Origin: Deuterostichococcus epilithicus
Taxonomy: Eukaryota > Chlorophyta > Trebouxiophyceae > Prasiolales > Stichococcaceae
Length of the DNA: 64,000 bases
Assembly: GCA_033439295.1 (NCBI GenBank)
Contig: JAVTLE010000021.1
Span: 2,418,009-2,482,008 of the forward strand
Reading direction: 5' to 3'
Position numbers and translations under genes: made by a program. Shown piece after piece: positions 1-64,000 of the stretch. The notes beneath the pieces were generated by a model. The model saw nothing but the letters and a program-made list of their open reading frames with translations. It did not search any database and was not told the DNA's origin. How positions within the stretch are numbered: position 1 is the stretch's first letter; each line of letters opens with the position of its first letter.

Positions 1-3000
1 TACACACCTGGAGTGCTCACACAGTGCCTCTCGTAACACAGGGGTTTGGCTGGGACGCGTGCGAGAAGGGCGGCTGGTGGAACATCGTCAAGGAGAAAAT
101 TCCTGACATTGCATCGGCGGGCTTCACGCATATCTGGCTGCCGCCGCCGAGCGAGTCCGTGGCGCCGCAGGTGCACCCCCTGTGCCAAACGATCGCAATT
201 CCGACAGCATCCACTTGCCTGTTATTGTCAATGAGGACACTCGGGCGCGAAACTCTTGCAGGTTGGCGGCGGCGGTGTGTCTGACGGCTTTGCACAATCC
301 AGTCAGCGCTCTTTGTAATGATGCACCGACCATGCGCGTGCAGGGCTACCTGCCGGGGCAGCTGTACAACCTGAACAGCAAGTTCGGCAACCAGGAGGAG
401 CTGAAGGCGCTGTGCGCGGCGCTGAAGGATGCGGGCGTGCGGCCCGTGTGCGACATAGTCATTAACCACCGATGCGCAGACGCGCAGGACGAGCAGGGCA
501 TCTGGAATCAGTTCAAGTGCGGAAACCCTGCACTTCAGCTGGTGGTCCACACCTCATGCACGTTGAAGCTTGCTCATGCTTGCCACACTGGCTCGCCGGA
601 ATAGACTTCAATGTTTGCACGGCGTGCAGACGCATGCCCCTGATGCATGTCTCCTGTGCGGCATTGTGACGCCTCTTCACTTTGATTCTTCATTCAACAG
701 GGACGACGTGGACCACCCGGGCAAGAGCGTGGCTTGGGGCCGCTGGGCCATCACCAACAATGACCCCGAGTTTCGTGGCAAGGGCGCCTCAGACTCGGGC
801 GACGACTATGGGCCGGCGCCAGGTGGGGGCCCTGCCGTAATGTCACCACCAGCATGGCGAGGCTTGCTGTGCGGGCGAGCATTCGTGTGCCACAGTCCAT
901 TGCAGCGCGGCGGCTCGGCCTTTGGTCAGCTGCATGCATGAGTCTCAGGCCTGCGGATCTACGCCTGGATCCGTTCAGCAAACTATGGCCACCATGCAGA
1001 CTTGGACCATTTCAATGACGACGTCCGGGAATCGCTCACGGACTGGATGTCGTGGCTCAAGTCCGAGCTGGGCTTCATGGGCTGGCGGTTTGACTTCACA
1101 AAGGGCTTCGGCGCCAACTTTGTCGGCGACTACATCCGCAACACCGGCTTTGGCGAGGCTTTCAACGTGGGCGAGTTCTGGACCGACCTCAGGTGGGCTC
1201 AGCTCAGCAGCGAGCCGCACTGCATCAGTCACGATCGCATGAGCTCGTCCTCTGTGCGCCTGCACCGGCGTAGTGTGCGTCAATCGCATGCACAGACCGC
1301 TTCTGCATGGCGACTGGCCAGTTGTCCGTCTTGGCATGAGGCCACGCTCCCAGACCAGCATGGATCACGCCGACCGCTCATCTGTACCCGGGGATGCGGC
1401 GGCTCCGCAGGTGGAGCGACCAGGGACTGGAGTACGACCAGAATGGGCCGCGGCAGACGCTGGTGGACTGGATCAAGGGCGCTGGGGGCGTGTCGACCAC
1501 CTTCGACTTCCCCACCAAGGGCATCTTGCAGGCATGCACATTTTTGGAGAACACGGCTGCAGAGAATCTCGTTTTATGTAGCAGGGACCTGTCTCTAAGG
1601 TGTTCGATGTGGGAGACGCTGCTGTGTGCAGCCAGCGCGCTGAACATGTGTGTTTGAACTGCTCGTTGACATGTGACTGTGTCTGTGCACGCAGGAGGCA
1701 GTGAAGAACACAGAGTACTGGAGGCTCATCGACCCAGGCAAGCTTCCTCTTGCCGCTGCCCGGCCAGTTGGCACAGCGTGACAGAGGCGGCCGCCAGACA
1801 AGCTTACCCTGGTCCCAGTCTGCGGGCTGCAGCTGCCTTTGCGAGTGCTTGCTCGCTGTCCAAGCATGTCCATCCTACCTTGAAGATGCTCGGCAAGAGT
1901 CTTCTCTCCTGCCTGCCAGCTGGATCATGAGACAGAATTTCCCACCACCTGCAGAGGGCAAGCCGCCAGGGCTGCTGGGCTGGTGGCCGTCCAAGGCGGT
2001 AGGTTCCTCACCAGATGCGGGAGTCTTGATGCTGCATGCAAGCAGAGCGCCATGCGCCATGCCTTTGCACACATGACACTGTACCCCTCTCACACTCACA
2101 CAGCCACCGCTGAAACAAAATGCTCTCGCATGCATGCAGGTCACCTTCACTGACAATCACGACACAGGTGTGGCTCCTTCTCTATCTGGACTCCTGCGTG
2201 CTGTCAGTGCAAACATGCACCTGATCGTGCCCCCCTAGGTGTCCAGCAAGATGAGGGGAGCTGGAAGTAATCACTGAAGCCAGTGTCAGCGCTGAATCGC
2301 AGGCAGCACGCAGCAGCACTGGCCCTTCCCCAATGACAAGACGCTGGTCGGCTACGCCTACATCATGACGCACCCGGGCATTCCGTGCATCTTCTGGGAC
2401 CACCTGGTACGTTTGCAGACCTCCACATTCAGGCCCGTCATATCTGCAGACATCATTCTGGCAGCCAACAGCCATCAACTGGCGCTGAAGTCGTTACTGC
2501 GCATGGATGCCTGCACATGCACCGGAACGTGACTCGAAACCCGTTAGTGACAAGCTGAGCAGCACACTGCTGCTGTAGCGCTTGCTGATGGCGCCTCATG
2601 TGTTGATCCATCCCTGTTCCCTGCCTCCAGTTCCAGCACAACCAAGAGATCCGCGACTTCATCAAGCTGCGCGAGCGCTGCAACATCCACTCCCGCAGCA
2701 AGGTGCGCGGTCGGAGGCATGTAACCCTTGGAGCAATTATCTGGTGTATGCATTGCACAATGTTGGGGTTTGCTCCTGGCCACTCGGCCAATGACTCCGC
2801 CTTGTGCCTGTCGAAGCAACAATCGGCATGTGTCATCGCTGCATACACCAGATCCTTATGTCCTGGTGCTGGCTTGGTGCACTTGCAGATCGACATCAAG
2901 ATCGCGGAGGCAGACATCTATGTCGCCGTCATCGATGATAAGTGCGCACCCTCTTGGGAAATGCTCAGTTGCTAATAGGTTGTGCTGCTGTAATATGCCA

Positions 3001-3184
3001 CTTTGATGCCAATGGGCAAATGGGCGCATCGCTGCCGTGCTCATGCGCCATATAATTCTGCCGCTGCAGGGTCACCGTCAAGCTGGGCCCGCGGTATGAC
3101 ATGGGCAACCTGGCGCCGAAGGAGGAGGACGGCTGGAAGCGCACCCTGAAGGGCGACGACTGGGCCGTCTGGGAGAAGCAGTAG
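1..3184 (+). CDS. AMY: Plant-type alpha-amylase (GH13), 5' partial
   Basis: Endo-acting alpha-1,4-glucan hydrolase of starch breakdown. About 12 exons are readable: to 170, 344-516, 701-822, 1000-1192, 1411-1531, 1695-1737, 1955-1998, 2140-2167, 2303-2406, 2631-2702, 2889-2941 and 3070-3184. They give the GH13 landmarks in order: [21 protein letters not shown] (region I), [10 protein letters not shown] with the nucleophile Asp, VGEFW with the acid/base Glu, and [17 protein letters not shown] with the third catalytic Asp. The C-terminal beta domain ends in AVWEKQ then TAG. Order and spacing match land-plant AMY2/AMY3. The first frame is open to the window edge, so the N-terminus, and with it the choice between secreted, plastid or cytosolic enzyme, cannot be judged. 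Introns after 1531 and 1737 begin with GC rather than GT. The call is secure; edges of the smallest exons may be off by a few bases. Confidence 0.93.
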
Positions 3185-3705
3185 ACTGCTGCTGACGGAG
3201 CTTGTAAGAGCTGCGGCGCGTGAGGGCCGCATCGTCCTCTCGCCGCGGAGTGGCAAGCAGTGCACGACTGAAATTGTGCACACATCTCTGGCACTTAGAA
3301 CTTATGGCCATATTTCGGGTGTGTGCATATCACTGCGTAGATTCATGCAGTGGGTTTTTGCGATCAACAATGTCAGTTCGCTTGTGATGGTCAGCATGCC
3401 ACCCCATGCCACTGCTGTGGCAGAGGGGTCGAGCGCTCCAGTTGCACCGCCAATCTAGGCAGACACCGAAGTGTCGTGTCGGCTCGGGATCAGAATTTGT
3501 TTGGTCTTCTACTTTTCGGTCTCAAACGTGTCTTCCGTGCTGGCGGCTAGGAATTCTGGCCGTTCCTTTGGCGTCCCAGCCTTTGAAAGCTGTTGTCTCT
3601 GCCTCCATTTCGCAAGATTAAAATGTCACCGCATCAGGCCACACCTGTCAGTCACTCCCGGCGAAGGACCGGCAGACCCTCGAGCAGAATTTCCAGGCAC
3701 CCCCC

Positions 3706-6662
3706 TCACTGCTTCTTGTAGACGCAACCCTTGAGTGCGGGCCATGCGATGTTGCCGCTGGCAGTCGCGCGCTGCTTGCGCGCCTCCAGCACCACGAACA
3801 TCTTGTTGAACACCTTCTTGGACGCCAGCTTGAAGCCCAGCTGCTGCAGGCACTTGGTGAAGGCCAGCATGACCCAGTCGCCAGCGGGGGTCTTGGCATC
3901 GCCTTCGGCCGTAGGCTGCGGCCCAATGGCGTCCGCGGCCTGCCCCGCAAAGCGGCTGCGCACCTCGCAGATCCACAGCCAGCCCTTGTCCTTCAGCACC
4001 CGGTGCGCCTCCTGCACGGACAGGAGCAGAGGATCCTACATAACATGAGCAGCTCGGCTTGACAACTGACGCAGCCGCGCGGTGGAGACCGCGGCACCAG
4101 CCCGATCAAGCAAGCGCCCCGCAAGGCCAGACGCTGCAGAAGGAACAGGGGCCGACGACGACACGAACTCTTTTGCAGCGGCATGCAGCGTAGAGAAGCA
4201 ACAGGAACCACAGCCAAGAGCGCAGGGTGCGTGGGGTACGGAACACAACTTCGGACGCATCAACGAACCTGTCACGCAAATTGCTTAACCACCTAAAGGA
4301 AGGCGTCAGAGTCGGTGCTGAGGCTCCAGCAGACGGGTGTCACACGCAAGCACACGGGGCTCCCTGACAGCACAACCATCTGACACTCAGGAGGTTGTCG
4401 TGGGCGTCTCAGGTCTGTGAAGCTCAGGGCCGCGCCTTGAGGAACGCGCCGTAGTCGGTGCCCATGAGCGCGAGGCAGAACACCGCAACGTCCACGCTGG
4501 CGGCCGGCAGTGGCACATCGGCCATGTTGCAGGGCGTGACGGCTGGGGCGCCCGCCACCAGGTCGAAGCTGTGCACCGTCTGTGCCGCCTGCGCGGCGAT
4601 CGCCGCGTCGCCGCAGCCGAAGTCCGCCACCACCCAGTCTTTGGGCTTCGCCTGCAGCAGGCAGAGGTGCTGTCAGCAGCGCTGGCACACAAGCCAGCGT
4701 GAACACTGCAGATCCTGTATGCCAGGCGACCCGCAAGAACGACGAGCATGCAGGAGGCGGCAGCAGCGGGTAGCAGCGGCCGCAGCGGCCGCAGCAGCGG
4801 AGGGCGTCTAGTGGTGGAGGCAGCACAGCCAACTGCTTTCAATTGCGAGCTCGGTGCCACATGTCCCCGGAGGACTACAAGCTGCAAGGTCGGACAACGG
4901 ACCCTGAGCCAGGCGACGGCGGCGGCCACGGGCTGCTGCGGCCACTCAGCGGCCTGCCGCCGGAAGCCCTCGTGGTACTGGCTGTACAGGTCCGGCTGCT
5001 CCTGCGGTCGCCGGCGACAGTGGCATGTCTGGCTTTGTTTACTCGCAAGCTGAGTCCCTGGCAACAGCTGCCTGATGACTGTTTGCCAACTGTGAAACCA
5101 ACCCAGTGCTAGCTCTGAGTGGGTCTTCGATGCAGCAAGATCAGCACACAAGGAGGATGCAGCTGTCACCAGGGCGAGCGATCAAAAGGGAGCCGGGAGG
5201 CTCGAGCACCTGTAGGAAGCGAAATGCGGCATCGCCGGTGCTGGTGTACAGCTGCTCGTTGAGCCACCGGAAGCGCCCCCCCTGCAGCTTGCTGCGCATC
5301 CTGTCCAGCAGCTTGCTGCCCCCCGACGCCTTTGCCGCCTCTGCCGGCTGTGCTGTCGCTGTCGGCTTCACCGCTGATGTCGCCTCGGCAGGCGCGGCCG
5401 CCGCTGCCGACGGTGCGGCGCGCTCCCCCTGCCGCTTGGCGCCCTGTTTCGCCGGCGCGATGGCGGCCGCCGCCTGCTGCGACGGCTGTGAACCAGCAAG
5501 AGTTCCATGCTGCTGCTGCTGCTGCTGATGCAGGCGCTTGGCCTTCTTCTTCTGCTTCAGCGTCAGGCGCGGCGCCGACGGCTGCGTGAGCGCCTGCCCG
5601 AGCTCCGAACCAGCAGCGTCAGCCATGACTTTGCCTGGCGGCGCCGCCGCTGCTGTGGTGCCAGCCGTGGCCTGCTGCGCCCGTTGGCTGCCATCTCCTG
5701 CCGCCGCCGCCGCCGCTGCTGCAGCTGCCGCCTGCGCCTTACGCTTGCGCTTTCCTGGCCGCGGCTGGGGGGCCTGGTCCACTTCAGGCCCGGCCGTGGG
5801 CTGAGCCTTTGCCGCAGCAGCGTGCGGCACTGCCATCAAAGTCTCGCTAGACTGCTGAGGAGGGACGTCCGTGAACTTGTCCTTGCTCCTGCGCTTCTGG
5901 GGTGGCGGCTCCCGCGGGTTGGTTGCTGCGGCCACCGGCTCCTGCGGCTTGGGCCTGCTGGCCTCTGCTTTTTCTGCTTCCGGTCCTGCTGCCGTGTCCG
6001 CCTTGAGGTTGCTTTTGCGCTTCCGCTGCTTCTCTGCGGGCGGCGGCTGCGGCTCTGCTGCTGCGGCCTCTATCGCCTGCGGCTTGGATGCGCCAGCCTC
6101 TGGTCTGGCGCTGACCGGTCCTGCCGAGGGGTCGGGCTTAAACTTATTCTTGCTGCGACGTTTTCTGGCGGGATACTGCAGGGCCTCTGCGGCCGGCAAG
6201 GCGCCACTGGCCGCCGCTGACGCTGGCGGCACCTCCGGCGCAGCCGCTGCCGCAGTTTCAGCTGCTGAGGCTTCTTTGTCACGCGCAGGCGTGGACCATC
6301 TCGATGCTTCCACGTGTCCGTTCGCGAGTGTCCCTGCACCTCAAGCATGCAGCTGGCCGTCAGGAGACCCGCCGCTAGCACAAGACGCTGCACTCGCCGC
6401 AATGCAGGAATGACTATGCAGTCACTGCACGCACGACGGTGTCGGATCGACGAAGTCTTCCCATCAGCATCTGTGCACCTGCAGCGGACCGGTCCAGCCT
6501 AACGATACCAGCCACAAGGTCCTCCAGTTGCCGCTGCCGCCGCTTGTCGGTCTTCCTGCTGCGTTTGCCCGGATCTTCTGGCTGCTCCGCCTCATTGTCC
6601 GGGTAGTCTACTGATGCATCTCCGAAAGCTTGAAAGCCCCATTCAGAGGCTAGGTCCACCAT
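3706..6662 (-). CDS. RRP8: RRP8-like nucleolar rRNA methyltransferase
   Basis: SAM-dependent methyltransferase of the Rrp8/nucleomethylin family, which makes N1-methyladenosine in large-subunit rRNA in the nucleolus. Five exons on the minus strand: 6662-6479, 6333-5210, 5001-4903, 4651-4436 and 4011-3706. The ATG at 6662 opens an acidic/basic N-terminus, followed by a roughly 250-residue Lys/Arg/Ala-rich tail with repeated KRRSK-type basic patches, typical of nucleolar proteins. The conserved core follows: LLDRMRSKLQGGRFRWLNEQ, then DLYSQYHEGFRRQ, motif I VADFGCGDAA, then VHSFDLVA, PLPAASVDVAVFCLALMGTD, EAHRVLKDKGWLWICEVRSRF and a C-terminal VFNKMFVVLEARKQ. This is the full Rrp8 domain in the usual order. 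The donor of the intron after the 4436 exon reads GC in the gene sense. The 5' end faces the phosphatase gene 2.5 kb away. Identification is firm; the start is the only ATG fitting the first exon. Confidence 0.9.
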
Positions 6663-9191
6663 GACAAGCGTCGGGATGTTGTCGAAAATTTGCCGGAATG
6701 TGTCGCGTTTGCACAGCTGGAGCCCCAGCCGCGAGCGGTAAACCTAGACTAGGAACTTGCGAGACTACTTTTGGGGTCTCGCGAGGGCGTGAAAGCTGGT
6801 AATGAGCTATGAATGCGGCTTCGAAGGTGACCCTTGATCGGGAAACTCGTGAAAGGGGAATTGGTGTCTGCCCATCGGCGGACTAGGACACATGCATGCA
6901 TGCATGCATGCCATGCATGAAGGAGCTGCATCCCCATTTCCTGTTGTCTCGCACCGCTGCAAATTCTTCGTTCTTTCATCGTCGTAGACAGAGGTGTGGC
7001 TCGCCGGCTGGGAGAGCCCGCGAGGGCTGCGACCGCATGGTGCCCATGACTGAACCGCGCGCACTCAAGGTGCAAGGTTCAAGCAAGGTTCCCATTCTGT
7101 ATGTGAAGGTCTGGTACCCCGTGTCTATCCCGTGTGTGACTTCGACAGCATCGGTCTTCGTGACCACGTTGCGTCCCGCTGGGCTGTAGACGCATTATCA
7201 CAACTCGTTGGCGCGGGCCGCACATTGCTGGACATCAATACCAGTCCGGTCATGCAGCACATTGAGCAACAGGTACTTTGGGTCCACAGCACGCCAAAGG
7301 ATGCTCACTAGGGTCCGGCTGGCCGGGCGTGCAGCGCCACGGGAACATCGCGCAAGCTGCGACATCGGCGATCCAGCGTCACGTGGCGCGCACACACACA
7401 TGTGGTGTGTGTTCCTCGTTGCTCGCTGCCTGGACGCCAGGTCGGTACCGGCTGCTCATAGGCAGCAGCAGCCGGCACATCACATGCCCACATGAGCCCT
7501 GGTTGACACCTGCATTAATCCTTCGGTCTTGAAACCAATTATGTTTGGACGCTTCCATCTGATGATCATTTCAATGGCACCGTTGTCTGCCGCACGTGGC
7601 TCACAGGCTGCAGCGCAGTGCAACGTCCGCACCGCCCCCAAGAGCTGGCACCGTGCGCGGGTTCGCGCCGGAGCAGTATACCAGCCAGTAGGCCGCCCAG
7701 CAGCAGGATAGAGGTGTTGCTGCGACCTCTGCCATGGCAGGCATTGGAGAGGTGCGTGCCACATGGCATCACGAGCGCCACAGCTGAAGCGCTGCTGCTG
7801 TGTCGCCGGCCATGCCCGCGGACCTGGATGCAACGGCTGTCTCCTTGCCTGCAGTCTGGGATTGATCCCCTTAGCTGGTCTCAGATATCAAAATTGTTAC
7901 CTAGCAGTCTTCAGACCAGCTGTAGACGCACCTTTTGGGGCACATTTCCGGCTGAGTTGATGACTCATCAGAAGCATATTTCGCAGGGCGAACATTCCCT
8001 TCGTTACCAGCTGGCCGTCCTCGGTCGGCAGGTGCCCGCACGGACATAACACAGCATCCCTCCTCACGAGCGGTGGGGATCGTGGGACGCAGCGTCGCGG
8101 CGGCCAGCTCAACTGCACCTGTCCACCAGGTGGGGCTTTCTACATCACTAATGAGAGCCGACCAGCTAGCCCGGTTGCGTCGACGGCTGGTCGAGTACGA
8201 GCGCCGCCAAGCCCAAGGCCCGCCTGCTCTCCAGTCTATTTGCATGGTTATTGCACCATCGCGATCAGATCGTTCGCGACGCTGCGCCGCGCGTCCTGTT
8301 TAGGTTGTCATGGACGACCTGATTTCTGGACGACCTTTCATGATGTCGTCGTCGTCGTGCACGCCCCGCCGTGCAGCGCACGCCCGGTTCTCGGATGTGT
8401 GCTCGGCTACGGGCTCTTCACATGTCAATATCACACTGTGGGTGACCGCCGTGCGCCTCCTTTGCGGCTTTCAGCGCAGCCAGGGGCCGTTGAAATTTAC
8501 AGTGTCGGTCCTCGATGACTGGACGCAGCATGCCAGTCACACGACCTCCTGCGCGGCAGTGCTTCCGGTTGATGGTACGGGATTTCTAGCCTAGACGCAG
8601 CAGTATAGAGACTGAGGACACGAGACGTCAGACCAGTACCACAATTTCGGAAAATGATCGGCAGTCACGATCAGCAGTGACCGCGATGCAGTAAAAGCTT
8701 CAGCACAAGCAGGTTTCAGTCCTGTAATATTGCTCGGTTGCATCGGCAGCAGTTGGGCGCCCGCGACCGCCGGCCCTTTCCAATTGGTTCGTTCATGCAC
8801 GTGGACGGAATATTTCCGCGCACGGCGGCTAGAAAGCTGTACTGCGCGCTTCTAGGCCGATCTGCTGCATTTTAGCCTTGTGAATCCTCTGGTCAGCGCG
8901 TCGTGGTCGTGTGACCAGACCCGAGACCATCTGAGTTGCACTATGGCGTGCTATGTCCGGCACCGTGTCACCCCTTCGAGCGCACACGCATCAGATGCAG
9001 ACTCTGCCAGGAGCCTCTTGACATCTCGTTCGACCCTCCTGCATGTCGCCGCCGCGATCGGACGCCGGTCCGAAGATGCTGCACGTCACCTGCACAAGCT
9101 CGTGCGCATGCATGCGCATGTCGTGCTATCGTCATGAGCCCTTTCTCCCTTTCCGTGTGCAGGATAACAGCGGCTCGTACCCCACGTCATC
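6663..9191. other. Intergenic, no recognisable gene
   Basis: This 2.5 kb separates the divergent RRP8 and purple acid phosphatase genes. Open frames here are under about 145 codons, overlap on both strands, have the skewed Arg/Ser/Cys/Ala composition of chance frames in GC-rich DNA, and chain into no conserved protein. It presumably holds both promoters and 5' UTRs. The only clear structure is a short ATGC simple repeat near 6891. I saw no tRNA-like fold or transposon ends. Confidence 0.5.
6891..6918. repeat. (ATGC)n simple repeat
   Basis: About five uninterrupted CATG/ATGC tetranucleotide units followed by an imperfect copy. The unit is self-complementary, so the run could form a hairpin. 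It lies about 230 bp upstream of the RRP8 start codon. Confidence 0.8.
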
Positions 9192-12100
9192 ATGGCACGC
9201 ACCGGAACTCTTGTGCTGTGCCTGGTGGTGCTCCTTGCATGCGCCTCTGCGGAGCAGCTGCCAAAGCCGCAGACACCAATGACGGAGAATGACAACCCAT
9301 TCTACAGTGCGTGATGCTTGACCGCGTGGCCAGTTGCTGCTCGTGTTCCATTCGTCGATGTTTGCGTCTTATTTGTTGTCAACTGCCAATTGATTCGTTT
9401 TGCGCTGCCTTGCAGACTCCGCCAGCGGCACCCTTGCCGGGCCGCCCCGCAACACCTACGGTGAGTCTGCTTGAACGGCCAGGTCTGTGAAACAGGCAGC
9501 AGGAACATGCACTGGAACAACTTTCCATGCTTCGTTCCAAAGCTTTGCTCCATAATCTCCACCATCCCTGCCTACTCTGATGGCATCTGTGTGACCGAGC
9601 AGGCACGCAGGACCTGCTGGAGGACTCGCCCTTCTTCCCCATGCCCGCGAACGCCGATACGCCCGACCAGGTCAGCCATTCTGGTTTACTCACCTGCGAT
9701 GTCTGAGAGCACAACTCGGTTGTGCATTATGCATGACGTATAATGTGTGTGATGAGGGTCGACATGTGGTGTGGGAGGCTGCCATCACACTGTAACACGG
9801 TCGCCGTCCATCGATGCGCGCAGGTCAAGCTCACGACCGTGAGCCCGACCGAGGTGTGGCTGACATTCACAACCGGCGCATACAGCAACGGCACTTATGT
9901 GAGCCCGCCTGCGGAACTCTTTCCTTTCCACCCTCAATCCCTGCGCACCTTTGCAGCCATCAGGCTGCGCAATCGTGCTTTCCTGGCACAGTCAGGCTGC
10001 AGGGCCTTCGAGTCCCCAAACGCAGGGCTATCGGCTGCACCTTGCCTGTCGTCCATGCCATCTTCCAAATGTACTTCTCGATGGCCGAGGCCTGACGAGT
10101 TGCTACTTGATTGCGTGCTGCAGAACATCACGGTCGGGCCGCCCAAGGCGCCGAACACGCCGTTCACGCGCGCCGTTGTGAAGATTGGCACCACCAGCGG
10201 CACCTACACCTCCAGCGTCATGGCTGGGTGGGGACTCAGCAATAGATCTGCCCCCCGAACACTGCAACCAACCTGGTCCACATTCCTGCTCATGTTTGCG
10301 CACAAGCAACATTCAAAGCTTCATTCTAAAGCCGGTTCTTTCAATGTCGAGTGCAGCACACCGACCACCTACACGCAGACGGCCAACAACGGCACCTCGG
10401 CGCCGGTTTACTACATCTCCCCCTTCCTGCACCTGGCCCGACTGACGGGCCTCACGCCCTCCACCCGCTACTACTACATCGTTACCAACCCCGCTAACTC
10501 CGCTGCCCCCGCGTGCGCCTGCTTCCCAGTGCCGCGCCGCTTCAGTGTCATGCTGAGTGCTGCCCAAACCCAAACACACAAGACCCTGCGCCTGTGCACG
10601 CACACTGGAAGCTGACTTCGCCTATGCTGCTATCGCAGGACCAAGGAGTACAGCTTCAAGACGCAGCCGGCCATTGGCAGCGACGCGCCGATTAAGATTG
10701 CAGTGATTGGTGACATTGGCGAGACCTACAACACTACTGGTGAGATGCCCATCAGCACGCTGAAAGGGCCATGCTGGCGTGCCTGCCCGTCTTCGGGACC
10801 CAGTTGGGAATTGCGAATATGTCTCAACAAATCTTCTCGCTCAATTCCTCCAAAACCCCTCTGCCGCTGCTGCAGACACCCTGGCCCACGTGATCGGCAA
10901 CAACCCCGACATGGTCTACAACATGGGGTGTGCTTTCTCTTCTGCATCCTCTGCACATATGATGCATCTTGGTTGCACGAACATTTTGTAAATGAGATTG
11001 CACAGCGGCCGTGCCCACCATGCACTCGACAGCTTTACACCAGTAGTCTTGTGCATGCACCACCGCCTGTGGCGCGCGGCTGATCCGTTGGTGGTGCTTC
11101 TGCGCTGCAGAGACTTCTCGTATGCGGATCACTACCTCAACAACAATCCTGTCAAGTGAGCGTCTGCTGTTTGTGCTGCACCGAGCATGGACTCTCAGCA
11201 CGCTCAACCGTCGAAACTGTCCTTTTGGCAGCTCATGCGCGCGACTGTGAGCCATGCGTCATGCTGACGCCCATCTCGTGCATTTCATCTGCAGGTGGGA
11301 CAAGTGGGGTGAGGCTGTTCTGCACTCTTGTCTGGCGTACATGCCATCTTTGCCTGCACAACTGTGGCCCATTGAGTTGGTACAGGGTAATGACATTTGC
11401 ATGTCTACTGCAGGTGAGCTCACGCAGCCCCTGTTCGCTCAGGTCAGTGCCCCATTGCCGCTGTCGCTGCATTCCAATGGGCCACCCTCCTACCCACCTA
11501 GAAGGCTCGCAGGGTTGGTGCCTGCACAACTGAATGTTTGTGACTCAGGCTCTCATGCCGCTGGTGCATAAACTAACTGCAGGCGCCGCACAACCCGACC
11601 AATGGGAACCACGAGGTATGTCCATGTGCTCACGGCAGGCAGGTTGTAAATCCCATCGAATTCAAGCATTGCAAAGCTGCTGGATGCAAACTGAAGCCCT
11701 TGTGTGATCCTGCATAGATCGAGAACAGCAACGGCAACAACCAGGGCGTGACGCAGCAATCGTACAACAACCGGTGCGATCATTGCTCACTGCATGCTCT
11801 CAGGTCATGTGCTGGCACATTGCAACGCTAAAACACCCCGTTGTCTGACCAAGACGGATCAGAGCCGGGCATCGTTTTTTTAAGCCCTGTGCACACCGCA
11901 CCCAGCGCTCTGCACTGAACATTTTCCCACGCCGCTGGTCTGCTGCTGACAAGAACCCACCCTCGCTGCCGCGACTTGGCGTATCTCGACAGTGTCCCGC
12001 CCGCTATGTTATATGCAGCATCGCACTGGTCACTGCAGGTACCCCATGCCGCACGGGGCGAGCGGCTCGCCGTCCAACCTCTACTAGTGCGTATTTGTCT

Positions 12101-15100
12101 TGCATTCCCGAGCGATCGACACTGCTCTCCGCACGCCTGGCACGGACACATGCTTGCGAGCCATATCATCTCCGGTTCAGAGGGTCTTCTGACGCGCGTT
12201 TTATCTTCCTGGCCCCGCAGCTCCATCAGCCACGGCAGCGTGCACACGCTGTTCCTGTCCCAGTACACGGACTACTCCCGCACCTCGCCCCAGGTGCGCC
12301 TCAGGGCTCAATGTGCAGTGCTGTGATCAACATGCGTGCCCATGCGGAGCTCGCGCTGCTGAGGGATGGACGGCTGCTCCTGCGCGGCGGCGCTCTGCGC
12401 CGCATCCGCTGCCGTGCGCCCCGCCCCCGCTGCTAACGTGCTGCACACATACTGCCGTCCTAACCCCCCTCGCCCCATGTCGCTGCAGTACGCCTGGGCC
12501 GTGGCCGACCTGGCTAATGTCAATCGGTGAGCCCCACCGTCCACACAACGTCTTTGCATGCCTGCCGTCGGAAGGTCGCATGTGCGCCGCATGGCCTGTT
12601 ATACAAGACCTGGCGGCGTGCGCCACTGACGGCTGGTTCTGTGCTTGCAGGACTGCCACCCCCTGGCTATTCGTTAGTGAGCACGTCTGTTCAGTCCCCT
12701 GCATGCTGCTTGGCGTATCCATTGTGTGTGCACCGCGAGGCGCGCCTGATGCAAGGAGGACCGCTCATGTGCTGATGTGAGGTTGTCTGGTTGCTTGCAG
12801 TCTTCCACGGGCCGGTGTACCACACCTACGTGACCCACTACAAGCAGTACGGTAAGATTCACTTCGTGAAGGAATCTGTGCACCGGCATCTGTGGGGGCG
12901 CACTCTTAGGTGCTCAGGCACACTGCCCGCTGACTGTTGCCCTCTTGTGCGCAGACTGCTTCCGTCAGGTCTGGGAGCCTCTGCTCAACTCTGCGGGCGC
13001 CGACATCGTGTTCTCTGGGTGAGCTTGGCCACTGCCGTCCTGCTGCTCTACCTCCTGGCGATGTTAGTGTCTGCCAGTAGTGGGCTTTGTCGTTGGCAAC
13101 TGCTTTGGCGCCGCAAAAATGATCATTCTTTATCTGGCAGCCGGTTTGCTTGCACCACCAGGCAAAGCACGAACAATTAATATACCGATTAGATTTGTGC
13201 TCCCTGCGCAGCCATGTACACGCCTACGAGCGCTCCAACCCGGTGAACGACTACGTTGTTGACCCCACCGGCTGCGCCCCCACCTACTTCACCGTCGGTG
13301 ACGGCGGCAACTCTGAGGGGGTGTGCCCACCTTGCATACCGATCTGTTCGTGTTCGTGTCCCTTTTCCTGCTCAGATCATCGTGTCACAGCGCAGCATGT
13401 CTAGAGCCTGCCCGCTGCCGGCAAAGCGCTGCTCGCCAGTCATTGGGCTTGGTTTCGTCGCAGTTGTTCTGCAGTACACGATGACAATCCTGTATTCTCC
13501 TGCTGCAGCTGTACCACAACTACGTCAATGGCAATGCCACCGACGGCACTTCGTCCGGCACCGACGGCTGCCCGAGCCCCAGCGCCAACGACCTGTCTGC
13601 CGACCCTGCCACATGCGTCTCCCCCGTCACTCAGGTGCAAATTCGGCTGGCGCATGTAGTAATACACTCCACTCCTATCCTTCTGCAAGTCGCCGCATCC
13701 TGATGTGGATGTCAAGAAGACAGCACGCACCCAGCAGTTACTGAAGTCAAAGGATCCCAAACGAGCACCTCTGAAAGGTTGCACGACTGCCGCCACCCCA
13801 CGCCTGAGGCTGCCTTGCTACCTGACGCATCGCCTGCCGCTGCCTTCGCACGCCCGGGCACGCTTTGCACATGACAGTGGCCGGTGTTGCGGCATGTGTC
13901 ATGAGTTCCGCAATGTCTGCACGCCAGGTGCCCTACTGCACACCCCAGCAGCCTGACTGGTCGGCGTACCGTGAGGACGCCTTCGGCCATGGCGTCCTGG
14001 AGGTGCGCGTCTGGTGCTCGCCCCGCCAAATGTGCCAGCCAAATCGATTCTGCATCCTGATGTTGCCCTGCTGCAGCGCCGGCGGGGCCGCACCAGATTC
14101 GCAGGGGACAGCTCGCGGACCTGCAGTGCGCACGAGCCTGTCGACACTGCGCCAGCTGCCTGCAGGTCTTCAACGGCTCGGTGGCGACCTGGTCCTGGTA
14201 CCGCAACCTGGACTCCCTCCCCATGGTCACCGACACGGTGGGCTCATTGCTACTCTTGGCTGGCCGCAATGCTCCCCTGGCCCGGTGCACTCATCCGCAC
14301 AAGATGAATCAGTAGGCACCGCTCTGGGGGTGCCCCTCAAGTGTGCTGCTATCAAGTGATGTGCCGCCCGCTCCCCTCCTCGAAGCCTGCCCTGAGGCAT
14401 GCTCTGACACCTGCCCCGTTGAGTGTCAAACCAGCGAGCAGTTGCTTAGCACTGGTGTCTTTGACTCCTGACAGGTGACATTCCAGCGTGACGTCGTCGC
14501 GTGCCCCAACCGCCGCCAGGTACGATTCTCTTGCTTGATTGCGCAGCTGCATGTCTCGTCGCCCATGGTGTTGCAGCGCCGTGCGTTCCTGGCGTGGTTT
14601 GCAGCGCTGTGCGGCCCTGGCATGGACCATAGGAAACAAGCAGCTCACAGGACCAGCTCGATGTGGGTTCGCAGGGTGGTGTCCTCGCGCCGCTGCCAGC
14701 GCCGCCCTCGCCTCCTCCCACGCCGGTGAGTCGATGCATCATCTGACCATTGCTGCCTGTAGTGCTTGTGCCAGCACCCACTTTTCATTCTGCAACATCA
14801 CATCCCAGCTCAGCAAAGCAGCTGAACCACAGCACAGGCAGCGCTGGCGGCAGAGCAGCGCAAAGCGCGCGCTGGCGAGATGACACCGCTGGATGATACA
14901 ATTACGAATCAGTTCGCTTCAATGGCTTGCAGGCGCCTACCGCCGCCCCCACCAACAAGCCCACGAAGGTTTGGCCCCGTACCTGAGGCGGCACGTGTGG
15001 TCCTGGCTGCTGGAGAGTGTACGCTGTGTCCGCATCAGGCGTTTGGCTGCTGTGGCAATGCACCAAGCGCTCTGCTGACGCCGCATGCTACCTTCCGCTC

Positions 15101-15516
15101 ATCACTGACTTGACTGACGACTTCACCTGCGCATCACCCGCAGAAGCCTACCCGCAAGCCCACCCGCAAGCCCANCCGCAAGCCAACCCGCAAGCCGACG
15201 CGCAAGCCAACCCGCAAGCCCACAAAGAAGCCTACAAGGGCATACTTCTGCTACCGCCACCACCGCTACAAGTGGAGCAACCACGCATACCACCACGTGA
15301 GTAGCCAGTAGATACGAGACTGTTGCGCAGTTTGTGTGCCGGAAGACCCCTTTCAGATGTGTTTCCAATTGTAGCAGCTTCAGTCATGTGCCCTGCACGC
15401 TTCGCCTCGCCATGTCGTGTGGCGCACCCTCTTTGTGAATGTCGTGCACAGCCTTACTTGTCAAATTTTTAGGCTTCAAATCTTTCTGTGTTGCGCAGAT
15501 CCCTGGCACCTGCTAA
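9192..15516 (+). CDS. PAP: Secreted purple acid phosphatase with KPTR-repeat tail
   Basis: Metallophosphoesterase of the plant purple acid phosphatase family, expected to release phosphate outside the cell or in the vacuole. The ATG at 9192 starts a clear signal peptide (MARTGTLVLCLVVLLACASA). I could join 28 small exons in consistent phase. All five metal-binding blocks are present: VIGDIGET (exon 10639-10739), NMGDFSYADHY (10876-11155), NGNHE (11583-11615), VIFHGPVY (12801-12851) and GHVHAYERS (13212-13320). These supply the Asp, Tyr, Asn and His ligands of the Fe-Fe/Zn centre. The fibronectin-like N-domain carries NGT and NTT glycosylation sites. After the phosphatase domain come a Pro/Ala linker (14675-14968), eight KPTR-type units (15144-15239) and an aromatic/His tail ending IPGTC-TAA. 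The tail is not part of any PAP I know. The enzyme call is very secure; exact edges of the shortest exons (one is 14 nt) are less so. Confidence 0.93.
15144..15239 (+). repeat. 12-bp coding repeat encoding KPTR units
   Basis: Eight tandem 12-nt units (AAG-CCN-ACN-CGC type) in frame near the end of the phosphatase gene. Third codon positions vary between units while the peptide KPTR is nearly fixed; one unit reads KPTK and one has an undetermined base at 15175. Synonymous change with a preserved peptide suggests selection on the protein repeat rather than recent slippage. The preceding exon (14933-14968) already ends in a KPTK unit. Confidence 0.9.
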
Positions 15517-17155
15517 GCCGGGTGGACTCATTCCCAGCTATGCACGCTCAAGCATCAGCAGCTCGATGACGTTGCAATCACTGGCGGCGGTCATCATAGA
15601 GAGGGAGCTCGCCGATGCCTGAAAGGTCGCAACGACCGACGCAAGAGAGGGCGCAGCTTCTGCTCCAAGGCCTGCCTCGCCAGAGATGTGGGACTGAAGG
15701 CTCAGCCGCGCTGCGGCATATATATACGGTTTGACATAGCTGGCCACCAATTTTGCTCTGCCGCCATGGGTGGTGCAGATCCTCGTGAGATCGTGCCAGT
15801 GACATGATTCACCATTGCGCAGCGTGCATCGCAATTTTGCTGGTCAAAAACCATCAAAAGTCATGCGTCATTCTTTCTGTCAGTGGTTCACACCATTGCA
15901 CCCATTTGGCACAAGACGCATCTATGTTCAAAACACAGCTTGTAGTGCGTTTTGTTGTTGGAGCCTCCACTTGCGCACCCCACCCACGCAAATTTGTAGC
16001 AGATTGTCATTGCATAAGGCTGCCGCTTCAGATCCATGCCGAACCATTGAAATCGAACCAGTTCGGCTTGCCGATCTGACGAGCAAATAGCGGTCATCTA
16101 AAGATTGCCGCACCGCTTAGCAGTCCCGCGGCGAACTTTCCCGCAAGGGCACGAAGCCTCCATCGTTCCCCGTTATTTGCCTGCTGCCTGGCTCCCGCTG
16201 ATCTCTGTCGGCCACCAACTCCCGGAACCGAGCGGCGTGCACTGTGGCGCTGCAGAAGCGGATTGCATGCATTGTGGCTGACGGGGCGACGGGAGCCAGC
16301 CGCGCCACGGTGCGTCCCGCCTGCGGAGACGTCTCGTTTGAAAATTTCAAAAGCGGATGTCGACTTCTCACCCAACCCTGCCTCACGCGGCCGGGCAGTG
16401 CCTCCTATGTCCTCGCATGGCATCACCGACATGTATCAAACATGCTCTCGTGGATAGCGCGCCTTGGCGCAGGCCGTGTGCTAGTAAGCGCATGTCTTGA
16501 GCCACCTCATTCTGACGCACAATTTTTAGCTTCGGTCGTGCCGGTTTGCAGTGCGCGACCACGGCGTCAGGACCTCCGAGCTGCCGCATCCTCGAGACAG
16601 AGCGCATAGTATCCGCCGGGCCTCCGCCTGACCGCCGGTAGGGCCCGTACCAACGCTGACTCCCTTGTTGCGGGCTGTCGAGCTGAGCTGCCTAAGGGTG
16701 CGCCACAAGGGTCCACACTGCGTGACGGCACGGCCAAGCCGGTTTGTCGGGTTTCATATCACCGTTGCTGCCCTGCGTGCATGGTAGTGCGGCCTCGCTG
16801 CGGCTTGGACCTCCTCCTCGGCTCACACTCGGCCATCCGACTCAAGCGCTGCTGGCGCACGTTGCACGGCTGCCCGACAAGCCCGCCGATTTGCGTTCGC
16901 ATGCATCATTTGATTGCTTGGGTGCTCTTGCAGGCGCATCACCGCCAGGGCGCCGATCAGGGGCTGGAGTGCCCGCAACCACAGCGAGCTTCGAGTTGCC
17001 GCTGGCGTCGAGCCGATCCGCCGGCATCCGATCTGCCACGAAACCGTTGCATCATCAGTGGGGCTTCTGCAGCAGCCGGCGGCAGCATCTGCGTCGTCGC
17101 AGTCCAGCTCAATCCGGGGCTGGGATCAGCCCCTACTGGGAGTGGCGCAGCAGCC
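15517..17155. other. Intergenic between phosphatase and MYB genes
   Basis: A 1.6 kb stretch holding the phosphatase 3' region and the upstream part of the MYB gene. Open frames on both strands (for example minus 15834-15538 and plus 15815-16090) match nothing I recognise and lack coding-like composition. A 5' non-coding or N-terminal exon of the MYB gene may lie here, but I could not place one. Confidence 0.45.
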
Positions 17156-20100
17156 ATGCCAATGCCTGCAATGGTTAACGGGCGACCGGTGCGCACCGGG
17201 TCTTGGGAGCCCGTCGAGGATCAGGCGCTCGCCCAGTGGCAGGCCAAGCTCGGCAATAGGTGCGCAGCGACTTGGACCGCTGGCCGTGCCGCTCGACTGC
17301 AACTGCCTCCGCCGCATGGCCAGGCCCGTGCTGCCCGTGCTGCCGTGACACATCCTGCACGTGGATGATAAACGTGCGCATGGCTGGTCAGCTTCAGATT
17401 GTCACTGCAGGTGGGCCAGCGTGGCGACGCACATCCCCGGCCGGACGGGGCAGCAGTGCGCACAACGCTGGCGCCACAGGGTGGGGTCCCAACCTTTCTG
17501 CTTTACAGGGACCTGCACCTAGCAGGCTGCACAGGTTTGCCCCGCCCAGCTTCGAGGGCATGTCGGTGTGCATGCACGCCTTGCCGCCTGTTCCTCTTAC
17601 CCCTGGGCCGCACACCCTCGCCACTTGTACATGCAGTTCATGGTGCGCAATGCATGCGCGCAGGTGAACCCAGACATCCGCAAGGAGAAGTGGACGGAGG
17701 ACGAGGACTCGCGGCTGGTCGAGCTGGTCGGCGTGCACGGCAGCTGCTGGGCCGAAATCTCGCGCGGCATGGCGGTGCGCTTTTGGTTGTGGCTGTGCCA
17801 TGGTCCCGCTGGGAAGCCGGAGCGGCTGCCCATTGCACGACATCCCTGTGCTGCAACACTTGGCCTCCTCTTGCAGCGTGCTGAGCCGCGCAGCCCCAGC
17901 CATGCGCTTCTACTGTCTGACAAACCGTGCACACCACTTATGACTGCGCAGGGCCGCACGGACCAGCAGTGCATGGGGCGCTGGCGGCGGCACCTGGACC
18001 CAGCGATCAACCGGGCGCCCTGGAGCGGCGCCGAGGACGCAGCGCTGGCGACGCAGGTCGCCCGCCATGGCTCCCAGTGGTCCCGCATCTCCCGCGCATT
18101 TGCCGGCCGCACCGCCCAGCAGTGCCGCGCCCGGTGCGGCGCAGTCCCCGGTCGAGCCACGCAGTGCATCTGAGGTTGCCACTGCTGTGGTGCGTTCTTC
18201 TTGTGCTGCCAGCAGCAGCACGTGAGCCGTCGGCGCATGGCAGCCGGCGGCAGGGCAGCTCCAAGCCGCCGTGTAGAACTGCTTTGATGAGGTGCCTGAA
18301 CGCCTGCCGCAGGTGGTTCCAGCTGGAGGCAAACGGCCTGGACGCGGACGCCGAGCCGGCAGAGGCAGCAAGCGCCGCGCCGGCGGCCGCCCGGCGGCGC
18401 TCGGCAGTGGCGCCGGTGGCTGCCAGGGCGCGGCTCCGGCTGGGCGGCTTCCGGGAGGAAGCGGAGGAAGAGGAGGATGGCCGTGTGGCGGCGCTGCGCG
18501 AGCGGCTGTCGCAGGACACCGCCGAGCGTGCCGGACCCTCCTCAAGGTGCTTCAGCTGGTCCACGGCTCAGTCTTCATAAGACTGCGCGCCGCATAGTTC
18601 GAGCCTCTTTCATTGTCTATGCAAGTTGGCTTCCTGGTCAGGGGACCAGGAAGCCAGCCGTTCAGCAGTGCGTCTGAGGCACGCAACCTGGGATCTGCGA
18701 ACAAGCATCATTTCCTCGGCATGTGCAGCATTCCTCACACCTGTTGGTCTACAGGGGCCAGACGAGCTCGCGGTCGACGGCGACGGCGGCGGCGAAGGAG
18801 GCGCGCCGGGCGTCGTTCATGACCACCGCAGCCAACCGCCCGCCCGGTGCCAGCCCCGTCGGTGAGCCTCGTCGACTGTCCTGTTGCGTTGCTGCTGCCG
18901 CTGTGAGCGTCGTTGCCGTGTAGCCATCATCGGCGGCTGCGTTCCACAGGGCCGCCTCGTCACCTATGGGTCATGCGACACCCTGTGCTGAGGCAGCTCG
19001 ACGGCCTGGTTGCAGCTGCGGCGCAATGACGGGCTGACTCCCACTCCGCAGGCGGCTCCAGCGGGTCGGAGCTGACGCATGGCGCGCGGCGTCGCCTTAC
19101 GCTGAGCTCCTACCACGAGGGGGAGGAGCAGGTTGCCGAAGACTCTGCCGGCAAGGACGGCGCCGCCGCCCGGGAGAACAGCGGCAGCAGCAGCGGCTGG
19201 CGGCCGTTCGCCACGCCGGTCCGCGCGCCCCGCACCCGCAACGGCGGCAAGGGTGCGCCGCCGCTGACGCCGCGGACGACGGCGGCGGCGCGGCCGCCGG
19301 TGCCAGGTGCGGCGGACGCGGCNGNCNACGGCGGCGCAGCCGCCGCCAGCCCACTGGATGACGAGGAGACGGAAGACGAGGAGGCGGATAAGGCGGCCGC
19401 TGCCGCCGAGGTGCTGTGTGCCACGCCCACCTCCGCGCAGTGGGCGGGTGCAGGCCCGCCGCTGCCGGCATCCCCCAGCCCTGCCACCTCCTCCCAGGTG
19501 ACTTGCCTATTGCGTCGCCCAACACCCAGGGTCTGGCGTCGAACCCTGTTGCAGGCCAGATGAACTCGCATGCCGCTTGAGGTTTGTTCTGTGAAGAGGG
19601 ATGGAGCGACATGGGCAGAGGACTAATTTCTCAAATCGTTCGGACAACAATCAGAGGTTCTGGGTCTGACGCATATGTTTCAATCTGAGTGCAGCGGCGT
19701 CAGTCATCGCTCTACAGGACTCCCGAGCGCATGCCGCCGCAGCAGGCAGACGAATCGGCTCCCAACAGCACAGAGAAGGTGCGCCAGGCTCGTGCAAGCC
19801 GCACCTGTTGCAGCATGATGCAGTGTTCAGGCCTTCTCATGACCCTGGCATGGCAGAGAACGGCTTTTTCAACCACGACTGTCGCCATCCACTGCAAGGG
19901 AAAATGTGTGATTCTGCATCGGACTGTGACAAATCCTCATCTGTGGCTGCCGTGCAGTGCCTCATGAGCCCGACGCAAGACTGCCTCACCGCCCAGACGC
20001 TCTTTGCGACGCCGGTGCGCCCGCCGCCGACGCAGGCCACGCCTGGCGGCGCCNGCGGCAGCGCCGCCGCCGGCGGGCACACGCCGGAAGGCACCGCGTC

Positions 20101-21420
20101 GAGCCCGCCGCCCAGCAGCGGCGGCAAGTGGCGGCTGTCGCCGTCGCACAGCATCTGGGCGCTGCTGCAGTCGCCCGCCGGGAGCGACTGCGACGGCTCC
20201 CGCGGCGCGCTGCGTAGCCCCACCGCCTTCCTGTGCGCCTCTGCTGAATACCAACCCACAGCAAGTGTTAGAGGATTCGTAGCGGCTTTCCGCTTGACAG
20301 CCTCCCCATGTATCCCTGAGTGCTCACTCGAGCTCTTGCATCTGGGATCTGGATCCCTGACTGTGTCATCTGGTCGTGTCGTGGGTCCTCGTCTGGCGCC
20401 GCTGTTCGTGGTCAGTTGTCTGCCGCGCAGCATGAACCACAGAGCAGCAGCTGCTGCTCTCGTCCCACATAATTATCACTCAGCAAGCTGACGCGCACCC
20501 ATCTGCGCCCCTGTAGCGAGTTTGCGAGCCCTGAGCGGGATCGCAGCCGCTTTGGCAGCGCGGCGGCGCGCGCCGGGCGGTCGCGGCTGGGCATTGGCCC
20601 AGGCGACGGCGCCGGCGGCCCGGTGCAGCGGCCACCCGTCATGCGCCGCCTGCTGTCCGACCTCCCCAACAACGGTGCAGACCCCCTGTGCTTTCTGGCG
20701 TTGGCGCCGCCTGTGCGTATCTGAATGTCCGCCCGCAACTGCTGCGACCCTGAGTCATTGCTGCTAGCAAATACTGTGAGCGTGTCTTAGGCCTGTCAGC
20801 TTAGACCTGAATCCGGCTTGTAGCACATTTCCGCCGGATGTCGACTGTGTGCTGGCACACCAGCTGGCACTATCTTGCTGGGGCAGAAGGTGATCTGGTC
20901 TTTGCAACCCTGTCCGCTGCAGTGCGACCACTGGATCCGTGCTAAACCTCTGGTGCCGTCAACTTGCGCAGGTGCGGCGCCCAGCCTCCGCGAGGGGCCT
21001 GCCAGAATGCCGCCGCCCGCCAAGAAAGCAAGGGCAGCTGGCGCCGAACCTGCCGCGGCGCAGCCACAGGCCGCCCTCGCCGGCCTGCCCTCAGGCATCA
21101 CAGCTGCTCCCGTCCCCTGCGCACCGGCGCTCGCCGCGGGGCTGGCGGACAAGCCGCCGCTAGCGGCGCAGCAGGTGCAGCATTACGCGCTGGTGCATCC
21201 CAGCGTGTTTGCCAGCCTGCAGCCAGGACCACACACCCTGGAGCAGCTGAGCAGCGCGATATACAGCAGCGTGGCGGGGCAACAGCCGCAGCAGCTGGAG
21301 GCTGACCAATATGGCTCACACGGCACGGCGAGCACCATTGAGGTTGCAAAACCGCCTGGCGGCAGCAGCAGTAGTGCCGCAGCGCGGTCCCGTCTCAACG
21401 CCCTGCTGGAGGGCTTATGA
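17156..21420 (+). CDS. Three-repeat MYB (MYB3R-like) transcription factor
   Basis: Nuclear DNA-binding protein with three MYB repeats in a row, like MYB3R/c-MYB cell-cycle regulators. Eleven exons join in phase: 17156-17259, 17411-17480, 17664-17773, 17952-18133, 18313-18546, 18755-18861, 19052-19497, 19695-19778, 19958-20232, 20517-20674 and 20972-21420. R1 holds SWEPVEDQALAQW and IPGRTGQQCAQRWRHRVNP. R2 holds KWTEDEDSRLVELV and GRTDQQCMGRWRRHLDPAI. R3 holds PWSGAEDAALATQV and FAGRTAQQCRARW. The NP and HLDPAI linkers fit R1R2R3 proteins. About 500 disordered residues follow, rich in Ala, Pro and Gly with TP/SP sites (FATPVRPP, YRTPERMPP), possible CDK targets. A SNAPC4-type MYB is an alternative because R3 keeps the QC..RW form. 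The start at 17156 is the ATG just before R1; an earlier start or upstream exon is possible. Undetermined bases fall in the Ala-rich stretches. Confidence 0.8.
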
Positions 21421-22010
21421 TAAAAAAAGATGTGCGTTGGTGGATGGGCAAATCACAGCCCAGCAGCTGGGCTTGGACGCGCCGCCGTAGGGGCAGCGCC
21501 TTGTCTGCACTTGTACAAATACCGTGACCTCTTCTGACAATGCAGACGTGTGACTCTGTTGCGCGATCTTCTTGCAACAATGGCAGGCTCATAAACCTGT
21601 TGGCATCTAACATTAGCTGCCTAGATGTTGACACGTTGGTGATTGTATCTCTAGGTAGAGGCAATACCAAGACATGAAGGAACATCTCTTGGGTGTCTTG
21701 GGTGCGCAATTGGGTCGGCCATGTTGAGATCTCGCCTACATACAGCAGCTGGTTGGGTACACTCGTTGCGTTTGAGCACTTGCTCCTGCTTTTAATAATG
21801 AAAGAATCGAAATACATCTCTAGCATCCTTGAACCCAGCTTGACGCTGGCCGCCGCGACAAGTCCGCAACTACTAGAGCAACCAAGTTGGCCCCCAAGTG
21901 CCGGCGCCTCAGCGCTCCGGCTGCCGCCGCCGTCTACGAGATTGGCAGCGTGCGCCGCACAGACCACCACCCAATCAAAACAATGTTTCCCCTCCTCTTT
22001 TCCCCAGCCA
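21421..22010. other. Convergent 3' intergenic region
   Basis: About 590 bp between the stop codons of the MYB gene (+) and the AP2 gene (-). It probably contains the two 3' UTRs. No convincing coding sequence or other element was found. Confidence 0.5.
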
Positions 22011-24565
22011 TCAGCAGTCGGAGGGTGGGTCGTTGCCAGCATCGGCGGTGTCGTCCGCCTGTTTCGGGCCGCCGCTGCGCTTCACCCGCAGCATGCGCTG
22101 CGCCGCCTGCCGCCGCCCATCGCTGCGCAGCGCCTGCACCAGCTCGTCCTGCGGCACGGCAACAACAGGACTTAGGACCAGGGTTCAGGGCGCGCGAGCA
22201 CGCGAGCGAGACAGAGGGCCGCTGGGCGAATTCAGCCACCTGCTTACAAATCAGATGTGACGGTCGACACACGAAGGCTGCGCATTCAAAGCGCCGCAAG
22301 CACCTCAAAGGCAGCCCGGTCATTGTCACGTGCAGTCTGCTTGTGTGCCGCAGTTGCCCCGCCGAGCAACATTCCGGAAGAATTGAGCGCTTTCAGGCCG
22401 CACCTGTGTGATGGACTGCAGCCAGGGGATGTCAGCCTCGTACTCGGACGGGTCGAAGTTGGTGATGCCGCCCTTGACGCCAGTGCTGTTGTGCAGCTCG
22501 CACCACAGCATCATCTTGTCGTACGCCCGCGACGCCTCCGTCTCGTGGTCGAAGCAGCCCAGCGACGTCGGCTTGCCGTTGCGCCTGCGCTCGTGGGGAC
22601 AGACAGTGTGCGTGTCAGGGACAGCTCATCCAGTCGGCTCGTGAGCAGCTCATCATGCCGCCCAACCTCAATTGCACTGTGCAGCTCCTTGGAAAGGTGT
22701 GCGCATTTCTGGGACGCGGCTGGAGCCTGTGCCTGCCCCGCCCAGGGCCGACTTGCGGGGGGTGTCTACAGCGCACATGGATGCGCCTGCGCTTGGATCA
22801 GACCCCCAGCTGCCTGCCTGCTCTCCGGAGGGCCGACAGCTGCACACGCCTGCGCTCGCTTCTGACACGGCTGCCGCTGCCCGCTGCCAAATGCACAATG
22901 AGGCGAGTCGGGCCAAGACCCTTGCCCAGGAGACCCACCGAAACTGCGCCTCCCAGCGCTTGGTGGGGAAGGTCTGGTGCACGCCGCGGTACTTGGAGGT
23001 GTAGGTGCGCCCCGAGGCGTTGCCCTTCGCCTTGGCCACCTTCTGCACCTTCTGCACCGACTGCCGCGTCGCCGGCAGCGCGTCCGGCCGCTGCAGCAGC
23101 AGGCAGACGGAAACTGAAGTCAGGTTTCCTGTCCTGCAATCGCACTGTGCTGCCGGGGAGCACCTTCGGCATCGACTGCCATGTCGCCGGCAGCGCGCTT
23201 CTCCGCTGCGCGCACCAGCCAGCAGTGCCCTTTAGTCGGTTTGACTTGCAATTGCATCGTGCCGCCTGGAGCACCTTTTGCACCAACTGCTGCGTCGCCA
23301 GCAGCGCATCTGGCTGATGCGGGGACATGCAGCGAGTGGCAACCGTCAGAGCAGTAGCAGGCTTTCCCGATGGTTTTGCGCGAGGCCAAGCCGCATCGAG
23401 CACCTCTTGCACTGTCGGGCAAGTCGCTGGCAGTGAGGTCTGCCGATGTGCGTACCCGTTCTGGATACCAGCAGCATGCTGCCTTGATGCTGCCCAAGCA
23501 AAGAGCAGCCTGATCGCCCTTCAACCAACCGTGCGGTGAGGGTGCTGCTCTCGCATCTTATCGCAGCAAGAAATGGCGGTCCCTCTTTTGCCTCCAGCCA
23601 GATGTCCTGTTCAGCAACTTGCGAACCGGGTAGCGCTGGCGGTAGCTGATTGCACTTCAGCGACCATGAATCCGGCAGCGCAGTCTGCAGCCTCCGCAAC
23701 TTGTCGACCCCACCTTCTCGATGAGGGGCTCGCTGAGCAGGCGGCGGTGTGCGCTGCCGACGGCGCGGTACTTCCGAACATGCGCCCAGTCGGGGACCGA
23801 GACGCCCAGCTCCTTGGCGATGTCCTTGCCGCCACGGCCACCGCGTTGATAGATTGCCGGCAGCTGCGGCAGCGTCCTCGCTGCCATCTTCAGCCGCACC
23901 TGGCATCGTGCACTGGCAGACTCGGCTCGGCAGCGGCGGGCTTGTCAACCACGGGTCACGCACACCTCAGACGCCAGGTCGCAGCGGAGGCGAGAGCGGG
24001 CCATGCATCGGGAGTGCAAGGTCCGTTGAGCATCGAGAACGTACAAGTGGGTCGGGCTGTATGTGCGTCTTTGATGCTGAGCGGTTGCCGGCAGTCGGCG
24101 TCAGCCCAAGCTGCCAGCTGGGCAGAGGTGTGCCGATGCCCGGGCTGCACAAAAGGGCAGATGCATTCGAGCGGCAGTGTCACGGTGAGTGTCAACTGGA
24201 AGATTTGTGACAGCTGCGCGGCCAATCTGCGCAAGCATACTGATGATATTCGGGGCCCACGTGCAGGACGATGCGCTCGGCATCTGGCAGTTCCGTCTGC
24301 ACATCACTGCAAGTCAGACCCACCTGAGCAGCTCGGCGGCTCTGTAGGTGGCGGACTTGATGGGTGTGCGCCACTCTGTCAGTGAAGGCATCGGCTGCAT
24401 GTCAGCAGGGGCGCCCGAGGCTTCCGGCACCGATAACCGTGGCATCGCAGCTGTCTCAATACCCTTTGGCGCTGTCACGGTGTCCAGCGCAGCGGGCTGC
24501 GCGATGGTGACCGGCATTGCTGCCTCGAGGCTACTGCTGCAGTCTGCGTGCCAGGGGCCAGCCAC
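22011..24565 (-). CDS. AP2/ERF-domain transcription factor with tandem mini-exons
   Basis: Putative plant-type DNA-binding transcription factor. The AP2 domain is split by one intron: exon 23090-22939 encodes TSKYRGVHQTFPTKRWEAQF, and exon 22584-22404 continues NGKPTSLGCFDHETEASRAY, then ITNFDPSEYEADIPWLQSI. The YRGV, RWEAQ and AYD/NF elements of the family are all present. Exon 22148-22011 gives a basic C-terminus ending PPSDC-TGA. Upstream, exon 23912-23714 encodes a segment with GGKDIAKELGVSVPDWAHVR, which I do not recognise, and exon 24565-24324 encodes a Pro/Ala-rich N-terminus with SLTEWRTPIKSATYRAAELL. Between them lie three extra copies of the start of the AP2 exon, each with its own acceptor and donor. 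All junctions join in phase. The start at 24565 is the first ATG of the most 5' plausible exon and is uncertain. The gene is divergent from the UHRF1-like gene. Confidence 0.8.
23049..23439 (-). repeat. Four-copy tandem array of a 36-42 nt exon
   Basis: Four related blocks lie at 23439-23404, 23313-23275, 23205-23164 and 23090-23049, spaced 111-129 bp. Each follows a CAG acceptor and is followed by GTG, and each encodes a version of x-A-L-P-A-T-x-Q-x-V-Q-K: TSLPATCPTVQE, PDALLATQQLVQK, RRSALPATWQSMPK and RPDALPATRQSVQK. Lengths are 36, 39, 42 and 42 nt, all multiples of three and all phase 0 at both ends. The fourth block reads straight on into the AP2 exon. The first three are followed by GTGCTC-type donors, so intron edges were duplicated along with the exon. 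Confidence 0.8.
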
Positions 24566-25096
24566 GAGGCTGTAACAGCAGCGCCCCCCTTCAAAGGCTG
24601 CTCGCTAAGGCTGAGCGCCGCTCACTACCTTTCACCGCCCTTAGCACGTTCGAAATGCCGCAGCTCTCCTTCCTGCCCCTTTCGATGAGCATTACAAATT
24701 GCACGAGTTTCGAGATTCAGGGCAGCCAGCGCCCGCAGGAGATCAACCAGAGGTGTCTGTAAGGATGCTGCGGGTGCCGGCACACGCAGGGGCTGCTGAG
24801 CGTTGTGGTGCTGTACAAAAGGTGCCACCTGTTTGCATCTGCTGGAGGACGCTTCGCGCAAACCCTAAACCATTTGCACCTGTGGAAGTGGATCCCCGAC
24901 AGGCAGAGAAACCGGAATCCCCAGCGCAATTTGAATTGCCTGGACTGGCCCAATGGTCTGGCGCACTGGCGCACAAGACGACTGCAACCAACCTCCCGCC
25001 ATGTAATTGTTTGTCCTCGAAGCCTTAAAGCATCGCATTCAGCTGCACTCGTTCCTTTCGACATCCGGCACAGACTGACCGGTTCGAAAGGCCAAC
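24566..25096. promoter_or_regulatory. Divergent promoter region, AP2 / UHRF1-like
   Basis: About 530 bp separate the predicted starts of the AP2 gene (-) and the UHRF1-like gene (+). The region should hold both promoters and 5' UTRs. I saw no TATA box or other motif specific enough to report. Confidence 0.4.
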
Positions 25097-28000
25097 ATGG
25101 CTGATGCAGACAGCGACCTTCGCAAGAAGATCCTGGCGATCCAGCGCAACCCGGACCTGACACCGCAGGAGAAGGCCAAACAATGCCAGGCCCTCATGAA
25201 CCCGATGGGAGCGGCAGCTCAGGCCAAGTCAGGCGAGCAGCTGCAGACGTTCTAACAGCATGACAAGGAGCTGTCTGATCAATGCCGCTTGATCGCAGAA
25301 TGTTTCGACGTATCTTCCTGAGGCTTTGCTTGCCCTTTGGCGCCGCTTGCGTATCTGAGCAGCGCCGCCGCCGCCGCCGTGTCTGACGCCTGATCTCACA
25401 ATGCTGCAGAGGCGGAGAAGGCTGAGGGCGTCAGCCAGGAAGACAAGCCAGCAAACCTGCTGGACGACGACGCGCTCAAATGTACCATCTGTCTGTGCAT
25501 CTGTGAGCGCCCAGTCACGGTGAGGCTCTCGTGTTCCAGGATGCCACCAGCCGCCTGCCTGTGATTGAACAACGACCATCTGCAACATCTGCTCCTGCGG
25601 CTCGCAGGCGCCCTGCCAGCACAACTTCTGCCTGGCGTGCTTCGGCAAGTGGACGGCCAAGGGCAACAAGCAGTGCCCCACCTGCCGCGCCAACCTTCCA
25701 GCCGGCTTTGCCGCCAACCCGCGCATCAACACGGCGCTGACGGTGGCGATCCGCCTGGCGCGACAGGGCGAGCGGCCCGCCGCGCGCGCCGAGCTGCAGC
25801 GCATCGCCAACGCGGACCGCCCAGAGGAGGCATTCACCACAGACCGGGCGGTGAGTCTGCACGCCATGAACCCAAACAGCCCAAGGAAGCGCGTCATCTT
25901 GTTCGCCAGCAGAGTTCCTTCGGACCAATGCACCTTGCGACTCGTCTGCAACTGCAATTCTCATGGCCGCTGCACACCTATGCACAATGCTGCCACATCC
26001 TGGCCACAGGTGCGGTCGGGGCGGGCCAATGCCTCCAGCGGCCGCATCATGGTGACGGTGCCGCAGGACCACTTCGGGCCCATACCGCCAGAGCACGATC
26101 CCCGCGGCACGGTGGGTCTGCTGTGGCGAACGAAGTGCCCTCGCGACTGCATGGCCATGTCGAAATGTGATCCAGCATGCTGCAGAGGCAGGCACAGTCC
26201 GCCAGCACAGCGTGCCAATACCCGCGCCTGTCCGACAATGTCCTTAAAGCAGCGCCCATACGCACTGCGGCAGGGCGTGCGCGTTGGCGAGTGGTGGCAG
26301 GACCGCATGGACTGCCGGCAGTGGGGCACCCACTTCCCGCATGTCGCCGGCATCGCGGGCCAGTCCGCCGTTGGCGCCCAATCTGTCGTGCTGTCCGGCG
26401 GGTGCGCCTGAGTCTGTGGATGTGGATGTGCGCCTCACGGGTTTGCCCACCCTGCAGCGGCTCGAACAAATGAACAAAATCGAACAAGTGAACAAGACAC
26501 CGTCATGGGCGGAGCATCTGATTCCGATGCTCCGCCCATGAAGGCTCTGCCATGCGTCAGCTGCAGCCTGTGCGTCTCGTCCGCGCATCCCCGGCTGCTG
26601 CCCTGGTGTCGCCGGTGCATCTGCAGCCTCGTAGCAGTCGTATCCCGATACACCTTGTGTCAACTCGCGCAGCTACGAGGACGATCTGGACCACGGGGAG
26701 TATTTCTTGTACACCGGCAGCGGCGGCCGCGACCTCAGCGGCAACAAGCGCACCTCCAAGGCGAGTCCGCTGCGTGTGGCAACCATGTGTCACTGGAGCC
26801 GAGTGCTGCTGCCCCCAGCGTGCGGCACGCTGCTGCAGGCAGGCCGCCGCGCATTCGCATGCTGAATCACGCTCGGGAGCGCTCCTGCCCTGCAGGGCCC
26901 AGCGCAGGACACCTACGACGCAATGTCAGCAGCAGGTCTTGCCAAGCAGCCTGATCAGACACTTTTGTGTGTTTGTGACCCTGCAGGTGCAGTCCTTCGA
27001 CCAGAAGTTCGACCTGATGAACAAGGCGCTGCTGCTGTCCTGCCAGAAGGGCCTGCCCGTACGCGTCGTCCGTTCCCACAAGGTCCGCACAACGTGTCTG
27101 CTCCGGCCCAGGGGCCGAGCTCGCACAAAGACCCTTAACAGCATGATAACATCTGGGGGTCACTGCGGCGCATATGGGGATACATCTCACGTCATCCACT
27201 GCACATACTGAATGAATGATGGGTGCATGGACAGCCAGACGAGCCGCTGTCTCCTACCTGCTGGGCGCTGACTGGAACCTGATTCTGCGCCCATGATTCC
27301 TCCTCATAGGAGAAGCGGTCAGCGTATGCGCCAGCGCCAGAGACGCCGGTGCGGTACGACGGAGTGTACCGCATCGCGGCCTGCTGGCGCAAGCCGGGCA
27401 ACCAGGGCCTGCTCATGTGCCGCTACCTGTTCGTGCGCGCCGACAACGAGCCCGCCCCCTGGTCCTCTGAGAGTGCGCCAGCTTGCCACATCCTACAAAC
27501 TCTACAGCACCCACAGCCATGCCTGCACCTGATGCAGCTCGCATGGATGGCACGCCGTGCCCACTGCGGGCGCTTCAGCATGCCTGCACGGCCGGCGGCG
27601 GGCAACCCGGCTGCAGGGCCTGGAATTGTTCCCCTGACCCGTCCGCTGCTGTACCACTCCTTGCTCGGCGACCGCAGCGACCGGCGACCGGCCGACAGAG
27701 GAGCTGCCGGAGCCCGCCATGAAGGAGATGAAGCAGGCCAAGGGCATCGTCTACCGCATGGGCGAAGACCCCTGGTGGTGCGCGACTGCTGCCACCGTGC
27801 CGCTGCCAGGCACTCCAGCTGCTCTCTCAGTGCAGCCCCTTGTGGGGCACCTCCAAATCGTTGCGGTGCTGACCCTGCTGGAAGTGGTGGCATTGCTGCC
27901 GCCATGTGCTGGCCATGTGCTGGGCTATGGGTTGCTGCTGATCCGTTGCCGCTGTGGTGAGTCGTCGCAGGGGCTGGGACGAGGCCGCGGAGAAGTGGGG

Positions 28001-30205
28001 CTGGACGCGGGAGGCGCCCGCCAGCGCGCACAAGGGCGGCGCAGGCGACCCGGCCAAGGCCAAGCGCAAGCAGGTGCGGGCTGCCCCTGCCCTGCCTCCC
28101 TTGAAATAAAATGCGTGGGGTGCGTCTACCTGTACGCACTGGCTGTGTCGCCGTGCTGTCCAGTTCACTGTCCTGCCGTCGTCTCGGGGCGTGTGTGCCC
28201 AGTTCTGGGACATGGGCAGCTGGTCGGCGCGCCGCCATGGCTGGTCTTGGGCAGCAGTAGACGTCCTGAGCACAGCTGACCCGAAGCCTGGGTGTCTGCT
28301 GCAGATCAGCCAGCACGAGCGGGCGCTGCGGGAGTTCACCTGCGGCGTGTGCAAAGGCGTGTTGGAGCAGCCGCTGTGCATGCCCTGCAACCACACCTTC
28401 TGCAAGCCCTGCCTGCTTAAGAAGGTGCGCGACTCACGAATACGCTCACTGTGCGCACACTTCGGCCTACGTAGTGCCCAAACCCTGGCTGCCTGTGCGT
28501 TGCCCGCTGCTGTAGTAGCTGTCATGGCGACTCGCTCGAGACTCCTGCCATGCTGATCCCGGCACTCATTGGGGAAGGACCGACCACTGCCACTGAGGCC
28601 GCAAACTCTGCAGGCCGCAAGCTGCCCGTCTGCAGCTGCAGAGCATGCACCCTTCACAGCCTACTCAAACCTCGTGCCGCCTGTCTGTTGCAGTATGCGC
28701 ACCTGCCGGACGTGGAGGAGAACAGCCACGGCCGCGCGATGCGGGTGCGCCACGTGCAGAAGCCGTGCCCTGTGTGCAAGGCCGACTGCGCGCCCTACCT
28801 CAAGGACGCCTCGGTGCGTTCATCGTTTCCTTTTGTCTTTCGTCTCTGGTATCAAACTCCCTGCCGCTTCAGTCCAGCCCGTGCACAGCAGCTGTAGTCT
28901 TACATGCCACCCTGGTGTCTTTGCGAGCAACCGTCCTTACCCTCAGCTGCGTGGGGAGTAGGGCCACACTGCCTTGCAAGCTGCATGGGCAACCTCAGGG
29001 TCCATCAGCACTGGCCGCATTGCAGTGAGCAGGAGTCAATGCAGCCCTGCTGCCGAGCGCAGGTGAACCACGAGATGGCTGCGGTGATCGAGCGGCTGCA
29101 GGCGGCAGCGCGGGCGGCGCAGGAGGGCGACGCCGAGACTGCCGAGGCAGAGGCGGCGGCGGCGGCGGAGGCCGCCGGGGCCGCCGGCGGCGCCACTGCC
29201 AAGGCGGCAGCTGCGGGCGNGGTCGCGGCCAAGGCAGGCGGCGGGGCGGCGGACGAGGCGGCGGCAGACGAGGNCGCGGCGGACGAGGCGGCGGCAGACG
29301 AGGCGGCGGCCGCAGGCAGCGGCGGGGGCGAGGGCGCTGCGGCGGCGCGGCCGGACGTGGCAGCGGCGGCACCGGCAGCAAATGGCAGCGCGGGTGCGGC
29401 AGGGGCCTTGCAAGGTGGGCTTTGCACTGCCTGCTGCCCCTCACACTTGCAATGACCAGTTTCCCTTTAATCATCATCGAAGGTGGATGTGTCGCTACAG
29501 GCTGTCCTCCTGCGGAAACCTTGGGACATGCAACGCCGTCGTGTTCGGAAACAGAGCCACGCGGAATGTCTCTAGACGCCTGGCGCACAGGCGGTGCGGC
29601 GCCATCCTACGCGGAGGCGCTGGCGGCTGAGTTCGAGGGCTTCGACGCGGAGCTGATCAGCAGTATGCTGGAGGACCAGGGTGGCGATGTCAAGGAAGTC
29701 CGCTTTTACCTGCAGGTGCGGTTTGAAGCGTCAGTAGTTTCTAGGCTTGCCAGGGTTTAGGAACGTACAAGTCCTGCAGCAGCGACCCTTCCACTGCACG
29801 TGCGCCGCGAGGATGGCGGGCATGATGTGCAGAGCCAAGTGAGCAGGAATCTGTGCCGGTTCCGGAGGTTTGTCCTGAATGTTGTTCATTGCTGCTGGGC
29901 CCTGGTCTGACGTGTGGCCTGTCTGTGTCTTGTGCCTGCAGAGAATGAAGAATGCGCAGGATGCAGCGGCAAAGAAGGAGGCTGCGGCTGCGCGCAAGGC
30001 GGCGAAGGCCGCCGTGAAGGCGGGCACGACGGCAGCGGCAGCTAACGGCAGCGCCGAGGGCGGCCCCTCGCAGCCGGAAGAGGAAGCGCCATCGGTTGCA
30101 CCTGCCGGCGAGGCCACCAACGAAGAGGCTGCGACGACCAAGGCCGGCGGCAAGCGCGGCGCGGCGAGCGGCACAGGCACGCCGGCAAAGCGGTCTCGGA
30201 CGTGA
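25097..30205 (+). CDS. UHRF1/VIM-like E3 ubiquitin ligase (RING-SRA-RING-CUE)
   Basis: Nuclear reader of methylated DNA and E3 ligase of the UHRF1/VIM (ORTHRUS) family, which supports maintenance DNA methylation. Fifteen exons from the ATG at 25097 to the TGA at 30205. A short helical N-terminus ([20 protein letters not shown]) is followed by RING 1 ([29 protein letters not shown]; exons 25410-25519 and 25607-25850). The SRA/YDG domain spans about 26010-27472: [69 protein letters not shown] and [16 protein letters not shown] 2 ([35 protein letters not shown]) lies in 28305-28813. Then come an Ala/Glu/Asp-rich stretch, a CUE/UBA-like helix set ([19 protein letters not shown], 29501-29715) and a Lys/Ala tail ending KRSRT. 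No PHD finger is visible. Introns after 25232 and 26760 start with GC. Confidence 0.9.
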
Positions 30206-32079
30206 GGGCCGAGTCATGGGCGTGCTGCAAGCCTCTGCTGCTGTGCTAGCTGCGCTCCAGTGGTATGGCGCAAAGCCTGATGCTGACAGCGCTGATGGTA
30301 TGTCATCAGAACATCGTGTATAGAACGGATAGGGTAGGTGAAGAGTCTCCAAAGGGTCTCTTGAACTGACACCTAGATACGAATGCCAATCAGTGGTTTC
30401 GACCCGGCTTCAGCATTAAGCATGCCAGCAGTCAACGCAACAAAGCATACAGGCCAAAAATCATACCTAAGATGCATGCACGACAAACACTGCACATGGG
30501 TGTGACCACTAAAATACGGTGCAGCTCCAGCGGTGATCACTTACGTGCACTTTCAATACCATCAACTCGATGTTATCGTCAATTTGGTCACGCAATAATG
30601 TCGAGTACCCATAGCAGTGTACAGTGAGATGTATTTTCTGTAGAAGCAACACTGCTGCCGTCGCATGGCAAACAGGTAGACGCACCTGATCTTTGTTGAC
30701 TCCTCGCACTTGCACCCTGATACGAAGCCACAAATCCGACCAAACTCCCTCACTCGACCGAGCAGCACGGAAACCGCTTCTGAAAGCTCTCTCGCTTGCT
30801 CACTCGACCGAGAAGCGAGGCTGCTTTGCCCGCAGCCCTTCATCAGCGTGCGGCTGCAGCTGCCGCTTTGACGACGCCTGGAAAGGCTGTTGTTGCTGCT
30901 GCTGCTGCAGCCGTGCCTGCTGCAGCGACATGGGGTGCTGCGCTTCATCCTGCAGGTTGCAGCGAAGAGCAGACAAGTCGCATGCAATGAAGTTGGAGAC
31001 AGCAAACAGCATCCAAGCACAGATGCACAACTGCTGTGGTGCCGCACCCGCTGAAGACCCATCCTGTAGAATTCTCTGAGTAGGATATTGCGCTTCTCAT
31101 TGCCGACGACTGCAGGCATTCGCCGTTAAAATTGGACCAGAACAGCGGACAGGTCAATCAGTCCGCAAAGCCGCCGCATGTCCCTTTGCAGAATGCATAG
31201 GCCACAGACACAGCCTGCTTACCTTGGACACTCGTCGAGTCGTTGACAGAGGTGCACGGGCTAAATCTCGGCATCACGGAAGTCTCCTGTGTGGCGCACG
31301 CGGCCGTCAGAGGTGCCGGGTGCATGCACATGCTGTGTCGCATGTAGTCATGGACTCACCTGCTTTTGAAGCGCTTTCGGTTGCTTGGCAGCGTCGCTCT
31401 GCTTGTACCTTGAGAAGTTTTCGCTGTTGTGCGCAGGCAGGTTTAGCAGAGCGTCCATATCGGGACTTAGAGTGCCTCACATGGTGACCACCTCAATGCT
31501 GAAGGAACCCCTGGCCCCGCTGACCCTTGCACGGGCTTGCACACTTCTATAACAGCCTTCTGCACGCTAGGTCCAAGCGGGCTGCTGTGAACTCATGTGC
31601 AGACTGCAAGCTAGCTGACCTGGATCATAGGGCAGATTAGCTCTATAGGTTTTGCTAAAAAGTGGCGGTGTCGTTGTTTAGACGCGCCCGATTTGAGTCA
31701 CTCGTGATGTGCAATTTGGGTGTTGGAGGTGGGCCTGCTCGCAAGCTGGAAGCTCGAATCGTGTATTGAAAGACGTGCGCTCACCGGTGGCAATGCTCAC
31801 TGCTCCCCGAGTTTCGTAAGTGCTTTAACTCCGGCAGGCCGATCGCGCATGTCGCTTACGGAACATGATCCGCTGGCCCAATTGGGGTCTATTCCTGCGA
31901 ATTGTGATTCGATGCCGGTCAGAGAGCTTACGCCTCTGCTTGCTGGATGATTCAAGGAACATCCGAGTCATGAGCCAACCGAGCCATCCGATCGAGGCAC
32001 CTGCAAATGGTTGCGAGGCTGGGTGGAATTGTTCAGTTCAAAGCGAAGCGAATCAGATAGCGCCGTAGCTGCTGGCGCC
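30206..32079. other. Gap with weak coding signal
   Basis: A 1.9 kb stretch between the UHRF1-like stop and the CCDC39-like locus. It is less GC-rich than its neighbours. The only frame with somewhat protein-like character is a Gln-rich minus-strand exon listed separately. Elsewhere I see no chain of exons and no RNA gene. Confidence 0.45.
30800..31343 (-). CDS. Possible small Gln-rich protein (doubtful)
   Basis: The minus-strand frame ending in TGA at 30800 contains a CAG run giving LQQARLQQQQQQQ and a plausible C-terminus, GLRAKQPRFSVE. An upstream minus-strand frame starts with ATG at 31343 and ends at a good donor (GTAAGC, about 31221). The two do not join directly in phase, so at least one exon is missing or the model is wrong. 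It is not recognised as any family and could be chance plus a CAG repeat. Confidence 0.22.
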
Positions 32080-35000
32080 ATGACGCTCCTGCCACTGCCC
32101 GCCTGGGCGGCCGAAGCCAGCAGGGCGCTCCAGCAGCGCATCGACAGCTCATCTGCGCAACTATCTGATGCACAGTCCCGGCTTCGCGACGAAGATGCGC
32201 AATCCAGCGCTATGGCGGAGCGCCTGCGGCAGCTGAAGCTGCAGCTGCGGTGCTGCGAAGCGCGCGCGAAGGCGCAGGCGGCCGAGCTCGCGACGGAGCA
32301 GCACCTGCAGCGCATCATGCAGCAGAACGACGTAAGAAGAATGGGTCGAAACTCTGCAGCTCCGTTACGATGCTGCCTCTCGTGGCATCTGTGCCGGGGG
32401 ATCATGATCGGTGCAGCAGATCATCAGGACGGCGGAGTCTGTGTCGCATGAATGCATTGCAATGGTGCCAGACGAAGTTGGTGGCGCCGCGCAGGCGCAG
32501 CTGCGGGAGGAGGCCAGGCAGGCACAACGGGAGGCGGCGGCGGTGGCAAACCAGGCCAATTCGTTACAGGCGAACGCCCAGTGCGAGGAGCGCCTGGGGC
32601 AGTTCGGCCTGCTGGCGGACTGGATGATGGAGGAGATACAGCAGTGGGTGCTGGTGTCGCACCAGAAGGAGGACGACAACCTTGCCTTGGAAGCCTACCG
32701 AAAGCAGGCGGATCATCCAGCTTGGCAGTGTCCCGGTGCCCGGGAGAACCGTGATTGCACGCGGTGTAGCATCTTTCAGGGCAGCATGACAGCCGCATGG
32801 CGGGCGTGTTTAAGACACACTGCGGTGGGCAGAGTCTCGGCAGCGCTCTACAGAATCATCTTCGCTGATGGTCCGTGTGGTCGGCTGCAGGACGTCACGA
32901 AGATCCGGGAGCTACGGCTCCAGCTGGAGCGACGCAACACACAGGCACCTTCCCTGCTGCCCGGATATCTGCCTTCGGAGTCTCGGTGGAGAGCTGCCTG
33001 ACCTGGACTCAGCGTCCGTATCGTCTTGCCATGAACAACACTGGACACGCTGCGAGAGGCTGCCGTCTTGTGAGTTCTCCGTTCGATTCGCAGCTGCTCG
33101 TGCGCATCGGCGCTTGAGGCTGTCACGTCAGCTGTTCTGCCACTGGCACAGGTCAGCGCTGCACACGCGCAACTGGTGGAGGACGACGGCGAGCAGCAAG
33201 CTGCGCAGATCGAGTTGGCATAGGCCACGGGCGGCGACCTGGCGCAGCTGCAGGCCAAGCGGCGTGGCCTGATGGCACAGTGGGAGGACACCTTCGAGGC
33301 TCTCAGAAGGTGCGCGGTCAGGCAGATGCAGTCGTGGAGACTGCGACGTCTTGACAGGGCATGACCGCACAGATGGCAGCAGGGTCAGCCGCGCACGCAT
33401 TGACACTGCATGCAGCTGCTCGCTGTCGTGCAAGGCGCGCCATTCGTCTGTGGACCGTTGCCATGGCAACTCCTGGCGATCTGGGCGCTGACGAGCCTGC
33501 AGTCGACTAGGTTTTGCTGGGAAGACGCTTGATGTGATGGCGCATGAAGCCTGACGCGCTGCTGATCATCATAAGTTGTATGCAGGCGCGGCGAGGTCGT
33601 GGATGCCGTCAATGTCACTGAGACCGTCGCGGCCGCTGACTTGGAGGACACGCTCGCCATGCTGCGCCAGGAGCAGCAGCTGTAGTCGGCTGCCGTGGAC
33701 GCCGGCAAACAGCTTGCTCGCGACTCCGCGCAGCTCGAGCGTGTGAGCGCTACCGCCCCTGCTTCAGACTCTGGCTGTCACTGCCTGGACATGTGCACTT
33801 TGGACAACGCTTGCCGCAGCCCATGCGCGCTTCCACGACCGATGCCCTGCATCCTCGCCTGGGACGGGCCAGCGTCCCTGTCCTCTAGATCTCATGTGCC
33901 AACCATGCGCAGGTGTTGGACGGGCTGCGGAGGGAGTGCGCCACCGCGGATGCTGTCCAGGAGCAAGCTGAGGAAGACGCGCAGGTGCAGGCCAGCAGCA
34001 TGGCGAGCAAGGCCCAGCAGGAACTGGCCGCCAACTCGTCTGCCAACCGGCTGTCCAGGTGAGCAACTGCTGTGCTGGTGTCGCAATGCTGCCGGCACCC
34101 TGCTGTGGCGCTGACACAGAACTCAAAGAGTGTCGCTTCTTTAGGGTGTGCTCTACTTTCGTGGCAATGCGGGGCTGCAGTCATACAAAAGCTTGCTTGC
34201 TGCTGTCGCACAACGTCCTGCAATGCAGGTCTGCCAACGAGCGCAAGCGCGCGCGCTTGGCTGAGGCTCGTGACAAACTGGCCGGCATCGCCGAGCAGTG
34301 CGCCGCAGGAGCGCAGCAGCTGGGAGGCCTACAACTCAGAGACGAGCGCCTGGAGGCCATGCTGCAGGCGCCTTTCCAGTCGCACCACTCCCAATAAACA
34401 TTGCTTCACATGTGCAGGGGTGGCTTTGAAGATGTCGTAGCGCTAAATGCAGCCATGCGAGTGCCCCGTGCAGACACGTGCATGGTTTTACAATGCCTGT
34501 TCGGGTGTGGCGACGGTGCAAGCCTCCAGCATGAACTGGAGCTCGCCAAGAGAAGGTGCCAAAATGCTCTCCCGGCATGGCAGGCACACCGTGTGACTGT
34601 GGCTCGGCTGTGCATGCAGGAAGAGATCCGGCATGCCGCGGACGCGGAGTCGGCAATTGCGCGGGCGAGGGAGGCGGAGGTGAAGCAGGGGCAGGCCCTG
34701 GCGCGGCTGCTGCGGGCGGAGGACGAGGCACGGCAGGGCATCCGCGGTGGCCTTGCGGCGCGGCGCAATGCGCACGGCAGGATCGCCGAGCTGCAAGAGC
34801 AGGCGCGCTTCCGTCATCTCGTTTATGGCATGATGACTGGGTGCCGAACGCGAGAAGGCGAGGTTCAGGGCAGCAAACCGCCTCCAGGAAACCGCCAAAA
34901 CGACCAGCAGTGGGGTCAGCACCACTGGCATCTGAAAAAGGAAACGATTGTGCGAGGACCACGAGGAGGGTCAACTATCATCACCCTGCCGGCGAACTGC

Positions 35001-38000
35001 AGAGCGGGGCTTGAGCTCCTGCCACCCCACCAGGCACCAGCGGCCAGTCTGCACCCAGCACTCCGTGGTAGTGCTTGGAAACTCAGCCCAGCATCACGAT
35101 GGCAGGGGGGCACCGACAACATACTCAAAAGCTGAGTTCGAGAGCGTGTTCTGCATGCAGACACAGCGGCAGCAGGATCTGGTGTGCACGGTGCAAACAC
35201 TGGAACCTCAACAGCCTGTCAAACCCTGAGAACACATGTTGATGCGCCGACTGCAGGCGGCCCGGCAGCAGGAGCTGGTGTACAACGCCCAGTACCAGCA
35301 GGCGGCGGCGGAGCAGCTCGTGGCGCGCGCCTCCGGGGAGCGCTCTGCCGACGAGACGGCGGCGCTGGCGGCAGTGCCGGCAGCGGCGCGGGCGGCGCTG
35401 GCGCCCGCTAGGGCGGAGTACGCTGACTTCCTTGGCGCGCTGCGCACCGCCGAGGCCGCTCTGGGTGCGCGCTGTTGCCTCGTTGGCTTGCGCAGAGGGC
35501 TCGCCTGCCAGTGAACCTGCCGCTGCCGCTGTCGTGTCCATCGGCTGATTTGTCGACCCTGGTCGTGGGCGTGATGGATGCTGGTTGGCGCGGCGAGCAG
35601 CTGCAGTACCCTGTCACTGCTTCTCACTGCCAGACTCTGACCTGCGACTGCGGGTCGCGCTGTGCAGAGCGGACGCGCGTCGCCAACAGCGAGGCGCTGC
35701 TCAAGCTGCTGTGCGAGATCGAGAGCATTGGCCGTAACTCTGGCCTCCTCAGAAACGTGGGCCCGCACCCCCTCAGCTGGCCCCTCATCCCTGCATGACA
35801 CCACAGACACGCCTGCGCATGGACAGCAGGCGCCAGCGCACAAACAGTGCTTCCCATCTCATCCCCTCAGTTGTACCTTGCTCACCTGCGGCTGGGCATG
35901 ACGTCCCCGCCCACCCCACCAGCAGAACCCACGCGGCTGCACCACCCGAGCCTAATGGAACGACGACTGCCGCAGTAACGGGAGAACAAGCTGGTGGCTG
36001 CCGACCTGCTGGCCCTGGAGCTGGGCAAGAAGCGCGCGGCGGAGGCTGCGCAGCGGGGCGCGATTGCGGCGCTGACCGCACGAAAGGCGACTCTGAAGGA
36101 CAGCATCGTGCAGCGGCGCGCGGACATCAAGGTGCGGAGAAATCCCCGGAAACCCCTGGAAACCCCTGGCGAAGCCTGGGGACGAGCTCGGAGAAGCATG
36201 CAGGGGGGATGCTGCCGGTGACGAAGGGCGTGGCTCCTGCTGCGCTTGGGCGTGGCGTCTGCTTCCGCCTGCGATTGCAGAGGTGCGACTGCTACAGGGT
36301 GTCTCCGTGGCACCCGGGCCGGCGCCTGGAAGAGCAGCGCTGGCGGCGGCCGCAGCAGGCGCCGGCGTGGCACTTCGTCTCATCATGGCAGCGCACGTCG
36401 ATGTCTAAACGCATTTCAGAGCGTCACACCAAAGACTGACAGTTCCTCCACGCATCTTGGCACAGGACTACATGGGGGGGCTGCAGGCGGAGCTCAGGCG
36501 TGTCCCGGACGTGCTGGCGCAGCGCGCCGCAGAGGCGCAGCAGCACTCTGTGCGCGCCAAGAGGCTAGCCGGCAAGCGGACGTCATCCTGGGCATGCTGC
36601 CCGCCCAGAGGACAGCCCCGAACAGGTGCACATGGTAGCTTTGGGTCCGCTGTGTAAACTGGGCGCGACTTCATTGCCATGGGCAGTCTGGATCTGCAAA
36701 GTGAGCAGGCCTGGCCTTATACGATGCAACTTCATCCCTGCTGCAAGAAGCTGCTTCTGCAGCATCCATGCGCCAGTGCGCTTGTGCTGCGCTCGCCCGC
36801 GCCCTGAGCGGTGGTGCTGCCACGAAACAATCCAAGCAAAGGTGTGAAGAGTAATTTTTGCACTGCAGGCGTGTGCGGAGCTGGAGCAGCAGGCGGCGGC
36901 GCTGCAGGCGAGCATCTCGGCTGCGGAGGCCGATGGGCCGATGTGGCGGTGGTGCAGCCGGCGCTGGCCGGGATGCTGGCGGTCAACACCGACGAGGACA
37001 ACGAGATCAGGCGCAGACACACGGCGATTGGCTGGCACAAGTTGTCAATGCCGTCTGCTCATCGTTTGGCGGGCCCATCGTCCAGCTGGTGGCAACGCTG
37101 GTGCACCCCGTTGGAGGGGTCTGGCTGAAGGTCATGCCTTGCGCTTCCATACTTGTCTGAATTGCAGCAGAAAGACTCGCGAGCAGGTCCTGCTTTGCGC
37201 ACCAGGCGCAAGACGTGCAGCGAGGAGGAATTAGAGGACCGCTGTGTCTCGGCAGCGCTGGCGGAGGCACACGCTGAACTGCAGGTGACATGCTTGGTAG
37301 GACACCTACCTTATGGCCTTTGCAATCGGTGCAGCCCTCGCCGAGTTGTCGCCTGGTCTGCTGTGCGCTGTGGCCCTGGCTCTCGTCCATGCTGTGTGCA
37401 TTTGTGGAACGACTGTGGGTGTTGTGCTGCAGGCGGTGCTGCAGGAGCGGGCACGGTCAGAGGCGGAGGCCGGCGAAGTCCAGGCGCGCTTGGACGAGCT
37501 GGCCGGAGTCGCAGGCAGAGAGGCGGCTTGCCGACACCCAGAAGACGCAGGTGAGCCCACTCGGTCGCGCAGCTTGAGACACATCGTTGAGGCTTTCCGC
37601 CGCTGACGGGTTCGGCACTTTGCAGGAGCGACTGCAGAGAGCTCTAGGCACCCACCACGAGCGCGCCGCCAGGGCGAGGCAGCAGGCTGAGAAGTTCAAG
37701 CGACGCGCCAGGTGTGCTACGGTGCCTATTGCCTGACCCCACTGGGACACCAAGGTCCTCGCCTCACCTAATCTAAAAGGAATAAAGACTGTCTCGAAGC
37801 TCTGTGACGGCTCGTCTGCCGTGCATTTGGTGGCGGCTCGTTGAGGTTTCTATGCCTGTCTGCAGGCCGCCATTGCAGCCAGCCGACGGCGACAGCCCGC
37901 AGCGGCTGCACGATGCTGGCTTCAGTTGCCTGGAACTGCAGGAAGCGACCCGGTGCATGGCGCAGTCTGTGGAGGCATTGGCAGCTCAGGGACGAGAAGA

Positions 38001-38074
38001 TGCATGAAATTGCAGCTGGAGCTCGGTGGACCTTCCGGCTAGATGCGAACTGCCGGGAGGCAGACAGTTGTTGA
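32080..38074 (+). pseudogene. CCDC39: Broken CCDC39/FAP59 axonemal ruler homologue
   Basis: CCDC39 (FAP59 in Chlamydomonas) pairs with CCDC40 as the ruler that sets the 96-nm repeat of motile cilia. At least 14 coiled-coil exons follow animal CCDC39 in order. Exons 32495-32707 and 32891-32944 give EDDNLALEAYRKQ then DVTKIRELRLQLER, aligning without gaps to the human [20 protein letters not shown] / TLQLERL region. Exon 33152-33309 gives AAQIELA and KRRGLMAQWEDTFEALRR. Exon 35256-35464 gives AARQQELVYNAQY. Exon 35990-36132 matches the EDNLLKLEVKRTREML segment. Other exons include 33913-34058, 34229-34367, 34620-34802, 37168-37284 and 37433-37550. In-frame TAG codons interrupt the exons at 33221 and 33683. 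An 8-bp duplication shifts the frame near 36929, and frame changes also occur within 36465-36625 and 37433-37550. Some expected exons were not found. Several donors read GC. Assembly error cannot be excluded for the frameshifts. The end (about 38007-38074) is approximate. Confidence 0.72.
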
Positions 38075-38229
38075 CAAGCAGACCGGCTCAGCTGAATAGT
38101 TGCCGATGTTGAACTGTAGACCTCTTGGCTCAATCTGAAATGAACATGGGCACAACTCTGGAGCCTGAGTAGGTATGTCCGAGTACGTTCTGAGCGTCAT
38201 ATCAAACAGAAGGTACAGATGCGCAAGCA

Positions 38230-39893
38230 TCATGTCAGCACCGTTCGGGACAGCAGCCCATAGGTGCCGCCGGCGAGCAGCAACATGCCGGACGCCGGCG
38301 TCACCCAAGCCGAGTACTTCCGCATGCTCAGCAGCCGTGACAATGCGCCCGTGAACGCCGCCGCCGTCAGCAATGGCACCACATACCCTGTAGTGTAAGT
38401 CAGCAGCAGCCCGCCGCCCAGGCCTGGGTTGTCCGTCGTCGCGACGTACGCCAGCAGCGTTGCCAAAACGGGCGTGCTGCAGGGCGAGGCTGCCAGCGCA
38501 AAAGTGAGGCCCGCCAGGTATGCCTGCGCCAGGACATGTTCGCTAGTTGGCTCGATGACGAAGTGTGCATGAAGCTCGCAGCAGAGTTTGCTAGATAAGC
38601 ACGCCGACTCGGTGCGAGTGTGCAGCAAACTGCCAGCAGGTGGGATTGGGGCCCTGCTGTACATACAAGCAGGTGCTGCGAGGGCCAACGCGCCCACGCT
38701 GCTTCAATGCAGCCTCCGGCATATAGGACGTGGCAATGGGAGTGGGAGTCCGACCTGGAGTAGTGGCGGCGCACTGAGCTGCCGCACGTCCACGTCCAGA
38801 GACGGCAGCCGCAGCGGCAGCAACTCCAGCAAGTTCATTCCCATGAGAATTGCCACGACGCTGACGGCTGCGCAGACGAAAGTGCGACGTGCTGCCAGTC
38901 TGTTGGGTGCAAGATCCGCAGAGGCAGGCTGTGAAGGCGGTCGACACATGCATCGACACAGGGGCAGACGCCACATGTGGCTGCACGCAAGGGAAGCAGA
39001 ATCGTGCACGAGCGACCCTGTACGGGAGCCAAACCTATAGGCAGGCCGCTGCCGATGGAGCCATAGGCCTTCCCTAGAAATGTCGAGACAAAGCCCAGCG
39101 CTGCCAGCGTGCTCGCCAGACCCAGTGCAAAGGATGTTGCCCTAGTCCAGACACGAGCGTTCAGCTCAACCATCTTAGCCTGAGATGCAGCAGCATCACA
39201 CAGTGACCATGCACGAGAATGCATCTGCTCAGGCAAAGATAACACCTCCAGAGCACGCGAAGGCAGGCGCCAGCGCACCTTGCAACTGCTGATGGCTGCC
39301 CTGCGCCCTCGTCCGGCCCGCTGTAGCCGCCGATGTAACCGATTGTCAGCGGCAGGACCGACAGCGTGCATGGCGACAGGCTGGTCAGCAGGCCCGCGCC
39401 AAACACCACCACAAACGTCAGCGGTGACACGCCTGCAGCATTGAACTCTTCGTGAATGTTCTGTGCCATTGTTGCTCAGACAAATGTCGGCAGTGGGTAC
39501 GCGACTGTCAGGTGGCTGGGGCCGCATGGCACTGTCAAAAGTAATCAGCCGCCAACCTGCCAGCTGGTTGACCACCGCCGCATCAGACTGCTGGCCCAGC
39601 CCGTACAGCGCGTCTGAGAGAAGGCTGGCGTCTGCCAGAGATGCGTGCGGCGCAAGGGTTGCCAGCGCGTCCAGCTGTGCCGCCTGGCACGACAATCTGC
39701 CGGTCAACCGCCCACTGCGGCGGCACCTGTAATGTCCCTTCAAGCCACCTGCTGGCAACCACGACAGCAATCTTTCGCCGACGTACTGGAGACCGCCATA
39801 GCCATGCCGCCAACAGCGCCACATGCGTACCTCTGTCAAAGCTTGATACCGGGCGCCCAGATCGCAATTCTGGTGTGCCCACCAGTCTCTCAT
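38230..39893 (-). CDS. CCDA: CcdA-like thylakoid thiol-disulfide transporter
   Basis: Polytopic membrane protein that passes reducing equivalents across the thylakoid membrane, needed for cytochrome c haem ligation (system II) and cytochrome b6f assembly. Minus-strand exons read 39279 upward: [31 protein letters not shown]; 39141-39035: [33 protein letters not shown]; 38867-38755: [20 protein letters not shown]; 38523-38230: [31 protein letters not shown], ending SRTVLT-TGA. The two SPC motifs carry the conserved redox cysteines, and about six hydrophobic helices are visible. The N-terminal exon (within 39893-39561) holds an Arg/Trp-rich stretch and [18 protein letters not shown], fitting a plastid transit peptide and linker. 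The exact start (39893 or the ATG at 39824) and the next acceptor are uncertain. Its head-to-head partner is a cysteine synthase. Confidence 0.85.
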
Positions 39894-40368
39894 GGACTGC
39901 TGGCAACGATTGCATGTTGTCAGCAGTCACAGCGACGCTAAATTGCATTTACTACAGTCGACACAACATGCAATGTGTTCGCATCAGCTAGGGTGTCAAT
40001 CCACAGAGGCCGTCTGCAGCAGCATGCCGGTCCCGCAGGTCCTGATGTGTGATTCACTAATGAAAATCGCCGAAAACCTACCAATTTGCACCAATTGCAA
40101 ACACGGCACGTGCGATGGGGTGCAGACCAGTCCGCGTTGTCGTTGCGTGCACTGCACTTTTGCGTGAACTCAGTCTTGCAACTCGCAAAACCAATCGTGC
40201 ACCAAACCGCTTCGCGCCAGACCTCGGCACCGCATGCGTAGGGGCCCCTGCGCAGGCACAGCTTCCAGTCGATCGGCCCCGTCAGCAGCGAGTGCTTTCG
40301 TCGCAGCAGCTGAACACGAGCAGTGCCATCCAGTTTGAATTGAAGCCTGGTCGCGGCAAGGGGCTGCA
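39894..40368. promoter_or_regulatory. Shared promoter region, CcdA / cysteine synthase
   Basis: About 475 bp between the predicted starts of two divergent genes of plastid thiol metabolism. If the starts are right, one short region drives both. No specific box was identified. The CcdA 5' UTR or an extra transit-peptide exon could also lie here. Confidence 0.4.
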
Positions 40369-43172
40369 ATGTGCCACACGCAAGCCCTAGGCCGGGTGGG
40401 CAGGGCCTGTGACCCTACAGCTTGCTCAGCCTGCAGCAGAACACGCCAGGCGAGCAGGGCTCCATGCTTTGCAGACGCGCAGTGTCGCAGGCTGCTCAGC
40501 CAACAGCCAGCGCAGCGAGCGATGGAGCATCAGAGCAGGTGTCGAGGCATTGCGCCGCGCCGCAGCAGAGGGCATTGCTGCACTGTGCGGGCTGACACAG
40601 AGCAGCACGGCAATGGAGACATTCACTTGCCATGTCCCCACGACGGCATCAAGAATTGCGCCACGGAGTTGGTCGGCTACACACCGATGGTAGGGGTGCT
40701 GTATGGGTTTCCGCCGCATGAGTGTCATGACGGCGACAGCTGCCTGACGGGCTGGCATTGCGACCGCAGGTCTATCTCAACAGGGTCAACGAGAGGTGTT
40801 TCGCCAAAATCGCTTGCAAACTGGAGAGCATGGAACCATGCAGCAGGTGTGCAGCCAGCTCAGGGACGTTGCCATCGTCAATGTCGGCCTTCCCTTATGG
40901 GCATTGCACTGTCTCTGATTGGACTGATTGGACATACAATCCCATTCAAAGTCCAGGGCTGTTGCTGCGCAGCGTGAAGGACCGCATCGCGCTTAACATG
41001 ATTACGCGCGCGGAGCAGGCGGGCCGCATCTCGCCAGACACCACCATCCTGGTGCGTCACTGCTGCATTCTTCTCGGCATGGTGCAGCGGCGTTGGAGCG
41101 CCGATGCTGAGATCTGCTTGGGGATCCCGGCAGCCAAGAGCCAAACAGTGGCCTTTGCACCGACAGAGAGCACACGTGCAGCATGTCATCATCACCGATT
41201 CCTGTGGACAGGGACACAATCTCACTCATCACACTGCAGGTGGAGCCGACCAGCGGCAACACGGGGGTGGGGCTGGCATACATCGCGGCGGCCAAGGGCT
41301 ACAAGCTCATCCTCACAATGCCGGATACGATGTCCACAGAGCGCCGCATATTACTCAAGGCCTTTGGCGCCAAGCTCATCCTAACAGAAGGCCGGCTGGT
41401 GGGTGGCAGTTGCGGCGCCCTTGCTGATGTTCCAACCCTGAACATTCACACTCTCGTACTGCTGCTTGCACGAGCTTTCAGGAACATCTTATCTCAGTGT
41501 AATGCCCAACATGACATCAACCACCTCAGCAATGCAAATGCCGTCATTCAACGCCTGGAGGGCGTCTCGGTGCGCAGGGCATGACCGGCTCCATCCAAAA
41601 GGCGGAGGAGATCGTGGGTCGCACGCCAGGCGCCTACATGCTGCAGCAGTTTGAGAGCGCCGCTAACCCGGAGATACACTATAAGACGACGGGCCCCGAG
41701 ATCTGGCGCGACACGGCGGGCACCGCTGACTTCCTCGTTGCAGGTGAGCAGATTCCCGGCCTCTTATCGTTTTGCTTCTGCAAATCCAGACCGCTGCACA
41801 ACAGGCTGACATTCTTGCCTGGTGGGGCGGGGGGCACTGCTGTCAATGCTGCCGTGGCGCCTGGCAAGCACGCGGTGCAGACGGATGCTTTGCGAGAAGG
41901 CCAGGCAAACGGCCCCTGATCCGTTTCCTGACTCGACATCACGCGTTTCCACTACAGGGGTGGGCACCGGCGGCACCATCATGGGCGTGGGCCGATACCT
42001 GAAGGAGCGGAATCCGGATGTGCAGCTCATCGCAGTGGAGCCCTCGGAGAGCGCTGTGCTGTCGGGCGGCCGCGCCGGCTATCACCAGATCCAGGGCATT
42101 GGCGCAGGTGTGCACCTAGCCATCATGGCGTCGCTTGGTATGCGTATGCAAGCTCTCGAAACACGTGTAGTGGTGCATGTGCGGGCCCCCGTGATGAGGA
42201 GCAGGGACGGGAGCCAGTCGTCCCTTACAGCTGGCGCAGTAGCAGCTGTTCTTCGATGCATCGTGCACCCCGCGTTGCTGGGGTGATGTTTGTCACTCAT
42301 CCCGCTTCCCTGGACGCGCAGGCTTTGTGCCAGGCATACTGGACACCTCGTTTCTGGACGAGATCCTGAAGGTGTGATCCCGGAAGTCGACATGACCATC
42401 TGAGCAAACTGCCGAAGTCCATGTGTGATTCGGTGTGCGAGCTTGCCGCCCGGATACCCCTCCCTGTCGCCTCTGCCAGCAGCGCTCAAAATTTGGGAAG
42501 GAGGCACGCCGTGCGCACCTGCAACCATCCCTTGTGAGTTCCGTGCGCTTGAGCTCAGGTCCGACCTGCAGCATCTGTCGACGCCAGCCCAGGGTTACAT
42601 GTGTTAGACCACGACCACACAGAACGCCAACCTACGAGCAGGTGTCCAGCAAGGAGTCGGTAGACATGGCGAGGCGGCTGGCCAAAGAGGAGGGGCTGCT
42701 TGTGGGCATCTCCTCCGGCGCCGCCGTCGTCGCTGCTATCCGCATCGCGCAGCGCCCCGAGAACCGCGGCAAGCTCGTCGTCACGGTGTGCACTCGGCGC
42801 CGCTCATCGTTATCTACGTCTACTGATTGCCGCAGAGACTTGCTTTCCTAGCTTGATGCTGCAGCTGAGCTTGGCCTTATCGCTGCCTCCCGCCGCTACC
42901 CTGTGAGACATCGTCGTCTCCTGCTGCAACTGCACACCCTACAGCTTTCACAGTGCTCTTGTTTCGCAGCATTGGCATCGTGGCCATGACGGACTTTTGA
43001 ATGGCCACCAATGCTGTCGCAGGTGCTGCCCAGCTTCGGAGAGCGCTATCTGTCCACAGTGCTGTTCAACAACCTGTGGAGCAAGGATGCAGATGACGAG
43101 TTGCGCATGCCCTCATCGTGGCGCGACCGCTCCGGCGTCGAAAAGTCCGAGTCCAAAGAGTTCAAGCTGTGA
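40369..43172 (+). CDS. Cysteine synthase, O-acetylserine (thiol) lyase
   Basis: PLP enzyme making cysteine from O-acetylserine and sulfide. Nine exons: 40369-40689, 40770-40846, 40973-41051, 41240-41398, 41578-41743, 41958-42107, 42322-42371, 42642-42785 and 43023-43172. Landmarks in order: [34 protein letters not shown], where Lys is the Schiff-base residue; [17 protein letters not shown], the substrate loop; [15 protein letters not shown], the phosphate-binding loop; [46 protein letters not shown] with the PLP-ring Ser; [11 protein letters not shown]; and [14 protein letters not shown]. The C-terminus extends to [12 protein letters not shown]. The first exon is open from an ATG at 40369 through a basic, Ser/Cys/Arg-rich leader of about 85 residues that could be a transit peptide, so a plastid isoform is likely but not proven. 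The start is the least certain part. Confidence 0.9.
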
Positions 43173-43672
43173 GCAGGGAGCCAAGATGTGGTGGTGGGCG
43201 GCTTTCAGCGGCTTCTTCAGGTTAGCAGCTGCTAGTCAGCGGGTTGAATCGCAAACCTCAATCATTGCAAACATTATGACAACACGCTGTACCTATAATG
43301 CAACAAGAGCCGTCCGTGAAGTGTGTCGAGCTGGCCTGTGCGAAAGTAGAGCTGCTGTGCGTGGGAATGATGAAATGGCAGCCCAATCCACGATGCTGGA
43401 GGCTGCTCTTGTTGCATGAGAGGTACCCTGAGCAGGATGCTGGCGTGCTTTAGGGTGCTTGCGGCAGACGGGTTTGCCCGCAGAATGGCGGGTTACATTA
43501 GAGCATCGTCGGACATTCAGTATGCAACAGTGCGCGCGGCGTATTGAGGCTCGAAGCCTACGACACTCAGCACGGAGTGCAGCTATCAGGTTTCACCGCA
43601 GCTATGAGTCTAACAGTCTGCAGCCGCTAGTAGCGGCCCACAACTTCAAGAGGTTCTCCTGCCTGCAAAAAC
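43173..43672. other. Convergent 3' intergenic region
   Basis: 500 bp between the stop codons of cysteine synthase (+) and the methyltransferase-like locus (-). No coding signal was found; it probably holds both 3' UTRs. Confidence 0.5.
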
Positions 43673-46083
43673 TTAAAGTTTCTGCACGAGCATGCGGGCT
43701 TCTGCTATCTTAAGGTTGACCGACTTGGGCGGTTTGGCCCTCAGTGCCTGCCAGGTCGCCGTGTCAATGGGCGGCATTTTATATTCCTCCGCAGCGGCGA
43801 CCCTCACCACCTTGATGGGCAAGCGGCTGAGGATTGCTGCCGTCTCCTCGTACGGTTGCCTGTTCAGGTCTGGCCACCTGCACAGAACGTATACTCTGCC
43901 ATGAGTAATATGGAATGGGCCGGCTGCACTGCAACATACTTCTAATTTTAACATCAAGGCAAGTGGCGCCCCCAGGAGCGCATGCGGCGACGCACTTGTA
44001 GACGTAGTGTGTGGCGTGCGCGCTCAGACCCGCGCATCTCCCCAGACTGGTCGTTTCCGCCATCGCCAAGAACTCCTCCGCAGACAGGAGGAGGTGAGAC
44101 CAGTCCAGAATAGTCGTGCCATCGTTCACATACGCTGGCGGCTCACAATTGTGGATCCGCGTCGCCCAGTCTGCTATCTGTTTGCAATGAAGAAAAGTGT
44201 TTAGGAAGGATTCAAAGAACAAGCAGATGACCGACGGCGGTGAGCAAGTGGTGCAGACATGCCAAAGTAGGAAGCACAGGGTGCCTCGCCATGTCTGCGT
44301 GCAGATGATGGCCGCGGGCGCTCTGGAAGCTCGGCTTCCAACTTATGCAAAGTGGCCGCTGGGAGCCAGGACGCGCACGGCCTCACCGAGGTAGAGCTGC
44401 AAGGGGATGAAGTGAATATCAGGCATGAGTTCTGCACATGCACAAAGCTACAGGCATGCGGCAATGATGTGTGCAGCATTAAGAAGCACGGCGTGGCACA
44501 TTAGCAGGGAAATTCTCCCGGACTGCATACCTCAAGCATCTGAACATGCTCCAGGATGTTCAGCGACATGACAGTATCGAAGGACGCGTCCGGGAACGGC
44601 CGGCGCTGATCTGCCGCTCCAGAAACGAAGGCCGTGCTGGGGCTCACAGCGGCCTCAAAGAAATGCTTCGGGAGACCCGATGACATTGAAGCCGGTGATC
44701 GTCGTGGAGGCAGACATATACTGCTTCATCTCGATCATCTGATGACCTGAAGGTAGCGTCCAGAGAGAGCTCAGGAGCTGGTGAGCACGCAGCGTGGACG
44801 CCCAGCGCAGCGAGGTAATGCTAGCAGGGCGGGCCACAAACAGGTTGACGGCAGGGAAACTGTCCATCACCATTCGGGTCAGCGCCATAGTCGAGCACGC
44901 GGCCCAGATCCAGGGGTGTGGTGAGAATATCTGATGGCTGGCCTTCTTCTCCTGTTGGGCAGTTGATGCCTGAGGCAAATCACTGCAGAAGTTGACCCAG
45001 AAGGGGTTGTTTTCCAAGGCGGCCTGCAAAGGTACAAAGTGGCAAATAGTGAAGACGGCCTACCTGTGACACTGCCCCACAAACCACGGCATGCTAGGAA
45101 ATCTGCAACACAAGTTTATCCACTGCAATCTCACCTTCATCGAGACCAGAAAGTTGGGAAGGTTCATGCACTGGTATTTGTGAAGCAAGGACGGACCGGC
45201 AGACGAGGCAATCGTCACTGAGCTGCCATTCCGAGCAGGGAGAGCAGACACCACCAAAAGTGACTGCGAAAGCTGTACACTTGCAGTTCATCAGTATCCA
45301 GAGGCTGTGTCAAGGGGCTAACTTGACGCCCCAAAGTAAAAGTGGGGGTCATGCAAGGATTTGCTGAGGCGCTGGCTGCCGGAGAAAGAACAGGCATCGC
45401 ACCGTGCAAACCAGTGACATCTTTGCCCTTCAGCACCTTCACGCCTGGCTCCGGCACCGAGCATCCAATCGCTGCTGTTTCTATTGATGGGACCACGTCA
45501 ACCGGGCGGTCTGCGGGGCTAGAGAGCAGGAATGCGGGTCCGGCGCACGGAGGTGTGCCGGGTGTGTTCGACTGATGCTGCACATCTGCCTCACATATCA
45601 CACTGCTGCTTGTGTCTTGAGGACCTGCAGACAGATGAAATCAGATTGAACTTAGGAAATGACCAGGAGACCAAAGGTAATACGCCTGACTTGCAATGCA
45701 CAGGTGTGGCCTGCCATGCACGCGTGCAGGTGGCTTACTGGCGGAAGATCGTGTGCACGTACGACAGCGGCTGCGGGGCGGCGATTGATGACAGCCTGTT
45801 GAAGCATTTTGATGCCTCGAACCGTGTGTTTGGCGGTCTTGTGCGTCAGGTGTAGCGCAGATCGATCCTGTGGAGACAATACAAGCAAGGACTCGGACCT
45901 GGCCAAATCCACCCAGCGATGCGCAAAGTCCTCACGACAGGAGCGCTCTGTGATCATTTCGCTTACCGTGAACATGTTGACGAACAGAATTGCTCCGATG
46001 CTGAACTTGGGCATCCTGGAGGACGGCGTCATCATACTGGCAATGATGCGCAACGTTGTTGTCGATTTCAACTCAGACTGCAC
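43673..46083 (-). pseudogene. Methyltransferase-like gene, apparently decaying
   Basis: A class I SAM-dependent methyltransferase is indicated by PFPDASFDTVMSLNILEHVQ (exon about 44686-44533), the usual acidic loop plus LEHV signature, and by LYLGEAVRVLAPSGHFA (about 44400-44350), the motif-III region. Downstream exons encode ADWATRIHNCEPPAYVNDG and, at the end, NRQPYEETAAILSRLPIKVV through to AEARMLVQKL-TAA at 43673. An upstream frame (44930-44860) reads LGRVLDYGA, a likely motif I, but neighbouring residues fit another frame. The 5' exons (46083-45745) suggest a membrane anchor (KFSIGAILFVNMFT), then HRWVDLAR and DLRYT followed by an in-frame TGA (45848-45846), after which the same frame continues with protein-like sequence. 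The frame also changes near 44690. I read this as a damaged gene, but unusual splicing or assembly errors could explain part of it. Exact family and substrate are unknown. Confidence 0.48.
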
Positions 46084-46419
46084 AAGCCATCACTTCCATG
46101 GAACTGTTGGCCGCGTGTGTGCTCTGCGTCCGGGCATGCATCGCACTGCCTCGTCAAGGCCGAGAAAAGCTCTCTGTGACTAAAAGAAACCCTGCTGGGA
46201 TCGTGTGATCGAACGTATACGAGCATTCCCAGTCAAGCCACGTGACGAGGCCCGCAGCAGAGGAGTGCAGCTGCTGGGTGTTGCACTGTACAAGGTCACG
46301 TTACCCAGAATCGCCTTTGAAGCGGCACAGATCTTATCCGAATCCGCGCGGCGTGAGCCTTAGCATCAGGTTGCTGGCAAGACGTGTCGCATGCCACTGA
46401 ACCTGCATTTATCCCGAGC
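46084..46419. promoter_or_regulatory. Divergent upstream region of ThrRS
   Basis: About 340 bp between the 5' end of the methyltransferase-like locus and the proposed ThrRS start. No specific motif was recognised. Confidence 0.35.
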
Positions 46420-49400
46420 ATGAACACGCTGCAGCACCCGCCGGCGCACAGCATGGCCTGCAGCAGGATGAATCCGAGGTGGCTGTTGCAGCGCTGTCGA
46501 CCCATCGCCAGCAGCTGCTCGCAGTGGCTGTTGGTGGCGCCACCGTGCGGAGCAGCCTATGAGCAGCTGCACCACAGGCGGTCAGCAACTTGCGCAGCAG
46601 CCTGCAGCCCCAGCTCCAGCAGCAGCAGTGGCTTCAGCAGCAGCGGCAGCTACACCGCCAGCCTCCAGTGGAGCTTGCGGCCCCGCGGCAGGTGCTGCTC
46701 CACGGCAACGGCAGCAGCGCATTCGACGCTGGCCCCAGCGGAAGAGGCAGTGCCCGTGCACCTACCCACCAGCGACGAGTCCGATGAGCTCCTACGCATC
46801 AGACACAGCGTGAGCTCCGTGACCGGGTCTCAGCCACTCTGCTCCAGGAACTTTGTCCTCTTGGCTTCCCTTCAATCGATGCAGCGAGGGTGATTCCCAA
46901 CCGCCTGTTCCGGAGACGGACTTCTCTGCTTGGGGCTGCCACCGGGCGGTGCAACACAGCAGTCGGAGGCACTGGACGCCCGCACCTCACCCTGCGGCCC
47001 CTGTGTGCAGGCGTCGCACGTCATGGCGATGGCGCTGCAGAAGCTGTTCCCAGAGGCGCAGACGACCATCGGGCCGTGGATCGAGCGGGGTTTCTACTAC
47101 GACTTCGACCTGCCAACGCCGCTGACGCCCGCCGACCTGAAGGCCGTCAAGAAGGAGATGGTCAAGATCATCAAGGCGGACCTGCCCTTCGTGTGTGAAG
47201 AGGTGTGTAGGGTGGCTGTGAACCTCTCAGCTTTGAAGTCTGGCCATGTCGCTCGTGGCCAGGGTGCTGACCCGCTGACGCTGCCTCAGCCAGGCCTGAT
47301 GCCTCTGCTGCATGCAGCACGGCTCCACAGCGTTGATGTCATCTAGATGCATGAGCGACAAACGGGTAGGCTTGCATCCTGGCAGTCACATCGTGCACAG
47401 CAATTTGCCCAGCTGCGGTGATCCTACGCAGGTGACGCGGGAGGAGGCGGAGAAGCGCATGGCGCACGAGCCGTACAAACTGGAGCTGGTGCACGACATC
47501 CTGGCTAAGGACCCGGAGGCCAAGATCACGCTGTACCACATCGGTGGGTTCCTGTCGCTCCGCTAGGCAGCTGCGTGACACAACCCCTGGGCTTTCTTCT
47601 GGGCCTCCTTCTGGGTTCGTGTCCCACAACACCGCTGGCATGTGACAAGACGCTCCAACTCGAGGACGGTCAGGCGTGGCCTGGCCATCTGCCTGGCGCT
47701 GCCTCATCAGTCGTTCTCGCGGTGAAGGGCTACCATTGGCGGTGCTCAACGGGGGCAACACGGCTGCAGCGCGAACCTGCATGGCACGCTGCAGCGGCAG
47801 CCGCCATGGCAAGGGAGCCGGAACAGGCCCGCAGCAATCGTGCGTCACTGCAGGAGGCTTGAGTCATCAATCCTTTCCCGCCTGCGCAGGCGGCGAGGGG
47901 CAGTCGCAGCACTGGTACGACCTGTGCGCGGGGCCGCACGTCAGCTCGACGCGGGACATCAACCCGGCGGCCATCGGGCTGGAGAGTGTGGCGGGCGCCT
48001 ACTGGCGCGGCAACGAGCACAACAAGCAGCTGCAGCGGGTGTACGGCACCGCCTGGCAGACGAAGGAACAGCTGAAGGCCTACCAGGACTTTAAGGCGGA
48101 GGCCGAGCGCCGGTGGGTGACCACCTGACCTTTACCTGACCTTTACCCAACCTCAAGACTTTCCGTGGCTAGAGAGGGAAGGAATGAAATGCCCGAGCTG
48201 AGCTGGGCGCTGGTGCCGGCTGGGGGGTGTGGGGCGCGGGGGGTTGCNGANGCATGTGAGGCCGGCAGGTTGCGCTTTAAAGGGGAGCAGGCGGGGTTCC
48301 AATGCGCGGCAGGCAAGGTGTCTTGTGTCGCGGGCCTGCCGGCACAGGTTGCAGGGTGCCAGGCCGACGTGCGGATCTCCAGCATTGCTGCTCGATGACA
48401 TGCCGCTTTGGCTCTGAGCGCAGGGACCACCGGAAGCTGGGGCAGCAGCTGGACCTGTTCAGCATCAACGACAGCGGCGGCGCCGGCCTCGTCTTCTGGC
48501 ACCCCAAGGTCCGAGCTCCTTCCAGCACCGCCCCTTCACGTCGTTCTGAAGATGATCTGGAAAATGTTGCAGCGGCCACAGCCAGTGATGCTGCTCCAAA
48601 CTGACTGCTGCAGGTTTTTGTGATAATGCTTGCAAGGCTGCTGGTTGAAGATTAGTCTGTGGTGGCGGCAGGGGTCGATGGTGCGCCACCTGATCGAGAC
48701 ATACTGGAAGGACGTGCACCTTCGGCACGGCTACGAGCTCATCTACAGCCCACACATCGCCAAGGTGCACCCTGCGTGGCAGAGCAACTTGATTGACGAG
48801 TTGCTGGCAGCCCGAATGGAGGCGCTGGCCCACTAAATGCACACTGGGTTGTGGCGCAGCATGGAGGGCTACACACATCTTTGGCATCTCTTTGGATCAG
48901 CCATGGCGACTGTGGCCCTGTCCGCGCTGCAGGTGGACTTGTGGAAGAAGTCGGGGCACTTTGAGTTCTATGCAGAGAACATGTTTGACCAGATGAAGGT
49001 GCGCAGCGTTTTGGAGGCATCCCACCTCCCTAATTGCCTGTTCATCCTTCTTCTCATCCGCTTCTGGAGGGCTCCGCTCGTCAACACAACACCCTCGTCG
49101 AGGGTTTCGGCATTGTTTACAAGAAACCCACGCCTGCCTTTCTGCTTGGCTTGTTTGAGGCGCCATGAGACTCGACTGTGCAACATCTGTGCAGGTGGAG
49201 GAGGAGGAGTACCAGCTGCGTCCCATGAACTGCCCCTTTCACATCGCCATATACAACGTGCGTCCTGCTCATTGACACCGACCTGTCGTACCCTTGCGCC
49301 TGAGAACACAGTGTGGGCATGAACGGAAACAGCAGGTAACTGGAGCTCACCTAGTGCGCTGCAGCGCTGCTCACAACAGATCACCCGAACAGACCTTCGC

Positions 49401-52037
49401 TGCACGGCAGCTAGCGCATCTGCCCACTGACGCTTGACGATCTACATCTCACTGGCTGCGCAGCAAAAGCAGCACTCGTACAGGGATCTGCCGAAACGGT
49501 GGGCGGAGCTGGGGACGGTGTACCGCTACGAGCGCTCCGGCACGATGCATGGCCTCTTCCGCGTACGCGGCTTCACGCAGGTGCCGCCCCGACCTATTTG
49601 CCGCCGTGTTACCTGTTGTGCTTGTGATGCAAAGTGCCGGCGGACACCAGCACCACCCTGCCCTGTCGCAGAGGCAGCGCTGTGTGCCTGTCGCCGCGGA
49701 GGTGCTCTGCTTCATTGGCGTGGTCGATGGCCCCCCCGGCGTACTGTGCTGCAGACGCGCAGGCAACTGGCATCGTGCCATCCACAATGCACGCCCAGGC
49801 ATGGGCTCGGCAGGCCGGGCATCTGTGTTGGCTGCCATGGTCTCACTCACACTGGCACCTCCCTGCGCAGGACGATGCACACATCTTCTGCCTGCCGGGC
49901 CAGATCGCGGCAGAGATCGGGCGGGTGCTGGACCTCACTGAGGCCATCATGACTGCCTTCGGTTTCCAGACAGAGGGTTTCGAGGCGAGTCCACGTGTGC
50001 TCTGCCTCGCAACTCGCTAGCCATTGGTCATAAGTGCACACTGCTCCTCTAGATCCTGAACCCAGATCGCATGTGTGTGCCATGCAGTCCAGGGCATCTC
50101 CTAGGAGCCTGCCGCCTGGGACTGCTGCTCAGACAGCGGCCCAGCTCTGTGCTGCTGTGCGTGCTGTCGCGTGCTGCGTTCTGAATCGGTGAGCGGCCTC
50201 CTTGTTGTCAACAGGTGAACCTGTCAACGCGGCCGGACAAGTCTGTGGGCTCTGACGACATCTGGCAGACAGCAGAGTCTGCGCTGCAGACCGCCCTTGA
50301 GACCAAGGTGCCGTTCTGACGCGGACTCCCTTTCCGCCTGTGTTCCTCGCTGCACCTTTCTTGACGAGTCCCATCCGTGAGCCTCGGCTGCTGCAAACTG
50401 TTGGGACGCACAAAGTGTGGCGAGCTTGCTGGCGCTGTGTCTTCACAGGGCTGGCCGTTTGTGGTGGACGAGGGCGGCGGCGCCTTCTATGGCCCGAAGA
50501 TTGATATCAAGGCGCGCTCCCTGCTTGCGACCATTCTCACTTTCAGCCTATCTGGTGGTTGGCGGCTTGTGACATCCCATCAGAAGGGCTGCCAGTAGCG
50601 TAGCTGCCCCTTCCCGTGCGCCCCCAGGCGGGGGCATGCAGGGGCCTCCTGGCCACACGGTCCACCAACTGTGCTCATATTCTGCAAGCGTGCGTTTGGA
50701 CGCAAATGGTCCCAACACTCTATGCAGGTGCGGGACGCAATCGGGCGCAAATGGCAGTGCTCCACGGTGCAGCTGGACTTCAACCTGCCGGACCGCTTCG
50801 ACATGAAGTACACGGACAGCGACGGGCAGCGGCGGCAGCCCATCATGATCCACCGCGCCATCTTCGGCTCCATTGAGCGCTTCTTTGGCATCCTCATCGA
50901 GAACTATGCCGGTGAGCTGCCCTGCCACGGCCGGTGCACGGGCCCATCGGTTGTGATCCGTTTCTGTATTCCTCCTGCTGGGGGAATGAGCCGCTGAGGG
51001 GCTGTGCGCTCGCGCTGATGTGCAAACATGACTCGGAAAGCATGTTGAACCCTCCCTCCGCACCCCCGCCCCTGCAACTGGCGTCCGATGTCCCTGCGGT
51101 TCGTTCCTCCAGCCTCGTCACCTGTGCATCGACGACCTCCCCGTCAAGACCATGCAGCCGCTACGCTGACGGCATTCCATTCCCCCTCCGCAGGCGCATT
51201 CCCGCTTTGGCTGGCGCCGGTGCAGGTGTGCCTGCTGCTTGTAGCGGAGACCGAGGAGCTGCAGGCATACGCCGACGCTGTGGCTGCCGAGATGCGCTCG
51301 GCCGGCCTGCGCGTCGACATCAAGTCCGGTGCGGTTCCAGCAGCAGGGTCCAGCGTTCGGCTTTAGCGCCGGCTTGAAACTACTTTTCGGCTGTGGCGCG
51401 CAGCAGCCTGGGCTGCAGGCACTCGCACAACAGGAGGCACATGTTTTGGGAGGGGGATCACTACAGCCAGTCTATGGCGATCGATGTTTTGCTGTTCTTG
51501 CAGGCGAGCGCATGCCGAAGCTCATCCGGGCAGCGCAGATGGAGAAGGTCCCTGTCACCGCAGTCATCGGCGAGCAGGAGGCACAGCACAGCACGCTCGC
51601 GGTGCGTCTCGTTCCTCACCGTGTTGACAACGCGAGGGCACCAAGGCATCGACCACAATTCTCGACCCACAGCAGCTGCCTTGAGACACCCCGCAGCTGT
51701 ATCCACCCTGAGTCAGCTCTCAGAGGTCCGATGCGCCCGAGGCACGAGGCAAGCTGTACCATTGGCCTCAACTGATGTGGACCTCCCCTCGGGTCGTGCA
51801 GCTAAATACCTGCTTTGCAAATGGATCGTGAGCAACTTGTGTCGTTCCCATCAGGTGCGCCTGTACGGCGGCTCGGACCTGGGGCAGCTGCCGCTAGCGG
51901 AGGTGAAGGAGCGGCTGCAGCGGGCGGTGACGGAGCACGGCGCGTTTGACGCCACGGCGGTGTTCAGCGCTGGCAGCAATGGCAGCAGCAGCGGCAATGG
52001 CAGCGCGGCGCAGCTAGACGTGCAGCTGACGGTGTAG
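46420..52037 (+). CDS. Threonyl-tRNA synthetase, organelle-type
   Basis: Class II synthetase charging tRNA-Thr. Sixteen exons from 46420 to the TAG at 52037. A leader of about 115 residues, rich in Ser, Ala and Arg, looks like an organelle-targeting presequence and leads directly into [20 protein letters not shown]. The editing domain follows ([50 protein letters not shown]). Next are the catalytic core [20 protein letters not shown] and the zinc-site Cys in RPMNCPFH. Motif 2 is [19 protein letters not shown] with DDAHIFC, then [19 protein letters not shown], and motif 3 with its [19 protein letters not shown]. The anticodon-binding domain starts [13 protein letters not shown]. The N-terminal TGS domain of bacterial and cytosolic enzymes is absent. 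Introns after 49984 and 50511 begin with GC, forced by tight conservation on both sides. The C-terminus has a short Ser/Asn/Gly run before LDVQLTV. Confidence 0.94.
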
Positions 52038-54259
52038 GCAGAGCTCTAGGGAACAGTTATCACCAGTGCTGGATGCTGCCAGAGCGCCCTGGGGCGAGGT
52101 TGGCTCTGCACTTCGAGCTGAGGCGCTGCCGTCCTGCCGCCCTGCACATAGGCAGGGCTGACTGCACGGGATGCACACATGTAGTGAGCGGGCGTTGCAG
52201 TGCGAGTGGGAGTTTTGACAATCGCTTCGAGATTCCAGTATTTAAGTACCAGCATTTAAAGCCCAACAGGCTTCCTTTCACAGATTCTGCGCACGCTTTG
52301 GATGTGCCTGAAGTCCAATATTTACGAACGCCCGAGTGTACTTCGCCCCATCTGGGCGTTGACCTTCGTGGCAACCGCTTTTAGCGCTTGTTCATGGCCC
52401 AGCCATCTGCGGCGCTTCGCCCAGAGTCAATGATGCGGTGCGGACACGGTGCGGACTCGGTCGTGTCGTGGAGCCAGGAGATGGCCGAAACCAGCACACG
52501 GCCTTTGTAAAGACATATTCAGCAGATGTGCCGCCGTCAAAGTGTATTATACCGCGGTGGGAGGAGAAAAATCGTGTCGCCCCGAGACCTGCTTAAGGCT
52601 AAGTCGTGCCCCAGTGGTTTGCAGCTCGAGCTCCTCGTCGCTGCCTCACCGCGCTTACAGCTAACCCTACCAGTAGCTCATGCGTCGCTGAGCCAGGGAT
52701 GTAGTGACACCGTGACAAGCAAAGCAAAGCAAAGTCGGCGGCGGCGCTCGCTGTCATGGATGTCCCGCCACCCCGCCAAGCACCGCAACGGCGCTTCCTG
52801 GTTCTATTATATTACTTACCTCTCGTAGAACGCCAGGTGTACGATAAAATTGCAGCAGGCGCAGCACGCACTGCCCTTCCCTGGCTGGGCCTGGCTCTGA
52901 GACAGCATATCTGCTCCTGCGCCGTCCGGCGGACTGCTGCACCTGATTGAATGCCTCTGCACCCTTGCCCGCTCCTTGGCTGCACCAATCCTGACGTCAG
53001 CCGTAACACAGGATTGAAGTCAGTCAACAGTGTCCAAGACCACTATGCGGGTAACTAAGCTTTTGCGGTTTGATGACCCCGCATCTTGGGCAGCGCTAGA
53101 AGGATTTCACCTCGAAGGCTGCTTCCTTCTGCCGCGATAGGCGCAGCAGCACGGCTGGGTGAACTGAGAGGCGCTGCACTGGCGCCTGGCACACATCTTA
53201 GTGGACAATGAGCATGGAGGGTCCAGCGGCAGAAACCGCTCCCATGCGCAGGTGGAACACCCTCTTTCCTTGCAAGGCTGACCCTGCTCATGAGGCCATG
53301 ACGTCGCTTCGGCCTGCACGCCCCGTCAATCCAGCGACAGGAAGCTGCTGGGCCCTATGCGCCTCGAGCCATGGGTGAGCGTCACTGGTCCATGCGGCAT
53401 TGGGTGCCTCGCCTCGCCGGAAGGACACAGCTCTCCGAGCTCATTGGTGCATGAGGCATTGGGTGCCTCGCCTCGCCGGAAGGACACAGCTCGCCGAGCT
53501 TCGGTGGGCCTGGACCAGGCGGCAGGGCGGTTGCCGGTGGCATCGGTCGCGCGATGCCGCCCGCCGCCCTGCCGCTGGCGCGGCGGAATGCGGCTGATCG
53601 CGGCTGCTGGGCAGCACGGCAGCAGCTGTGGCAGCGATGTCGCTGCACTGCAGCGCTGCCGCCGGCAGAGCTGCGACAGCCGCTGGCTATGCGCCGACAC
53701 CCGATCGGCTCCTTGACACCCGAGGTGCCATGGGCATGATGGGTGCCGGGGCAGGTGTGTGCCGCAGCTGCTCGGCGGCTGCCGCTGGCGGTGCTGCTGC
53801 TGCAGCTAGCTGAGCGCCGCCATCCGTTGGGCCGACAAGCGTCTGAGGCACTGCGAGCGCAAGCAGCAGAGCATCCTACGCATTCTGCGCAGGTGATTGC
53901 TGCTGTGGGGTGCGCCGGTTGCTTGCCGCTGGGCCGCCGCCGAGGTGTACTGCCGCTCAGCGGACAACAGCCCGTCCAGGACGAGGCGTTAGTAGACCTC
54001 AATTGGCCTGCCGCCCGGAGATGGCCCGCCATCATTTTGGTTGGTCTCTTACGGCATTACATCCCAGTCTCAGCGAAGCACGAGCGACTACTAGGGAGTC
54101 AGTGATGTTTCATCAAGGAGACAGGTGCTTCAACACTGATGTTGGTACCATAGTTGGTAGCACTTCTGCGCCCCATCCGCGTCATGTCCGAGCAAAAGTT
54201 GCACGCCGCTCGGCTCGGAGCACAAGCCTGATTGTGAACCAAGTCTGAAACGTGTTCGT
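52038..54259. other. Convergent intergenic region, 2.2 kb
   Basis: Lies between the stops of ThrRS (+) and the SVR1-like gene (-). A TGTAA element near 52506, the usual green-algal polyadenylation signal, lies about 470 bp after the ThrRS stop. The region from 53390 holds a two-copy 60-bp repeat. Longer frames (minus 54035-53382, plus 53743-54105) are Arg/Ser/Cys/Ala-rich on both strands and resemble no family. Confidence 0.45.
53391..53510. repeat. 60-bp tandem repeat, two copies
   Basis: Copies start at 53391 and 53451. They share the segment GCATTGGGTGCCTCGCCTCG and the following GGAAGGACACAGCTC with very few differences, and diverge toward the right-hand end of each copy. It lies in non-coding DNA. 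Confidence 0.85.
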
Positions 54260-56882
54260 CTACAAGTCCTGAGCGCCCTTGTCCAGCGTCCGACGCACTT
54301 CGTTGGGCTTGAGCGGCCGCGCCGAGCCCAGCGTCAGGTCACTGGGAATCCGAAAGCCGCCGATGCGCACGCGCTTCAGGAAGGTGACCGTCAGCCCCAC
54401 GTTGCCCAGTAGCGTCCGTACCTGTCCAGTCAGAACGTGTACTGACACCTTCGCAAGCTAGACATCGGACGCTCACACTTGAGGTGCCAGGCCCTGTCAT
54501 ATGTGCTCTTGGTGTGTATGCTTGGCAGGCAGGCGGCATGGCGGCAGGCATGACAATTTCAGCGTATGACAATTCGTGCGCGCTGCTGCTCTGGGATGAG
54601 GGGCAGCCACAGATGCCTCCGTCTGCAGCAGGGGCCTTGTTCAGGATCTGTGGCATGGGCGCACCTCGCGGTTGCGGCCCTCAGCGACCAGTATGCGGAT
54701 CTTCCGCTTGTTGTTTGACGGGTCGCTGTTGTCGATGCCCACTGCCACTGGCTGCACGTGCAGGCAGGGTTGCACTGGGTCAGCTTGGTTCCGTTTGCTG
54801 CTGCTGCTTACGCGTTGCGAAACGATCGCAGCGTTCCGCAGCCGCAGCTCGTGCGTTTCACAGCGCCCGGCGACGGCCTCCAGAGCAAAGCTCTTCCAAA
54901 TTTTCCCACAACAGTGTGTGTTCGCCCGGGCAGTGGTGCAGGCGCTTGGCGTTTACAATCACAACATAGAAAGGCTGCACCTGCACGAACGCGCCGTCGA
55001 CTTCGCAGCCCGCGGCCACCAGCTCCAGCTGCCGCCGCGTCGCTGGCTGGTCCACAGTGGCGATGTACTCCTTGGTCAGCCCCGTGGACGGGTGCATGAC
55101 CTGCTGCGCCCACTGGCCTGCGGCGCGCAGCCGCCGGCGTGCACATCAGCATTTTCTCCCGCAGGTCACAGCAATAGGTTGTTTGCAACCAAGGCTCAAC
55201 GATGTGCTCGTCTGGCTTGGGGGCTGGGGGGTCGAAGGCTCGGACATGGTGGGATGTGGTAGGGACGGAATTACAGGGTTTGTCCTGCAGACAAAAGGAG
55301 GTGACACCGCACCATCGTTGGTGACGAACAGCAGCCCCACGGTCTGCACGTCCAGGCGGCCGACGGTGAACAGGCGCGGCAGCAGCGTCCCCCGCGGGTG
55401 CTCCTTGCGCCAGCGCCCCATCCATGGCTCCAGCAGCTCCGCCACCAGCTTCCCGGCGCCGCCCTCCCCCTCCCCCGCCGCGCTGGTGCACGCGTAGCCC
55501 TGCCGCAGGCAGATCGTCGAGTCATGCTGCGGGTCGCCTTTCCGGCCAAAGCGTGGATGGCAGAAGCTCAGAGAATAGTTTGGGGACTCTAGCTCCCTCA
55601 CCCGCCGTGCTGGTGCACATGAGGCCCTGCCAAAAGCGGATCATCCAGCCATGTTCTGGGCCCATGATCTGGCTAGCTTTCTGATGGTGCATGGTGTCCG
55701 TGAGGTCGCTCTGTGGACTCCAGCGCCCAGGAAGTGCGGCAAGGACCCAGAGCGAAGCCCCGGCACGCAGCGGCACGCTGCTGAGACAGCGACCAGAGGC
55801 CCCCGCAAGAGCTAGGGCCTGGCCCTTGGTCCTGAGCTGTGGTATCGCATCAATGACCTCAAACTGCCAGACGTGCGTCCTGTCGCACACACACGTGCCG
55901 CCCACCTTGGGCTTGTTGACAGCAAAGTAGAACTTGCGCTGCGGCTGCGCCGTGACCTGCTTGCCCTTCACCTCAATCTGCGACGATCACAAGCTAGATC
56001 AGCATTTGCTGAGATGCAGGTAAGTCAAAGAGTCGCAAATCAGCCTTCATATCAGCGTTGCATCGCTTTACCGTTCACTCTGGTCCAATACAGTCGAGCT
56101 ACCTTGTCTGTGAAGGGGTGCGCGAGCGTCTGCGGCAGCATGACCACCTTGCCATTGAGCTTGACATCGCCCGAGAATATGAGCTCCTCTGCTGCTCTTC
56201 TGGATGCAACACCTGCTGCTGCCAGCACCTGCGGCAATGACTGCCTGGATCAGAGACGTTCTGATGCAGGAACGGTGTGAGGCAGGTATGTTAGTGAAGG
56301 CTGTGACATTGGACCTGTTGTTCTGCTTGTGTCCAGGCCAATGCCGTCCATTCCACACGCACAGCTGGCATTGTGGCGCCGCCACACATCCTCTGCAGCA
56401 ACATAGCGGCAAACAAGGCCACTCACCTTGCTGAGGCGTTGGGGCCCAATCTCCTGGTGCGCCGGGCCGGTCTTGCTGGCAGGCCGCCGCTTGACCTGGG
56501 CCGACGGCTTCCGGATAGCTGTGATCAGCAGGACGCTCTGCCTGCCGCTGCTGCTGGTCTGGAAGGCTGCTGGATGCACCACCGGCTGGTGGCAAAGGCT
56601 GCCCAACTGCGAGCCCAGCGCCTGCACCACGAGTTGCCAGTTGCCAGCCGGCATGAGAGGCGGGCTTCGTGACACCCTGGCAGGAATCATGAAGCCAACT
56701 GCACCCCTAGATGCAGACGTGTGTCGATGTGGGAGCCTTCCGAAACTGAAGGCGGACGAACCCTGCACGTCCTCGTGGGCAGAAGGGTGGCTGCGGACGC
56801 CACGGCGCCAGACGCTGCGCGCTGCCTGCAACTGAGCAACCTTGCGTCCAGCCGCCAAGCCGCCTGGGCTGTGCTGCTGCAA
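54260..56882 (-). CDS. SVR1-like plastid rRNA pseudouridine synthase (RsuA/RluB family)
   Basis: Converts a uridine in rRNA to pseudouridine. Arabidopsis SVR1 of this family acts in chloroplast rRNA processing. Minus-strand exons that join in phase: 56427 upward, 56228-56103, 55977-55906, 55499-55313, 55117-54981, 54751-54665 and 54421-54260. They encode an S4 RNA-binding domain (VLAAAGVASRRAAEELIFSG, DVKLNGKVVML, IEVKGKQV) and KFYFAVNKPKGYACTS. The catalytic block follows: PRLFTVGRLDVQTVGLLFVT with its Asp, NDGQWAQQVMHPSTGLTKEY, then KRKIRILVAEGRNREVRTLL and RVRIGGFRIPSDLTLGSARP. The C-terminus is LDKGAQDL-TAG. The upstream frame to 56882 is a basic leader (IRKPSAQVKRRPASKTG) compatible with a transit peptide, but the true start may differ. 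An insert relative to bacterial RsuA lies in the GEGEGGAGK region. The enzyme call is firm. Confidence 0.88.
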
Positions 56883-57572
56883 GCGAGCTGCGCTCTTGTC
56901 GCACAGCGGGGCTGGCGCCTACGCAGGTCTGAGGCTGCTCCCGAGCCTCTGGGCAGCGAGCCGATCCTCATTCAGGGCGGCACGGGTGGGATTCAGGAGC
57001 AAAAGCTGCCTGTACGTCTCGAGGTGCAAGGCTTCTGATTCGGTGGTTTCGATGACGCCCAAAGGTGGACCGAGCAATGCAATGTTGACCTTTGCGCAGC
57101 TGGTTGGCGCGCGCAAACCTCCGGCACCACGCCGGCTTCCGACACGAGGGTTGTGCTGATTGCGCGTCGTCCAGACAGCACCTCTTCAGAAAGATCCTTG
57201 GTATGGCTTATTCAAGCCGACAAGAGGGCGAGACGGTGGACAAGCTGAACTGCTAGGATGCTGCAGTCGGCATGCCTACGGCGGTTAAAAAGGGTCGGCA
57301 GTTCTGGTGGGCCCCGGCAACCGATTTCATACTGCTGGAGAGAAGGGCCAAATTGACTACCCTGGTTTGCCACAGGAAGGCCACGACCACGCACAGCAGG
57401 GGCCGACTGCTGCGCTGCTAGTCCCGCATGCCCCCACAATGCAGGTCCAGATATACACGAAGTGCCCTGCACAGTCGCCGCAAACACCCCCAGCCGGGAG
57501 TTGGAGTAGCTGCGTCGACGGCGCCGCCCGGCTTCGTCATGCGCACAGGCTCCGGCGTGCGCCGCTCAGGGT
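56883..57572. other. Region between SVR1-like and bromodomain genes
   Basis: About 690 bp holding the upstream region of the SVR1-like gene and the 3' region of the bromodomain gene, both on the minus strand. Part of the SVR1-like transit-peptide exon may extend in here (an Arg/Ala-rich minus frame reaches 56971). Nothing else was recognised. Confidence 0.4.
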
Positions 57573-60500
57573 TCAGAGCGCCCGGCTGCGCAGGCTGAAC
57601 AGCGCCGAGCGGACCTGCTCCTCAATCTTGCGCTGTGCCTCGTCCACCGCCCTCTTAGCGAATGTCTGCATCAGGTCGGCGTACTCCGCCATTTCCTGCG
57701 GTCACGGGCGGCAGCAAAACCCTAAGGCTTCGCAATCCCTGAAGTCAGGCGTGAATGAACTGTGGCAACCGCGCCTCTGATTTGGTGGATGAGATTGCTC
57801 AGGATTGGTGACACAACCCGCCAAAGCAGCAGTCCGAACCTCCCTTGCACCGGCGCTCCCGCTCCAGCAACAACGCTTCATGGATCGGCAGCCTGACAAG
57901 TCGGGTTCCACAGCCAGGCCGCCCAGCATGCACAGTCGCTGCAGCAGGTTGCGAAGACAGGCTGCGGTTGGCGCACCTTCTCGAGCTCGGAGCCCTTGTT
58001 GTAGAGGCGGCAGTTGTCGCACATGAGGCAGATGTTGGCATAGTATCGCTCCAGGCCCCTGCTGGTCCATGGCCACTTCTTCTTGTTGTGCATCATCTTC
58101 CTGCGCGCGAAATCAGGCGGCGTTTAGCTGAGCCGGCAGCACTCGACGAGCCGGGCAAGGCCGACGAGGAAGTGCCGTGCTGCGGCTGGGCAGAAACCGG
58201 CGGCCGGGTGCATCACGGGCGCGCTAGGCCGCAGCGAAGCAGCCGCACATGGGCGACACAGGATGCCGGGCTGAGCCGGCGGCCGGACTGCAACCACCAT
58301 CGGATGGCTGCAATGACCATCGGAGCTCCTGAGTCGCATGTCGTCTGGTTCCGCACCCGATCTGCTGCAGGCACATCGGCTGCTTGATGACGTCGCTGTA
58401 TCCCGGGGCGAGCTTGTCTGTGACGGGGCACAGGAAGACCTGGTCGCACTTGGCGTCGTCGAAGCGTAGCACGCGGGAGTGCACATCCTGCAGCGCCTGC
58501 GGCACCTCCCGCGCCCACTCGCCGGCCTCCACTGCCGCTGCCTGGGGGGCGTGCAAGCGCGATGCATGGCTCGGGTTCTGACGCCAGTAGCGGCACAAGT
58601 CTCGAGAGCAATCTGCACATTGGCTAAGCCTGCAGCGTTTGCGGCGCTTCCAGCTCTCTCCCTGTGCCCGGATTTAGTGGTGCCGTGTGTGGTTCGCACA
58701 AATACCGCCTCGCGCGGTGGCATTCAGGGGTGCCATGCCGCTCCAGCCAGAGGACAGGGGCGCAGAGTGTGCCATGCAGCATCCCGACTGCCGCCCCACC
58801 TTTGCAGCCGCGGCGACCTCAGGGTCCTCATCCTCGCTGCTGCTGCTGCCGTCGGCGTCAGGGCCGCCGCCGTCTGCCTCCCTGCGCTGCTGGCTGCCCT
58901 TGGACCCGGTCCGCTGCGGCGGCCGCCGCGCCGCTTCGCCCGCCAACGCGGACGCCTCCTCGGCGTCCAGCAGGGCCAGCCGCTCGGCGCCGGGCATCTC
59001 GCTATCGAGCCGCGCCAGGCACGCGGCGCCGGAGGCCGGCAGCGCCGCCGTCGCGACGACCGGAACGGCCACCCCGGCGGCGACGTCGGCCCCGGCGCCC
59101 GCCCCCGGCTGCGGGGCCGCTGGTGCCGCCTTTGCAGCGGGCTTTGGCGCCGGCTCTGCGGCTGCTTTGGCCTTTGGCGGCGGCCGCTTGGCAGCCGCCT
59201 TGGCCGGGGCCTTGCGCCGCTTCGGTTTGCCAGAGGTCTCAAAGTCGGAGGACTCGGCGCTCGATTCCCGCTCCTCGTCCGAAGCTGAGGCTGAGGCTGA
59301 CGCCTCGGGCGACGGCGATGACCGCTTCTGCTTCTTCTTCTGCTGCTGCTGCTGCTTGCCCCTGCCCTTGGGCTTGGCCGCCGCGCCGCCGCCGCCGCCG
59401 CGCTGCTTTGCGGGCGCCTTGGCCGCTGGCCGCTGCCGCTTCCCGCCGTTGGCTGGCGCTGTGGGAGACTCTGGCTCCGAGGCATCCTCCGGCTCAGAGC
59501 CCAATGCGGAGTCGCTTTCATCTGCTGAGGCGCTGGCAGAGCGGGAGCGCTTCGCCAGCCTTGCGCTGCTGCCTGCCTGGAGGCCGCCCGCCCTGCCGCC
59601 GCCGCCCTTGACGCCGCCGCCGCCGCGGTTGCCGCTATTGGCCAGCTCCTCGGCATGCACCTCGCCTTCAGACAACAAGCCGTCGTCGGGTTCCGGCCTG
59701 AAGCGTTTGCTTCCGGCGGCCGGCTTGGACGGCGGCCTGCCCGCTGAGGAGCGTGGCTGCTGCGGCTGCCGCTGCTGTTGGCTCCCGCTGCCGCGGGCGC
59801 TGCCATTCTGCGCTGCCGCCGCCGCCTCAGCCGCCGCCGCCTTCTCCTCGGCGCGCCGCCTGGCGGCCGCCTGCACCGTGGCGTCCTCGGCGGCCGCAGC
59901 GTCCGCGGCTTCCGCCTTCCGTCTGGCGTCCCGCTCCGCCCTCTCGGCCCGCTCGCGCTCCGCCCGCGCCGCCCGCCGCCGCTCGCGGTCTGCTTCCTGC
60001 TGCCGCTCCGCCTCCTCCCGCGCCCGTTCCGCGGCCGCGGCGGCCTCCGCCGCGCGGGCNGCGGTGCCCTGCTGCCGCCGCGCGGCGAGCGCCGGCAGCG
60101 CGGCGGTCAGCCCCGCGTCCAGCAGCTGCCGCAGCAGCTTCGCGGGCGCGGAGCTGGCGAAGATGGCGGACGCCAGCTCGCCGGCGACGGCGGCCCGCAC
60201 GNGCGGCGGCGGCGGCGGCCCCCAGCGTACCGCCCTCGCTGCCCGCCTGGCTGCCCTGTCCTTCCGCCTGCGATCAGGAACAGCATGTTGATTCGGCGCG
60301 CCCTGCATCCGGTGAGGATTACAGCAGCCTGAGCGTCCTTCCTTTGGTATTGTATGTGCACGACCGCGCATCGCTGGGCGCATGATCCTGCTGTGTGCTC
60401 CCTGCCACAGCCGCTCACAGCAGCGCTACACACGCGCCCGCCTCTGCGGTGTGGCAGGAGGCCGGCTACGAGACAGTCCCAGAATCAGAGAGGAAGCGTC

Positions 60501-63500
60501 TTTTCCAGTGTCGCTGAAGGCGTGCGCTCAGCCAGTCGACCTTGCTCAGAGTGCAGAGCTGACGTTCGCCCGCCAAGTGCACGGAAGGGCCTCAGCACAA
60601 GGCGGAGCGGCCGCATTAAAATGCGGCTGCTACTTCCTGGCACGTCCTGCAACAGGCACGTCCTGCAACCGCACGTCCTGCAACCGCACAGCCCAGCTGC
60701 CCGCCCCTCAAGACGCGCATTGCAGGGACTCGCCAGACCCTGGCCTTCCGCCAGAACCTGAGCGGCACAGTCGTGTTGTGAGGCGGATGCCGTGCTGCCG
60801 CGATGACTCGTATCTAGCGTGCATGCCAAGCCCACCTCCAGGCATCATTGCAAGCCATGATGCGCGCGTCGAGCTTCGCAGCGCGGTGCTCCGACAGCTC
60901 CTGCTGTACGTCAAAGGCCTCCAGCCAGCGGGCTGCCTCCGCCGAGTGCGGGCTGAGCTTCAGCGCCGGTGCCGGCGCTGCAGGCGCCGCCNGCGCCGGC
61001 CGCACCAGCGCCTGCNGCGCNCCTGCTGCCGAGGGCGCGGCTGCCTTGTCGGCAGTGCAGGCCGTAGGCCCCGGGTCGGCGCCGAAGACGGCGCCAGCGG
61101 CGTCCAATGCTGGCAGCGCCTGCGCCGCCAGAGAGTCCACCTCTGCCAGCAGCTCCCCGGCGGGCCACCCGTCGGTGGCGCCGGCGGCGTCGACCGGCCA
61201 GCGGGCGGCNTCCGACGCCGCGCGGCGCTCGGCCAGCTGCGCTGGGGACGGCACATCGCGGGCGCCGCCCCACCGCATATCGTCGACCGAGAGTGGCTCC
61301 TGCGCATGACGGAGAAGCCGACTTGCAGTGCCGATTCAGTCCAACGCTCCGCTGGGCAGCTGGTCTGCAGGGTTGCAGGCAGTCAAGACACCAGGGGCGG
61401 GACTCTCTGACGCGTCTGGAGTTGGCAACGTGAGCGTCACACAGTTTGAGCCAACCCAGGACCAGCAGCATGGCCTCCTGCAGCAGGCGCTGACGCCGCA
61501 CCTCCGTCAGTGGCACCCAGACGCTGTGCTCGCCTCGCCCATGCCGCACGACGGAGCCGCCGATCGCGAGGCCGTGGCGGTGCTCCCGCGCCCACCGCCG
61601 CAGCCGCTGCAGGGTGTACGCCTCGTGGCTCACGATGCCATCCGTGCCCACAATGGACCAGAGGTCGCCTGCGCACATGCCAATGCGATGGCCATCAGGT
61701 CGCTCACGGAAGGTGGGGACGCCTTGATGTTCGGCCTGTGCTGCCAGGGGGCTGCCCGAGGCCATGCTATGCACTGGCAGAACGTAGGTGATTCGGCAGC
61801 GGGTGAAATCGCAGACATCAGCAGCGGACAGCTCTGCTGGTGCCGCCGAACGGCTCAGTGGCCAGCACCGCCTGCAGCGGTAGGGCAGGTAGAGCAGCAG
61901 TGCGCCATGAGCACGAGGTGCACCCATTCAATACAGAGCGCATGCACCGGTCCCCACCGTCTTCCGGGTCGAAGCGCTCGGCGGCCTGCATCGCGGCGCT
62001 GTCGCCGGCCGCGATGGGTTGGGCCGCCTGCGGCGCCGGCTGCGGCGCCCACCACTGCGCCGCCGCGATCTGCTCCAACGTCTGGTGCGCCGGCGCAGCG
62101 TCGTCGTCCGCCAGCCGCGCCTCGTGCCGCGGGGCTGCCGGCGGCTGCCGCTCGTCGCTGCCGCCTGCACAGGCAATTGGCGGGGTGTGATGGATGTCGG
62201 AGGAGATGTACTGGGACCTCGAACCACTGCTCAGGACCGGCATCTGCTCAACCAAGGTTCGGTGCCCTGCCTCCACCAGCTGCAAAGGTCCTGCGACTGA
62301 TGTCACAGACCGAGCTATGTGCTGGGACCCGAGGCCACGAGATTTACTGCCGCTGGGCAGTCGTCATCAAGTTCCATGTCACCTGCGGGCGCGGCGGACT
62401 GCGCGGCGTCGCCGCCCCGCCCATGCCGCGGGCTCGTGGACCAGCTGAGGTCCGAGTGGCTGTCGTCGCTGTTGCCGCCCGGCGGCGGCAGCGGCGGCGC
62501 GTCCGGGTCCGTCGGCCGCCGCGGCAGTGGCGCCAGCGCCTGCGCCGCCACAGCGGCTGCCGCGGAGCGCGCCGCCTCCAGCAGCTGGTCCTTCCTCGCC
62601 TGCAAAAGCGCAGTCGAGGAGGTTCACCTAAAGGAGGTGCACCGTCACCTGCGGGAATTGCGCGCCAGACCTGGGACTGCCATGGCAGAATTTTTGCTCT
62701 GCCAAGCCCACGCAGAGTAGGTGCAGATGCTGCAGCCTGCAGCACGCCAAATTATCACTCGGCCACTGGAGTCACGTGATGGGCTTTGTACAGGAATCTC
62801 GGCATGTTGAGCGCCACAGTTGCACACCTGGCGGTGCGTCTCGCCGGCCCAGGCGGGCGGCGGGAAGGCGCCGCCGCGACCGGGGGAGGCGCCGCCGCCA
62901 GGGCGCGCAGCCGCGACCGCCTTGTAGGGCCGCGGGTCCGGTGGTGCCGGCTCGCCCTCTGGCACCTGTGATGCCACACCAACCACAACATGTCTGGTTG
63001 GCGGTTTGTGCAGGTGCAGGAGTGCAAACTGCCGGTGCGGCAGCAGCATCAGCATGAATCAAGCGGCTGCCTGCCGGCGCTCGTGATGGGCAGAACACAT
63101 CGAGGGCAACTGAGCGGGGCTGCACTTACTCCTGCGTTGCCACATTCAAGCATGCAGCTGAGTGCGGGTGATCACCACACATAGTCGAGACAGCGAGAAA
63201 CATCTGGATTTGCTTTACAAGACGCGGAGTACTGCGCCGCACCTCCCAGGCACCCTGCAGCTCCTCGTCACGAGTCTCGTATGGCGATTGCGGCTGCAGC
63301 AGCGGCGGCAGCTCGTCCTCACCCTCCGCCGCGGCGGCAGCAGCGGCGGCGTACAGGCCGTCCAGCGGCAGCACCACACCGGCCTGCGACAACGAACATC
63401 GGCATGGGGTGGGCAGCTGGCCGCGGTCAGGCGTGCGGTTGCATCCTGTCCGCCGCCGGGTATGCAACGGTCACCTGCGGCAGCCAGTTTCGCAAGGCTC

Positions 63501-63863
63501 GAGGGGCGGTGACCACTGCACCATCATGGTGCAACCCGGTGCGCCGGGCAGGCTGAACGAAACTTAAGTCTGCAGCGCACATCTTCTCGCCAAAACCTTG
63601 CTGCGCGCACCCCAGATGAGGCCGCGACATGACCACTCAGCTCTTTGGAGGCTGATGCGAGACTGAATGATCCTGAATGTGTGATGTTTCCCGCAGATCA
63701 TCATTAAAATCCTTAATACTGATGCTTGAGCACACCTGAGCCTGCAGCGAGGCGAGCAGGTCGTCCAGCTCGCCGTCCCAGTTGTCGTGGTAGCCCTCGT
63801 CTCGCGTGGGGCCAAAAAAGCCCTGGTGCACCCACATCCACAGCGGCTGCCCCTCGGCATGTC
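57573..63863 (-). CDS. Large bromodomain protein, 5' end not in window
   Basis: Likely chromatin protein binding acetyl-lysine. Eleven minus-strand exons join in phase: 63863-63736, 63383-63243, 62965-62828, 62599-62383, 62164-61958, 61668-61463, 61299-60836, 60267-58800, 58541-58357, 58100-57977 and 57695-57573. The bromodomain is C-terminal: VFLCPVTDKLAPGYSDVIKQ PMCLQQI, then RYYANICLMCDNCRLYNKGS with the acetyl-lysine-binding Asn in DNCRLYN. The usual PMD is PMC here. Before it come a charged coiled coil (AERERAERAERDARRKAEAA), acidic Ser/Glu runs and a histone-H1-like Lys/Ala/Pro stretch in exon 60267-58800. Further N-terminal are LWMWVHQGFFGPTRDEGYHD and a well-formed block in 61668-61463 (DLWSIVGTDGIVSHEAYTLQ, VWVPLTEVRRQRLL), neither of which I can assign. 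The tail after the bromodomain is AEYADLMQTFAKRAVDEAQR to SRAL-TGA. The first readable exon needs one base from an upstream exon, so the protein is 5' partial. Several N bases fall in repetitive codons. Confidence 0.82.
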
Positions 63864-64000
63864 CTGCGAGCCCGAGTGCAGGAGGGGCTCAGAGAAGAAG
63901 GCGCTTGACTGCAGCGAAACAAGGCAAGAGGCACACATGGAATAGGCCCTGAACCTGCTGGCGCTTGGTGCATACACGAGGTGCAGGCATGATGCGATCG

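Follow-up and report, generated by a model that had tools for sequence, protein, structure and literature searches.

Tandem copies of an exon head before a putative AP2-domain exon in the green alga Deuterostichococcus epilithicus look more like old copying accidents bypassed by splicing than a switch between protein variants

The stretch of DNA analysed here, the window, comprises 64,000 nt of contig JAVTLE010000021.1 (assembly GCA_033439295.1), and its minus strand carries a gene for a putative AP2-domain protein (Table 1). With the exons joined by hand there is a PF00847 match at E 4.9e-06 and 27.2 bits, under the curated cut-off of 33.3, and the YRGV...WEAQ...LG.F pattern is one that we take to be in accord with the AP2 family. 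Further AP2 loci are present elsewhere in the genome.

Table 1. Features of the AP2-domain gene, its array of exon-head copies and two further copies in the window
Feature	Position	Strand	Remarks
First coding exon	24324..24517	-	MPVTIAQPAALD...; one exon in one gene model, two in the target-left-out model; joined reading frame open
Second coding exon	24045..24144	-	gene model
Exon 5' of the array	23714..23899	-	ends in phase 0 at AAG/GTGGGG
Intron with copies 1-3 all bypassed	23091..23713	-	623 nt
Copy 1 of duplicated exon head	23404..23439	-	36 nt, TSLPATCPTVQE; most diverged copy
Segment between copies 1 and 2	23314..23403	-	90 nt; weakly homologous to 23206-23274 and 23091-23163 (p about 0.025)
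Copy 2 of duplicated exon head	23275..23313	-	39 nt, PDALLATQQLVQK; in frame; good donor, weak acceptor
Segment between copies 2 and 3	23206..23274	-	69 nt; homologous to 23091-23163 (z 6.9)
Copy 3 of duplicated exon head	23164..23205	-	42 nt, RRSALPATWQSMPK; in frame; both splice sites normal
Segment between copies 3 and 4	23091..23163	-	73 nt
Copy 4, head of the AP2 exon	23049..23090	-	42 nt, RPDALPATRQSVQK; exonic GTGCAG begins at 23048
Exon with start of AP2 domain	22939..23090	-	...YRGVHQTFPTKRWEAQF; PF00847 match and gene model
Second AP2-domain exon	22404..22584	-	PF00847 match and gene model
Last coding exon, with stop	22011..22148	-	gene model
Young example in another predicted gene	53382..53500	+	adjacent head-to-tail duplication across a predicted 3' splice site; period 59, 93% identical
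Probable exon-head copy, pseudouridine-synthase-like gene	55595..55653	-	upstream of exon; other copy at 55468-55526

Four related blocks run from 23439 to 23049 with start-to-start spacings of 129, 111 and 115 nt and an ungapped identity between blocks of 56-85%, and all four encode ALPATxQxVQK-like peptides. A sequence-only reading of this DNA had described them as tandem duplicated mini-exons in phase 0, the last fused to the AP2 exon, and as regards duplication, phase and fusion it is borne out: the array is real, copy 4 is the head of the AP2 exon, and blocks 1-3 are in phase 0, with lengths that are multiples of three and 117 nt in total without a stop, so that any combination of blocks stays in frame. 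That each block is bounded by a CAG acceptor and a GTG donor stands in part. All four are framed by CAG and GTG on the minus strand, and copies 1, 2 and 3 alike have the donor GTGCTC, but the GTGCAG of block 4 lies inside the AP2 exon, with coding sequence after the GTG, and copies 1 and 2 have weak acceptors. Copy 2 also has a stronger internal acceptor, which would start the exon at 23289 and make it 15 nt long.

The repeated unit comprises intron tail, 3' splice site and exon head, and its copies stand head to tail. The segments 23206-23274 and 23091-23163 are alike at 50 of 68 aligned positions (z = 6.9; 0 of 500 shuffles reached the score), and the third segment, 23314-23403, is only weakly homologous (p about 0.025). 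As the inter-copy segments are also homologous, it is units of exon plus intron that were duplicated in tandem, and the earlier preference for this over slippage inside one exon was well placed; aligning the four copies with their flanking introns, as had been proposed, recovers homology of the unit, intron segments included. At period 115 the array gives a gapped alignment some 150 nt long, and the MAFFT alignment was made on non-overlapping units. In a self-comparison with strict scoring the array pair scores 183, and order-2 simulated sequence (3 x 264 kb) gives no pair scoring at least 85; an earlier version with lenient gaps gave 140 null matches as against 222, with kilobase-long drifting alignments. 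The 63 pairs of the strict comparison include low-complexity coding repeats, the top pair among them. In the array Tandem Repeats Finder reports 9-nt repeats only, CACCTTCTG (2.4 copies) and CTGCACCGA, the divergence of the copies being beyond its reach, and searches of the 46.8-Mb assembly gave no second array among the best-scoring candidates. A cryptic donor pre-exists in the exon, the AAG/GTGCAG at 23048 ranking at the 68th percentile of donors.

Splice sites and coding quality were scored with a gene model self-trained on 0.28 Mb of this genome, without RNA and with the target excluded from its training set. Against the acceptors learned from this genome copies 1-4 rank at the 3rd, 4th, 30th and 57th percentiles; the donor of copy 1 is at the 49th percentile and those of copies 2 and 3 at the 61st. 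Copy 1 is unlike an exon in its negative coding score (net log-odds -8.7) as well as in its 3rd-percentile acceptor, and the model leaves it uncalled. Copies 2 and 3 (+1.0 and +1.8) retain usable predicted splice sites and frame and are borderline as exons, copy 3 being called whole and copy 2 for its last 15 nt. The proposal of cassette units thus holds up for copies 2 and 3 as far as splice sites and frame go, and fails for copy 1. The blocks do not form a set of separate whole exons such as cassette or mutually exclusive splicing would use, as the fourth is continuous with the AP2 exon, the first is weak and the other two are borderline.

These values give some room to a reading in which copies 2 and 3, but not copy 1, are in-frame mini-exons, constitutive or cassette, and contribute 13-27 residues to a weakly constrained linker in front of the AP2 domain; we regard this as possible but doubtful. 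The calls, the donors, the acceptor of copy 3 and a frame without stops throughout are in its favour. However the gene model over-calls short exons (the 5th percentile of its exon length is 3 nt), as can be seen from the tiny exons of 10 and 38 nt that it calls inside the next AP2 intron. Furthermore the inter-copy introns would be 69, 73 and 90 nt long, and such introns are rare, with 4 of 206 confident introns at or below 73 nt and 6 of 206 at or below 90 nt.

The gene for acetyl-CoA carboxylase bears on the same question. Its exons align gap-free to a solved structure across the introns that hold head copies, and the copies at these junctions must therefore be skipped. The skipped candidates have log-odds of +1.8 and +2.1, like the AP2 copies, which argues against taking such values in copies 2 and 3 as a sign of use. 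Two copy-holding introns of this gene are 608 and 804 nt long. The gene finder called decoys as exons inside this gene.

With regard to selection, three of the four comparisons among the upstream copies show the exon part to be no more conserved than its flank: 20/36 against 37/68 for copies 1-2 (Fisher 1.0), 23/36 against 38/72 for copies 1-3 (0.31), and 26/39 against 50/68 for copies 2-3 with their downstream segments (0.51), this last equality of divergence also weighing against mini-exons. The fourth is borderline and leans towards exon conservation, copies 2-3 having 28/42 against 32/68 with the upstream segments, a poorly alignable pair (P 0.051). Copies 3-4 have 33/42 against 47/68 (0.38) and copies 2-4 35/42 against 36/73 (0.0003), and on copies 2-4 the exon part evolves at 0.40 times the rate of the intron part (2 delta lnL 7.4). 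This slower exon part would suit mini-exons, but a deficit of the same kind would arise with a single constrained copy, and we therefore do not take it to prove use. The amino-acid changes of copies 1-3 match a neutral simulation (P 0.21-0.55), and amino-acid constraint on the upstream copies is thus not detectable, again counter to the mini-exon reading. In GC content copies 1 and 2 are at intron level (copies 1-3 0.61, 0.62 and 0.69; copy 4 0.79; inter-copy segments 0.60-0.62). Copy 2 differs from copy 4 at 6 positions, all G/C to A/T and 5 of them CpG transitions.

Two other explanations have very little in their favour. A mutually exclusive cluster, with one ALPAT block per transcript, would account for blocks that are tandem, phase-symmetric and related, but it is most improbable, as choosing another block would add to block 4, which is fused to the AP2 exon, and not replace it, and copy 1 is not exon-like. 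We give equally little credence to a protein repeat with one repeat per exon and every block constitutive, for although the related peptides occur in all four blocks, copy 1 has the scores of a non-exon, amino-acid conservation is not beyond neutral, and there is no further block match in the genome among the best-scoring candidates.

Head duplication is recurrent in this genome and is seen at about one in sixteen of the predicted exons sampled. In 264 kb, 24 of 392 predicted exons are preceded, at a distance of no more than 300 nt, by a copy of part of their own head that scores at least 85, and 35 by one that scores at least 75, where swapped-partner controls give 0.00% and 0.16% respectively. 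The splice site is included in 17 of the 24, and 7 match inside the exon head only. A stricter low-complexity filter, which 4 of the 24 heads fail, leaves 20 of 354 exons. Head copies occur at least once in 13 of 21 stretches; the window, which was chosen for its finding, contributes 3 of the 24, while L021, L024 and L029 hold 9, and without these three the figure is 15 of 353 exons. In other directions of comparison 9 of 392 heads match downstream and 3 of 385 tails match upstream, repeats within proteins included. The share of exonic bases with a homologue of at least 80% in non-exon sequence is 0.37% (309/83,966; by our own method on predicted exons).

The copies range in age from 93% identical to nearly erased. 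After removal by hand of 5 pairs counted twice (decoys called as exons) 30 pairs become 25, with indels in 14 and a change of frame in 10; pN/pS is 0.72 over the 30 pairs, the double-counted ones still in. For the pseudouridine-synthase-like exon in the window the PF00849 match is 24.4 bits (cut-off 26.8). In a methylase-like gene in L021 copy and partner differ at third codon positions only (5 of 5), which hints that this copy is perhaps used. An exonic GTG as the constant end point of the copies, as from a copying mechanism linked to splicing, was considered and rejected, because in several copies the homology passes the GTG or ends without one.

The suggestion that the number or choice of ALPAT units varies between transcripts fares poorly against this body of data: copies 2 and 3 score as do copies that have to be skipped, their amino-acid changes are as neutral, with little or no extra exon conservation among the upstream copies, the introns required are of rare shortness, and like architecture, often frameshifted, precedes other exons. 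We infer that the AP2 copies too are mostly skipped. The explanation that we consider probable is that segments spanning a 3' splice site were duplicated in tandem and left behind exon heads that are mostly bypassed and decaying. In the AP2 gene such a segment would have held the intron's end with the 3' splice site and ~45 nt from the start of the AP2 exon. It would have been duplicated repeatedly to give three extra copies, and each duplication would have been nearly harmless because the last acceptor still yields the original mRNA once the upstream copies are bypassed. The copies would then remain in the intron, now 623 nt, and drift towards intron composition. The exonic GTG beyond the duplicated head would serve as a ready donor, and for that reason fresh copies may resemble, and sometimes act as, in-frame mini-exons.

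Some observations go against decay. AP2 copies 1-3 are without block indels or stops, have three strong donors and have acceptors shifted by multiples of three, and this intactness exceeds what decay requires. The slower exon part on copies 2-4 and the P of 0.051 for copies 2-3 against the upstream segments point the same way, as does the need for a 623-nt intron, which exceeds all 206 confident introns (none reaches 600 nt).

A wider reading, to which we give a rather low probability, is that copying of 3' splice sites with exon heads is ongoing in steps of ~95-165 nt, that several thousand exons have decoy heads (extrapolated from 264 kb), and that in-frame AP2 copies with good donors are spliced in, the linker varying in length by transcript. 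If this were true, decoy heads would lengthen introns and supply a standing stock of nearly ready mini-exons.

Literature searches on decayed copies of exons and on algal intron gain showed nothing of this pattern. The closest case is in potato, where the duplicated segment likewise runs from the tail of an intron, acceptor included, into the 5' part of the next exon, and the new donor is a cryptic GT already in the exon (PMC4974935). That case is one recent duplication, its inclusion and splicing backed by 106 RNA-Seq reads, whereas the array here has three extra copies, is older and best read as mostly bypassed, and has similar copies at other genes of the genome. In Rogers-type intron gain, as described in the same paper, splice sites also come from tandem duplication, but of an exonic AGGT segment, whereas the acceptor in the present array derives from an intron that already existed. 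Tandem exon duplication and mutually exclusive exons (PMC9013439) share with the array exon copies in tandem with introns, and unannotated intronic exon copies occur in animals as well; here, however, duplication is limited to the exon head, and the last copy continues into the remainder of its exon. In that study about 2% of human, 0.08% of fly and 0.06% of worm exonic bases have a non-exon homologue of at least 80%, so that our 0.37% is above fly and worm and below human, though the methods differ. In Volvox carteri exon skipping makes up 9.5% of events and mutually exclusive exons are reported in one gene, cyn23, and such splicing does therefore occur in green algae; tandem-duplicated exon heads are not mentioned in the parts of that account used here (PMC4378016). 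Very short exons are known in AP2/ERF genes, but those micro-exons are described as enriched within the AP2 domain and as occurring mostly in land plants (PMC7714060), and the blocks here precede the domain and all derive from a single exon head.

With about 6% of sampled predicted exons carrying recognisable head copies, stages of the process are visible side by side, and three questions become open to test: how good upstream acceptors are passed over by the spliceosome, by what steps introns lengthen, and with what frequency decoys turn into exons. There is also a warning for annotation in the decoy heads of acetyl-CoA carboxylase that the gene finder mistook for exons.

With regard to the array itself, four related phase-0 blocks do lie between CAG and GTG on the minus strand, at 23439-23049, as the sequence-only reading had proposed. 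They are spaced by 115, 111 and 129 nt according to the repeat finder, and the block identities are 20/36 (1-2), 23/36 (1-3 and 1-4), 26/39 (2-3), 33/39 (2-4) and 33/42 (3-4). The suggestion that exon and intron were duplicated together holds up: besides the blocks, the 69-nt and 73-nt segments between copies are mutually homologous (50/68 aligned bases, z 6.9), with weak homology of the 90-nt segment to the others (p about 0.025), and the unit of duplication is therefore, judging from these alignments, intron tail plus acceptor plus exon head. Genome-wide searches (46.8 Mb in 21 contigs; best candidates scored) gave no second array of this kind.

Features of the array, the AP2 gene and a young duplication (window coordinates)
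Feature	Position	Strand	Remarks
Block 1	23439-23404	minus	TSLPATCPTVQE, phase 0, CAG before, GTG after
Block 2	23313-23275	minus	PDALLATQQLVQK, phase 0, CAG before, GTG after
Block 3	23205-23164	minus	RRSALPATWQSMPK, phase 0, CAG before, GTG after
Block 4	23090-23049	minus	RPDALPATRQSVQK, phase 0, CAG before, GTG after
AP2-gene exons	24517-24324, 24144-24045, 23899-23714, 23090-22939, 22584-22404, 22148-22011	minus	gene model
Young duplication	53382-53441 and 53441-53500	plus	59-nt head-to-tail, 93% identical, adjacent, spans predicted acceptor

The gene finder is a hidden Markov model trained on 282,834 bases of this genome (the window, 20 sampled 10-kb stretches and the other AP2 loci), with a second training run in which the target, 21900-24600, was left out. 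The splice sites learned unsupervised are (C/A)AG-GTGCG for donors and (T/C)GCAG-G for acceptors, and the median confident intron of the 264-kb sample is 218 nt (n=206). Joined, the six AP2-gene exons give an uninterrupted reading frame of 316 codons and a stop, and from the array onward they match AP2 (PF00847) at E 4.9e-06, under the Pfam cut-off.

We suggest that a tandem duplication across a 3' splice site would preserve the old mRNA through splicing to the last acceptor, after which the extra copies would drift; the exonic GTGCAG of the AP2 exon may be a cryptic donor. In the potato RdRp gene a copy of this kind is documented to have come into use as an exon, its donor being a cryptic exonic site (PMC4974935); the AP2 array has the same anatomy, with GTGCAG in the place of that donor, but it has three extra copies. 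On the evidence below the upstream AP2 copies are probably mostly bypassed.

The main alternative, for which there is some case but which we consider rather doubtful, is that copies 2 and 3 are used regularly or alternatively. Both are called whole by the model with the target in training; with the target excluded, copy 3 is called whole, copy 2 for its last 15 nt only and copy 1 not at all. The gene model also placed two tiny exons within the next AP2 intron, and therefore over-calls. Relative to genome-learned sites the donors of copies 1-4 are at percentiles 49, 61, 61 and 68 and the acceptors at 3, 4, 30 and 57, and the net log-odds of adding the exon are -8.7, +1.0, +1.8 and, for block 4, +11.0. 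Across 424 predicted introns the density of phase-symmetric candidates (score at least 10, before penalty) is 0.134 per kb, versus 0.093 when shuffled, so that two in the 623 nt left as intron when all upstream copies are skipped exceed chance, but scores like these are passed on to any duplicate of a real exon. The inter-copy introns, of 69-90 nt, would be unusual, with 4/206 confident introns at or below 73 nt and 6/206 at or below 90 nt. Since block 4 continues directly into the AP2 exon, strict mutual exclusion of the blocks is unlikely.

The acetyl-CoA carboxylase gene in L029, a sampled stretch whose minus strand encodes the biotin carboxylase part, can serve gene finders as a natural negative control. 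Two joins of its predicted exons, made without the copies, are gapless on the solved carboxylase 5i6i, namely ...MATPEDMRM-DAEHIRLADQ... (query 1-158 = 62-219) and ...ELNPRLQ-VEHPVTEM... (query 5-77 = 350-422), and the genomic introns at these junctions, of 608 and 804 nt, have head copies of the next exon. Scored in the same way as AP2 copies 2 and 3, which have +1.0 and +1.8, the best candidates in these L029 introns are DHKHMRLAGQRW (38 nt, frame-changing), with a net +2.09, and VQHPLLEKING (33 nt, in frame), with +1.79. Adding them would, by the alignment, disrupt a conserved stretch, and sequence evidence of the AP2 type therefore does not show use of the copies. Two more carboxylase exons, GHVVAVRVTSED... 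and ACARALAQAVGYVG..., have head copies, and at L029:410-5881 (minus) these two and the VEHPVTE... and DAEHIRLADQ... exons each have a decayed upstream one.

If only the last copy works, pairs of upstream copies are expected to diverge equally in exon and intron parts, with a slower exon part only in comparisons involving the last copy. The identities of exon versus segment mostly fit: 20/36 vs 37/68 for copies 1-2 (P 1.0), 23/36 vs 38/72 for 1-3 (P 0.31), 26/39 vs 50/68 for 2-3 (downstream segments, P 0.51), 35/42 vs 36/73 for 2-4 (P 0.0003) and 33/42 vs 47/68 for 3-4 (P 0.38). The comparison of copies 2-3 with their upstream segments (28/42 vs 32/68, P 0.051), in which the 90-nt segment is poorly alignable, counts against it. 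A partition test over copies 2-4 puts the ratio of exon to intron rate at 0.40 (2 delta lnL 7.4), which a single constrained copy can explain. Amino-acid changes among copies 1-3 equal those of neutral simulation (P 0.21-0.55, three mutation models), and freedom from stops is unremarkable (simulated stop probability 0.15-0.41 per copy). Relative to copy 4, copy 2 carries six substitutions, in every case G/C to A/T, and five are CpG transitions; the GC content is 0.61, 0.62, 0.69 and 0.79 in copies 1-4 and 0.60-0.62 in the segments between, versus 0.69 for sampled coding sequence and 0.60 for introns. Counting against decay are the lack of indels in the blocks, the three intact donors and the preserved frame.

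Head copies, that is duplicates of an exon start upstream of their own exon, recur in the genome sample (264 kb or 0.6% of the genome, the window plus 20 stretches from five contigs, with self-trained gene models). Self-comparison gave 63 spaced tandem pairs (period 60-250, score at least 85), part of which are low-complexity coding repeats; three equally large simulated sets gave 0. A number of the pairs span predicted 3' splice sites. With a query of 12 intron and 48 exon bases and an upstream range of 300 nt, 24/392 predicted exons of at least 60 nt with an acceptor (6.1%) had a head copy at a score of at least 85, and 35/392 (8.9%) at 75; exchanging exon and upstream region between genes gave 0.00% and 0.16%. 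The acceptor is covered in 17 of the 24, a stricter low-complexity filter leaves 20/354, and head copies are present in 13 of 21 stretches (15/353 exons without the three richest). Downstream matches to heads number 9/392. Downstream copies of exon tails across the donor are rarer, at 8/385 and 14/385 for the same thresholds (P 0.006 and 0.003; swapped control 0.05% and 0.26%), head copies being about 2.5-3 times as frequent. In a 1.5-kb upstream scan 22 of the 45 matches listed are at 80-160 nt, with 4 matches in the swapped control. Acceptor-straddling 60-mers (n=670) match upstream in 4.48% and downstream in 2.39%; upstream matches are 2.16% for exon-interior (n=2684), 0.65% for intergenic (n=2766) and 0.60% for intron-interior (n=4629) 60-mers. 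The median gap to the previous exon is 414 nt with a head copy (n=23) versus 226 nt for others (n=351; P 0.0045), a difference due in part to the greater room that a longer gap leaves for finding a copy. The literature searched on algal alternative splicing, duplicated exons and intron gain, thin for subscription journals, turned up no account of this pattern for this or a similar genome.

Most such copies across the sample look non-coding. Enough exon was aligned in 30 copy/functional pairs; 25 were left after removal of 5 double counts, and of these 14/25 have indels and 10/25 a changed frame, with stops in 0/11 indel-free pairs. In the de-duplicated pairs the first, second and third codon positions have mismatch rates of 0.137, 0.223 and 0.262, and pN/pS is 0.72 in indel-free pairs, double counts still included, which is near the expectation (not a computed null) for one free and one constrained copy and far from that for two constrained. 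An exception is in another sampled stretch, L021, where one duplicate of the head of a C5-methylase-like exon encodes 17 identical residues despite 5 changes, all at third positions.

L021:300-5100 holds a great many tandem copies, among them repeated MKALDLYCGCGGL-like segments paired at 1988/2254 and 2159/2391, which we take to resemble C5 DNA methylase motif I. The methylase exon head there, LAAFVREWRAKER, has further decayed copies, one differing only at third codon positions. In a third stretch, at L024:6390-8312 (minus), several neighbouring predicted exons have head or tail copies in the intervening introns, with a donor-side copy at 8059-8140 / 8184-8265. In the window, the young duplication at 53382-53500 (+) places acceptors 59 nt apart, which is not a multiple of three, and a pseudouridine-synthase-like gene at 54981-56654 (-; PF00849 E 3.7e-05 in one exon, below cut-off) has a probable exon-head copy at 55595-55653.
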